In this document: positions 1 through 48,763 of the stretch, one piece after another
Position numbering within the stretch: the first letter of the stretch is position 1
Layout: the number at the start of each line of letters is the position of its first letter
Origin: an uncultured Pelagibacteraceae bacterium
Lineage (GTDB): Bacteria > Pseudomonadota > Alphaproteobacteria > Pelagibacterales > Pelagibacteraceae
Length of the DNA: 48,763 nucleotides
Direction of reading: 5' to 3'
Assembly: GCA_902594915.1 (NCBI GenBank)
Contig: CACJOA010000008.1
Span: 1-48,763 of the forward strand
The notes under the pieces: model-generated
Seen by the model: only the letters and a program-made list of their open reading frames with translations
Databases searched by the model: none
Told to the model about the DNA's origin: nothing
Translations under genes and position numbers: made by a program

Positions 1-77
1 AGCACAGAGCTATATCAGACTTTATATCAGGAATGACAGATAGATATGCAATTAATTTATACGAAAATTTTAAATGA
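1..77 (+). CDS. dgt: dGTP triphosphohydrolase-like protein, C-terminal end (partial)
   Basis: Only the last 24 codons are present, read in the frame starting at base 3 and ending at the TGA at 75-77. The tail carries GMTDRYAINLYENF, which resembles the conserved C-terminus of alphaproteobacterial Dgt/HD-domain nucleotide triphosphohydrolases. These enzymes hydrolyse dGTP to deoxyguanosine and tripolyphosphate. Dgt lying directly before argS is the usual alphaproteobacterial order, which supports the call. The stop overlaps the argS start by 4 bases (ATGA), so the two are probably translationally coupled. The HD catalytic motif lies outside the window, so activity cannot be judged. Confidence 0.8.
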   Translation, partial: HRAISDFISGMTDRYAINLYENFK

Positions 78-1807
78 ATATTTTTGAACAATATTTAGAT
101 AAGATAAAGAAAGTTATATTAAAACTCTCTAAAAATGGAGAGTTAATTATACCTAAAAATCTTGATGGAATTACGACAGAAATACCACCAATAAAATTTG
201 ATGCTGATATCTCAACCAACGCAGCAATGGTGCTATCTAAGATTAATAAAAAGCCTCCAAAGGACTTAGCAGCAATTTTGGTAGATGAAATAAAAAAAGA
301 TGATGAATTTATAGAGAGCATCAATGTAGTAAAACCTGGCTTTATTAATCTAAAGTTAAAATCAATTTTCTGGAATAACTTTGTAAAAGAAATAATTCAA
401 AACTCGGAAACTTTTGGAATTAATAAAAAAGAAAAAAAGAAAAATTATTTGATAGAATTTGTATCAGCTAATCCGACTGGTCCATTACACGTAGGTCATT
501 GTAGAGGAGCAGTTTTAGGTGATGTAATAGCAAATATATTGTTATTCAATAAACATAAAGTTACAAAAGAATATTATGTAAACGATTACGGAAATCAGAT
601 TATAAATTTTACAAAATCTGTATATTACAGAATTAGAGAAATATTATTTAATGAACCTTTTCCTATAGACAATTATGAATTATATCCTGGAGATTATATC
701 ATTAATTTTGCTAAAAATATTTTAAACTCAAAGAGTATAAATGATTATAAAAATTTCAAAAATATTTCAGAACAATTAACAGTCTTATCTACCAATGAAG
801 CATTAAAATTGATAAAGAAAAATTTAAATAAGCTTGGAATTGTACATGATAGTTTTATAAGTGAAAAAAAATTAGTAATAAATCAAGAAGTTGAAAAGGT
901 AATTAATTATTTACAAAGTCAAAATTTTATTTATCAAGGAAAAATAAAAGCACCAGCTGGGGAAAACACAAAAAACTGGATTGAGCGTGATCAATTACTT
1001 TTCAAATCAACCAATTTTGGAGATGATAAAGATAGAGCTTTACAAAAATCAGATGGTTCATGGACATATTTTGCAAGTGATGTCGCTTATCATAAAAATA
1101 AATTAGATAGAAAATTTGATCAATTAATTAATATTTTAGGTGCAGATCATGCAGGTTATATCAAAAGAATTTCATTCTCTGTAGAGGCTTTATCAGGCTC
1201 TAAACAAAAAATAATTTGTAAGGTTAGTCAACTTGTAAAACTTATTAAAGATAAAAAACCCTTTAAAATGTCAAAAAGAAAAGGTGACTATATAACTTTG
1301 GATGATTTAATAAATGAAGTAGGTAAAGATGCAGCAAGGTTCATAATGCTGAATAGAAGTAGTGATGTTGAACTTGAATTTGACTTTGATAGTATAATTG
1401 AAAAATCAAAAGATAACCCTTTATATTACGTTCAGTATTGTTATGCAAGAATAGCTTCTGTTTTTAGACACATTGAGAAAGATATAAAATCTAAAATCAT
1501 TGTAAAAAATTATAATTTTAAATTTTCTAAAGAGGAAATTAATATCTTAAAAAAAATTTCTGAATGGCCTAAATGCATTGATATATCTAGCAGGAAACTC
1601 GAACCTCATAGAATACCAACTTATTTATATGAGCTTGCTTCCTTATTTCATGCGTATTGGAACTTAGGAAAAGAAAATCCTGAAAAAAGATTTATAAACG
1701 ATAAAAGAAATATTTCGGAGGATAAATTAGTTTTTTTAAAAGTAACCTCAAATGTTATAAAGACGGGTTTAAAAATTGTTGGTGTTTCAGCCCCCGAAAA
1801 AATGTAA
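74..1807 (+). CDS. argS: Arginyl-tRNA synthetase
   Basis: Class I aminoacyl-tRNA synthetase that charges tRNA-Arg in the cytoplasm. At 577 aa it is normal length for the family. The N-terminal additional domain (about 1-110) is followed by the Rossmann catalytic core, with the HIGH-type motif HVGH at residues 139-142 after SANPTGPL, and KMSKR at 398-402. The C-terminal anticodon-binding helical domain follows from about residue 450, with the typical YVQYCYAR segment at its start. It overlaps the dgt tail by 4 bases, and its stop shares one base with the next start, so it is an internal gene of a long operon. Nothing looks damaged. Confidence 0.98.
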   Translation: MNIFEQYLDKIKKVILKLSKNGELIIPKNLDGITTEIPPIKFDADISTNAAMVLSKINKKPPKDLAAILVDEIKKDDEFIESINVVKPGFINLKLKSIFWNNFVKEIIQNSETFGINKKEKKKNYLIEFVSANPTGPLHVGHCRGAVLGDVIANILLFNKHKVTKEYYVNDYGNQIINFTKSVYYRIREILFNEPFPIDNYELYPGDYIINFAKNILNSKSINDYKNFKNISEQLTVLSTNEALKLIKKNLNKLGIVHDSFISEKKLVINQEVEKVINYLQSQNFIYQGKIKAPAGENTKNWIERDQLLFKSTNFGDDKDRALQKSDGSWTYFASDVAYHKNKLDRKFDQLINILGADHAGYIKRISFSVEALSGSKQKIICKVSQLVKLIKDKKPFKMSKRKGDYITLDDLINEVGKDAARFIMLNRSSDVELEFDFDSIIEKSKDNPLYYVQYCYARIASVFRHIEKDIKSKIIVKNYNFKFSKEEINILKKISEWPKCIDISSRKLEPHRIPTYLYELASLFHAYWNLGKENPEKRFINDKRNISEDKLVFLKVTSNVIKTGLKIVGVSAPEKM

Positions 1808-2070
1808 TGTTAAGAGAAATAAAATATTTTATATTCATTATTGTGATATGTTTGTTTTCTTTTTTTATTGGAAGATATTATTTTTCTGACGAAAACAAAA
1901 AAAACTCTTACAGATCTCTAAAAAATATTGATAACAAGCTAAATATTTATGCAGAAAAATTACCAATTTTAGAAAACGATACCAAAAACAATATAGAATA
2001 TGTTGAACAATTAAATAAAAAAAATCAAAAAAAATTTAATTTTTGGAAATTAATTGAAAATGTTAAATAA
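1807..2070 (+). CDS. Short membrane-anchored protein in the SPOR-protein slot
   Basis: An 87-aa protein of unknown function. Residues 5-23 form a strongly hydrophobic segment, preceded by a short positively charged N-terminus, so a single anchor with a charged, Asn/Lys-rich extracytoplasmic tail is likely. In many alphaproteobacteria the gene between argS and nagZ encodes a larger protein with one transmembrane segment and a C-terminal SPOR (peptidoglycan-binding) domain. Here the position and the anchor remain but no SPOR-like beta-alpha-beta fold can be seen. I infer a reduced remnant or functional descendant of that protein. Its start shares a base with the argS stop, and it overlaps nagZ. 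It is not recognised by sequence alone. Confidence 0.7.
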   Translation: MLREIKYFIFIIVICLFSFFIGRYYFSDENKKNSYRSLKNIDNKLNIYAEKLPILENDTKNNIEYVEQLNKKNQKKFNFWKLIENVK

Positions 2071-3010
2071 TAGAAGAGCTTTTATAGTAGGCCTCAAATC
2101 AACAAAACTTTATAAAAAAGAAAAATTATTTTTAAGAAAATACAAACCTTGGGGAATAATTCTGTTTAAAAGAAATATTAAGAGTATAAAACAAGCAAAA
2201 AAATTGACATTATCCATAAGAAAAATTTTCAATGATAAAAATTATCCAATATTGATTGATCAAGAAGGTGGGCGAGTAAATAGATTAGAGTCAATAATAT
2301 CTTTTAATAATTTAACTTCGGAATTTTTTGGAAAAAAATTTAACACTAATAAAAAAGAATTTCAGTCATTTTTTAGATTATTTATAGATCAAACTTCCTA
2401 TCTTCTTAAATTAATTGGTATAAATATTAACACGGTCCCAGTTTTGGACTTAAGAGTGAAAAAAACCAGTAATGTTATTGGGGACAGATCATTTTCAAGT
2501 GACTCTAAAGTAGTTTCAATAATTGGTGACTACTGTATTAAATTATATCATCAAAATAAGATTGGAACTATTATGAAACATATTCCAGGTCATGGTTTAT
2601 CAAAAGTTGATAGTCATTATTTTACACCAACTATAAAAAAAAAATTAGATTACTTAATTAAAAATGACTTTAGCGCTTTCAGAAATAAGAAAACTTTTTT
2701 TGCAATGACAGCTCATATTTTATTTGATAAAATTGATAAATTTCATACTGTAACGCATTCTAAAAAAATAATTGAATTGATAAGAAAAAAAATAGGATTT
2801 AGAGACATCCTAATTACAGATGATATATCAATGAAAAGTCTTAAAGGAAATTTGAAAGATAATACAATTCAAGCGTTTAAAGCAGGCTGTAATATAGTTT
2901 TACACTGTAACGCTAATATTAAAGAAATGAATATAGTTGGAAAAAATTCACCTATGATCAATAAATTTATTATAAAAAAAACATCACAATTTTATAAGAT
3001 TTTAAGATAA
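2060..3010 (+). CDS. nagZ: Beta-N-acetylhexosaminidase (glycoside hydrolase family 3)
   Basis: Cytoplasmic enzyme of peptidoglycan recycling that removes GlcNAc from GlcNAc-anhydroMurNAc-peptides. The family signature KHIPGHG followed by DSH lies at about residues 173-186, and the catalytic aspartate lies in ITDDISM near residue 254. The N-terminal LIDQEGGRVNRL is also typical of NagZ. The ATG at 2060 is preferred (316 aa). An in-frame TTG at 2054 would add two residues. It overlaps the upstream small gene by 11 bases. It sits before scpA as in other alphaproteobacteria. Lys/Asn enrichment is strong but no motif is lost. Confidence 0.92.
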   Translation: MLNNRRAFIVGLKSTKLYKKEKLFLRKYKPWGIILFKRNIKSIKQAKKLTLSIRKIFNDKNYPILIDQEGGRVNRLESIISFNNLTSEFFGKKFNTNKKEFQSFFRLFIDQTSYLLKLIGININTVPVLDLRVKKTSNVIGDRSFSSDSKVVSIIGDYCIKLYHQNKIGTIMKHIPGHGLSKVDSHYFTPTIKKKLDYLIKNDFSAFRNKKTFFAMTAHILFDKIDKFHTVTHSKKIIELIRKKIGFRDILITDDISMKSLKGNLKDNTIQAFKAGCNIVLHCNANIKEMNIVGKNSPMINKFIIKKTSQFYKILR

Positions 3011-3019
3011 TATTAGCGA

Positions 3020-3760
3020 ATGCAAAAAAATGATTCTGACTTGTTTTGTGTTGAAATTGACAATTACAACGGTCCCTTAGATGTTCTACTTGATTTAGCA
3101 AAATCACAAAAAGTGAATTTAGAGGATATTTCGATTACAAAATTAGCTGATCAATTTAATGATTTTATAAGATTAGAAAAAAATTTGAATTTAGAAATTG
3201 CTTCTGAATATTTACTAATGGCTACATGGTTAGCATATTTAAAATCAAAATTATTATTACCTAGCTCTCCCGAAGAGGAGTTTAAAGTTATTGAAGTAGC
3301 AGAAAAGTTAAAATTACAATTAAAAAAATTAGAGTTGATAAGATTATTATCTGAGCAAATGTTAAAAAGAAAAAGACTTGGAAGAGAAATAAGAACAAGA
3401 GGTATGAGATCTGGTATTAAACCAATTTATAACAGTGAATTAAAAGTAAATTTATTCGAATTATTAAAGACATATTCAACAATTATAATGACCAAGGATT
3501 TTCAGAAAATGAATATTCCAAAATTACCTGTTTTTACAGCAGAAGAGGGAATAAAGACTATAAGAAATTTTTTTGGAAAATTATTTGATTGGAAAAAATT
3601 AGACGATTTAATTCCAAAAAATTTTAAAAAAAATTCAAAGTTTAGTAAAACTGCTAAAGCAGGAATTTTTGCTGGTTCTTTAGAATTAGTAAAAGAGGGT
3701 GACCTTAAAATTAAACAAGAAAAACTTTTTGAAGATATATATATAAGAGAAAGTAAATGA
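3020..3760 (+). CDS. scpA: Segregation and condensation protein A (SMC kleisin)
   Basis: Kleisin subunit that bridges the two heads of an SMC dimer and, with ScpB, forms the condensin that organises and segregates the chromosome. The N-terminal SMC-binding domain begins with the hallmark YNGPLDVLLDLAKSQKVNLE (about 14-33). The C-terminal winged-helix end contains GSLELVKEGDLKI, also typical. Length of 246 aa is standard. Nine bases separate it from nagZ, and its stop overlaps the scpB start (ATGA), which suggests coupled production of the two subunits. Confidence 0.95.
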   Translation: MQKNDSDLFCVEIDNYNGPLDVLLDLAKSQKVNLEDISITKLADQFNDFIRLEKNLNLEIASEYLLMATWLAYLKSKLLLPSSPEEEFKVIEVAEKLKLQLKKLELIRLLSEQMLKRKRLGREIRTRGMRSGIKPIYNSELKVNLFELLKTYSTIIMTKDFQKMNIPKLPVFTAEEGIKTIRNFFGKLFDWKKLDDLIPKNFKKNSKFSKTAKAGIFAGSLELVKEGDLKIKQEKLFEDIYIRESK

Positions 3761-4458
3761 TAAAAAAAAAGATAAAAAAAAAAAATAATATTATTAATTT
3801 TCCAAATAATTTGTCCTCTGTAGAAAAAGAAATAGAGGCAATTATTTTTGCAGCTGGCGAACCATTAGATATTGAGACAATTAAAAATAAGATTTCAAAA
3901 AAAATAGATGTTGAAAAAGTTTTGATTAAATTACAATCCGAATACTCAAATAGAGGGATTAATTTAGTTTGTATTTCTAAAAAATGGTCTTTTAGAACTT
4001 CTCCACATTTATCAAAATTGATGGTACAAGAAAAAACTGTAGAAAAAAAACTGTCAAAGGCTGCAATAGAAACATTAGCAATTATAGTTTATCATCAACC
4101 TGTAACAAGAGCTGAAATAGAGGAAATAAGAGGCGTTGCTTTTGGTACAAATACAATAGAAATTTTGATGGAGTTGAATTGGGTAAAACCTGGTGGTAGA
4201 AAAGATTTACCAGGTAAACCGATTCAGTATATAACAACAGACGATTTTTTAAGTCATTTTAATTTACAAAGATTATCTGATTTGCCAACTGTAGATGAAT
4301 TGGGGGCTGCTGGTTTAATTGATAATACCAATATTGATAGTGCGATTTTTGGAACTGGTAAATTTTACAGAGAAAAACAGGATGATAAAAAAGAGGATAT
4401 TTATTCAAATATTGATGAAATGCTTACTAGCACTCTTAGTGACGAAGATGAAAAGTAA
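3757..4458 (+). CDS. scpB: Segregation and condensation protein B
   Basis: Partner of ScpA in the SMC-ScpAB condensin. It has 233 aa with two winged-helix domains. The first contains IEAIIFAAGEPLDIETI and the second the signature ALAIIVYHQPVTRAEIEEIRG pattern near residue 110. The first 20 residues are a low-complexity lysine/asparagine stretch encoded by long adenine runs, including 12 consecutive A at 3774-3785. The reading frame is nevertheless intact. The acidic C-terminus (DEDEK) is unstructured. It overlaps scpA by 4 bases. Confidence 0.94.
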   Translation: MIKKKIKKKNNIINFPNNLSSVEKEIEAIIFAAGEPLDIETIKNKISKKIDVEKVLIKLQSEYSNRGINLVCISKKWSFRTSPHLSKLMVQEKTVEKKLSKAAIETLAIIVYHQPVTRAEIEEIRGVAFGTNTIEILMELNWVKPGGRKDLPGKPIQYITTDDFLSHFNLQRLSDLPTVDELGAAGLIDNTNIDSAIFGTGKFYREKQDDKKEDIYSNIDEMLTSTLSDEDEK

Positions 4459-4528
4459 AAATTTAAGAAAAAAACTTATTAAGAAAAAGATACTTTTAAA
4501 ATAATGATAAAAAGGATATAACTTTTGT

Positions 4529-4729
4529 ATGAGTATAGGTATATGGCAAATAGCGATTGTTGTGATACTAGTGGTATTACTATTCGGAAGAGGCAAAATA
4601 TCTAGCCTAATGGGTGATGTTGCAAAAGGAATAAAGAGTTTTAAAAAGGGAATGGCATCTGATGTTACTGATGATACTGAACCTAAAAATATCTCAGACG
4701 AAAATCAAGATTCTAATAAAAAAGAATAA
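4529..4729 (+). CDS. tatA: Sec-independent translocase subunit TatA
   Basis: Pore-forming component of the twin-arginine translocase, which moves folded proteins across the inner membrane. This 66-aa protein has the N-terminal membrane helix (about 3-20) beginning MSIGIWQ, followed by the hinge FGRGKI and the amphipathic helix with [14 protein letters not shown]. An acidic tail follows, as expected. A 70-base gap from scpB is the largest in this operon and could hold an internal promoter. AAGGAT at 4513-4518 is a weak ribosome-binding site. The adjacent tatB and tatC complete the machine. Confidence 0.96.
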
Positions 4730-4734
4730 ATCAC

Positions 4735-4947
4735 ATGCCTACAATTGGTTGGTTTGAGATTTTAATTGTTGTTGCAATAGCAATAGTTATTTTGGGTCCA
4801 AAGGACTTTCCAATTATGTTAAAAAAAGTTGGTTCATGGATTGGAAACACAAAAAAATATATCAACAATATTCAAAATGAAGTTTCTAATATTGAACTAG
4901 AGGATAGTAAAACAGATAAAAAAGAAGAAGAAAAAGATGAATCATGA
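4735..4947 (+). CDS. tatB: Sec-independent translocase subunit TatB
   Basis: Substrate-receptor partner of TatC. The N-terminal helix begins MPTIGWFEI and ends at the conserved GPKDFP hinge (about 21-26), followed by an amphipathic helix with KKVGSWIGNTKK. At 70 aa it is much shorter than E. coli TatB (about 170 aa) because the long C-terminal tail is reduced to a few charged residues. It starts five bases after tatA and overlaps tatC by 11 bases. Confidence 0.93.
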   Translation: MPTIGWFEILIVVAIAIVILGPKDFPIMLKKVGSWIGNTKKYINNIQNEVSNIELEDSKTDKKEEEKDES

Positions 4948-5707
4948 TGAAAATGAGGGTGGCTTTATAAGTCATCTAGCTGAATTACGAAAAAGATTAA
5001 TTCACAGTTTTATATTTCTTATTATATTTTTTATTGGATGTTATTTTTTTGCTGAACAGTTATATAGTTTTTTAGTTGAGCCTTACGCTCAAGCAGTTAA
5101 AGATGATGAAGTAAATAGAAGGTTGATTTTCACTGCTTTACAAGAAACTTTTTTAACATATCTTAAGGTTTCGTTTTTTACTGCTTTTTTTGTTACATGT
5201 CCCTTTATTTTGTTACAAATATGGAAATTTATCGCACCAGGTTTATACAAACATGAAAAAAATGCTATTTTACCTTATCTTATTTTGACACCAATTTTAT
5301 TTTTTCTAGGGGGTATCCTAGTTTATTATCTGATAATGCCGCTAGCTATAAAATTTTTTTTATCTTTTGAAAGTTCAGGAATTTCTACAAATCTACCGAT
5401 TCAATTAGAAGCAAAAGTAAATGAATACCTCTCACTAATTATGAAATTAATTTTTGCATTTGGGATAAGTTTTCAATTACCTGTTGTTCTTAGTCTTTTA
5501 GCAAGGATTGGAGTAGTTGATTCTGAATTTTTAAAAGAAAGAAGAAAATATGTTGTAGTAATAATATTTGCTACTGCAGCTATTTTAACTCCACCGGATC
5601 CAATAACACAAATAGGTTTAGCCATACCTTTATTAATTTTATATGAATTATCTATATTTTCAGTAAGAATTATTGAAAATCGTAAATTAAAAAATACTAA
5701 TGCATAA
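4937..5707 (+). CDS. tatC: Sec-independent translocase subunit TatC
   Basis: Six-helix inner-membrane protein that recognises the twin-arginine signal peptide. 256 aa. The N-terminal cytoplasmic segment contains HLAELRKRLIHS, the family signature, followed by the first membrane helix. The loop with FTALQETFLTYLKVSFFTA and the later RRKYVVVIIFATAAILTPPDP block are diagnostic. It overlaps both neighbours (tatB by 11 bases, serS by 8). A probable Tat substrate, the M48 lipoprotein at 18736-19560, is in the same window. Confidence 0.97.
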   Translation: MNHDENEGGFISHLAELRKRLIHSFIFLIIFFIGCYFFAEQLYSFLVEPYAQAVKDDEVNRRLIFTALQETFLTYLKVSFFTAFFVTCPFILLQIWKFIAPGLYKHEKNAILPYLILTPILFFLGGILVYYLIMPLAIKFFLSFESSGISTNLPIQLEAKVNEYLSLIMKLIFAFGISFQLPVVLSLLARIGVVDSEFLKERRKYVVVIIFATAAILTPPDPITQIGLAIPLLILYELSIFSVRIIENRKLKNTNA

Positions 5708-6959
5708 TTTAAAAGAAATTCGAAAAGATTTTATAGCTTTTAAAAAAGCTATTGAGAAAAGATCTATAGATACAAACTTTGAATTACTTCAAAATTTAGA
5801 TAAAAAGAATAGAGAATTTATTCAAAAAAAAGAAATTTTAGAAAAAGAAAAAAAAGATATTTCAAAATCTAAAGATAAGTCTTTATTTTCAAGGTCAAAA
5901 GAAATTTCTGCAGCTATTGAAAAAATTAATATTCAACAAAAAAAAACTAAGGAAAGTCTTGAACAAATTCTTTCTAATATTCCAAATATCCCGCATAAAG
6001 ATGTACCAAATGGTAAGGATGAAAGTGATAATATTGAAATAAAAAAATCAGGTCAAATTCCTAAATTTGATTTTCAGCCAAAATCTCATTTTGAAATTGG
6101 GGAAAAACTAGGGATGCTTGATTTTGACCTCGCTTCAAAAACTACGGGTTCAAGATTTGTTTTTGTAAAAGATAAGTTAGCTCTTTTAGAAAGGGCATTG
6201 TCAAATTTCATGTTGGATAATCATGTATCTAAGAATGGATATTTGGAAATTTCTCCTCCTTTACTTGCTTCTGAAAACACAATGTTTGGCACTGGTCAAC
6301 TCCCAAAATTTGAAGATGATCAATTTGAAATTAAACTAGATGAGTCCAATGAAAGAAAGTTTTTGATACCTACTGCTGAGGTTATATTAACTAACATTGT
6401 TAAAGATAAAATTTTAAATCAAAATGATCTTCCAATGAGATTTGTTGCATCTACACCTTGTTTTAGAAAAGAAGCAGGAAGTTACGGCAAAGATACAAAA
6501 GGTATGATTAGGCAACATCAATTTTATAAGGTTGAAATGGTAAGTATAGTGGATCAATCAAAATGTATGGAAGAGCTCGAAAGGATGACGAATTGTGCAA
6601 CAGAAATTTTAGATTTATTAGAATTGCCATATAGAAAAATGATTTTGTGTTCTGGAGACATGGGTTTTAGTGCTGAAAAAACTTATGATATTGAGGTATG
6701 GTTACCCTCAGAAAATAAATATAGAGAAATTTCATCTTGTTCATCCTGCTCAACATTTCAGTCTGTCAGAATGAAAGCGCGATATAAAAATCAAAAAAAA
6801 GAAATCCTATACGCAGGTACACTAAATGGAAGTGGTTTAGCAGTTGGTAGAACATTAATAGCTATTTTAGAAAATAATCAAGAAAAAGATGGATCAATTA
6901 TAATTCCAAAAGTTTTAAGACCGTATATGAATAATTTACAAAAAATTTCATCCAATTAA
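5700..6959 (+). CDS. serS: Seryl-tRNA synthetase
   Basis: Class II synthetase that charges tRNA-Ser, one isoacceptor of which is encoded at 22630-22719. 419 aa. The N-terminal antiparallel coiled coil (about 25-100, rich in Lys/Glu) binds the long variable arm. The catalytic core has motif 2 with FRKEAGSYGKDTKGMIRQHQ and motif 3 with GSGLAVGRTLIAILEN near the end. It overlaps tatC by 8 bases. In many alphaproteobacteria surE and pcm lie between serS and yajC. Neither is present here. Confidence 0.98.
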   Translation: MHNLKEIRKDFIAFKKAIEKRSIDTNFELLQNLDKKNREFIQKKEILEKEKKDISKSKDKSLFSRSKEISAAIEKINIQQKKTKESLEQILSNIPNIPHKDVPNGKDESDNIEIKKSGQIPKFDFQPKSHFEIGEKLGMLDFDLASKTTGSRFVFVKDKLALLERALSNFMLDNHVSKNGYLEISPPLLASENTMFGTGQLPKFEDDQFEIKLDESNERKFLIPTAEVILTNIVKDKILNQNDLPMRFVASTPCFRKEAGSYGKDTKGMIRQHQFYKVEMVSIVDQSKCMEELERMTNCATEILDLLELPYRKMILCSGDMGFSAEKTYDIEVWLPSENKYREISSCSSCSTFQSVRMKARYKNQKKEILYAGTLNGSGLAVGRTLIAILENNQEKDGSIIIPKVLRPYMNNLQKISSN

Positions 6960-6961
6960 AG

Positions 6962-6988
6962 TTGTTTTAGTCGTCTAGATAGTATAAA
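6962..6988 (+). promoter_or_regulatory. Candidate promoter of yajC-secDF
   Basis: TTGTTT at 6962-6967 and TATAAA at 6983-6988 are spaced by 15 bases, slightly short for a sigma70-type promoter. This is the only gap of more than 50 bases between tatC and secF. The -10 element is good and the -35 is weak. Confidence 0.35.
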
Positions 6989-7002
6989 TATTCATTTTTA
7001 CT

Positions 7003-7009
7003 AAAGGAG
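7003..7009 (+). promoter_or_regulatory. Strong Shine-Dalgarno site of yajC
   Basis: AAAGGAG lies four bases before the ATG at 7014. Most genes in the window have only weak A-rich leaders, so this site stands out and fixes the yajC start. It suggests yajC is the first gene of its own transcript and is translated strongly. Confidence 0.6.
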
Positions 7010-7013
7010 TTTT

Positions 7014-7301
7014 ATGGAAAGTTCAGGAATTGGTCAATTTATACCTTTAATATTAATATTTGTTATTTTTTATTTTTTCTTAATAAGACCTCAACAAAAA
7101 AAAGTTAAAGAACATAAAGCAATGGTCGAAAATTTAAAAAAGGGTGACAAAGTTGTTACTTCTGGTGGTATTACAGGAATTATTACTCGTGTCGTAGATA
7201 ATGATAAAGTAGAAGTAGAGATAGCTGATAATGTTACTGTTGAAGTGATTAGAGGTACGGGAATTCAAAGTTTAATGAATATTCAAGAATTAAAAAAATA
7301 A
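7014..7301 (+). CDS. yajC: Preprotein translocase accessory subunit YajC
   Basis: Single-pass inner-membrane protein of the SecDF-YajC complex that assists Sec-dependent export. 95 aa. A membrane helix (about 8-25) is followed by FFLIRPQQKK and KKGDKVVTSGGITGII, both signatures of the family. The start is fixed by a strong ribosome-binding site. It lies 15 bases before secD, the standard order. Confidence 0.96.
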   Translation: MESSGIGQFIPLILIFVIFYFFLIRPQQKKVKEHKAMVENLKKGDKVVTSGGITGIITRVVDNDKVEVEIADNVTVEVIRGTGIQSLMNIQELKK

Positions 7302-7316
7302 ATTTCATTTAATAAA

Positions 7317-8870
7317 GTGTTATATTTTTCAAAATTTAGAATATTTTTTATCCTTTTTGTATCTTTATTTTTTATTCTAGTAGCTTCCTCAAATTTGATA
7401 AAATTTGAAAATGAATTTTTTAATAAAAAAATTAATCTTGGTTTAGATTTGCAAGGTGGTTCATATCTTTTGTTAGAAATAGATAATGGTCCAGTAATTG
7501 AGCAAAAGCTTCAAAATTTTACAATAACAATAAGAAATCATTTTAGAGAAAAAAACATTAGATTGAATAATATAGAACTTAACAATCAAGAAATTTTTTT
7601 TAATGTAGATGAAAAGTATATACAAAAAATACTAGATGATTTTATTGATAAAGAGAGTAGTTTAAATCCTTATTATCCAAGATTTAAACAACATCAGTTT
7701 GAAATTAAGAATAATAAAAACTCTTTCATAATAAGTTATTCCAAACAAGGAATTGTAGAATTAAAAACCTCATCTCAAGATCAAGCCCTAGAAATTGTTA
7801 GAAGAAGAATTGATGAAATAGGAACGAATGAACCAAATATTCTCAAAAGAGGCAATGATAGAATTTTAGTCGAACTTCCTGGATTAGATGATCCTCAGAG
7901 AATTAAAAATTTGTTAGGAAAAACTGCTAATTTAACTTTTAGATTCGTAACCAATAAAACTGAAGACTCATTTGGTGCAGAAAAATTAGAATTTGAAGAT
8001 AATTCAGAAGAAGCAATAGTAAGTAAACGAATTATTTTAAGTGGAGATAATCTATTGGATGCTCAACCAAGAATGAATAGTGAGACCAATGAAACTATTG
8101 TTTCATTTACACTAGATAGAGTTGGAGCTAAAAGATTTGGAAAAGCCACATCAACCGGTATTGGAAGAAAATTAGCTATTGTTTTAGATGGTAAAATCAT
8201 AAGCGCTCCTGTAATAAGAGATACTATTGCAAGTGGCTCAGGTCAAATTAGTGGTGGCTTTACATTTCAGTCAGCTACAGATCTCGCTCTTCTCTTAAGG
8301 TCAGGTGCATTACCAGCACCATTAAATATCATCGAAGAAAGAACTGTCGGACCAGATTTAGGACAAGACTCAATTCAAGCAGGAATGATCGCTTTAATAA
8401 TTGGATTTATATTAGTAATTTTATTTATTTTTATAAAATATAAAATTTTTGGATTGATCACTAATATAGCACTAATAATTAATTTATTTCTTTTAATAGG
8501 TATTTTATCATTATTTGAGGCAACTTTAACATTACCTGGTATTGCAGGAATAATTTTGACAGTTGGTATGGCTGTTGATGCAAATGTATTAATATTTGAG
8601 AGAATTAAAGAGGAATTAAAAAATGAAAAAAATAATATTATCGCTTTCGATAGTGGTTATTCAAAATCAAAAACCGCTATTCTTGACGCGAATATTACAA
8701 CTCTTTTAGCAGCTGTAATTTTATTTTTTATGGGATCTGGGCCTATTAAAGGATTTTCATTAACTTTAGGAGTCGGAATTTTCACTACACTTTTTTCTGT
8801 TTATTTTATAGCAAGATTGTTGACAGTTTTATACATAGTTAAAAACAAAAATAAAGAGAGATTAATTTAA
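7317..8870 (+). CDS. secD: Protein translocase subunit SecD
   Basis: Proton-motive-force-driven RND-family component that completes export of preproteins on the periplasmic side. 517 aa, shorter than E. coli SecD (615) because the periplasmic region is compact. The first membrane helix (about 8-26) is followed by LGLDLQGGSYLLLEID, the SecD/SecF signature. Five more helices occupy the C-terminal third, including VGMAVDANVLIFERIKEE. The start is GTG at 7317, chosen because no ATG lies before the first helix. secF begins immediately after its stop. Confidence 0.97.
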   Translation: MLYFSKFRIFFILFVSLFFILVASSNLIKFENEFFNKKINLGLDLQGGSYLLLEIDNGPVIEQKLQNFTITIRNHFREKNIRLNNIELNNQEIFFNVDEKYIQKILDDFIDKESSLNPYYPRFKQHQFEIKNNKNSFIISYSKQGIVELKTSSQDQALEIVRRRIDEIGTNEPNILKRGNDRILVELPGLDDPQRIKNLLGKTANLTFRFVTNKTEDSFGAEKLEFEDNSEEAIVSKRIILSGDNLLDAQPRMNSETNETIVSFTLDRVGAKRFGKATSTGIGRKLAIVLDGKIISAPVIRDTIASGSGQISGGFTFQSATDLALLLRSGALPAPLNIIEERTVGPDLGQDSIQAGMIALIIGFILVILFIFIKYKIFGLITNIALIINLFLLIGILSLFEATLTLPGIAGIILTVGMAVDANVLIFERIKEELKNEKNNIIAFDSGYSKSKTAILDANITTLLAAVILFFMGSGPIKGFSLTLGVGIFTTLFSVYFIARLLTVLYIVKNKNKERLI

Positions 8871-9758
8871 ATGATAGCTTTTAATAAATATTATAATAAA
8901 TTTAATTTATTATCCATTTCACTAGTAATTATTTCACTTTTTTTTTTAACATTTAAGGGTTTAAATTTTGGAATAGACTTTAAAGGAGGAACGCTTATTG
9001 AATTAAAATCAACTAATCAAAACATTAATGTTTCTTCGCTAAGAGATAATTTAAATCAGATGAATCTAGGTGATGTTTCAGTTAAAAATTTTGGTAATCA
9101 AACTGACTATTTGATCAAATTTGAGAACAGAAATGATAAAGATATAGTAGAAAAAATTAAAATAAACTTAGATAATTCTTTTGGAGATACCTTTAATTTT
9201 AGAAGAGTTGAAAATGTTGGTCCCAAAGTTAGTAAAGAATTACTAAGATCAGGAATTATTGCTATTTCTATTGCACTAATTTTAATGCTTATTTACATTT
9301 GGATAAGATTTGAATGGCAGTTCAGTTTAGGTGCCATATTGGCTCTCTTCCATGATGTGATCGTAACTTTAGGATTATTCTCACTTTTAGGATTGGAAAT
9401 AAATCTATCAATAGTTGCTGCAGTATTAACTATAGTTGGTTATTCCATGAACGACACTGTTGTCATATTTGACAGAGTCAGAGAAAATTTAAGGAAATTT
9501 TCAGATATAAAAATTTTTGAACTAACAAATATTTCAATTAACGAAACTTTATCCAGAACTCTGATTACATCTATTACAACTTTATTAGCATTATTATCTA
9601 TATTTTTATTTGGTGGAGAAATTTTAAAAGGTTTTTCTTTAGCTATGATTTTTGGAGTCGTGTTTGGAACTTATTCGTCAATTTATATTGCTAATACAGT
9701 TTTAGTGAGACTTAAAGTTTCTCAAAGAACAGTTTTGAGAGAGGATAAAGATAACTAG
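8871..9758 (+). CDS. secF: Protein translocase subunit SecF
   Basis: Partner of SecD. 295 aa with one N-terminal helix, the motif LNFGIDFKGGTLIELKS, a short periplasmic domain and a C-terminal five-helix bundle including VGYSMNDTVVIFDRVREN. It starts with no gap after the secD TAA. Its stop overlaps, tail to tail by 4 bases, the end of the minus-strand gene that follows, so there is no space for a dedicated terminator. Confidence 0.97.
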   Translation: MIAFNKYYNKFNLLSISLVIISLFFLTFKGLNFGIDFKGGTLIELKSTNQNINVSSLRDNLNQMNLGDVSVKNFGNQTDYLIKFENRNDKDIVEKIKINLDNSFGDTFNFRRVENVGPKVSKELLRSGIIAISIALILMLIYIWIRFEWQFSLGAILALFHDVIVTLGLFSLLGLEINLSIVAAVLTIVGYSMNDTVVIFDRVRENLRKFSDIKIFELTNISINETLSRTLITSITTLLALLSIFLFGGEILKGFSLAMIFGVVFGTYSSIYIANTVLVRLKVSQRTVLREDKDN

Positions 9759-10378
9759 TATAAATTTTGTGCAGCAATAATAGAAAAAATCATTGGCAAG
9801 GACAAAACTGTATTAATTCTTGAAAAAATCAATACTACTTTAGCTGAACGTGATTTAATTTCTAACTCACAATTTATTAATCCAAGAGCTTTTTTTTGAT
9901 TTGGCCAAATAATAAACCAAACATTGAAAGCCATTATTATTCCTAACCACATACCGATACCTATAGCAGTATGCTTGGGAATTTTAGAACTTATACTTAA
10001 AGTCAGAGCATCTTGTAAATAGCCATTTAAATTTGCTACTATTAAACCGGATAAAATTGTAAGAACTGCAGCCCATCTAAAGTAAAATAAAGCTGCTGGT
10101 GTTATTATTTTAATAATAGCTGGTTTATGTTCATCAGGTATTTTTTCTATGTTTGGAATTTGAACAAAATTAAAATACCATAGCAAACCAATCCACATAA
10201 TTGCAACTAAAGCATGAGTATACTTAGCGATACCACTCCAAAAAGATTTATCAAAACTAAAGCCACTATTAAGATAAAATAAAAAAAGAAATAAAAGTAT
10301 GGTTAAAGCTAAAGAGGTATGGACTGTTTTCGACAAAGATGACAAAAAATTGAATATATTCGTTTGAAAATTTTTCAT
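9755..10378 (-). CDS. PuuD/DUF989-like membrane protein (urate oxidase N-terminal-type domain), without cytochrome c domain
   Basis: A 207-aa protein with about five hydrophobic helices. The segment YTHALVAIMWIGLLWYFNFV (about 48-67) resembles the membrane domain of the urate hydroxylase PuuD family (Pfam Urate_ox_N, formerly DUF989). Other conserved features are the histidine near residue 135 (PKHTAIGIGMWLG) and the NVWFIIWPNQKK loop. Full PuuD proteins are roughly 400 aa and end in a cytochrome c domain with a CXXCH heme site. Here that domain is absent. The substrate is therefore uncertain, and urate oxidation should not be assumed. It lies downstream of uvrA on the same strand and has its own candidate promoter. 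Confidence 0.7.
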   Translation of the reverse strand: MKNFQTNIFNFLSSLSKTVHTSLALTILLFLFLFYLNSGFSFDKSFWSGIAKYTHALVAIMWIGLLWYFNFVQIPNIEKIPDEHKPAIIKIITPAALFYFRWAAVLTILSGLIVANLNGYLQDALTLSISSKIPKHTAIGIGMWLGIIMAFNVWFIIWPNQKKALGLINCELEIKSRSAKVVLIFSRINTVLSLPMIFSIIAAQNLY

Positions 10379-10387
10379 TATAAGAAA

Positions 10388-10416
10388 ATTATACTCTAAT
10401 TTTATTAATATTTAAC
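10388..10416 (-). promoter_or_regulatory. Candidate promoter of the PuuD-like gene
   Basis: On the minus strand a perfect TATAAT (plus coordinates 10388-10393) is preceded at 17 bases by a weak GTTAAA (10411-10416). Transcription would start about 3 bases before the ATG at 10378, so the mRNA would be nearly leaderless. Confidence 0.35.
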
Positions 10417-10424
10417 TTATTTAT

Positions 10425-13280
10425 TTAATTAAGAAGTGGCTTTAAAAATTTTCCAGTGTAACTATCATTAATTTTGCATATTTCCTCTGGTTTACCTTCA
10501 GCAATAATTTTTCCACCTTTTATGCCTCCTTCAGGTCCCATATCTACAATATAATCGGCTGTTTTAATAACATCTAGATTATGTTCAATTACAACGACTG
10601 TATTTCCTAAAGAAACAAAAGTATGAAGGATTTCAAGTAATTTTTTAATGTCGTGCTGGTGTAGACCTGTAGTGGGCTCATCAAGAATATACATTGTTCT
10701 ACCAGTTGATCTTTTTGACAATTCTTTTGCTAATTTTATTCTTTGAGCTTCACCACCAGAAAGAGTTGTAGCTTGTTGACCAATCTTAATATATCCAAGC
10801 CCAACTTTTTTTAATGTAAGCAATTTTGTTCTTATATTTGAGATATTTTCAAAATAATCACAACCTTCATCAACAGTCATGTTTAGAACGTCTGCTATAC
10901 TTTTTCCTTTAAATTTTATTTCTAATGTTTCTCTATTATATCTTGTTCCCTTACATTCATCACACTGTATATAAACATCTGGAAGAAAATGCATTTCATA
11001 AGTAATTACTCCATCACCCTCGCAAGCTTCACATCTTCCACCCCTTACATTAAAAGAAAACCTTCCTGGTTTATAACCTCTAGTCTTTGACTCTGGTAAA
11101 TTTGTAAACCAGTCTCTAATTGGTCCAAAAGCTCCAGTGTAAGTAGCTGGATTTGATCGAGGCGTTCTACCTATTGGGGATTGATCAATATCAATTATTT
11201 TGTCAATTAGCTCGGTTCCTTTAAATCCTTTAAAAGGTTTTGGAATTTTTCTAGATTTATTATTATTCAAAGTGAGGTTAAGAGCATTATAAAGAGTTTG
11301 GAGTACGAGTGTAGATTTTCCACTTCCAGAAACACCAGTTACACATGTTAGACTACCTAAGGGTATTTTTAAATTTACATTATTTAGGTTATTTCCAGTA
11401 GCTCCTGTAATTTCTAAAAATCTTCCATTTTTTGCTAATCTTCTTTTAGTTGGAATATTAATTTTTAACTTATTTGATAAATATTTACCTGTAATACTAT
11501 TTTGATTTTGACTTATCTCTTCGAATGTACCTTGAGCTACAATATTTCCTCCATTATTTCCAGCCTCTGGTCCAAGATCTATAATATGATCTGCATTTTC
11601 CATTGTTTCTATGTCATGTTCTACCACAATGACTGTGTTACCTAAATCTCTCAATCTTTTTAATGCATTAATAAGTTTAACATTGTCTTTTTGGTGCAGA
11701 CCTATAGACGGTTCGTCAAGAACATATAAGACACCAGTTAAGCCAGACCCAATTTGAGATGCTAATCTTATTCTCTGAGCTTCGCCTCCAGATAAAGTTC
11801 CAGATTCTCTTGATAAAGTTAGATAATCAAGTCCAACATTTAATAAAAAGTTTAATCTTTCATTTATTTCTTTTAAAATGTGTTCGGCAATTTTGAATTG
11901 TCTTTTATCTAAATTTTTTTCCAACTCAGAAAACCATTCAGCTGCATCAGATATAGATTTTTCTGTTACTTCACTTATATTCAATTCATTAATTTTTACG
12001 CAAAGAGCCTCATCTTTTAATCTATGACCTTTGCATCTTTCACATTTTGTATCAGACTGGTATTGAGCTATTTCCTCTCTTTTCCAATCACTATCAGTTT
12101 CTAGATATCTTCTCTCAAGGTTATTTATTACACCTTCAAAAGTTTTCTTGTGAGAATATTTTTCATATCCATCGTCATATAAAAATTTTATCTCCTCATC
12201 ATCTGAACCATAAAGAATTATATCTTTAATTTTTTTCGATAGTTTTGCCCATTTTTCATTTAATGAAAAACTATAATGTTTTGCTAGTGAAGATAAAGTT
12301 TGCGCATAATACAATGTTGATGTTTTTGCCCATGGTTCTATAGCTCCATCTGATATACTTTTCTTTTCGTTTGGAATAACTAATTTAGGATCTACATTTA
12401 ATTTAATTCCTATACCTTCACATTCTTCACATGCACCGAAAGGGCTATTAAAAGAAAATAACCTAGGCTCAATTTCCTCGATTGTAAAACCACTTTCTGG
12501 ACATGCAAATTTTGTAGAAAATATTAATCTTTCTAATTTTCTAAATTTTTTTGGTAAAGTTTCATCTTCATATTCAACAAAAAGTAAACCATTAGCTAAA
12601 TTAATGGATGTCTCAATACTTTCAGCTAATCTATTACCTAATGATGAGTTTATTACAATTCTATCAACTAAAATATAGATGTCATGTTTAATTTTTTTAT
12701 TTAATTCTGGTATTTTTTCTATGTCATACAATATTTCATCAATTTTAATTTTTCTAAAACCTCTTTTTTTATAACTAAGAATTTCTTTTTTATATTCTCC
12801 CTTTCGACCCCTTACAACTGGAGCATAAAGGTAAATAGTCGATTTTTTTGGCAATTGTTTTATTTTGTCTACTATTTGAGTAATAGTTTGTGACTGTATC
12901 GGCTTACCAGTAAAAGGGGAGTAGGGAATGCCTGCTCTGGCAAATAGGACCCTCATATAATCATATATTTCAGTTACAGTTGCAACTGTCGATCTTGGGT
13001 TCTTAGATGTATTTTTTTGTTCAATAGATATCGCTGGACTTAACCCTTCAATAAGATCTACATTAGGTTTTTTCATTTTATCTAAAAATTGTCTCGCATA
13101 TGCAGATAAACTTTCAACATATCTTCTTTGACCTTCAGCATAAACAGTATCAAAAGCTAAAGAAGATTTTCCTGATCCAGATAGTCCAGTAATTACTACA
13201 AATTTATCCTTAGGAATTTCTAAAGAAATATTCTTCAAATTATGTTCTTTAGCTCCCTTAATAACTATCTTTTTAATCAT
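10425..13280 (-). CDS. uvrA: UvrABC system protein A
   Basis: Damage-recognition ATPase of nucleotide excision repair. 951 aa, full length. Two ABC modules are visible: Walker [13 protein letters not shown] near residue 33 and [13 protein letters not shown] near residue 645, each with an LSGGEAQRI signature (the first as [15 protein letters not shown]). The C-terminal zinc module is complete, with CEACEGDG and [10 protein letters not shown]. In the first zinc module the leading pair reads CPES instead of CxxC, so one zinc ligand is replaced, while CEECEG at the other end is kept. It is divergent from ssb, the classical arrangement. Confidence 0.98.
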
Positions 13281-13327
13281 AATTTTTGTTGCTTTAAATT
13301 AATAAAATTAATATTCAGAGTAAATTG

Positions 13328-13336
13328 TGATATAAA
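13328..13336 (+). promoter_or_regulatory. Extended -10 promoter candidate for ssb
   Basis: TGATATAAA forms an extended -10 element (TG-n-TATAAA). No good -35 is seen, which fits extended -10 promoters. Transcription would begin about 28 bases before the ssb ATG. The 90-base uvrA-ssb divergent region shows no GTTC-N7-GTTC alphaproteobacterial LexA box. Confidence 0.4.
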
Positions 13337-13370
13337 TCTATTTAATAAATTTAACAAATATTAAAATATT

Positions 13371-13817
13371 ATGGCTGGATCTTTAAATAAAGTACTTTTA
13401 ATTGGTCGTTTGGGCGCAGACCCAGAAATCAAACAAATGGTTAATGGTAAAAGTGTTGCTAGATTAAGTCTTGCAACAAGTCAGTCTTGGAAAGATAAAA
13501 ATTCTGGTGAAAAAAAAGAAAAAACTGAATGGCACCGTATAGTTGTATTTAATGAGGGTCTAGTTAACGTAGTTCAACAATATCTTAAGAAGGGTGCGCA
13601 AATTTACGTTGAGGGTCAACTTTCAACAAGAAAATGGAAAGATGAACAAACTGGGCAAGATAAATACTCAACAGAAATTGTTATTCAAGGATACAATTCT
13701 TCACTTACTATGTTAGGGAGCAGTAATTCAGGTGGCATATCTAACAATAATCAATCTTCTAATAATGAAGAAATATCACAAGTTTCAAATGAAATGGATG
13801 ATGATATTCCATTTTAA
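13371..13817 (+). CDS. ssb: Single-stranded DNA-binding protein
   Basis: Tetrameric OB-fold protein that coats single-stranded DNA during replication and repair. 148 aa. The OB fold occupies about 1-110, with the opening [18 protein letters not shown] and the [11 protein letters not shown] segment. An Asn/Ser-rich linker follows, ending in the acidic tip DDDIPF that recruits partner proteins. It is divergent from uvrA and five bases before gyrA. Confidence 0.98.
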
Positions 13818-13822
13818 TAATT

Positions 13823-16402
13823 ATGCAAAAAACAGAAATTCCTGAAGATAAAAATATAAAATTAATATCAATGCATGATGAGATGAGTTCGTCTTATCTT
13901 TCTTATGCTATGAGTGTTATTGTAAGTCGTGCATTGCCAGATATTAGAGATGGTTTAAAACCTGTACATCGAAGGATTTTATATGCAATGTATAAAGGTG
14001 GTTATGATTGGTCTAAACAATTTAGAAAGTCAGCTAGAATTGTTGGTGATGTAATTGGTAAATATCATCCTCATGGAGACCAATCAGTTTATGATGCTCT
14101 TGTTCGAATGGTTCAAGATTTTTCAATGAGTCTACCATTAATTGATGGTCAAGGAAATTTCGGCTCTATAGACGGTGACCCTGCGGCAGCTATGAGATAC
14201 ACAGAAACAAGATTATCAAGAGTTTCTCAGTTTTTGATTGATGACATAGAAAAAAACACAATTTCATTCAAAAGTAATTATGATGAGACTGAAAAAGAGC
14301 CACAAGTATTGCCTGCTCAATTTCCAAACTTACTTGTTAATGGAGCAGGAGGAATTGCCGTAGGTATGGCAACAAGTATTCCTCCACATAATCTAGGTGA
14401 GGTAATTGATGGGACCTTGGCATTAATTGAAAATAAAGATATTAAGATAAAAGATTTAATGAAACATATACCTGGTCCAGATTTTCCAACTGGTGGAGTT
14501 ATAATAGGTAAAGATATTATTAAGCAAGGTTATAATAAAGGTAGAGGTTCTTTCAAGATAAGGGGAGAAATATCTATTGAAAGTTTAAAAAATGGAAGAG
14601 AGAGACTTGTTATTACATCCATACCTTATCAAGTTAATAAATCGGTATTAAATGAAAGAATAGCCCAACTTGTAAGAGAAAAAAAAATCGAGGGAATAAG
14701 AGACATAAGAGACGAGTCTAATAGAGAGGGAATTAGAGTCTCAATTGATTTACGTAATGGAGTAGAGCCAGAAACTGTAAAAAGGCAATTATATAAAAAT
14801 ACTCAAATAGAAAGTTCATTTGGTTTTAATACACTTGCGATAGTAGAAGGAAAACCTCAAACTTGTAATTTAAAAGAGTTTTTATCAAATTTCTTAATTT
14901 TTAGAGAAGATGTTGTAATAAAAAAAACAAAATTTGATTTACAAAAAGCAGAAGAACGTGCCCATATATTAATTGGTTTAATAGTGTCTGTTGAAAATCT
15001 TGATAAGATAATCAAAATTATAAGAAATTCTAAAACACCAGATGATGCAAGAAAAATAATTTTAAAAACCAGTTGGAAAATTAAAAAATCACAAAAAATA
15101 ATTTATTTAGTTGATAAAAAAAAATATAAAGGGTCTTATTCGTTTTCTGAAGCACAAGTTTCAGCAATATTAGATTTAAGACTTCAAAAATTGACAGCTT
15201 TAGGAATAAATGAAATTGAAATTGAAATTAAAAAATTAATAGAATTAATTTTAAAGTATAAAAAGATTATATCATCGAAAAAAGAACTCCAAAGAGTTAT
15301 AAGTGATGAACTAAAAATTATAAAAGAAAAATATTCTTCACCAAGAAGAACAAAGATAATTGATGCTGTACTCAATTATGATATAGAAGAGACTATCCAA
15401 AAACAATCAGTTCTAATTACAGTAACTCTTCAAGGATATATTAAAAGAGGATCTTTAAGTAATGTAAAAACACAAAAAAGAGGAGGAAAAGGCAAAACAG
15501 GTATTACTACAAGAAATGAGGACTCTGTTGTTCAAACTCTATCTGTAAATACTCATACATCGGTTTTATTTTTCTCAACAGAGGGCTTAGTGTATAGAGT
15601 TAAAGCGTGGAAAATACCTGAAGGGTCATCAGCATCAAAAGGTAAATCTTTATTTAATATTTTACCTTTAAAAAATCATCAATCAATAAGCTCAATTATG
15701 CCATTTCCTGATAGCGAAACTGAGGTAAAAAATTATCATATTGTATTTGCTACGGCTAAGGGAAAAATTAGAAAAAATAGTTTAGAAGACTTTTCATCTA
15801 TCAATTCAGCTGGAAAAATAGCGATGAAATTAGATACTAATGATAAAATTGTCGGTGTTAAAATATGCAGAGATAATCAGGACATTATGCTGAGCACTAA
15901 ATTAGGTAAGTGTATTAGATTTGAGTCAAAAAAACTAAGAGTTTTTAAAGGTAGATCATCAAAAGGTATTAAAGGTATAGTTTTAGCACCTGCGGATGAA
16001 ATAGTTTCTCTATCAATCATAGATAATGATAAAAATTTAAAAAACGGTAAAAAAACTATTGATAAAACCTCTGAGTTAAAAGCTAAAGAAAAATTCATTT
16101 TATCTATAACGGAAAATGGTTTTGGAAAAAAAACTTTACATACAGATTACAGAGTAACTAATCGGGGAGGAAAAGGAATAATAGGAATTATAAACTCACC
16201 AAGAAATGGAAATATATCATCTTCATTTCCTGTTTTTAATGGTGACGAAATTTTGATTTCAACAAATAAAGGAAGAGTTATACGAGTCGCAGTAAAAGAA
16301 ATTAGAACAGCTGGCAGAAATACACAAGGGGTAAGAATTATAAAATTAACAGGAGAAGAAAAAGTTGTTTCTGCTGATAAAATTGATGATAATTTAGTTT
16401 AA
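13823..16402 (+). CDS. gyrA: DNA gyrase subunit A
   Basis: Breakage-reunion subunit of gyrase, which introduces negative supercoils. 859 aa. The catalytic tyrosine is Y126 in [10 protein letters not shown]. The C-terminal beta-pinwheel contains the GyrA box QKRGGKG near residue 550, which separates it from ParC. In the quinolone-binding helix the sequence is [10 protein letters not shown], so the residue equivalent to E. coli Ser83 is Gln87, while the aspartate equivalent to Asp87 is kept. Its stop shares a base with the coaD start. Confidence 0.97.
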
Positions 16403-16896
16403 TGATAAAAGTAGCTATTTATCCTGGAACATTCGATCCAATTACATTCGGCCATATTGATGTAATTAAAAAAGGTTTAAAAATATTTGATAAAATTGTA
16501 GTAGCTGTTTCAGATGTTGATAATAAAAATTATTTATTTGATTCTGATGAACGAAAAGAAATAGTTAGACGGGCATTATTTAAAGACCTTAAACTAAATA
16601 AAAAGATGATTTCAGTAATTTCTTTTACATCTTTAACTACTGATTTATGTAGAAAATATAAATCAAATATAATTCTTAGAGGCTTAAGAGCAGTCTCAGA
16701 CTTCGAGTATGAGTTCCAATTAGCTGGAATGAATAGAAAATTGAGTAATAACATAGAGACATTGTTTCTTATGTCTGATGTTGAAAATCAAATTATTTCA
16801 TCTAAATTTGTCAAAGAAATAATTAAATTAAAGGGTGATATAAAAAAATTTACTACAAAAAGTACTATTGAGTTTTTAAAAAAGAAATATGAGTAA
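16402..16896 (+). CDS. coaD: Phosphopantetheine adenylyltransferase
   Basis: Penultimate enzyme of coenzyme A synthesis, transferring AMP from ATP to 4'-phosphopantetheine. 164 aa, standard. The nucleotidyltransferase motif GTFDPITFGH lies at about 9-18, RGLRAVSDFEYEFQLAGMNR at about 93-112, and the ISSKFVKEI motif near residue 132. The start codon overlaps the gyrA stop by one base (TAATG), so the two are coupled. It overlaps the cyclophilin gene by 8 bases. Confidence 0.97.
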   Translation: MIKVAIYPGTFDPITFGHIDVIKKGLKIFDKIVVAVSDVDNKNYLFDSDERKEIVRRALFKDLKLNKKMISVISFTSLTTDLCRKYKSNIILRGLRAVSDFEYEFQLAGMNRKLSNNIETLFLMSDVENQIISSKFVKEIIKLKGDIKKFTTKSTIEFLKKKYE

Positions 16897-17449
16897 ATTA
16901 TTTATTAAAGTATTAGTAATTTTTATTTTTATTATTAATCAATCACTGTCAGAGGAGAATATTATGATTTTAAAACTTAAAGATGGAGACGTAAAAATCG
17001 AGTTATTTGAAGATGTTGCGCCAAATCATGTTAAAAGAATAAAAGAGTTAGCTAACACGGGAAAGTATAATAACGTAGTATTTCATAGAGTCATAGATGG
17101 ATTTATGGCTCAAACAGGTGATGTTAAATTTGGAAATTCAGAGTCAACTTCATTTGATTTGAGAAAAGCTGGCATGGGAGGATCTGAATTACCAGATTTA
17201 GTTCAAGAATTTAATAGTCTTCCACATGATCGGGGAACTTTATCAATGGCCCGTTCTTCAGACCCCAACAGTGCTAATAGTCAATTTTTTATATGTTTTA
17301 AACCTGCTCCATTTTTAGATAGACAGTATACAGTATTTGGAAAGGTTGTTGAGGGTATGGAATTTGTTGATAAAATAAAAAGAGGTGATGAAAATAATAA
17401 CGGTGCTGTTTCTGAACCTGATAAAATTTTAAGTTTCAAATCTTTATAG
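16889..17449 (+). CDS. ppiA: Periplasmic cyclophilin-type peptidyl-prolyl cis-trans isomerase
   Basis: Accelerates proline isomerisation during folding. 186 aa. Residues 1-21 form a hydrophobic signal peptide, so the protein is probably periplasmic. The cyclophilin core includes VVFHRVIDGFMAQTGD, GTLSMARSSDPNSANSQFFI and FGKVVEGM. In many alphaproteobacteria this slot is followed by queA and then tgt. Here tgt follows after 7 bases and queA is missing. The symbol follows the periplasmic form and is tentative. Confidence 0.92.
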   Translation: MSKLFIKVLVIFIFIINQSLSEENIMILKLKDGDVKIELFEDVAPNHVKRIKELANTGKYNNVVFHRVIDGFMAQTGDVKFGNSESTSFDLRKAGMGGSELPDLVQEFNSLPHDRGTLSMARSSDPNSANSQFFICFKPAPFLDRQYTVFGKVVEGMEFVDKIKRGDENNNGAVSEPDKILSFKSL

Positions 17450-17456
17450 ATTTAGG

Positions 17457-18569
17457 ATGGCATATAAAAAATTTGCCTTTAAAGTATTAAACAAAAATGA
17501 TTTTGCAAGATGTGGATTAATAGAGACTCATAGAGGCAATATTCAAACACCAGCTTTCATGCCAGTGGGTACACAAGCAACTGTTAAAGCTTGTACAATT
17601 GAAGATATCAAAAAAACAGGTTCAGAAATAATTTTAAGTAATACTTATCATCTTATGATTAGACCTGGCGTCGAACGAATTAAGAGAGTAGGTGGACTAC
17701 ATAAATTTATGAATTGCGATTTACCAATATTAACTGACTCAGGTGGGTTTCAAGTAATGTCACTTTCTAAGTTAAATAAAATTGATCGTGAAAAAGGAGC
17801 AATATTTAACTCACACGTTGATGGAAGAAAATTTTGTCTTAGTCCGGAGGAAAGTATAAGGATACAACTTGGTCTTAATTCTGATATAGTTATGATAATG
17901 GATGAGTGTCCAAAAAAAAGTAATGATTATGAATTAATTAAAAATTCTATGAAATTATCGTTATATTGGGCAGAGCGATCCAAGAAAGCTTTTGGCCATA
18001 TACCTCATAAAGCCCTTTTTGGTATTGTTCAGGGTGGTTTATTTAAAGATCTTAGAGTCGAGTCATTAAAAAGATTATTAGAATTAGAATTTGATGGTTA
18101 CGCTATTGGTGGTCTAGCAGTTGGTGAAACTCAAAAAGAGATGTTTTTTGTTTTGGACAACCTTAAAGATAAACTTCCTGAAGACAAACCACATTATTTG
18201 ATGGGTGTTGGAACCCCATCAGATATATTGGGAGCAGTTAAAAGAGGTATAGATATGTTTGATTGTGTTTTACCCACTCGATCTGGTAGAACTGGTTTAG
18301 CATTTACTTGGGAAGGCCGTATTAATTTAAAGAACAATAAATATCAAAATGACGACTCTCCTCTTGATAAAAAGTGTACTAATCTCAATTTAAGTAAGTA
18401 TTCTAAGAATTATTTAAATCACTTATTCAATACAAATGAAATTTTAGGATCTATGATTTTGACTCTACACAATATAAATTTTTATCAAGAATTAATGGCC
18501 TTAATAAGAAAAAATATCAAAAATGGAACATTTAATAATTTTTGTGAAAAATACATAAATAAGTTGTAA
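17457..18569 (+). CDS. tgt: Queuine/preQ1 tRNA-ribosyltransferase with degenerate zinc site
   Basis: Exchanges guanine for preQ1 at the wobble base of GUN anticodons. 370 aa, normal length. The substrate motif LTDSGGFQVMSL (about 96-107), the GGLAVGE loop (about 219-225) and FDCVLPTRSGRTG (about 267-279) are intact. The zinc site normally reads CxCxxC followed by a histidine about 26 residues later. Here it reads CTNLNL, so only the first cysteine and the histidine (LTLHN) remain. Either zinc is not bound or the fold is stabilised otherwise. The absence of queA next to tgt adds to the question of whether the queuosine pathway is active. Confidence 0.93.
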   Translation: MAYKKFAFKVLNKNDFARCGLIETHRGNIQTPAFMPVGTQATVKACTIEDIKKTGSEIILSNTYHLMIRPGVERIKRVGGLHKFMNCDLPILTDSGGFQVMSLSKLNKIDREKGAIFNSHVDGRKFCLSPEESIRIQLGLNSDIVMIMDECPKKSNDYELIKNSMKLSLYWAERSKKAFGHIPHKALFGIVQGGLFKDLRVESLKRLLELEFDGYAIGGLAVGETQKEMFFVLDNLKDKLPEDKPHYLMGVGTPSDILGAVKRGIDMFDCVLPTRSGRTGLAFTWEGRINLKNNKYQNDDSPLDKKCTNLNLSKYSKNYLNHLFNTNEILGSMILTLHNINFYQELMALIRKNIKNGTFNNFCEKYINKL

Positions 18570-18600
18570 GAACGAAACTATTTGTCTCAAAAATACCTAT

Positions 18601-18628
18601 TTGAATTATTTAGATAATTATGTATACA
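18601..18628 (+). promoter_or_regulatory. Candidate promoter of tRNA-Lys
   Basis: TTGAAT at 18601-18606 and TATACA at 18623-18628 are spaced by 16 bases, placing the start about 17 bases before the tRNA. Confidence 0.35.
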
Positions 18629-18651
18629 CATCTTGTTTGTTTAATATTTTT

Positions 18652-18727
<76 letters not shown>

Positions 18728-18735
18728 TTAGCATT

Positions 18736-19560
18736 TTATGATGTTATAGGTGGATATTTGTAAATAATTTCATTGGTCCAATCATTAATTTTTTTTATTC
18801 TATTTTCTGCAGATGGATGAGTGCTCATAAATTCTGGTGGAGTTTTACCTTTATTTAATTCACTCATTCTTTCCCATATCTTGACGGTTTCTCTTATGTC
18901 GTATCCTGATAATGATGCAAAAATCATTCCAAGATAATCTGCCTCACTTTCTTGCTTTCTAGAAAAAGGATTAAGTAACCCAATTTTTAAAATATCCTGA
19001 CCAGTGGTTCTTGATACTGTATTTCGAACTTGAGATACCTTTCCTCCTGTAAGCATATCAAGAATTTTTGAACCTGCATTCATTGCTAAAACAGTACTTT
19101 GTCTTTCGACACTATGCTTTGCTACAGCGTGAGCGATTTCATGTCCCATTACTGCAGCCAAACCATCATTATTTTTTGTTACTTCTAGCATACCAGTATA
19201 AACAGCAATTTTTCCACCTGGCATACACCAGGCATTTCTGACTTTTTTATTTTCTATGAGAATATATTCCCAATCAAAATTTGCAGCCGGATTTGTTGTA
19301 TCTATTTTTAAAAAATATTCATTAATTGAATTCTCTATTTTTTTACCTATTTCCTTAATTAGACTCAAAGATCCAGTATCATCACTCATTTTTTCTTTTG
19401 ATTTAATTTTTTCATAGATTGCAGCTGCCTGAGAATTTAGAGCCGACTCAGGATAAATTCTGAGTTGTTTTCTCTCAGTAATTGGTGTTGAAGAACAGGA
19501 ATTTAAAATAACACCACAACATCCACAACCCACATATGATAAAAATTTTCTTCTATTCAT
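18736..19560 (-). CDS. M48-family zinc metalloprotease, probable Tat-exported lipoprotein
   Basis: 274-aa peptidase probably anchored in the envelope. The N-terminus carries a twin-arginine-like motif NRRKFLS (2-8), a hydrophobic stretch and a lipobox LNSC with Cys22, which together predict a Tat-exported lipoprotein. The zinc motif HEIAH is at 140-144 and the third ligand lies in ESEADYLG near residue 206, as in BepA/LoiP-type M48 proteins involved in outer-membrane quality control. No C-terminal TPR domain is present, unlike BepA, so it resembles the LoiP/YcaL type. The precise substrate is unknown. It stands alone on the minus strand, divergent from the DUF502 gene. Confidence 0.9.
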   Translation of the reverse strand: MNRRKFLSYVGCGCCGVILNSCSSTPITERKQLRIYPESALNSQAAAIYEKIKSKEKMSDDTGSLSLIKEIGKKIENSINEYFLKIDTTNPAANFDWEYILIENKKVRNAWCMPGGKIAVYTGMLEVTKNNDGLAAVMGHEIAHAVAKHSVERQSTVLAMNAGSKILDMLTGGKVSQVRNTVSRTTGQDILKIGLLNPFSRKQESEADYLGMIFASLSGYDIRETVKIWERMSELNKGKTPPEFMSTHPSAENRIKKINDWTNEIIYKYPPITS

Positions 19561-19570
19561 TTTAGCTCAA

Positions 19571-19593
19571 CATTGATAATATATTTATCAATG
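19571..19593. promoter_or_regulatory. Perfect 9-bp inverted repeat in divergent intergenic region
   Basis: CATTGATAA (19571-19579) and TTATCAATG (19585-19593) are perfect inverted arms around the 5-base spacer TATAT. It lies 11 bases upstream of the M48 start and includes the ATG of the possible 25-codon frame. An operator for a dimeric regulator is likely. A hairpin is also possible. Confidence 0.45.
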
Positions 19594-19668
19594 AATCTAA
19601 ATAATAAAATATTGTTATTTTTATTTATTATAGCTATTTTTTTCGTAATATACTCAAGTTTTAATTAA
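19591..19668 (+). CDS. Possible 25-residue single-helix membrane peptide
   Basis: An ATG-to-TAA frame of 25 codons encodes a short polar N-terminus with one lysine (MNLNNK), followed by an uninterrupted hydrophobic helix of about 17 residues and the end SSFN. It ends 4 bases before the DUF502 start. No clear ribosome-binding site is seen. The composition would suit a small membrane peptide or a leader peptide, but phenylalanine- and isoleucine-rich frames arise by chance in DNA this AT-rich. Confidence 0.25.
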   Translation: MNLNNKILLFLFIIAIFFVIYSSFN

Positions 19669-19672
19669 GTTT

Positions 19673-20293
19673 ATGCAAAAAGAGAAAAAAAAAAAATCTT
19701 TAACACTTATTTTAAGGAATTACTTTATTACTGGTGTTGTTGTATTAATACCTATCGGTTTTACATTATATTTAACAAAATTTATAATTGGAATATCATC
19801 AAAAATAATTCCACAAAATATCAACCCTAATAATTATCTTCCTTACGCTATTCCAGGAATAGAAATTATTATTTCAGTTTTATTTATTACTATTGTTGGA
19901 GGTTTATCTCTATCTTTTCTAGGTAAACGAATTCTAAAACTTATAGATGATTTATTTAAAAGAATTCCAGTCCTAAGAACTATTTATTCTGCGATAGTTC
20001 AAATGACAGAAACATTCTCAAATAAAGAGGATAGTGATAAAAAAAGTGTTGTCTTAATTGAGTATCCAAGAAAAGGTGTTTGGGCTGTCGGATTTGCAAC
20101 GAAAGAAAATAAAGGAGAAATGGCTAAAAAAACTAATAAGAAATTAATTAATGTTTTTGTTCCTACAACACCAAATCCCACAAGTGGTTTTTTACTAATG
20201 TTCCCAATCGATGAAGTTATATATCTTAATATGACATTCGAAGAAGCATCTAAATTTATTGTGTCAGCTGGAACTTCAAGTGGTAAGAGTTAA
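19673..20293 (+). CDS. DUF502-family membrane protein
   Basis: 206-aa inner-membrane protein of unknown biochemical role. Two N-terminal hydrophobic helices (about 14-34 and 60-82) are followed by the family motifs RIPVLRTIYSAIVQMTETF, EYPRKGVWAVGFATKE and VPTTPNPTSGFLLMFP. Linkage to recG and sdhE is common in alphaproteobacteria. Its stop overlaps the recG stop tail to tail by 4 bases. Confidence 0.93.
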   Translation: MQKEKKKKSLTLILRNYFITGVVVLIPIGFTLYLTKFIIGISSKIIPQNINPNNYLPYAIPGIEIIISVLFITIVGGLSLSFLGKRILKLIDDLFKRIPVLRTIYSAIVQMTETFSNKEDSDKKSVVLIEYPRKGVWAVGFATKENKGEMAKKTNKKLINVFVPTTPNPTSGFLLMFPIDEVIYLNMTFEEASKFIVSAGTSSGKS

Positions 20294-22341
20294 GCAATAT
20301 CGTTTATTATATCTGCTCGATCATATAATTTTATCAAAGGTTTAAATCTATTTATTTTCTCTTTTTTTTCTTCAATTCTTTTAATTTCTTTTTCAGCCAA
20401 AATAAAAAGATTTTGATTATGAATTGGGTCTGCTAATTTAAAGGTTTTAATTCCACTTTGTTTAAAGCCCAGGATATCTCCAAAGCCTCTTATCTTCATA
20501 TCTTCTTCTGATATTTTAAAACCATCATTGGTATCTTTGAGAATATTAATTCTTTTTTTTGCATTATCACTTAAATTTGACTTAAACATTAATATGCAAG
20601 AAGATTCTTTGCTTCCTCTTCCAACTCTACCTCTTAATTGATGCAATTGAGATAATCCAAATTTGTTTGCATTTTCAATAATAATTACATTTGCATTAGG
20701 AAAATCTATACCAACTTCGATGATTGTAGTTGAAACTAGAATTTTAAAATCTTTTTTTAAAAATTTATTTAAGATTATTTCTTTTTCCTCAATATTTGTT
20801 TTTCCATGAAGTAAAAAAACTTGATTAGGAAATAACTTCTCTAAGTATTTAAATTTTTTTACCGCTGAGGTATGATCGATTTTTTTAGACTCATCAATTA
20901 AAGGACATACCCAAAAAATTTGATTATCAAGTTCTATCTCTTTTTTAACAAATTTTATCACATCATTGATTTTATTCTCAAGTTTACTGTAAGTTTTAAT
21001 TTTTTTACGAATATTTGGTTTTTCACGAATTATTGAAAGATCCATATCTCCATATATTGTCATTGTTAAGGTACGAGGGATTGGTGTCGCTGTCATTAAA
21101 AGAACATCACAATTTTTTCCAGCTTTATCAGACAACTTTTTTCTTTGATTAACACCAAATTTATGTTGTTCATCAATTATAACTAATCCAAGATTTTTAA
21201 ATTCAACTTTTTTTTGAAATAAAGCATGAGTACCAAAGATTAAATCAATCTTTTTGTTTAATAATTTTGTTAAAATATCTTTTTTATCTTTAAGACTTAA
21301 TTTACCTGAAAGTAATTCTAGTCTTATATTTTTTGAGAAAATTTGTTTTGCCAATAAAAAATGTTGTCTTGCTAATATTTCGGTGGGAGCCATCATTGCT
21401 ACTTGAAAACCTGAGATTATTGTATTGAAAGCAGATAATAAAGATACTATTGTTTTTCCACTACCGACATCACCTTGTAACAATCTAAACATTTTAGTTT
21501 CAGAACATAAATCTCTATTTATTTCATATAATGCTTTATTCTGATCGTTAGTTAATGAAAAATTTAATTTAGATATTATTTCATTTTGTCTTTTCGTATC
21601 AAATTTCTTTTTGATTTTTTTAAATTTTTTGATTTTTTTTCTTATTTCTGAGTTAACCAAGAAAGTAGAGAAAATTTCATCGAAAGCAAGTCTTTGATAA
21701 AAGTTTTCTTTGAATTTACCGATGTTATCTGGTTGGTGTAATTTTTTGATTGCATCATTCCAACTTATATTATCAAATTTTTTTAAAATTTCTTTTGAAT
21801 GCCATTCTTCAATTTTAGGTAAATTATTTATAATTTGTAACATAATCTTATTATAAACTTTTTCACTAATACCATCAGTTAAAGAGTAATTATTGTGTTT
21901 TTGTTTTATTAAGGAAGAATCTTCAGATATGTACTTAGGATTCGTTAGCTGATATTTATTTCTAAAATATTTAATTTTACCACTTATAGTAACTTCTTTT
22001 CCAATTGGTAGTATCTTTTTAATATATCCTTCATAACTATTAAAAAAAACACAATCGATCTCACCAGTTTCATCTGTACACAAAACTCGATTTGGTAAAT
22101 TTTTTACTCTTGGAAATGAATATTTTTGAGGTATTATATTTATTGTTTGCGTTTCATCAATTTTTAAATCTTTAATTTTTGTTGACATACTTCGATCTGT
22201 GTATGATTTTGGTAATTTCCATAGAAGATCAAATATACTATTTATTTTTTTCTTTTTAAGTAGATTTGCGGTTTTAATTCCAACACCTTTAAGTGAACTT
22301 AAGTCAGACAATAAGTATTCATAATTTCTTTTAAAATCCAT
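20290..22341 (-). CDS. recG: ATP-dependent DNA helicase RecG
   Basis: Branch-migration helicase that remodels stalled replication forks and recombination intermediates. 683 aa, near the E. coli length of 693. The N-terminal wedge domain (about 60-150, OB fold) is followed by helicase motif I LLQGDVGSGKTIVS, motif II IIDEQHKFG, the TATPIPRTL motif III, and motif VI HQLRGRVGRG. It is divergent from sdhE with only 22 bases between the starts, so the promoters must overlap. Confidence 0.97.
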   Translation of the reverse strand: MDFKRNYEYLLSDLSSLKGVGIKTANLLKKKKINSIFDLLWKLPKSYTDRSMSTKIKDLKIDETQTINIIPQKYSFPRVKNLPNRVLCTDETGEIDCVFFNSYEGYIKKILPIGKEVTISGKIKYFRNKYQLTNPKYISEDSSLIKQKHNNYSLTDGISEKVYNKIMLQIINNLPKIEEWHSKEILKKFDNISWNDAIKKLHQPDNIGKFKENFYQRLAFDEIFSTFLVNSEIRKKIKKFKKIKKKFDTKRQNEIISKLNFSLTNDQNKALYEINRDLCSETKMFRLLQGDVGSGKTIVSLLSAFNTIISGFQVAMMAPTEILARQHFLLAKQIFSKNIRLELLSGKLSLKDKKDILTKLLNKKIDLIFGTHALFQKKVEFKNLGLVIIDEQHKFGVNQRKKLSDKAGKNCDVLLMTATPIPRTLTMTIYGDMDLSIIREKPNIRKKIKTYSKLENKINDVIKFVKKEIELDNQIFWVCPLIDESKKIDHTSAVKKFKYLEKLFPNQVFLLHGKTNIEEKEIILNKFLKKDFKILVSTTIIEVGIDFPNANVIIIENANKFGLSQLHQLRGRVGRGSKESSCILMFKSNLSDNAKKRINILKDTNDGFKISEEDMKIRGFGDILGFKQSGIKTFKLADPIHNQNLFILAEKEIKRIEEKKEKINRFKPLIKLYDRADIINDIA

Positions 22342-22363
22342 AAACTAATATTATATTCCTAAT

Positions 22364-22621
22364 ATGGCTGCTGATATAGAACAAATAAAAAAAATGATTA
22401 TTTATCGATCAAATTATCGTGGTACAAAAGAAATGGATAAACTTTTGGGTGCTTTTACAAATAAATACTTAGATCAATTAAATTATGAGGATTTAAATGA
22501 ATTAATCAAACTTTTAGAAATTGATGATAATAATCTTTATAACTATTATAATGGTCTCAATACTGATGTTGAATTTAAAGACAATAAGATTAATAATTTG
22601 TTTAAAAATTTTAAATATTGA
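22364..22621 (+). CDS. sdhE: SdhE-family FAD assembly factor
   Basis: Small helical protein (85 aa; Pfam Sdh5/DUF339) that promotes covalent attachment of FAD to succinate dehydrogenase. The diagnostic YRSNYRGTKEMDKLLGAF contains the RGxxE signature. The following helices with YEDLNELIKLLEIDDNNLYNY fit the five-helix family. In many alphaproteobacteria mfd follows, but here a tRNA-Ser gene on the opposite strand comes next. Confidence 0.92.
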   Translation: MAADIEQIKKMIIYRSNYRGTKEMDKLLGAFTNKYLDQLNYEDLNELIKLLEIDDNNLYNYYNGLNTDVEFKDNKINNLFKNFKY

Positions 22622-22629
22622 TGATTAAT

Positions 22630-22719
22630 TGGCGGAGAGACTGGGATTCGAACCCAGGAAAGAGTTGCCCCTTTGCCGGTTTTCAAGACCGGTGCTTTCA
22701 ACCGCTCAGCCATCTCTCC
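22630..22719 (-). tRNA. tRNA-Ser (UGA)
   Basis: Class II tRNA of 90 nt with a long variable arm and encoded CCA. Acceptor GGAGAGA pairs with TCTCTCC, with discriminator G. The anticodon stem CCGGT/ACCGG encloses loop CTTGAAA, giving anticodon UGA. The CCA end lies 8 bases from the sdhE stop. Confidence 0.96.
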
Positions 22720-22730
22720 TTGATAAATCT

Positions 22731-22759
22731 TTTATAATTAAAAATATTTAATTCAACAA
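22731..22759 (-). promoter_or_regulatory. Candidate promoter of tRNA-Ser
   Basis: On the minus strand TTGTTG (plus 22754-22759), a 17-base spacer and TATAAA (plus 22731-22736) form a sigma70-type promoter about 12 bases before the tRNA. Confidence 0.45.
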
Positions 22760-22807
22760 TAAAATAGTCTATTTAACAAAGTAATTATCTAATTGATAAA
22801 ATTATCT

Positions 22808-23686
22808 ATGAAAAAAGATTTTAACAAAGGTGTATTATTAACTTCATTAGGATCATTTTGGTGGGGTTTTATTGGTGTAATATATTTTAAGTCTATTTCA
22901 TTTATTGGTCATATTGAATTAGTTGTTCATAGATGCCTGTGGACAGCTGTAATGTTAATTCTTACATCCACTTTTTTTTTAAAGTGGAATATTTTTTTTA
23001 AAGTATGCTCAAATATAAAAAAATTACTCGCTCTATTTTTTTCTGGTTTACTTATTTTTATTAATTGGGCTATTTGGATTTATGCGGTTGCTACTGATAG
23101 AATAATTGATGCAAGTTTTGGATATTTCATAATGCCAATAATAAGTGTTATGTTAGGGTATATTTTTTTTAGAGAAAATTTGAACAAAAAAAGAATAATT
23201 TCAATAATTCTAGTTTTTATCTCAATATTAATTCTAATTTTTTTTAATCTTAAAAGCTTACCATGGGTTGGATTAATAGTAGCGTTAAGTTGGGCTTTTT
23301 ATAACCTTGTTAGAAAAAAAATTAATGTTGATACTGATACAGGCTTATTAATAGAAAGTTTATACATTCTTCCTTTTGCTTTAGTTGCTTTTTATTTAAT
23401 TTCAGAAAATAATTTTAATGATTTTAGTTTTTTAAATCCTGGTTTAAGTCTCTTCATAATATTAGCAGGTCCAATGACTGTGATTCCACTTTTTTTATAT
23501 GTAAGGGGTGTTGAATTAATTGGTTTAGGCCCTACAGGTATGATTTTTTATATAACACCTACATTACAGTTTATTTTAGGCTATTTTTATTACAATGAAT
23601 TATTTTCCTTAATTAAATTTGTAAGTTTTATTATCATTTGGATTGCTGTAATTATATATTTAAAGGACCTTTATGAAACTAATTAA
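22808..23686 (+). CDS. rarD: RarD-like EamA-family permease
   Basis: Drug/metabolite transporter superfamily protein with about ten membrane helices. The ATG at 22808 gives 292 aa. An in-frame TTG at 22793 would add five residues and is less likely. The opening KGVLLTSLGSFWWGFIGVIY, the HRCLWTA segment and NWAIWIYAVATDRIIDASFGY match the RarD subgroup. The substrate is unknown in this family (the name comes from chloramphenicol sensitivity). It overlaps mltB by 14 bases, so it heads the operon running to 32027. Confidence 0.9.
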   Translation: MKKDFNKGVLLTSLGSFWWGFIGVIYFKSISFIGHIELVVHRCLWTAVMLILTSTFFLKWNIFFKVCSNIKKLLALFFSGLLIFINWAIWIYAVATDRIIDASFGYFIMPIISVMLGYIFFRENLNKKRIISIILVFISILILIFFNLKSLPWVGLIVALSWAFYNLVRKKINVDTDTGLLIESLYILPFALVAFYLISENNFNDFSFLNPGLSLFIILAGPMTVIPLFLYVRGVELIGLGPTGMIFYITPTLQFILGYFYYNELFSLIKFVSFIIIWIAVIIYLKDLYETN

Positions 23687-24674
23687 ATTTTTTTTATTAA
23701 TTTTTATTATATACAACACAAATTTATTAGCTAATGATGATTTAAAATTTTTAGAGTGGAAAAAAAATTTTAAAAAACTGGCTTTAAAAAATCAGATTTC
23801 AGAGAAAACTTTTGATTTAGTAATGACTGATGCAAAGTTTATACCTAAAGTTATAGAGTATGATAGATTTCAGCCTGAATTTTATGAGGATACAAAAACA
23901 TATATATCAAAAAGAACTTCAAAAAAAAAAGTACAAAAAGGTATAAACTTTTATATGAACAATATTAATTTAATTAATATGGTTGAAAAAAAGTATGAGA
24001 TAGAAAAAGATTTACTACTCTCACTTATGGGTATTGAAACAAATTATGGCACATACTTAGGAAAAATGGATATAATTTCATCTTTATCAACTTTAAGTTA
24101 TGATAAACGAAGATCTCAGTTTTTTACTAATGAACTTTTAACATTGCTAAAACTTATAGACAAAAATAAAATTAATCACGAAACACTTTATGGTTCTTGG
24201 GCAGGCGCATTTGGTTTTTTTCAGTTTATGCCATCGACTATTAAGAATCATGCTATCGATTATAATAATGACAATTATATAAATCTTAAAAATCCTGAAG
24301 ATGCATACGCATCTGCAGCTAATTATCTTAACAGTATGGGATGGAAAAAAAATTCACATTGTTTTTATAAAATTAATTTAAAAAAAGATATATCAAAAAA
24401 ATACCTTAATGTTTCTGCAAGAAAGATTAAAAATAAAAAAACTTTAAAATATTTTAAAAAATTTATTCAAAATTATGAGGATATTGCTTTTCTTGATGAA
24501 AATTTAAAGGTAGCAATTATTACACCTGATAAAGATATTATTCCTAATGCAGAAACATTGAGTCCAGCATATATAGTATTTGAAAATTATGAAATTATAT
24601 TAAAATGGAATAGATCACTTAGATTTGCACTTGCTGTCTGCACTTTAAAAAACAAAATTAAAAATGAAATTTAA
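23673..24674 (+). CDS. mltB: Lytic murein transglycosylase, MltB family
   Basis: Cleaves the MurNAc-GlcNAc bond of peptidoglycan with formation of 1,6-anhydroMurNAc. 333 aa. A signal peptide covers about 1-20. The catalytic glutamate is E122 in MGIETNYGTYLG. Other hallmarks are GSWAGAFGFFQFMPST and EDAYASAANYLNSMGW. There is no lipobox, so it is periplasmic rather than outer-membrane anchored. It is followed by the RlpA-like gene and a D,D-carboxypeptidase, forming a cell-wall trio. Confidence 0.95.
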   Translation: MKLIKFFLLIFIIYNTNLLANDDLKFLEWKKNFKKLALKNQISEKTFDLVMTDAKFIPKVIEYDRFQPEFYEDTKTYISKRTSKKKVQKGINFYMNNINLINMVEKKYEIEKDLLLSLMGIETNYGTYLGKMDIISSLSTLSYDKRRSQFFTNELLTLLKLIDKNKINHETLYGSWAGAFGFFQFMPSTIKNHAIDYNNDNYINLKNPEDAYASAANYLNSMGWKKNSHCFYKINLKKDISKKYLNVSARKIKNKKTLKYFKKFIQNYEDIAFLDENLKVAIITPDKDIIPNAETLSPAYIVFENYEIILKWNRSLRFALAVCTLKNKIKNEI

Positions 24675-25413
24675 TTTAAGATTATTATATCTTTTCGTGT
24701 TTCTTTTAGGCTGTCAGTCTCCATCAGTTAATAAAGATATTAATAAAAACCTAGTTATTCAAAATAAATATAAAAACTCTGGCTTCGCTTTAGTTTATAA
24801 TAAAAATCTAACTAAAATAAAAAAATTAGATGAAAGATCTTTAAACATTTATCACAAATATTTAAAAAAAAAATCAAAAGTTAAAATTACAAATCCAGTA
24901 AATGGCAAATATTTAATTGCAGAAGTTAAATCAAATAAAATAAGATTTTCTAATTTTTATAACTCTGTTTTAAGTTTAAGGATAGCAGAAGAACTTGAAT
25001 TAGATCCAAATGAACCTTACGTAGATTTAATTTTAATGTCAAAAAATTCTATTTTTATTGCAAAAAAAGCAAAAATGTTCGAAGAGGAGAAATCAGTTGC
25101 AGAAAAAGCTCCGGTTGATGGTATTCAAATAAGTGACTTGAATATTAAAAAACAAAAACAAAAAAAAAGTAAGAAAAAAAAATTTTCATATTCAATTAAA
25201 GTCGCTGATTTTTACTATATTGATACGGCTCAAACAATGTTAGAAAGAATTAAAAAAGAGACTTTAATTAAAAACTTAAATATTGTTAAATTATCACCGA
25301 AAAAATATAGGGTATTAATAGGTCCTTTTAATGATATAAAAAGTCTTAAAAATTCTTTTGAAAAAATGAAACTTTTGAATTTTGAAAATTTAGAAATTTT
25401 AAGAAATGTTTAA
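24664..25413 (+). CDS. rlpA: RlpA-like SPOR-domain lipoprotein with degenerate catalytic domain
   Basis: 249 aa. Lipobox LLGC with Cys17 predicts an outer-membrane lipoprotein. Residues 39-140 align by eye to the double-psi beta-barrel of RlpA (GFALVYNK, KVKITNPVNGKYLIAEV, SLRIAEEL). His64 sits where the RlpA catalytic histidine lies (AAH in the family). The conserved NDRGP block is replaced by KSNKIRF (90-95), so the acid residue is missing. A lysine-rich linker leads to a C-terminal SPOR domain (about 175-249, with KKYRVLIGPF). I infer denuded-glycan binding at the septum without clear lytic activity. It overlaps mltB by 11 bases and the carboxypeptidase by 8. Confidence 0.75.
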   Translation: MKFNLRLLYLFVFLLGCQSPSVNKDINKNLVIQNKYKNSGFALVYNKNLTKIKKLDERSLNIYHKYLKKKSKVKITNPVNGKYLIAEVKSNKIRFSNFYNSVLSLRIAEELELDPNEPYVDLILMSKNSIFIAKKAKMFEEEKSVAEKAPVDGIQISDLNIKKQKQKKSKKKKFSYSIKVADFYYIDTAQTMLERIKKETLIKNLNIVKLSPKKYRVLIGPFNDIKSLKNSFEKMKLLNFENLEILRNV

Positions 25414-26557
25414 AAAAATATTTACATCGTGTTTTTTGTATTTTTTTATATGTAGTTCTGCAAGTTCAAATATTGACATAAAGGCTAGAACGGCAATTTT
25501 ACAAGATTATTTTTCAGGTGAAATTTTATATGAAAAAGAACCTGATAGATCTATTTATCCAGCTTCAATGACAAAAATTATGACAAGCATTATTGCTTTT
25601 GATTTGATTAAATCTGGTGAATTAAATTTAGATGAAAAATTTATTATTTCTGAAAAAGCTTGGAGACTATCTACAGCAGGATATTCATCTATGTTTGTAA
25701 TGGTAGGAGATGAAGTTTCTGTAAGAGATTTACTAAAAGGAATAATCGTTGCTTCAGGTAACGACGCATGTATTGCACTTGCAGAAGGCATAGCAGGAAC
25801 AGAAGAAGAGTTTTCTATTATGATGACATCAAAAGCAAAAGAGATAGGAATGTTAAATACAAACTTTGCAAATTCATCTGGAATAAATGATCCGGATAAC
25901 TATTCTACTGTTAGAGATATAATGATTATGTCAAATTATTTAATAAAAACTCACCCAGAATTTTATAAGTGGTTTAGTGAAAAAGATTTTACTTGGGATA
26001 GGACAGGGGGTGATCCTATAACACAAGGAAATAGAAACCCTTTGTTATATAAAAATATGGGTGCTGATGGCATAAAAACAGGATATTTAGCGGTTGAAAA
26101 ATATTCACTTGCTTCATCAATTTTTAGAAAAGGTAGAAGATTAATTGCTGTCGGTAGTGGTTTTGATACTAAAAGCACGAGATCAAGACAAAGCTCAAAA
26201 CTTTTAATTTACGGACTAACAAATTTTGATTTGATAAAAATATCATCTAAAAACCAACCTTTGAGCAGTGTTGACGTTTGGTTGGGAAAGGAACCTACTG
26301 TCAAAGTTTATACAAAAGAAAACATATTTAAAACTATTAAAAAAGGTCAAAAAAAAAAATTAAAAGTAAAAATGATCTACAGCGGTCCTATAGAAGCACC
26401 AATCAAAAAAGATCAGACACTTGCTAAATTAAAAATTATTTACGATGATGAAGAAATAGGAGATTATGATCTTTTGGCTTTTAAAGAAATTAAAAAAGTA
26501 AATATTTTTTCTAGATTAATGAAATCTTTGAATTATTTAATCTGGGGTGATGTATAA
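25406..26557 (+). CDS. dacA: D-alanyl-D-alanine carboxypeptidase (PBP5/6 type)
   Basis: Trims the terminal D-Ala from peptidoglycan stem peptides. 383 aa. A signal peptide covers about 1-21. The three active-site motifs are SMTK (S54, K57), SGN (117-119) and KTG (224-226). A C-terminal beta domain and a terminal amphipathic helix (about 366-383, FSRLMKSLNYLIWG) fit PBP5-type membrane attachment. It overlaps tmk by 8 bases. dacA and dacC cannot be told apart here. Confidence 0.96.
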   Translation: MFKKIFTSCFLYFFICSSASSNIDIKARTAILQDYFSGEILYEKEPDRSIYPASMTKIMTSIIAFDLIKSGELNLDEKFIISEKAWRLSTAGYSSMFVMVGDEVSVRDLLKGIIVASGNDACIALAEGIAGTEEEFSIMMTSKAKEIGMLNTNFANSSGINDPDNYSTVRDIMIMSNYLIKTHPEFYKWFSEKDFTWDRTGGDPITQGNRNPLLYKNMGADGIKTGYLAVEKYSLASSIFRKGRRLIAVGSGFDTKSTRSRQSSKLLIYGLTNFDLIKISSKNQPLSSVDVWLGKEPTVKVYTKENIFKTIKKGQKKKLKVKMIYSGPIEAPIKKDQTLAKLKIIYDDEEIGDYDLLAFKEIKKVNIFSRLMKSLNYLIWGDV

Positions 26558-27161
26558 AAAACCCATTATAGTTTTTGAAGGTATAGAGTGTAGTGGTAAA
26601 AGTCATCACATTCTAAAAGTATCAAACTTTTTAAAAAAAAAGAAGATAGACCATATAAAGATACGTGAGCCTGGTGGTAGTTTAAATTCTGAAAAAATCA
26701 GAAATCTAATTTTGAATAAAAAATCAAATTTTGCCAAAAATACAGACCTATTATTATATTTAGCTGCTAGAAGCGAGAATTTAGTATTGATTAAAAAATA
26801 TTTTAGAAAAAGAATAATCCTAATAGATAGATTTATTGATTCCACAATAGCATACCAACATTTTGGGTTAGGAGTAAATCTTAACTTAATTAAAATTATT
26901 AATAATTATATTTTAGGAAGCTTAAAGGTTGATTTTACTTTCTTAAATATTGTTAATAATAAGAATATGGCTAAAAGACTTAAATTAAGAAAAAATTTAA
27001 ATAGATACGATAAATTTGATAGAAAATTTTACAATAAAGTGCAAAAAGGCTTTTTAAAATTAGCAAAAAATAATAATAAAAAATATCAAATAATCGATTC
27101 TAACTCAGATATAAAACTTAATGAAATTTTAATACAAAAAAAAATTGAGAAATTAATATGA
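26550..27161 (+). CDS. tmk: Thymidylate kinase
   Basis: Phosphorylates dTMP to dTDP. The ATG at 26550 gives 203 aa. A GTG at 26547 would add one residue. The P-loop reads EGIECSGKSHH where EGIDGSGKST(T/Q) is usual, so the residue after GKS is His rather than Thr. The REPGG motif (about 40-44), the LIDRF DR motif (about 90-94) and YQ are kept. In the dac-tmk-holB order typical of alphaproteobacteria, it overlaps both neighbours by a few bases. Confidence 0.93.
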   Translation: MYKKPIIVFEGIECSGKSHHILKVSNFLKKKKIDHIKIREPGGSLNSEKIRNLILNKKSNFAKNTDLLLYLAARSENLVLIKKYFRKRIILIDRFIDSTIAYQHFGLGVNLNLIKIINNYILGSLKVDFTFLNIVNNKNMAKRLKLRKNLNRYDKFDRKFYNKVQKGFLKLAKNNNKKYQIIDSNSDIKLNEILIQKKIEKLI

Positions 27162-28090
27162 AAGAACTATTACCAATAAATCAAACAAAATTAATTGGTT
27201 TAAATAGATTTTTTAATGAATTGATTAATTTAGAGAAAAGAAAAATTTTCCCAAACAAGATATTATTAAGTGGTCCAAAAGGAATTGGTAAATGTACTCT
27301 TGCATTTCACTTTATCAATTACGTTTTATCAAGAGATGAACAATTTAAATATGATGAGTTAAATTTAGAAATAAATGAGAGAAATCAATCGTTTAAAACT
27401 GTCTTAAATAAATCAAATCTAAATTTTTTCTTAATAGATATTGATATTGAGAAAAAATTTATAGATATAGGTAAAATTAGAGAATTAATCTCATATTTTA
27501 ATAAATCATCTTTTAACCAAAAACCAAGATTTGTATTAATTGATAATATTGAATATTTGAATTTAAACTCAATTAATGCCTTACTTAAAATTTTAGAAGA
27601 GCCAACAGAAAATACTCATTTTATTTTGATAAATAACAATAAAAAAGTTTTACCAACCTTGTCCTCTAGATGTATTAATTTTAAAGTAAATATCTCAAAT
27701 TCTGAAAGTTTAAAAATTATTAATGGACTTTTAAAAGAAAAATTACATCTATTAGTTCACCCTGATTTTATAAATTATTACATTTCACCAGGTAATATTT
27801 TTAACTTAATTAGGTTTTCTGAATTAAACTCCCTGGATTTATCAAAAATGAATTTGAAAGATTTTTTGAATTTATTGATAGATAAAAATTTCTATAAAAA
27901 AGATAACCTAATTCAACATTTGATTTTTGAATTACTAGAATTATATTTTTATAAGATTCGCACATCGTTAAACTTTAAAGTTTTTGAGGGATATGATTCT
28001 TTCATTAAAAAAGTTTCTGACACAAAAAAATTTAATCTAGATGAAGATTTTTTATTTATGGAGTTTAAGGAAAAGGTACTTAATGGATAA
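27158..28090 (+). CDS. holB: DNA polymerase III delta-prime subunit
   Basis: Clamp-loader subunit. 310 aa. The AAA+ fold shows Walker A GPKGIGKCT (about 45-53), followed by the sensor/arginine-finger region NALLKILEEPTENTHFILI and TLSSRCINFKV. The Cys cluster zinc module of the E. coli protein is not evident. The C-terminal collar domain is poorly conserved and lysine/phenylalanine rich. It overlaps tmk by 4 bases and metG by 8. Confidence 0.92.
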   Translation: MKELLPINQTKLIGLNRFFNELINLEKRKIFPNKILLSGPKGIGKCTLAFHFINYVLSRDEQFKYDELNLEINERNQSFKTVLNKSNLNFFLIDIDIEKKFIDIGKIRELISYFNKSSFNQKPRFVLIDNIEYLNLNSINALLKILEEPTENTHFILINNNKKVLPTLSSRCINFKVNISNSESLKIINGLLKEKLHLLVHPDFINYYISPGNIFNLIRFSELNSLDLSKMNLKDFLNLLIDKNFYKKDNLIQHLIFELLELYFYKIRTSLNFKVFEGYDSFIKKVSDTKKFNLDEDFLFMEFKEKVLNG

Positions 28091-29624
28091 AAATTTTTAT
28101 ATAACAACACCAATATATTATCCATCCGCAAAACCACATATGGGCCATGCTTACTCTAGTATATTAGCTGACTTTTTTGCAAGATTTAAAAAAATTGATG
28201 GTCATAATGTACATTTTTTAACTGGCACAGATGAACATGGACTAAAGATACAGAGAGCAGCTGAAAATGAAGGTAAAGATACTTTGGAATTTTGTAACGA
28301 ATTAAGCAAAACATTTAGAGACCTATCAAATATTTTGAATCTTAGTAATACTGATTTCATTAGAACTACAGAAAAAAGACACAAAATATCAGTGCAGAAT
28401 TTATGGCAAGAATTAAAAAAAAATGATGATATATACATTTCAAAATATTCTGGATGGTATTCTGTTTCTGATGAAGCTTTTTATTCAGATGAGGAAATTG
28501 AGGATATTAATGGAAAAAAACAGTCAATAATATCAAAGTCTGCTGTTGAATGGATGAATGAAGAGTCTTTTTTTTTTCGATTATCGAAATGGGAAAAGTC
28601 CTTATTAAAATATTATGAAGACAATCCAGATTTCTTGTCTCCAGAATCAAGAAAAAATGAGGTAATTAGTTTTGTTAAAGGCGGTCTAAAAGATTTATCA
28701 ATTAGTAGAAAAAGTTTTTCATGGGGAATTCAAGTTCCAGAAAATAAAGAGCATGTCATTTATGTTTGGCTAGATGCCCTTACAAATTATATTAGTGCAC
28801 TAAACTATCCAGACATGAAAGATTCTTTGTTTAAAAAGTTTTGGCCAGCATCTGTTCATCTAATTGGTAAAGATATTCTTAGATTTCATGCAGTTTATTG
28901 GCCTGCTTTTTTATTAGCTGCAAAAATTCCCTTGCCAAAAAAAATTTATAGTCATGGCTGGATATTATCTGGAGAAGAAAAGATGTCTAAATCTAAGGGA
29001 AATATCTTAGATCCAATTAAAATTATTAAAGAATATGGTTTAGATCCACTAAGATATTACTTGATTAAAGAAGTATCATTTGGAAATGATGGAAGTATTT
29101 CAAAAGAAAGGCTAGAGGATTGTATTAACAGCGATTTAGCAAATAATTTTGGAAATTTATGTCAAAGAGTAGTGTCTTTTGCTTTTAAAAATTGTAGTGG
29201 TGAAATACCCTCTCAAATTAAATTTTTAGATGAAGATCTTAAAATTTTAGAAAAATTTAAAACGGATATTAATCTTATCAGAAAAAAAATTGATAAATTG
29301 GATGTAAATTACTATATAAACTATATAGTTGATCGATTATTTGAGGCTAATAAGTATTTTAATGATCAAGAACCGTGGAAAAAAAAAGATGATATTCTTA
29401 GGTTGAATAGTATTGTCTATACATCATTAGAAATTATAAGAAAAATTTGTATAATGCTTTTTCCGATAATTCCAGACTCATCTATTAAAGCATTAAAAAT
29501 TTTTGGTATGAATGAGTCTGACATAAATTTTTCTTCAATAGAAGATCATATGAAATTAGATTTCGGAAAAAAAATTAATCAAATAAATATTTTATTTAAA
29601 AAGATTGAAAAAAATAATGATTGA
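28083..29624 (+). CDS. metG: Methionyl-tRNA synthetase
   Basis: Class I synthetase charging initiator and elongator tRNA-Met. I chose the ATG at 28083 (513 aa, MDKNFYITTPIYYPS), because an ATG at 28041 would overlap holB by 50 bases and add residues unlike the family. The HIGH-type motif is HMGH (about 19-22) and KMSKS lies in EEKMSKSKGN. There is no C-terminal tRNA-binding domain, as is common in alphaproteobacteria, and the zinc knuckle is the short type. Confidence 0.97.
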   Translation: MDKNFYITTPIYYPSAKPHMGHAYSSILADFFARFKKIDGHNVHFLTGTDEHGLKIQRAAENEGKDTLEFCNELSKTFRDLSNILNLSNTDFIRTTEKRHKISVQNLWQELKKNDDIYISKYSGWYSVSDEAFYSDEEIEDINGKKQSIISKSAVEWMNEESFFFRLSKWEKSLLKYYEDNPDFLSPESRKNEVISFVKGGLKDLSISRKSFSWGIQVPENKEHVIYVWLDALTNYISALNYPDMKDSLFKKFWPASVHLIGKDILRFHAVYWPAFLLAAKIPLPKKIYSHGWILSGEEKMSKSKGNILDPIKIIKEYGLDPLRYYLIKEVSFGNDGSISKERLEDCINSDLANNFGNLCQRVVSFAFKNCSGEIPSQIKFLDEDLKILEKFKTDINLIRKKIDKLDVNYYINYIVDRLFEANKYFNDQEPWKKKDDILRLNSIVYTSLEIIRKICIMLFPIIPDSSIKALKIFGMNESDINFSSIEDHMKLDFGKKINQINILFKKIEKNND

Positions 29625-30378
29625 TTCACATTGTCATCTTGATTACGAGCCTCTTTTAAGTGATTTAAAAAATGTTATTGAAAGATCCAAAAAAGTCGGT
29701 ATAAAAAAAATTTTAACTATTTGCACAACTTTTGAAAGTTTTTTAAAAATCAAAGATATCGTTAATGAAGATGATATTATCTTTGGAACTTATGGTATTC
29801 ATCCGCACGAGGTTAAAAATTACAAAGTTAACTCTGTTTTGATAAAAAAAGAAATAATTCAAAATAATAAAATTATTGGTGTAGGAGAAACAGGTCTTGA
29901 TTTTTATTATAACCATAGTGAAAAAAAAGATCAAATAAAGAGCTTTGAAGAACATATTGTTGCTGCCATAGAGCTTGAAATACCCCTGATTGTTCATTCT
30001 AGAAACGCAGAACTTGAAACTTTCGAAATTTTAAATAAATATGAAAAAGAGAATTTAAAGATATTAATGCACTGTTATACAGGTTCAAAAAAATTTGCAG
30101 AAAAACTTTTTAGTTTGGATGCTTATTTTTCAGCTAGTGGTATAATAACTTTTAAAAATACCATTGAACTTCAGAAGACATTTCAAAATATACCTTTAGA
30201 TAGACTTTTAATAGAGACTGATAGTCCATATTTAGCACCAGTTCCATTCAGGGGAAAAAAGAATGAACCCTCTTTCGTAAAATATACTGCGAATAAATTG
30301 GCTGATTTAAAAGATATTTCTCTTAATGAATTAATCAATATTACATCAAACAATTTTAATAGACTTTTTTCACTCTGA
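29617..30378 (+). CDS. tatD: TatD-family metal-dependent hydrolase/DNase
   Basis: TIM-barrel hydrolase with nuclease activity in characterised homologues. The ATG at 29617 gives 253 aa. A TTG at 29605 is less likely. The metal ligands are visible in IDSHCHLDYE (3-8), GVGETGLDFYY, LIVHSRNAE, LMHCYTG and ETDSPYLAP. It overlaps metG by 8 bases. Despite the name it is not part of the translocase. Confidence 0.95.
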   Translation: MIDSHCHLDYEPLLSDLKNVIERSKKVGIKKILTICTTFESFLKIKDIVNEDDIIFGTYGIHPHEVKNYKVNSVLIKKEIIQNNKIIGVGETGLDFYYNHSEKKDQIKSFEEHIVAAIELEIPLIVHSRNAELETFEILNKYEKENLKILMHCYTGSKKFAEKLFSLDAYFSASGIITFKNTIELQKTFQNIPLDRLLIETDSPYLAPVPFRGKKNEPSFVKYTANKLADLKDISLNELINITSNNFNRLFSL

Positions 30379-30381
30379 ATT

Positions 30382-31140
30382 ATGAAATTTATTATTCTTG
30401 GATGTGGAAGTTCTATGGGTGTACCAAGGCCCGATGGTTTTTTTGGAAATTGTAATCCTAAAGAACCAAAAAATTATAGATCACGCTGTTCAGCTTTAAT
30501 TAAAAGTAAAAAAAATAATATATTAATTGATACATCTCCCGATTTAAGAAAACAATTACTTAAAAACAAAGTTAAAACGATTGATAAAGTTTTTTATACT
30601 CATAACCACGCAGATCAAACACATGGTATAAATGATTTACGTGTATTTTCTTTGAAAAAAAAAAAGAAAATTCCAGTTTTTGCTAATAAACTTACAACTC
30701 AATACTTAACAAATTCATTCTCTTATTGTTTTAAAGACCACAAAGATTATCCTGCAACATTAAAATTACATAGAATTAGAAAAAAAATTAAATTTGGAAA
30801 ATTTTTGTCAATCAAATCAATACCGGTTTGTCACGGTTCTATAAATAGTCTTTCTTTTATTATAAATAATAAAATTGCATATTTACCTGATGCAAATAGA
30901 ATTTTTAAAAGAAATTTTAAAGAATTTAATAATATTAGTTTTATGATTATTGATTGTTTAAGGTTTAAAAAACACTCATCTCATTTTAACCTTGAAGATG
31001 TTTTAAAGATTAATTCTCTTTTAAAACCAAAAAAAATGATACTAACTAATTTACATTCAGATCTAGACTATAATCAACTAATGAATATATTACCTAAAAA
31101 TATAAAACCTGCATATGATGGATTATCAATAAATTTTTAA
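30382..31140 (+). CDS. MBL-fold metallohydrolase (PhnP-like)
   Basis: 252-aa metallo-beta-lactamase-fold protein, related to PhnP phosphodiesterases and RNase Z-like enzymes. LGCGSSMGVPRPDG at the N-terminus and YTHNHADQTHGINDLR (about 72-87) carry the metal motif in the HxHxDQ form typical of the tatD-linked alphaproteobacterial subgroup. VCHG and LPDAN provide further ligands. It starts three bases after the tatD stop. The actual substrate is not known. Confidence 0.88.
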   Translation: MKFIILGCGSSMGVPRPDGFFGNCNPKEPKNYRSRCSALIKSKKNNILIDTSPDLRKQLLKNKVKTIDKVFYTHNHADQTHGINDLRVFSLKKKKKIPVFANKLTTQYLTNSFSYCFKDHKDYPATLKLHRIRKKIKFGKFLSIKSIPVCHGSINSLSFIINNKIAYLPDANRIFKRNFKEFNNISFMIIDCLRFKKHSSHFNLEDVLKINSLLKPKKMILTNLHSDLDYNQLMNILPKNIKPAYDGLSINF

Positions 31141-31142
31141 AG

Positions 31143-32027
31143 ATGAAAAAAAAAACTATAATTATAACAGGAGGAGCTGGCTTTGTTGGGTCTAATCTAA
31201 TAGAATATTTAATAAACAAAACTAATTATAAAATTATAAGTTTAGACAATTATTCTTCAGGTTTTAAAAAAAATCACATCAAAAACTCTAGAATAAAGTA
31301 TTTAAGAGGCAATACAAAAGACATCGAAACAATTATTAAAAATAAAAAGTCAATAAAAACAATTTTCCATTTTGGTGAATTTGCAAGGATATACCAAAGT
31401 TTTTTGGAAATGAATAAATGCATTGATTCAAATACAATTGGAACCAACGCAATCTTTAATTTTTGTTTGAAATATAAGATTAAATTAATTTATTCAGCTA
31501 CATCTGCTTCTTTAGGCAATAAAGGGGATGATAGAAATTTATCTCCTTATGCATTTACAAAGTCTAAAAATTTAGAATTACTTGAAAATTTAAAAAAATG
31601 GTATGGATTTAGATATGAAGTAATCTATTTTTATAATGTCTATGGGCCAAGACAAATTAGCAAAGGTAAAATGTCTACAGTAATTGGTATTTTTGAAGAT
31701 TGTTATAAAAAAGGTAAACCTCTTCCAGTAGTTAAACCTGGAACACAAACAAGAAGATTTACACATATCAAAGACACAATAGAAATTTGTTATCTTGCCT
31801 GGAAAAAAAATATGTGTCGTCATTATAGTATATCAACAAAACAAAGTTACTCGATTTTGACTGTCGCTAAGATGTTTAATGCAAGAATTAAGTTTTTAAA
31901 AAAAAGACCAGGTGAAAGATATGCCTCAGCTCTTACTAACATGAATCTATCAAATAAAGTTTACAAATATTTTGGTAAAATTAAGCTAAAAAAGTATATT
32001 AAAGATATCACTAAAAAAATTAATTAA
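31143..32027 (+). CDS. NAD-dependent sugar epimerase/dehydratase
   Basis: 294-aa extended short-chain dehydrogenase. The nucleotide-binding GGAGFVGSN is at 9-17, the catalytic YxxxK is YAFTK near residue 137, and SATSA precedes it. The order and the YNVYGPRQ segment resemble UDP-glucose 4-epimerase (GalE-like) and related nucleotide-sugar epimerases. The protein is shorter than GalE (about 330 aa), so the exact sugar is open. It starts 2 bases after the MBL gene. It overlaps the convergent peroxidase gene by 8 bases. Confidence 0.88.
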   Translation: MKKKTIIITGGAGFVGSNLIEYLINKTNYKIISLDNYSSGFKKNHIKNSRIKYLRGNTKDIETIIKNKKSIKTIFHFGEFARIYQSFLEMNKCIDSNTIGTNAIFNFCLKYKIKLIYSATSASLGNKGDDRNLSPYAFTKSKNLELLENLKKWYGFRYEVIYFYNVYGPRQISKGKMSTVIGIFEDCYKKGKPLPVVKPGTQTRRFTHIKDTIEICYLAWKKNMCRHYSISTKQSYSILTVAKMFNARIKFLKKRPGERYASALTNMNLSNKVYKYFGKIKLKKYIKDITKKIN

Positions 32028-32565
32028 GTATTTCTTCAATTTTTTTTGTAATTTTTTTTGACATTGGATTAGTAAAAGGGGCAAAGGTATCACTAATTTT
32101 ACCATCTTTATTAATTAAAATTTTATGAAAATTCCATTTTGGTACTGCTGAATTACCATAATTTTTTTTTGCCCATTTGTAAATTTCATGTGAGTTATTT
32201 CCTTTAACTTCATAAATTGATGTCATAGGAAAATTTATATTGAAATTTACTTCACAAAATTTTTTTATATCTTTTTCATCATTTTTTTCTTGATTAAAAG
32301 ATTTAGAGGGAATTCCAATTACTATAAGACCTTTATCTTTATAAATATTCCATAAATCTTGTAAATCTTTATATTGATTTGTAAATCCACAATAACTTGC
32401 AACATTAACTATGAGAATTGCTTTATCTTTATATGAGGAAAAATTAATTTTTTTTCCATCTATTGAATCAATTTGAAAATCATAAATCAACTTATCATAA
32501 TTAGCTTGTGCAAAATTTTTAAAAAATATCATTATAATAAAGCTAAAAAAAAAAAGTTTCTGCAT
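32020..32565 (-). CDS. Glutathione peroxidase family protein, exported
   Basis: 181 aa with an N-terminal signal peptide (about 1-20), so probably periplasmic. The peroxidatic cysteine is Cys59 in NVASYCGFTNQY. The glutamine and tryptophan of the catalytic tetrad appear in FNQEKN and PKWNFHK. The FGNQEPG motif of typical members is altered to SFNQEKN. It reduces hydroperoxides using thiols. Many bacterial members use thioredoxin rather than glutathione. It lies 11 bases downstream of nhaA. Confidence 0.92.
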   Translation of the reverse strand: MQKLFFFSFIIMIFFKNFAQANYDKLIYDFQIDSIDGKKINFSSYKDKAILIVNVASYCGFTNQYKDLQDLWNIYKDKGLIVIGIPSKSFNQEKNDEKDIKKFCEVNFNINFPMTSIYEVKGNNSHEIYKWAKKNYGNSAVPKWNFHKILINKDGKISDTFAPFTNPMSKKITKKIEEILN

Positions 32566-32576
32566 TATTAATTATT

Positions 32577-33749
32577 TTATTTGTTAGGAGTTAATAATAT
32601 CAAAAAATATCCTGCTAATGTCGATAATAATGACCCAGTTAAGACACCTATTTTTACACCATCTATATACTGCATATTTTCTACAAAGGCTAAATTTCCA
32701 ACAAATAAACTCATTGTAAATCCTATTCCAGTTAATATTCCAACTCCATAAAAATTGGGCCAATTTGCATTTGTAGGCATTTGTGCAATTTTTAATTTTA
32801 TTGAAACATATGAAAATAAAAATACTCCCAATTGTTTTCCAAGAAATAGTCCCAATACTATCCCCAATGGTACTTTGTCCAACAATATGTTAAAAGATAA
32901 ACCATCTAAAGAAACGCCAGCGTTCGCAAATGCAAATAAAGGCATAATACCAAACGCAACATAAGGACTTATAGAGTGTTCAATCTTTAGTAAAAGAGAG
33001 AAATCTTTCTTTTGTTTTTTATGAGGTATTGTCATTGCAAGCAATACACCAGCAATTGTTGCGTGTATACCTGAGTTATGTGTGAAATCCCAGAGAAGTA
33101 AGCCTATAAAAAGATATGGGATAAATTTCTTGATATTAAATCTATTAAAAACCAATAAAGTAATAAAAGCTAAAAACATTAAAATTAAATATTTTGTACT
33201 TAAATCACCTGAATAAAATATTGCGATAATTAGTATTGCTCCTAAATCATCTATAATTGCTAAGGCTGTTAAAAAAACTTTTAAGGAAATCGGTACTCTT
33301 TTACCTAAAAGAGATAATACACCCAAAGAAAATGCTATATCTGTTGCAGACGGTATTGCCCATCCATTTAATGTTTCTACATCACCCCAATTAATAATAA
33401 TATAAAATAATGCAGGTACCAACATACCACCAACTGCTGCTATTATTGGTAATAAGGCTTGCTTAATATTTGAAAGTTCACCTTGAATAAACTCTCTTTT
33501 AATTTCTAATGTTACAAAGAAAAAAAAGATCGCCATTAAAGCATCATTAATCCAATGAATGACTGTAAGTTTTATTCCAAAATTATTTATACCAATAAAC
33601 AAATATTTATTTAATGAAGAGAAATATATATCAGCAAATTCAGAGTTACTTACAACTAAAGCAATAATTGCGGCAAATAATAAAACTAGTCCACTAGCGG
33701 CCTCAAGTTTAAAGAACCATTTAAAAGGTTTTGATAAAGTTTTGATCAT
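32577..33749 (-). CDS. nhaA: Na+/H+ antiporter NhaA
   Basis: Inner-membrane antiporter exporting Na+ in exchange for protons. 390 aa, the same as E. coli (388). About twelve membrane helices. The essential paired aspartates are in ALAIIDDLGAILIIAIFYSG. Other hallmarks are WAIPSATDIAFSLGVL and GIHATIAGVLLAM. It overlaps the zinc-ribbon gene upstream by 4 bases, so the two are co-transcribed. This suits a marine organism. Confidence 0.97.
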   Translation of the reverse strand: MIKTLSKPFKWFFKLEAASGLVLLFAAIIALVVSNSEFADIYFSSLNKYLFIGINNFGIKLTVIHWINDALMAIFFFFVTLEIKREFIQGELSNIKQALLPIIAAVGGMLVPALFYIIINWGDVETLNGWAIPSATDIAFSLGVLSLLGKRVPISLKVFLTALAIIDDLGAILIIAIFYSGDLSTKYLILMFLAFITLLVFNRFNIKKFIPYLFIGLLLWDFTHNSGIHATIAGVLLAMTIPHKKQKKDFSLLLKIEHSISPYVAFGIMPLFAFANAGVSLDGLSFNILLDKVPLGIVLGLFLGKQLGVFLFSYVSIKLKIAQMPTNANWPNFYGVGILTGIGFTMSLFVGNLAFVENMQYIDGVKIGVLTGSLLSTLAGYFLILLTPNK

Positions 33750-34219
33750 TGTTTTAATAAATCCTTAACAAAAAGTTTTATATCTATCAATGTTTCATAC
33801 AAATTAAATAGTACCAGCTCTAAATTAGGAAAAATATTATTGAGGGGACTTTTAAAAGTGTCTAAGATTATGATTATAGCAATGAAAGAAATTGATAGGA
33901 CCAATATGTAAGATAAGAATTTTCCTAATGAAAAATTAGATTTTGTATTATATTTTGTTAACTCATAACTTTTTTTTTTAATTTCTTTAATTGGATTCTG
34001 TTTGATAATTTTATGGTCTTTTTTTAGATTATTCTTTTTATTAATTTTTGATATTTTTTTTGGTTTTTCATCATCTGTTAAATAAATCGGGTTATCAATT
34101 TCATTTTTGAAAAACCAAACATGATCACAAGCCCCGCATTGTATTTTTCTACCTTCTTTTGGTATTAGATTAGAATCGACTTCAAATTTTTTGTTACAAT
34201 TAACACAAACAATAATCAT
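33746..34219 (-). CDS. Zinc-ribbon membrane protein (MJ0042-type finger)
   Basis: 157 aa. The N-terminus has two CxxC pairs, CVNC (5-8) and CGAC (33-36), with the VWFF end typical of the MJ0042/zinc_ribbon_5 finger. A basic, low-complexity linker is followed by one membrane helix (about 108-130) and a short tail. Proteins of this layout occur widely in alphaproteobacteria without a defined role. Linkage to nhaA by a 4-base overlap suggests co-transcription. Confidence 0.85.
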   Translation of the reverse strand: MIIVCVNCNKKFEVDSNLIPKEGRKIQCGACDHVWFFKNEIDNPIYLTDDEKPKKISKINKKNNLKKDHKIIKQNPIKEIKKKSYELTKYNTKSNFSLGKFLSYILVLSISFIAIIIILDTFKSPLNNIFPNLELVLFNLYETLIDIKLFVKDLLKQ

Positions 34220-34275
34220 GTTATTTATATATCAGATTCTATTAAAATTACCTTTATTTTAGGTATCTTTATACT

Positions 34276-34303
34276 TTGAAATAATTAATAAGTGCTGTAT
34301 TAG
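34276..34303 (+). promoter_or_regulatory. Candidate promoter of tRNA-Pro and downstream genes
   Basis: TTGAAA (34276-34281), a 16-base spacer and TATTAG (34298-34303) precede the tRNA by about 9 bases. TG at 34296-34297 directly abuts the -10. This would be the shared promoter of the tRNA-Pro/NDUFS4/SbmA-like/glpX transcript. Confidence 0.4.
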
Positions 34304-34312
34304 TACTTCACT

Positions 34313-34389
<77 letters not shown>

Positions 34390-34395
34390 TTAAGT

Positions 34396-34677
34396 ATGAA
34401 AAAAGCAAAAATTTATATTCCAAATAAAAATCCTATGCAATCCGGAGTAGGTAAGACCGATAAGTGGATTTTAGAATTTGAAACTAAAGATCCTACTAAA
34501 AATCCTCTTATGGGATGGGAAAGTTCGAATGATACTTTGACAGAATTAAGGTTAGAATTTTCTTCAAAAGAACTAGCTATTAATTATGCAAAAAAAAAGA
34601 AAATAGATTATGAAATTATAAAACCTAAAAAAAGAAAGATAGTCAAAAAATCATATGCAGATAATTTTTTAAGATAA
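34396..34677 (+). CDS. NADH dehydrogenase accessory subunit, NDUFS4-like (ETC complex I subunit)
   Basis: 93-aa protein of the ETC_C1_NDUFA4/NDUFS4 family, an accessory subunit of respiratory complex I in alphaproteobacteria and mitochondria. The features are IYIPNKNPMQSG, the WILEFETKDPTKNPLMGWESS block and the final DNFLR. It helps stabilise the peripheral arm where NADH is oxidised. The main nuo operon is not in the window. The start codon is 6 nt after the tRNA-Pro CCA, with no room for a separate promoter, so the gene is co-transcribed with the tRNA. Confidence 0.92.
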   Translation: MKKAKIYIPNKNPMQSGVGKTDKWILEFETKDPTKNPLMGWESSNDTLTELRLEFSSKELAINYAKKKKIDYEIIKPKKRKIVKKSYADNFLR

Positions 34678-34681
34678 TTTT

Positions 34682-35674
34682 ATGTTTAAATTTTTTACAC
34701 AAAAAAAATGGTTTCTATGGAGCATAGGTGGAACTTTATTAATTCTTGCAGCTACTTGGTATCAAGTGCAACTTGATGTAAGAATTAATGAATGGTTCGG
34801 TGAATTTTACGATACCTTGCAAAAGGCTTTAACAGAACCAAATTCAGTAACAGAGAAGGAATTTATTGCTTACTTATTTACGTTTGCAAAAATTGCAGCT
34901 ATTTATATTCTAGTTGTTATTTTTAGTGATTATTTCACTAGTCATTGGACTTTTAGGTGGAGAACAGCTATGGCTGACTTTTATCACGATAAATGGGATG
35001 ATGCATCATCTATAGAGGGCGCTTCACAAAGGGTTCAAGAAGACACTCTCAAATTTGCAAGAATTATGGAAGGTTTAGGTGTGGAACTTCTAAGAAGTTT
35101 AATGACCTTGATTGCTTTTACTCCAATTTTATGGGGTCTATCAAAAAGTATAACTGTATTACCATGGATTGGTGAAGTTCAACATGCATTAGTTTGGGTC
35201 GCAATACTTTCTGCATTAGGAGGAACCTTCATATTAGCCAGTGTAGGGATAAAACTTCCTGGGATCGAATATGATATTCAAAAAGAGGAGGCGGCTTATA
35301 GAAAAGAATTAGTGTTAGGTGAGGATTTCAAAGAAAATGCTCAGCCAAAAAAAATAACAGATCTATATGGTGGAGTTAGAAAAATTCACTATAAAATGTA
35401 CTTTCATTATTTATATTTTAATGCTGTTAAGTGGAGTTATTTACAAGGAATGGTGATTGTTCCGTATTTAGCTTTAGCACCTACAATAGTCACAGGAGCA
35501 ATTACATTAGGATTTGTTCAACAAATTATAAGGGCTTTTGGTAGAGTTGAGACTTCATTACAATATTTAGTAAGGAGTTGGCCAATAATTGTTGAGCTGA
35601 TATCTGTATGGAAAAGATTGAGAGAATTTGAAGCAAAATTAGAAAAAAATTCCTCTTTTGAAATTGCAAGATAA
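34682..35674 (+). CDS. SbmA/BacA-like membrane transporter
   Basis: 330 aa, with about seven to eight membrane segments. The SbmA_BacA family is recognised by EWFGEFYDTLQKAL, FTSHWTFRWRTAMADFYHDK, GASQRVQEDTLKFARIMEGL and the C-terminal IIRAFGRVETSLQYLVRSWP. SbmA/BacA imports peptides such as microcins using the proton gradient. This copy lacks a C-terminal ABC ATPase domain, so it is the SbmA-type. It is about 75 residues shorter than SbmA (406). It starts 4 bases after the NDUFS4 gene, and its stop shares one base with the glpX start. Confidence 0.93.
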   Translation: MFKFFTQKKWFLWSIGGTLLILAATWYQVQLDVRINEWFGEFYDTLQKALTEPNSVTEKEFIAYLFTFAKIAAIYILVVIFSDYFTSHWTFRWRTAMADFYHDKWDDASSIEGASQRVQEDTLKFARIMEGLGVELLRSLMTLIAFTPILWGLSKSITVLPWIGEVQHALVWVAILSALGGTFILASVGIKLPGIEYDIQKEEAAYRKELVLGEDFKENAQPKKITDLYGGVRKIHYKMYFHYLYFNAVKWSYLQGMVIVPYLALAPTIVTGAITLGFVQQIIRAFGRVETSLQYLVRSWPIIVELISVWKRLREFEAKLEKNSSFEIAR

Positions 35675-36618
35675 TGATTTCTTTAGATAAAAAATTCGAG
35701 AATTTATTTTTAAATGTTTCAATACAAGCGGCTTTGTCTTCCTATTACTTAATTGGAAAGAAAAATAAACAAGCAGCTGATAAAGCTGCAGTGGATACAA
35801 TGAGAAGCGAATTAAATAAAATAGACATGAAAGGCAAAATAGTAATAGGAGAAGGAGAATTAGATAAAGCTCCAATGTTATATATAGGTGAAAAGTTAGG
35901 CACTATGAGTGGGCCTGAACTTGATATAGCTGTTGATCCTCTTGAAGGCACTAATTTTGTCGCTAATAATCTCCCAGGAGCTCTATCTGTAATATCATTA
36001 GCTAATAAATCGAATCTATTTAGTGCTCCAGAAACATACATGAATAAAATTTCTACCAACATATTAGATAAAGATGTTATTGATCTAGATTTTCCACTGA
36101 AGAAAAATATCAATAATCTAGCGGAGTATAAAAACAAAAAACCAGAAAATTTAACTGCCTGTATTCTTGATCGTCCTAGACATAAACATATTATTGAACA
36201 ATTAATCAATCTTAGAGTTAAATTAAAATTAATAACAGATGGAGACATATCGGGAGCACTTTTAGTGACTGACGAAAAGTTTGGTGTTGATATATTTTTA
36301 GGCATTGGTGGGGGTCCAGAGGGAGTTTTAGCAGCTTCCGCTTTAGATGCTTATAATTGTAATTTTCAAGGACGATTCTTATTTGAAACAGATGAAGATA
36401 AGTCAAGAGCTAGTAAAATGGGAATAAAAGATTTTAATAAGAAATATGAATTAAATGAAATTATATCAGGAGACTCAATTTTTTGTGCTACAGGAATAAC
36501 TTCAGGAGACTTAGTTTCAGGAATAGAGATTCATGAAGATGAATTTATTTCAGAAACCTTAATTACTCACAAATCGACAGGCTTAAAGAAAATAATTAAA
36601 ACAAAACAAAAATTTTAA
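35674..36618 (+). CDS. glpX: Fructose-1,6-bisphosphatase class II
   Basis: Gluconeogenic phosphatase hydrolysing fructose-1,6-bisphosphate. 314 aa. The lithium-sensitive phosphatase-fold metal site is visible in GEGELDKAPMLYIGEKLG (about 60-77) and DIAVDPLEGTN (about 84-94), and the substrate site in ITDGDISGALL and GIGGGPEGVLAASAL. It may also act on sedoheptulose-1,7-bisphosphate, as some class II enzymes do. Last gene of the tRNA-Pro transcript. Confidence 0.96.
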   Translation: MISLDKKFENLFLNVSIQAALSSYYLIGKKNKQAADKAAVDTMRSELNKIDMKGKIVIGEGELDKAPMLYIGEKLGTMSGPELDIAVDPLEGTNFVANNLPGALSVISLANKSNLFSAPETYMNKISTNILDKDVIDLDFPLKKNINNLAEYKNKKPENLTACILDRPRHKHIIEQLINLRVKLKLITDGDISGALLVTDEKFGVDIFLGIGGGPEGVLAASALDAYNCNFQGRFLFETDEDKSRASKMGIKDFNKKYELNEIISGDSIFCATGITSGDLVSGIEIHEDEFISETLITHKSTGLKKIIKTKQKF

Positions 36619-36679
36619 TAAAGTAAATAAATATTGAGGCAATAAAGTAAACTAATAAAGCTTGATAAATAATTATTTA

Positions 36680-36685
36680 TACAAT
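36680..36685 (+). promoter_or_regulatory. Possible -10 element for tRNA-Glu
   Basis: TACAAT lies 15 bases before the tRNA. The nearest -35-like TTGATA (36662-36667) is only 12 bases upstream, so the assignment is weak. Confidence 0.25.
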
Positions 36686-36700
36686 AAAAAACACTTTTTT

Positions 36701-36775
36701 GGTCCCTTCGTCTATCGGTTAGGACACGTGGTTTTCATCCTCGAAAGAGGGGTTCGATTCCCCTAGGGACCGCCA
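36701..36775 (+). tRNA. tRNA-Glu (UUC) with a U-U mismatch in the anticodon stem
   Basis: 75-nt cloverleaf with encoded CCA. Acceptor GGTCCCT pairs with AGGGACC, T stem AGGGG/CCCCT. The anticodon loop TTTTCAT gives UUC. The anticodon stem reads CGTGG against CCTCG, which leaves a U-U pair at positions 29-41 while the other four pairs are Watson-Crick. Confidence 0.95.
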
Positions 36776-36778
36776 AAA

Positions 36779-37039
36779 ATGTTGTATTACGTATATCTTA
36801 TTAAAACAGTAAATTCTTCAACTAAAAAGACATACGTTGGATATACTAATAATTTAATCAAAAGACTTAAACTTCATAATTCTAACAAAGGAGCTAAATC
36901 GACCAGGGGTTTTAAATGGTCTGTGATATATAAGAAAAAATTTTTATCAAAATCTGCTGCAATGATTTTTGAATATAAACTTAAGAAAAATCGCTCTTTA
37001 CGAAAAAAAATAATTCTAAAATCTAAAATTTCTCAGTAA
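36779..37039 (+). CDS. GIY-YIG nuclease-domain protein
   Basis: 86-aa single-domain member of the GIY-YIG superfamily (YhbQ/UPF0213-like). The paired motif appears as YYVYLIKT and TYVGYTNN, followed by the arginine in KRLKLHN and the catalytic glutamate in FEYKLKK. Roles in DNA repair or RNA processing are proposed for the family without firm proof. Its ATG is only 3 nt after the CCA of tRNA-Glu, so it is transcribed with the tRNA. It overlaps the convergent oxidoreductase gene by 17 bases. Confidence 0.9.
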   Translation: MLYYVYLIKTVNSSTKKTYVGYTNNLIKRLKLHNSNKGAKSTRGFKWSVIYKKKFLSKSAAMIFEYKLKKNRSLRKKIILKSKISQ

Positions 37040-38003
37040 AACTAAGGAGAGTTTTTATTATTTTTTTTGAAAAATTAATATTAGTAATATTTCTTTTACT
37101 TAAAATAAACTCTCTAATTTCATTATTTAAAGGTTTTGTTTCTTTTAATTTTATTGTTTGTGATTTTCCTTTAAAAATATACTTTGATTGATTAAAATAA
37201 AATTTTGAAAATTTGTCTATTTTTGGAAAACTTACATAGTTGTTATAAATTTTAAGAGGTTTATTGGTATTCATTTCATCAAAAAGAAGCATTTTTTTAC
37301 TTCCAATAATAATTATTTTTCTTATTTTCTCAGGATTAAGCCAGCTAACATTAATATCAATTTTTGTTTTTCCGGCTTGAAGATTTAAAAATGAAACATC
37401 AAAATTTTTCTTACCTAAAATGTCATGATTAATTGATTTTTTAATGATCATCTTTTTATCAAGAAGATAATTAAGAATACTCAAATCGTGAGTAGCTAAG
37501 TCATAAACAGCAGAAACTTTATTGCGAATTGGTCCAAAGTTTTGTCTTTGAAAATTAATATATCTTATTTTACCTAATTTTTTTGATTTTATAATCTTTT
37601 TAAGATATCTGATGTAATCATTGTAAATATAGATATATCCAAATGATAGTTTCGTTTTATTTTTTTTGATTTCCTTTTTAATTAAATCAAAATGTTTAAG
37701 AGATGTCATTCCAGGTTTTTCTATAAGTATATTCTTTTTTTCTTTAATGAGTGATTTTAACATTTTGAAATTATTCATCGGGGGAGTGGCTAAAAATATA
37801 TTTCTAATTTTTTTATTTTTTTTAATTTCACTCAAGGAGCTTTGAATGACTTTGGAACCAAACTTTTTTTTAATTATCTTAATTTTACTAGAATCATTAT
37901 CATGTATATAAATATTCTTAAACAAACCTAGTGATATCAAGGTATTAGTAACAATAGTACCCCAATAACCCAATCCAATAATTGCAATACTACTTTTTTT
38001 CAT
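37023..38003 (-). CDS. Gfo/Idh/MocA-family oxidoreductase (nucleotide-sugar type)
   Basis: NAD(P)-dependent oxidoreductase of 326 aa from the ATG at 38003 (MKKSSIAIIGLGYWG). A longer frame starting at 38060 would add 19 residues before the Rossmann fold and is unlikely. The dinucleotide motif is GLGYWG (10-15), the EKP motif is 95-97, and the C-terminal domain carries the VYDLATHDLSIL block. This pattern, with the NFGPIR segment, occurs in polysaccharide loci where the enzyme oxidises C3 of a UDP-sugar before transamination (WbpB/WlbA type). The substrate is an inference. It is divergent from the MBL gene. Confidence 0.87.
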   Translation of the reverse strand: MKKSSIAIIGLGYWGTIVTNTLISLGLFKNIYIHDNDSSKIKIIKKKFGSKVIQSSLSEIKKNKKIRNIFLATPPMNNFKMLKSLIKEKKNILIEKPGMTSLKHFDLIKKEIKKNKTKLSFGYIYIYNDYIRYLKKIIKSKKLGKIRYINFQRQNFGPIRNKVSAVYDLATHDLSILNYLLDKKMIIKKSINHDILGKKNFDVSFLNLQAGKTKIDINVSWLNPEKIRKIIIIGSKKMLLFDEMNTNKPLKIYNNYVSFPKIDKFSKFYFNQSKYIFKGKSQTIKLKETKPLNNEIREFILSKRNITNINFSKKIIKTLLSFTEKF

Positions 38004-38012
38004 AAAATCTGA

Positions 38013-38040
38013 TTGATAAAGTGTTAGTATTTTATATAAA
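38013..38040 (+). promoter_or_regulatory. Candidate promoter of the MBL-fold gene
   Basis: TTGATA (38013-38018), a 16-base spacer and TATAAA (38035-38040) lie in the 70-base divergent region, giving a start about 27 bases before the ATG at 38074. Confidence 0.4.
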
Positions 38041-38073
38041 TAATTTTTATATAAAAACAAATATTATTAACAT

Positions 38074-39393
38074 ATGTATATAAATTATAACGATTCAAAA
38101 GAAAAATTTAGTAAAGATCTTAGTAATTTTTTGAACTCAGACAAAGATGGTGTTTTTTATATAGGTCATGCATCTATATTAGTAAGATTAAATAAGAAAA
38201 AATTTATATTTGACGTTATAAAAAATACTAATTTTTATAACCGCACTTGGTTGTTTTTTCCTAGCCAAATTAATGATCGTAGAATTTTTGATGTTGATGG
38301 AGTTTTTGTTTCGCATATTCATGGTGATCATTATGATCCAGACTTGTTAAAAAAAATTCAAAATAAGAATATTCCAATTTATATCTTAAATGGTAGACCT
38401 GGTTTTAATCAAGATTTAAAAAATAAAAAGATTAATTTTAAAAAAATTCCTGTCAATAAGAAATTTTATATAGATAAAAAGATTTGGGTTAGAGGTTGTT
38501 TACATGAATATAATGATATTGACTCATCATTAATTATTTCAAATGATAATTTAAGTGTTTACCATGGTAATGATAATTTCATTACAGAAAAAACACTTTC
38601 TCCTTTTAAAAAAAAAATTGGTAAAGTGGATGTTGCTTGTATTCCTTTTGCTTTTATACATTTTTATCCATATTTATTAAAAACTTTATCTAGTAAAGCT
38701 AATAAGAAAGAGGCAAGAAGACTTGAAAATCAATTTATGAATTATGGCATTCAACAAGCTAAAATTTTAAAACCTGAAATAGTTATACCTTTTGGATCAA
38801 ATTTATTTCATTTGGATGATCCTAAGTGTGCAATGAATAAGGGTGTTGCTACACCTGTAGATTTTGTAAATTATGCAAAAAAATTTCATAAATCTTTTAA
38901 AAATAATTATAAAACTATGTTATCAGGGTCCTATTGTTTGAAAGATGGGAATAATATGGATTGTTATTATGAAAAAATATCGTCAAATAAATTTAATAAA
39001 AAATTAGAAAATTTCACATTTAAAAAAATTAAGTTAATAAATCATAAGAAAATTAAAAAAAAAGTTAATATTCAAAAAAATCACTTAAAGATTATAAAAA
39101 ACAAAATTTCAAAAAATAAAATCAAAATTGATCATAAAATTTTAATTTCAAACGAGTCTCAAAGAAATAGCAAAATTTGTATAGATATAAAAAATAATAG
39201 TGTTTTTTTGTATAATCAAAATAAATTACCTTTCAACAGTCACTATTTTGTTGTTCAAGACAATGAATTTTATCAATGGTTAAGAAAAAAAATTACTTTT
39301 GAGGAAGTTTTAGGTACAAGAAGGTTTACGTATGAAAGATATCCCAATACATATAGTGTAAAAGTAAATAGTATTTACACAAACTTTTTATAA
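38074..39393 (+). CDS. MBL-fold protein with long C-terminal extension in glycan locus
   Basis: 439 aa. Residues 25-300 have the metallo-beta-lactamase fold: GHASILVRL (31-39), the metal motif HIHGDHYDP (81-89) and later YHGND and IPFGSNLFHL. It resembles the UlaG/CMP-N-acetylneuraminate hydroxylase-like group. A lysine-rich region (about 300-370) then leads to a terminal domain with FVVQDNEFYQWLRKKITFEEV, which I do not recognise. The next gene begins directly after the stop. A role in modifying an acyl or sugar intermediate is likely from context only. Confidence 0.75.
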   Translation: MYINYNDSKEKFSKDLSNFLNSDKDGVFYIGHASILVRLNKKKFIFDVIKNTNFYNRTWLFFPSQINDRRIFDVDGVFVSHIHGDHYDPDLLKKIQNKNIPIYILNGRPGFNQDLKNKKINFKKIPVNKKFYIDKKIWVRGCLHEYNDIDSSLIISNDNLSVYHGNDNFITEKTLSPFKKKIGKVDVACIPFAFIHFYPYLLKTLSSKANKKEARRLENQFMNYGIQQAKILKPEIVIPFGSNLFHLDDPKCAMNKGVATPVDFVNYAKKFHKSFKNNYKTMLSGSYCLKDGNNMDCYYEKISSNKFNKKLENFTFKKIKLINHKKIKKKVNIQKNHLKIIKNKISKNKIKIDHKILISNESQRNSKICIDIKNNSVFLYNQNKLPFNSHYFVVQDNEFYQWLRKKITFEEVLGTRRFTYERYPNTYSVKVNSIYTNFL

Positions 39394-40122
39394 ATGTCAC
39401 CTAAGATAGGCAAAAATTGTGAAATAGCTAACACAGCTAGAATTAGCGAAAATGTCATCATTGAAGATAATGTTAAAATTTCAGACTATTGTATTATTGG
39501 TTTAGATAATAACAATGATAACAAACAAAAACTTTTAATTAAAAAAAATACTAAAATTAATTCTCATTCTACAATTTATAATGGATCAGAAATTGGTGAA
39601 AATAATATAATTGGTCACAATGTACTTATAAGAGAGAAAAGTATTTTTGGAAAAAATGTCCAGATTGGAAGTTATAGTGATATAGAAGGATATTGCACGA
39701 TTGAAGATTATTCTAAACTTCATAGTTGTGTACATGTTGGGCAACATTCAAAAATAATGTCTTTTGTTTATATATTTCCTTATGTTGTTCTTACAAATGA
39801 TCCTATACCACCAAGTGATATCAGGAGTGGAGTTATTTTAGAACCGTTCTCGATAATTTGTACAAGATCAACTATTCTACCAGGTGTTAGAATAGGATTT
39901 TCCTCATTTATTGGTGCTAACAGTTTAGTAAATAAAGATGTTAATTCTGAAAAAATTGGAGCCGGTAATCCATTCAGAGTTAAAGGAGATATATCAGATA
40001 TTAAAATTCCCAATACTAACAAAAGTGCATATCCATGGATTGACAGATTTAAAAAAGATTATCCCAAAGATATTAGAGAAATATATAAGAAAATGAGAGA
40101 AGAATATTTAAATTCTGAGTAA
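39394..40122 (+). CDS. Left-handed beta-helix (hexapeptide) acyltransferase
   Basis: 242 aa made almost entirely of imperfect hexapeptide repeats of the [LIV]-G-x4 type (IGKNCEIANTARIS, EDNVKI, IGENNIIGHNVLI, GKNVQIGSYSDIE). It ends in a helical tail with YPWIDRFKKDYP. The histidine in SCVHVGQHSKI (about 110-119) is a candidate catalytic base. The fold is that of WbpD/PglD-like sugar N-acetyltransferases, which acylate UDP-amino sugars. Together with the Gfo/Idh and DegT proteins it completes an oxidation-transamination-acylation set. It overlaps the convergent dehydrogenase by 15 bases. Confidence 0.85.
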   Translation: MSPKIGKNCEIANTARISENVIIEDNVKISDYCIIGLDNNNDNKQKLLIKKNTKINSHSTIYNGSEIGENNIIGHNVLIREKSIFGKNVQIGSYSDIEGYCTIEDYSKLHSCVHVGQHSKIMSFVYIFPYVVLTNDPIPPSDIRSGVILEPFSIICTRSTILPGVRIGFSSFIGANSLVNKDVNSEKIGAGNPFRVKGDISDIKIPNTNKSAYPWIDRFKKDYPKDIREIYKKMREEYLNSE

Positions 40123-40872
40123 TTTTTTATTTTTATAACCTAAAATATTTTTTTTAACAGAGTCCTTTAGAACATTAGGTACATAAATATTATTGTCATC
40201 TTTGTTTAGATTTTCTAAAATACATAATGAAGTATCAATACCAATCATATTTACTATTTTAATAGGATCAGAACTTTTTAAGAGAACCTTATAAATTTTT
40301 TTTAATTCAGATATTGATTTATTTTCAATTTCAAATAGATAAAAAAAATACGAAATTTCTTTAAATAAAATTCTATTAACTAAAAAACCTGGTTTATCAG
40401 TAACGTTAATTACTTCATAAGAGAAATTCTTTAGTGACATAATTAATTCATTTAATAAAATATCTGAATATTGTTTTCTTTTACATAATTCAATTAAAGG
40501 AACTGTAATAGGATTCATAAAATGAAAACCATTAATATTTTCACCAATTTCAGATAACTTTATAGAGGAAGTATTGCTAAAAATATTATCTTTAAAACTT
40601 AATTTCGATATTACCTCTTTTTTGATTCTTAGATCTTCTGTTACAGTTTCAATGGTTAAATTTTCCTCTAATTTAGATATATCATTTATAATCAAAAAGT
40701 TTCCTTTTTTATTAATTTTAAAATGTTTAGTTAATTTTTTAATTTCAGTCTCAAGAATTCGATCAAGTTTTTCACTAGTATTTTGCCATAAATTTACTGA
40801 ATGACCCAATGTAACAAATAATGAACATATTTGTTTGCCCATATAACCAGAACCTAAAACATTTATTTTCAT
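40108..40872 (-). CDS. Divergent 3-hydroxyacyl-CoA dehydrogenase-family protein
   Basis: 254 aa, short for the family (about 280-320). The NAD-binding GSGYMG is at 7-12, followed by ETVTEDLRIKKEV, FSNTSSIKLSEI, GFHFMNP and KPGFLVNRILF, which match FadB-type dehydrogenases in order and spacing. The overall sequence is much changed and no thiolase, hydratase or acyl-CoA gene is nearby. It lies alone on the minus strand inside a glycan locus, so its substrate is probably not a standard fatty acyl-CoA. Confidence 0.8.
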   Translation of the reverse strand: MKINVLGSGYMGKQICSLFVTLGHSVNLWQNTSEKLDRILETEIKKLTKHFKINKKGNFLIINDISKLEENLTIETVTEDLRIKKEVISKLSFKDNIFSNTSSIKLSEIGENINGFHFMNPITVPLIELCKRKQYSDILLNELIMSLKNFSYEVINVTDKPGFLVNRILFKEISYFFYLFEIENKSISELKKIYKVLLKSSDPIKIVNMIGIDTSLCILENLNKDDNNIYVPNVLKDSVKKNILGYKNKKLLRI

Positions 40873-40922
40873 TAATGGTTTTATATTACATTATATTTGA
40901 TAAAAGAAAATTGTAAGTTTAT

Positions 40923-43052
40923 ATGAATAAAAAAATTTTTATTATTCTTCCTCATAAAGATCAGTTCATTAGAAATTATGCTGGATCAGCTTCAATTTGG
41001 GTAAAGGATTTTTTTAAAGACTCAAAATACAAAAATAATATTAAAATTTTTGGATCAACTAATAATACCAAAAACGTTTTTATCAAAAAAAATTATGTAA
41101 ATATAGAAATACCAAAAATTAAGGTATTTAGTAAATCTAAATTTTATATAAATAAATTAATAAATTTTTGTAAATCAGAAAATCCTTCAATTGTTGAAAT
41201 TCATAATCGTCCGTCATATCTTATAGAAATTGCAGAAAAAATTCATAAAACTAATTTTATTTTAGTAATACATAATGATCCTTTAAATCTAAAAGGATCT
41301 GTTTCAATAAATGAAAGAAAAAGACTTCTTGAAATTTGTCATAAAATTTACTTTGTAAGTACTTGGGTAGAAGAAAAATTTTTTAATGGATTAGATAAAA
41401 ATTTCTACACTAATTTTCGAACCTTATATCCGAGTATAAATAGACTTAACAAGTTTCCAAAAAAAGATAAACTAATCATTTTTTCCGGAAAATTAAACAC
41501 AGCAAAAGGTTTTGATAAATTTGCAACAGCTGTATCAAAAATTTTAGACAAATTTAAAGATTGGAAAGCTACAGCTATTGGTGACGAACCAAGAGAAAAA
41601 TACTCTTTTAAACATAAAAGATTATATTTTACAGGATGGATATCTCAAGATGATGTTTTAAAACTTTACAATAAATCGTCTATCACCGTAGCACCTTCTC
41701 TTTGGGAAGAACCTTTTGGTAGATCATCTTTAGAGGCTGGATCAAGAGGTAATGCTGTAATTATTTCTAAAAGAGGGGGCTTACCTGAAACAATAAATAC
41801 TCCTATTTTTTTAAAAGATGTAACATCAAATAATATTTATCAAGAAATTAGTAAATTAATACTTAATCCAAAATTATTAAAAAAAAGACAAATTGATAAT
41901 TTTAATAAACCAATTCATTTAATTAAGAATAATATTAAAACAATGGATGATGATAGAAGTTCAGCTATAAAACCTCCCAAAATTATTAATTTAAATTTTA
42001 ATAGGAAATTAAAAATATTACATGTTTACAACAGAGCTGAAAAGATAGGTGGAAGAATTTATTTTATCTCAACTGGAAAAAAGATAGAAAATGGACTTAT
42101 AAGGCTAGGTCATGACGTTGAGGGTATAAGTGATAGAGATCTTTTAAGTTATTCATCAAAAATCAGAGGAAAAGATATTTTAAACAAAATATTTTTAGAA
42201 AAAACTTTGTACTATAGACCTGATTTAATTTTAATGGGACATGTAAATACTATCAATGAAGATACTTTTTATAAAATAAAAAAAACTTGTGGTAATTTGA
42301 TTTTTTCTCAGTGGTATGAAGATAATTTAACTCTAAGTGGTCCAGATTTTCAAAAAAATTTTTCTAACTTAAAAACTAATTTCAAATATATTGATAATTT
42401 TTTTATATCAACTCATCCAGATGATGTTAGTAAAAAAAATGATAAAATTAGATATCACTTTTTACCAACACCAGTAGATAAAAATATTGAAAAACTGAAT
42501 ATATACAATCTAAAAAATTATACTTATGATGTTTTTTTTGCAATGAGTCACGGTGTCAATCGAGGGACAATTAAAAGTGGAAAGAAAGATGAAAGAGAAA
42601 ATTTCATAAAAGAGCTGATATCTTTAAATAAAGAAATAAAATTTGATATCTACGGTTATAAAAATAGAAACCCTGTTTGGTCAGAAAGTTTTTATTCTGC
42701 TATATCTAGATCATCAATGGCAGTTAATTTAAATAGAGGAAAACCTAAAAAATATTCCTCTAGTAATAGAATTGGTTCTTTAATTGGTAATGGGTTACTT
42801 ACATTTATGGATTATAAAAAAAAATTTAATCATTTTTTTAATAATAATGAAATAATTTTTTATCATAATAAATATGATTTATCCGAAAAAATTTCTTATT
42901 ATAAAGAAAATCCCAATTCTTCAAAAAAAATCGCTAAGAATGGTCAAAAAAAATATTTTAAACTTTTTAATGAAATTGAGGTTGCTAAATATATTGTTAA
43001 TGAGTCTATGAATGGTACTTCCTCACCGGTATGGAAAAAATACTTAAAATAA
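40923..43052 (+). CDS. Fused two-domain glycosyltransferase (GT4 plus CgeB-like)
   Basis: 709 aa. The N-terminal half (about 1-330) is GT-B fold with the GT4 motif EEPFGRSSLEAGSRGNAVI (ExxxxxxxE, near 260-278), and GKLNTAKGFDK and YFTGWISQDDVLKLY before it. The C-terminal half (about 355-709) has the layout of DUF3880/CgeB-type glycosyltransferases, with NRIGSLIGNGLLTFMDYKKK and KIAKNGQKKYFKLFNE. Two active sites would allow sequential addition of two sugars by one protein. It is the first gene of a six-gene operon that runs to 46807, with gaps of at most 13 bases. Confidence 0.87.
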   Translation: MNKKIFIILPHKDQFIRNYAGSASIWVKDFFKDSKYKNNIKIFGSTNNTKNVFIKKNYVNIEIPKIKVFSKSKFYINKLINFCKSENPSIVEIHNRPSYLIEIAEKIHKTNFILVIHNDPLNLKGSVSINERKRLLEICHKIYFVSTWVEEKFFNGLDKNFYTNFRTLYPSINRLNKFPKKDKLIIFSGKLNTAKGFDKFATAVSKILDKFKDWKATAIGDEPREKYSFKHKRLYFTGWISQDDVLKLYNKSSITVAPSLWEEPFGRSSLEAGSRGNAVIISKRGGLPETINTPIFLKDVTSNNIYQEISKLILNPKLLKKRQIDNFNKPIHLIKNNIKTMDDDRSSAIKPPKIINLNFNRKLKILHVYNRAEKIGGRIYFISTGKKIENGLIRLGHDVEGISDRDLLSYSSKIRGKDILNKIFLEKTLYYRPDLILMGHVNTINEDTFYKIKKTCGNLIFSQWYEDNLTLSGPDFQKNFSNLKTNFKYIDNFFISTHPDDVSKKNDKIRYHFLPTPVDKNIEKLNIYNLKNYTYDVFFAMSHGVNRGTIKSGKKDERENFIKELISLNKEIKFDIYGYKNRNPVWSESFYSAISRSSMAVNLNRGKPKKYSSSNRIGSLIGNGLLTFMDYKKKFNHFFNNNEIIFYHNKYDLSEKISYYKENPNSSKKIAKNGQKKYFKLFNEIEVAKYIVNESMNGTSSPVWKKYLK

Positions 43053-43053
43053 A

Positions 43054-44139
43054 ATGATAAAATTTTTAGATATTTATAAGCAAGATAGAAGATTACATAA
43101 AAAGATTTTATTTGATTTAAATAAAATTTTTATAAAAGGTGATTTTATTCTAGGTAATGATGTAAAAAAATTTGAAAAAAATTTTGCCAAATTTTGTAAT
43201 TCTAAATTTGCCATTGGTTGTGCAAATGGTACTGATGCTCTTACAATTGCTCTTAAATCTTTAAATCTAAAAAAGAATTCTGAAGTGATTATTCCAGCTA
43301 TGACCTATTGTTCAACAGCATTCTCTGTATTGAACGCGAATCTTAAACCAGTATTAGTAGATACGGGTTTTTTATCTTCTACGATTGATATTGATAAAAT
43401 TAAAAGAAAAATTACAAAAAAGACTAAAGTTATAATGCCTGTACATCTTTATGGTTCAGTAACAAATATAAGTCAAATAAAAAAATTAATTAATAATAAA
43501 AATATATTTATAATAGATGACTGTGCTCAAGCACATGGTGCGTCTGATGATAAAGGAAAAAAAGTTGGATCTATTGCGGATATATCTACATTTAGTCTTT
43601 ATCCAGGTAAAAATTTAGGAGCTTATGGAGACGCTGGTATAATAACTACTAATTCAAATGTTATAAATAAAAAGATTAGAAAAATCAGAAATTTAGGATC
43701 AGAAAAAAAATTTATTCACGATACTATCGGATATAATAGTAGATTAGATACTATTCAAGCAATAATCTTAAATCACAAATTAAAAAATTTAAAAAAATTA
43801 AATCAAAAGAGAAAAAAAATTGCAAAAAAATATGATAGATTTATATTTAATAAAAAAATAAAAAAAATTAGATATTCAAAAAATTGTATATATCATCAAT
43901 ATGTAATTTTAACTAAATATAGAAGTAAGCTAATAAAATTGTTTAAACAAAAAAAAATACAATATGGTTTTCATTATCCGTATCCAATACATAAATTAAA
44001 AGTTTTCAAAAGTTATTTTAAAACACAAAAATTTAAAAATTCTGAAACACTAGCGAAAGAAGGCATAAGTCTTCCAATAGATCCAAATTTATCAAATAAA
44101 GAGGTGTCAATAATTATAAATACAATAAATAAATTGTAA
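43054..44139 (+). CDS. DegT/DnrJ/EryC1/StrS-family sugar aminotransferase
   Basis: PLP-dependent enzyme that transaminates a keto-sugar nucleotide. 361 aa. The Schiff-base lysine is Lys186 in SLYPGKNLGAYGDAG. Phosphate and ring contacts appear in ANGTDALTIAL (58-68), DDCAQAHGA (155-163), and the GYNSRLDTIQA segment. The YPGKNLGA(L/Y)GDAG form is typical of 3-aminotransferases (QdtB/WbpE). With the Gfo/Idh and LbH proteins nearby it suggests formation of a 3-acylamino sugar. It starts one base after the previous stop. Confidence 0.93.
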   Translation: MIKFLDIYKQDRRLHKKILFDLNKIFIKGDFILGNDVKKFEKNFAKFCNSKFAIGCANGTDALTIALKSLNLKKNSEVIIPAMTYCSTAFSVLNANLKPVLVDTGFLSSTIDIDKIKRKITKKTKVIMPVHLYGSVTNISQIKKLINNKNIFIIDDCAQAHGASDDKGKKVGSIADISTFSLYPGKNLGAYGDAGIITTNSNVINKKIRKIRNLGSEKKFIHDTIGYNSRLDTIQAIILNHKLKNLKKLNQKRKKIAKKYDRFIFNKKIKKIRYSKNCIYHQYVILTKYRSKLIKLFKQKKIQYGFHYPYPIHKLKVFKSYFKTQKFKNSETLAKEGISLPIDPNLSNKEVSIIINTINKL

Positions 44140-44152
44140 AAAAGGCTTAATA

Positions 44153-45199
44153 ATGAATTATCAAGAGGAAATTGTAGTGTTTAAGAATGATAGAATTGGT
44201 GATTTAATGACAAGTGTTCCTGCTTTGAGAATTTTAATAAAAGAAAATAAAGATAAATTAATTACAATCTTTTTATCTAAAATTAATCATAAAATCAGAT
44301 TTTTATTTGAAAATGAGAATGTGAATATAATAATTACTAATTATAATCTAAGTTTGAAAGATAGGTTAATAATAATTACGTACTTGATAAAAAAAAAAGT
44401 TTCAAAAGTATTTATTATTAGGCCTAAAAATTTTTTTTTTTATCTACCACTTATCTTTTTTTTTAAAAAAACAAAATTTTATGGTCTTTGTGTAAATGAC
44501 AAAAATAATTATAAAAGACCTAATACTTTATTAAGAAAACTTTTATTTAAAAAAGTAATTAATGATAGAAATACTAAATTAATAAGACCCACAAGAAAAC
44601 AATTACAAATCGATTTAGTGACCGACAAAAAAATATTAAAAAAAACTCAAAATGAATTTAATTTAGTCATATCTGAAGAACTAAAAAATATACTTCCAAA
44701 AAGTTATTGTTTGATACATTACAAACATTTAATGTTTGATAATTTAAGTTGGGGTAGGGAAGGTGTCGATAAAATTATTAAACATTTATTATTAAATTTT
44801 CCAAATGTAATTTTAATTAATGATATCGATAGAAATAATGATAATGATTATTTTAGAAATAAATATGATTGGTACGATTTTAAAACTAAAAAAAAAAATT
44901 TAACAAATAAAAACATATTATATTTTGAAAATATAGATGGTATTGATTTAGCATGTTGCATAAATTATTCAAAAGTTACTATTGCTTGCCATGGTACTAT
45001 TACTCTATTAGGGGATATCTTAAATAAACCAGTATTGGATCTATTTTATTGTTCTATCAATAACAAAAACGATTTTTATCGATATAAAAATTCATTTCAT
45101 GAACATGTACCAAATAATAATAATTATAATTTTATAATTCCAAAAGATGATATAAACAAAACAATTGATAAGATGAACTTTGCTCTTAAAAATGAATAA
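44153..45199 (+). CDS. Glycosyltransferase family 9 protein (heptosyltransferase-like)
   Basis: 348 aa of GT-B fold. The N-terminal motif VVFKNDRIGDLMTSVPALR (about 8-26) and the C-terminal CHGTITLLGDILNKPVLDLF (about 280-299) are the GT9 signatures, the latter in place of the usual GPDTG...GKP. These enzymes add heptose or related sugars to lipid A core. The gene contains unusually long homopolymers: A10 at 44389-44398, T11 at 44431-44441 and T9 at 44456-44464, in the region coding for FFFYLPLIFFFKK. The frame is open. Confidence 0.85.
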   Translation: MNYQEEIVVFKNDRIGDLMTSVPALRILIKENKDKLITIFLSKINHKIRFLFENENVNIIITNYNLSLKDRLIIITYLIKKKVSKVFIIRPKNFFFYLPLIFFFKKTKFYGLCVNDKNNYKRPNTLLRKLLFKKVINDRNTKLIRPTRKQLQIDLVTDKKILKKTQNEFNLVISEELKNILPKSYCLIHYKHLMFDNLSWGREGVDKIIKHLLLNFPNVILINDIDRNNDNDYFRNKYDWYDFKTKKKNLTNKNILYFENIDGIDLACCINYSKVTIACHGTITLLGDILNKPVLDLFYCSINNKNDFYRYKNSFHEHVPNNNNYNFIIPKDDINKTIDKMNFALKNE

Positions 45200-46127
45200 A
45201 TTTATTGTAAGAATATCTAATGAGATAGGCAATCAAATGTTTATGTATGCATCATCTTTCGCAATTGCAAAAAAATTGAATAGGTCACTTTACATTGATG
45301 ATGAAACGGCTTTTTTAACAAGAAAGAATATTAGCAAATATGCACTAAATAATTTCAATCTTTCAACTAAAACTGCAGTTAAAAAAGATAAATTTATAGG
45401 TGTTATTGGTTATATAAAAAGAAAAATATTAAAGAAGGTCAATCCATTTTTAAGAAAAAAAGTTTTTTATATTGAGCCAAAAAATTTCGATAAAATATCC
45501 AATTTTGATGAAAAAATTTTTAATATAACATTAGCTCATAAAACTTATTTAGAGGGGTATTTTGAGACAGAAAAATATTTTAAAGATTTAAAAGAAGTCA
45601 TATTAAATGAATTTTCATTTATAGATGCTATGACTTTTAAAAAAAATAAATTTTATAATGAATTAATTAAAAAAAATAGTGTTTCAATTTGTTTAAGGCA
45701 AAATAGATTTATTGAGGGAAAAAATCCCAAAAATTTAGATCTAATCAATTTGTCTAATCAATTTCGGGATGAACAAATTAAATATATCAATAAATCAATT
45801 GATTATATAAAAAAAGAAGTAGATCATCCAACTTTCTATTTATGGTCAAATGATTTAGACAATGTAGATATGTCTCAATTTAAATCAAATATAACTAAGA
45901 TTTATCATAATAATGATCAAAAAAATATTGACAAACGCGCTTTAGATCTATTTTTAATTTCTCAATGTAATCACCACATTACAATACCCTCATCTTTTAA
46001 TTGGTGGGGTGCTTGGCTTTCATCAAGCAAAAATGGTATTATTTGTCGACCCGATGATAATTTTTTTTCAAATTTTCAAATTAATAATAAAGATTTTTGG
46101 CCTAATAATTGGATTAAAATATCATGA
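45192..46127 (+). CDS. Alpha-1,2-fucosyltransferase-like glycosyltransferase (GT11)
   Basis: 311 aa from the ATG at 45192. A TTG at 45180 is less likely. The opening GNQMFMYASSFAIAKKL (about 14-30) and the DWxxxPSSFNWWGAWLS-like block (ITIPSSFNWWGAW) are GT11 features, as is DQKNIDKRALDLFLISQC. The central motif, usually HxRRGDY, reads ICLRQNRF, so the histidine and the second arginine pair are changed while one arginine stays. The acceptor is unknown. It overlaps the GT9 gene by 8 bases and the methyltransferase by 4. Confidence 0.87.
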   Translation: MNKFIVRISNEIGNQMFMYASSFAIAKKLNRSLYIDDETAFLTRKNISKYALNNFNLSTKTAVKKDKFIGVIGYIKRKILKKVNPFLRKKVFYIEPKNFDKISNFDEKIFNITLAHKTYLEGYFETEKYFKDLKEVILNEFSFIDAMTFKKNKFYNELIKKNSVSICLRQNRFIEGKNPKNLDLINLSNQFRDEQIKYINKSIDYIKKEVDHPTFYLWSNDLDNVDMSQFKSNITKIYHNNDQKNIDKRALDLFLISQCNHHITIPSSFNWWGAWLSSSKNGIICRPDDNFFSNFQINNKDFWPNNWIKIS

Positions 46128-46807
46128 ATTTGATAGAAATAGGAAAAAAATATCCATCTAGTAAAAATATTTCTGGGTTTATACAGTTATATGAAAAATA
46201 TTTTACGCCATTAAGAGATTCAGAAATAAATATACTTGAAATTGGTGTTGATAATGGAGATAGTTTACGTATTTGGCGAGAATTTTTTTCAAAAGCAAAT
46301 ATTTGTGGGATAGATATTGATAAAAAAAATTTTAAAATAAATAATACAAATATTCTTCAAGGTGATCAATCAGACCTGAATTTTTTAAAAAGTTTAGTTA
46401 GTGAATATAAAAAATTTGACATTATCATTGATGATGGGAGCCATCAAGCCAAACATATTATTACTTCTTTCAATTATTTATTTACTTATTTAAATAATAA
46501 TGGCTTGTATGTAATTGAAGATCTTCAAACATCTTATATACCTAGGTATGGCGGATCTAGAATAAATCTTAGAAAAAAAAAATCCTCAATGAATTTTGTA
46601 AAATCTTTAACAGACTCTGTCAATTACGAAAAAAATAATCGCCCTTTTTTTAAAAAGAATAAATTTGATGGATTAATTAAAGCTATAAATTTCCATCAAA
46701 ATATTGTTTTCATCAATAAGGGTGAAAGCATAAATTATTTTTATAATCAAGATTTTAAAGAAACATTTACTGACAAAATAAAAAAGTTTTTCTCCAAATT
46801 TTTTTAA
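46124..46807 (+). CDS. SAM-dependent methyltransferase (MycE/CmcI-like)
   Basis: 227 aa. Motif I LEIGVDNGDSLRIW (about 38-51), GIDID (about 62-66), and the metal-type block IIIDDGSHQAKHIITSF (about 103-119) followed by YVIEDLQTSY identify the group that includes the mycinamicin O-methyltransferase MycE and cephalosporin hydroxylase CmcI. In this locus O-methylation of a sugar is the simplest role. The stop overlaps the end of the integrase gene tail to tail by 4 bases. Confidence 0.87.
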   Translation: MNLIEIGKKYPSSKNISGFIQLYEKYFTPLRDSEINILEIGVDNGDSLRIWREFFSKANICGIDIDKKNFKINNTNILQGDQSDLNFLKSLVSEYKKFDIIIDDGSHQAKHIITSFNYLFTYLNNNGLYVIEDLQTSYIPRYGGSRINLRKKKSSMNFVKSLTDSVNYEKNNRPFFKKNKFDGLIKAINFHQNIVFINKGESINYFYNQDFKETFTDKIKKFFSKFF

Positions 46808-47718
46808 ATTTTTATTTTATTTAATGCATTATTTTTAAATAAATTTGCTTCTTGGATATATCTTCTTACCATTTGAGTTGTTTTATGACCTGTCATTGCC
46901 ATAATACTTCTTTCATCTGCACCAATTTCAGCTGTTGATGTCGCAAATCCAGATCTCAAACTATGACCTGCATATTTTGTTTTATCCAACCCAGCTAATA
47001 GTGCATATTTTTGAATTGTTAAAGCTACTGTTTTGTCAGATATATTGAATACTTTACCGTTGATAATTTTGGCATGTGTAATCCATTTTTTTAAAGATAT
47101 AACGGGACAATAAATTTTATTTTCGAAGTAGGGGATTGCCTTAGTCATTCCTAGACCAGTTTGGTCTGTTTTTGACCTTCTTACCAATATTTTTACTCCT
47201 TCATTAACAAAATCAATATCCGTATATTCAATTGATACTAATTCTGATCTTCTAAAGCCGCCTGCAAATCCAATTAATAATAAAGCTCGATTTTGATACT
47301 TTTTATATACATTTTTATCTTGATCTATTACATTAATAATTAATTTTAAATCATTGATTAATAATGGTTTTTTAGATATTTGTTTAACCCCCATCTTTCT
47401 TTTTATTCCCATTAAATTTTCAGCAATGATTGGATGTTTTGTATCGATATAATGCCCTTTTAATCTATGAATTACTTTTATTGAGGCCAATCTTCTTTTT
47501 AAAGTGCTAAATTTACTAAATGCACTTAAATGCGTGAGATATAATGCTATTATTTTTGGATCAGTTGGTAATGATTTTAAACCATTCTTTGTACAAAACT
47601 CTGTAAAATCTTTGAAATCTGCCTGATAAGCTCTCAAAGTGTTGTACGCTTTTGAATTCTTTAAATTTTTTAAAGTTTCTAATTCAAGGCTTTTTACGTC
47701 AGTAATTAAATCATTCAT
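46804..47718 (-). CDS. Tyrosine recombinase/integrase
   Basis: 304-aa site-specific recombinase. An N-terminal SAM-like core-binding domain (about 1-110, with NTLRAYQADFKDFTEFC) is followed by the catalytic domain. The active residues are Arg in GGFRRSELV, Lys in VRRSKTD, HSLRSGFAT (His/Arg), the TGH of MTGHKTTQM, and the nucleophile Tyr in RRYIQEAN. It is of Xer/phage size. It sits at the edge of the glycan region, with an inverted repeat immediately before its start (47725-47749). It may have mobilised or rearranged this segment, but no att duplication was found. Confidence 0.93.
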   Translation of the reverse strand: MNDLITDVKSLELETLKNLKNSKAYNTLRAYQADFKDFTEFCTKNGLKSLPTDPKIIALYLTHLSAFSKFSTLKRRLASIKVIHRLKGHYIDTKHPIIAENLMGIKRKMGVKQISKKPLLINDLKLIINVIDQDKNVYKKYQNRALLLIGFAGGFRRSELVSIEYTDIDFVNEGVKILVRRSKTDQTGLGMTKAIPYFENKIYCPVISLKKWITHAKIINGKVFNISDKTVALTIQKYALLAGLDKTKYAGHSLRSGFATSTAEIGADERSIMAMTGHKTTQMVRRYIQEANLFKNNALNKIKI

Positions 47719-47724
47719 ATTATT

Positions 47725-47749
47725 TTCCGATAACCATTAATTATCGGAA
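47725..47749. repeat. Inverted repeat (9-bp arms, 7-bp spacer) upstream of the integrase
   Basis: TTCCGATAA (47725-47733) and TTATCGGAA (47741-47749) are perfect inverted arms around CCATTAA. The site starts 7 bases upstream of the integrase ATG. Arm and spacer sizes fit a tyrosine-recombinase core site (7 is the lambda Int overlap length). An autoregulatory operator or an mRNA leader hairpin is equally possible. Confidence 0.55.
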
Positions 47750-47798
47750 TTAATATATTAGATGATTTTAAATGTCAATAGTTTAAATTATAAAAATT

Positions 47799-47975
47799 AT
47801 GGGTTCAGTTGATGGAGAAATTCCTGCCGTTTGGTTTTTGATAACATCTTTTGGTTTTATAATTTTAAGCTATATTCAATATAGAAATTACGGTAGAAGC
47901 TTAGAAACTATATTTTTATCTTTATTAGCCATCTTATTTTTTTTAAGTTACTTTATACTAGTTTTTAAAGCATAA
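47799..47975 (+). CDS. Small two-helix membrane protein (58 aa)
   Basis: An ATG-to-TAA frame codes for 58 residues in the 535-base interval between the integrase and the methyltransferase gene. Two hydrophobic helices (about 10-26 and 37-56) are separated by a charged turn (YRNYGRSLE). The N-terminus is acidic (GSVDGE). Codon use looks like the neighbours. No homologous family is recognised. It lacks a strong ribosome-binding site, which is normal here. Confidence 0.55.
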   Translation: MGSVDGEIPAVWFLITSFGFIILSYIQYRNYGRSLETIFLSLLAILFFLSYFILVFKA

Positions 47976-48056
47976 TTATCCCCACTATTCACAAGAAATT
48001 GGATGTTAAGTGAAAATCAATTATAAAGTGATGTTAAATTCAACTATTATCTAGTA

Positions 48057-48237
48057 ATTTTAATCTGAATTAAGAGGCAACTCTTAACTGGCCAGCTAAA
48101 GAAAAGCCGAGAGGTACAATTTTAGAGGGCAGAAAGCTTCACAAAGCATCGCTGAACATGTGAGGCGGGTGGCATGGCGGTAGCGCATCAACGACGTGCC
48201 AAAACTACTATTCTTTGCATTGAAAAGTGCAAAGAAT
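48057..48237 (+). ncRNA. Candidate structured RNA of unassigned family
   Basis: No long protein frame. Counting 48071-48200 gives 67 G or C of 130 (about 52%), far above the surroundings. By eye five hairpins form: 48070-48087 (7 bp, GCAA loop); 48091-48130 (GCC and CTAAA helices joined by tandem A-G/G-A, with inner GCC-GAGA-GGT); 48136-48166 (8 bp with an inner 3-bp hairpin); 48171-48200 (6 bp, inner GCG-GTAG-CGC); 48210-48237 (10 bp). GNRA loops and G-U pairs favour the + strand. It does not show RNase P, SRP, tmRNA or 6S hallmarks. Either a free RNA or a leader of the gene at 48254. The 5' end is uncertain (a TATTAT at 48045-48050 is a weak -10). Confidence 0.7.
48210..48237 (+). other. 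10-bp stem-loop just before the methyltransferase gene
   Basis: ATTCTTTGCA (48210-48219) pairs with TGCAAAGAAT (48228-48237) around an 8-base loop. No T tract follows, so it is not a classical terminator. It ends 16 bases before the ATG at 48254 and could be the 3' hairpin of the RNA above or a translation-control element. Confidence 0.6.
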
Positions 48238-48253
48238 TAGGGTTTATCCTAAA

Positions 48254-48529
48254 ATGATACTTAAAGGTACAATATTTCAATTAAAAGTTTGGAATTTTCT
48301 TAAGACTATACCGAAAGGTAAAGTAATAACTTATAAACAATTAGCAATTAGTATAAAAAGCCCCAAAGCAGCACGTGCTGTAGCTAATGCATGTGCTAAA
48401 AATCCTTACTCACCTAAAATACCCTGTCATAGAGTTATTAGGTCTGATGGAAAACTTGGAGGTTACTCTGGCAAAGGAGGAATTAAAAAAAAATTAAGAT
48501 TATTGAGATCTGAAAAAGTTTCTATTTAA
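48254..48529 (+). CDS. O6-alkylguanine-DNA alkyltransferase, single-domain (MGMT family)
   Basis: 91 aa from the ATG at 48254. The GTG at 48227 falls inside the preceding hairpin and is unlikely. The fold is the C-terminal domain of Ogt/MGMT: FQLKVWNFLKTIPKGKVITY, SPKAARAVANACAKNPY and the active site IPCHRVIRSDGKLGGYSGG-type loop, with the acceptor cysteine present. Atl proteins, which only bind damage, have Trp at that place, so this copy is probably catalytic. The N-terminal domain of Ogt (about 70 residues) is missing. Confidence 0.92.
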   Translation: MILKGTIFQLKVWNFLKTIPKGKVITYKQLAISIKSPKAARAVANACAKNPYSPKIPCHRVIRSDGKLGGYSGKGGIKKKLRLLRSEKVSI

Positions 48530-48763
48530 GCTTTTTTTTGGTCTTTTTTATTAACAAAAACCTTGAAAAATATGGGTTTTTAGCTATTTAAGCTATCTTT
48601 TACTGAAAAAGTCTAATTCACCCGTTAGTTGTACCCAAAATTAGTTTATGTTAAAAATTAACCCCTCTATGTGCGTTTAAAAGCTATATTCTTTTTGTGC
48701 ATCGCTCTACTTTTTTTCAAAACCAATATTTTAAAAATTCACATTTTTAATGAAAATTCTATA
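48530..48763. other. 234-base end region without recognisable gene
   Basis: No frame longer than about 12 codons with a start codon was seen on either strand. One inverted repeat (48556-48562 AAAAACC / 48575-48581 GGTTTTT) may terminate the methyltransferase transcript. Confidence 0.4.
48556..48581 (+). terminator. Possible rho-independent terminator after the methyltransferase gene
   Basis: AAAAACC and GGTTTTT pair over 7 bp with a 12-base loop. The T run forms part of the stem. It is AT-rich and weak. Confidence 0.35.

Follow-up and report, generated by a model that had tools for sequence, protein, structure and literature searches.

The GC-rich block that lies between an integrase gene and an alkyltransferase gene (ogt) near the end of the window (the whole stretch of 48,763 nucleotides from an uncultured Pelagibacteraceae bacterium analyzed here) is a real structured RNA of IMES-2, a marine family catalogued with its function unknown. 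In a cmscan search with all Rfam models, RF02035 (IMES-2) matched full length at positions 48063-48202 of the + strand (143.5 bits, E 1.1e-38, model positions 1-141; the curated cut-off is 54.7 bits) and was the sole model scoring within the RNA interval. The first-pass annotation, which had recognized no RNA family in this block, was thus mistaken, and the significant Rfam match ends the novelty of the family on the terms that the annotation itself had set. Weinberg and colleagues reportedly described IMES-2 in 2009 as an abundant transcript in ocean metatranscriptomes. IMES-2 is therefore already known as a family; new beyond Rfam are a kissing helix (judged against the Rfam model alone), a control region with tandem boxes, the accessory status of the RNA, and mosaic 3' halves. 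Among open papers, IMES-2 is named in a single unrelated one and RF02035 in none. We consider it probable (roughly 0.6) that IMES-2 is here a noncoding RNA gene, present once and transcribed independently, that acts in trans and likely binds protein.

Several features drawn from the bare sequence proved accurate. The block at 48071-48200 has exactly the 67 G or C among 130 bases that had been counted, in a window with a mean of 26% GC; only 5 of 48,634 stretches of 130 bases reach 67 G+C, every one of them at the IMES-2 block, which is the richest in the window. The proposed + strand orientation stands because the + strand fold (-56 kcal/mol, z -4.2) was equaled by none of 200 shuffles, whereas the - strand fold does not outperform them (z -1.2, 27/200 shuffles as good). 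The five hairpins proposed are likewise found, four within the RNA and the fifth as a terminator-type hairpin downstream, as are the two GNRA loops, GCAA and GAGA. In contrast, the tandem A-G/G-A junction is present in the window copy without being a conserved feature; a Watson-Crick pair takes its place in many relatives.

The fold shares with RF02035 four hairpins, conserved GNRA loops, the GCAGAAA linker, and the GUAGCGC loops, and its four-hairpin consensus displays covariation. Hairpin 1 (48070-48087) matches the model, with 100% of its cells paired in the alignment, and ends in the GNRA loop GCAA, which in relatives is GCAA, GCGA, GUGA, or GUAA. Hairpin 2 (48088-48132), with an internal loop and the GAGA tetraloop, hairpin 3 (48136-48166), bearing kissing loop 1, and hairpin 4 (48171-48200), bearing kissing loop 2, are each supported by the model match and by covariation; all four are on the + strand. 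In structure alignments of 49 and 100 IMES-2 copies, compensatory changes are seen in all helices: 97.4% of cells are paired, and 33 of 40 pairs are changed on both sides in the alignment of homologues. Double-change cells number 630, compared with 166 in shuffles; no shuffle comes near this value, and versions in which the pairing was slid all score far lower.

In the Rfam model the two GUAGCGC loops carry no pairing, whereas in the present alignments they are paired with each other, and covariation shows a kissing pseudoknot that joins the loop of hairpin 3 to that of hairpin 4. In the window, the two strands would be AUCGCU (48148-48153, +) and AGCGCAU (48182-48188, +); as AUCGCU:AGCG(C)AU contains a U-C mismatch unless one C bulges, the window copy probably pairs with one C bulged out. 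The compensatory loop types comprise GCGC:GCGC (63 copies by alignment columns), GCAC:GUGC (9), GUAC:GUAC (7), GUGC:GCAC (4), and the rarer GUUC:GAAC (2) and GAAC:GUUC (1); UCGC:GCGC occurs 11 times, and GCGC:GCGA (2) and UCGC:GCGA (1) are again rare. Since GUGC and GCAC are not self-complementary, those types require hairpin 3 to contact hairpin 4. The U-A pair that follows the four-base core is almost invariant. Taken alone, the five kissing pairs show 34 double changes versus 5.4 in shuffled alignments, with 97.1% paired, and their register is the best among all slides for both pairing and covariation. Two cruder measures for this small helix, the count of double-change pairs and the count of pair types, were not significant. 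On a tree of the neighboring MnmA protein, the loop type changes at least 13 times.

The regions flanking the RNA suggest that it has its own transcription signals. Upstream, at 47976-47993 (+), two tandem DnaA-box-like 9-mers, TTATCCCCA and CTATTCACA, constitute a putative operator. Of 134 distinct upstream regions, 112 carry such tandem 9-mers (TTATCCACA followed by TTMACA) approximately 65-90 nt upstream of the RNA, against a mean of 0.2 after shuffling, and outside IMES-2 loci a relaxed form of the tandem pattern is no more frequent than a control pattern. A TTATNCACA box with at most one mismatch is found in 123 of the 134 regions, although the DnaA-box consensus used may not be that of SAR11 itself. 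The boxes are conserved even at IMES-2 loci with different flanking genes. A reading of the boxes as part of oriC was rejected: perfect TTATCCACA sites are isolated and form no cluster in three SAR11 genomes. A regulator recognizing tandem TTATCCACA-type boxes presumably controls IMES-2. Between the boxes and the RNA, the aligned upstream regions contain the conserved -35-like element AGTGAT (48027-48032, +) within the conserved ATCAACTAWAAAGTGATA; in 125 copies it starts 35-38 nt before the RNA, a spacing that fits a -35 element with transcription starting close to base 1 of the RNA model. The putative -10 region is TATCTAGTAAT (48048-48058, +), which in relatives reads TATGAT or TATGTT. A scan with the sigma-70 consensus did not recover this proposed promoter.

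At the other end, a terminator-type hairpin (48208-48237, +) is conserved among the copies; in the window copy, the U-run after it is weak (GGGUUUAUCC). Across 148 copies, the hairpin has a mean of -21.5 kcal/mol (z -5.4), a run of at least four T is present in 113, and the hairpin is kept in every gene setting. Transcription would thus start near 48063 and end near 48240, giving an RNA of approximately 180 nt; given the poor U-run of the window's terminator, some read-through into ogt is possible.

IMES-2 is restricted to Pelagibacteraceae. Of 147 Pelagibacteraceae genomes searched with the family model, 98 hold one copy each, representing 12 of 14 genera, and the window copy likewise has a marine bacterial source, with relatives that all belong to Pelagibacteraceae. 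In a class-wide sample of 289 genomes, our own model (R1) gave no match outside Pelagibacteraceae at E<=0.001, under strict filters by which weak matches may be lost. Pattern matching across 84,980 species genomes yielded at least 80 loci, and all those listed are from Pelagibacteraceae and score as IMES-2. Three pattern scans of viral contigs found no IMES-2: matches to the loose pattern scored as not IMES-2, and the two tighter ones brought up either nothing or unrelated sequences, so a viral origin was set aside.

The gene neighborhood takes more than one form. In the genus of the window (g1), an integrase gene on the opposite strand comes first, then in many cases a small reading frame, followed by IMES-2, ogt, and a DMT-type transporter gene; the integrase beside the RNA and the alkyltransferase gene downstream, noted earlier for the window, are both confirmed there. 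In most other genera, IMES-2 is preceded by mnmA and followed by a convergent gene for a membrane protein, and in genera g7 and g9 the neighbors are different again. The integrase and alkyltransferase are Pfam matches, while the names mnmA and transporter come from a reading of the sequences. Within g1, the presence of IMES-2 is patchy. In fifteen g1 genomes without it, the integrase and ogt genes are both kept and adjacent, separated by gaps of 265-304 bases that lack the whole cassette or by other small genes instead; a hidden divergent IMES-2 was rejected for these sites, which hold only short AT-rich gaps or other genes. By parsimony, the integrase tree requires a minimum of nine switches between presence and absence, of which well-supported branches force only two, and the integrase gene may itself recombine. 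The cell can apparently dispense with IMES-2.

What, then, does the RNA do? The first-pass annotation had placed two readings side by side, a trans-acting RNA and a leader or riboswitch controlling ogt; the structured + strand RNA underlying both holds, a role in trans is favored, and the leader is not borne out. A cis-acting element might be expected from the start of ogt only 40-60 bases past the RNA in g1 and from the weak U-run of the window's terminator, but this adjacency is confined to g1, most other genera having mnmA before the RNA and a convergent gene after it, and the gene that follows the RNA is not the same across species. Moreover, the terminator hairpin that separates the RNA from the gene is conserved in all settings, and the fifteen RNA-less g1 genomes retain ogt, leaving a leader scarcely credible. 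It is also most improbable that the RNA belongs to an element that is mobile or carried with the integrase, such as an attachment site or phage RNA. The adjoining integrase in g1 and the patchy presence would suit such an origin; however, the integrase stays whether the RNA is present or not, which makes it an incidental neighbor, and in most other genera mnmA adjoins and no integrase is found there. Together, the two gene settings and the RNA-less sites that keep both genes indicate that IMES-2 is neither an ogt leader nor tied to the integrase.

Two further proposals accept an independent RNA and differ in its activity. IMES-2 could be a functional stand-in for 6S RNA (RF00013), with which it would share, if the proposed role is correct, a single-copy, stand-alone gene, protein binding, and a similar length. 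None of 22 SAR11 genomes matches the 6S model, whereas Caulobacter and E. coli do in the same search. Nevertheless, the two RNAs have no match in sequence, structure, or covariance model, IMES-2 has no counterpart to the long, centrally bubbled helix by which an open promoter is mimicked, and some genomes have neither RNA; because 6S is missing from SAR11 genomes both with and without IMES-2, replacement is very unlikely. As a separate observation, 6S RNA may be absent or highly divergent in SAR11, as judged from these 22 genomes with the Rfam model. An antisense sRNA acting in trans, its loops pairing with mRNAs, is a possible but distinctly less likely reading. Such sRNAs usually come from a stand-alone gene with an intrinsic terminator and expose their hairpin loops, and IMES-2, with its terminator hairpin, shows this typical anatomy; however, its variable loop bases covary within the molecule and little free conserved sequence remains. 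As the fold takes up nearly all conserved bases and the variable bases of one loop match those of the other, protein binding is preferred over antisense pairing. IMES-2 would accordingly act in trans, most likely via protein binding, and the kissing contact would lock hairpins 3 and 4 next to each other into a rigid platform. Genome context linked no protein partner to the RNA. Strain pairs with and without IMES-2, together with the natural alleles, the kissing contact, and the operator-like boxes, make its role testable; in particular, a loop swap should be without effect only if both loops change together.

The 3' half of the RNA has been exchanged between genera. The 5' half of one g4 copy (L065) is 99% identical to that of another g4 copy, while hairpins 3-4 of L065 have their nearest counterparts (90%) in a g2 copy (L064) and a g3 copy (L055); L064 in turn combines a g2-type upstream region with a terminator that shares 90% identity with the L055 terminator. 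These mosaics indicate that the 3' half of IMES-2, with its loop pair, has been swapped between genera. Exchange of the 3' half and terminator was noted at L064, L065, L055, and L047, with the loop-loop pairing retained. A doubtful reading of this pattern is that IMES-2 is a specificity-bearing RNA under diversifying pressure, with a near-fixed 5' half and a modular 3' half. The 3' module would then consist of the two kissing hairpins and the terminator, replaced between SAR11 genera with the loops kept matched, and the cassette, with its own tandem-box operator, would be repeatedly gained and lost. Such a pattern, if true, would be expected for a target under antagonism (by phage or a rival RNA) or for an allele-typed partner.

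The clue that led to this RNA has a precedent in the same group of bacteria. Candidate RNAs of Ca. Pelagibacter ubique HTCC1062 came to light as intergenic stretches rich in GC within an AT-rich genome (Meyer et al. 2009, PMC2704228), the discovery clue shared with IMES-2, and one of them, the SAR11_0636 element, was judged likely to be a stand-alone RNA. In contrast, none of the HTCC1062 RNAs listed in that paper is called IMES-2 or occurs in an IMES-2 setting, and several sister genomes are without IMES-2.

The surroundings of the RNA in the window are also variable. The gap between the integrase and ogt genes (46804-48253; compared across loci L179-L198) is a turnover spot that may be empty or may hold IMES-2, small reading frames, or an acetyltransferase-like gene. 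Upstream of IMES-2, at 47799-47975 (+), lies a membrane-like reading frame of 58 amino acids (MGSVDGEIPAVWFLI...), which is conserved at this spot in many relatives, RNA-less genomes included. Farther upstream, the segment at 43054-46807 contains genes that, by impression, are sugar aminotransferase-like and glycosyltransferase-like and that differ in each relative; this segment resembles a hypervariable, surface-polysaccharide-type island that ends at the integrase.
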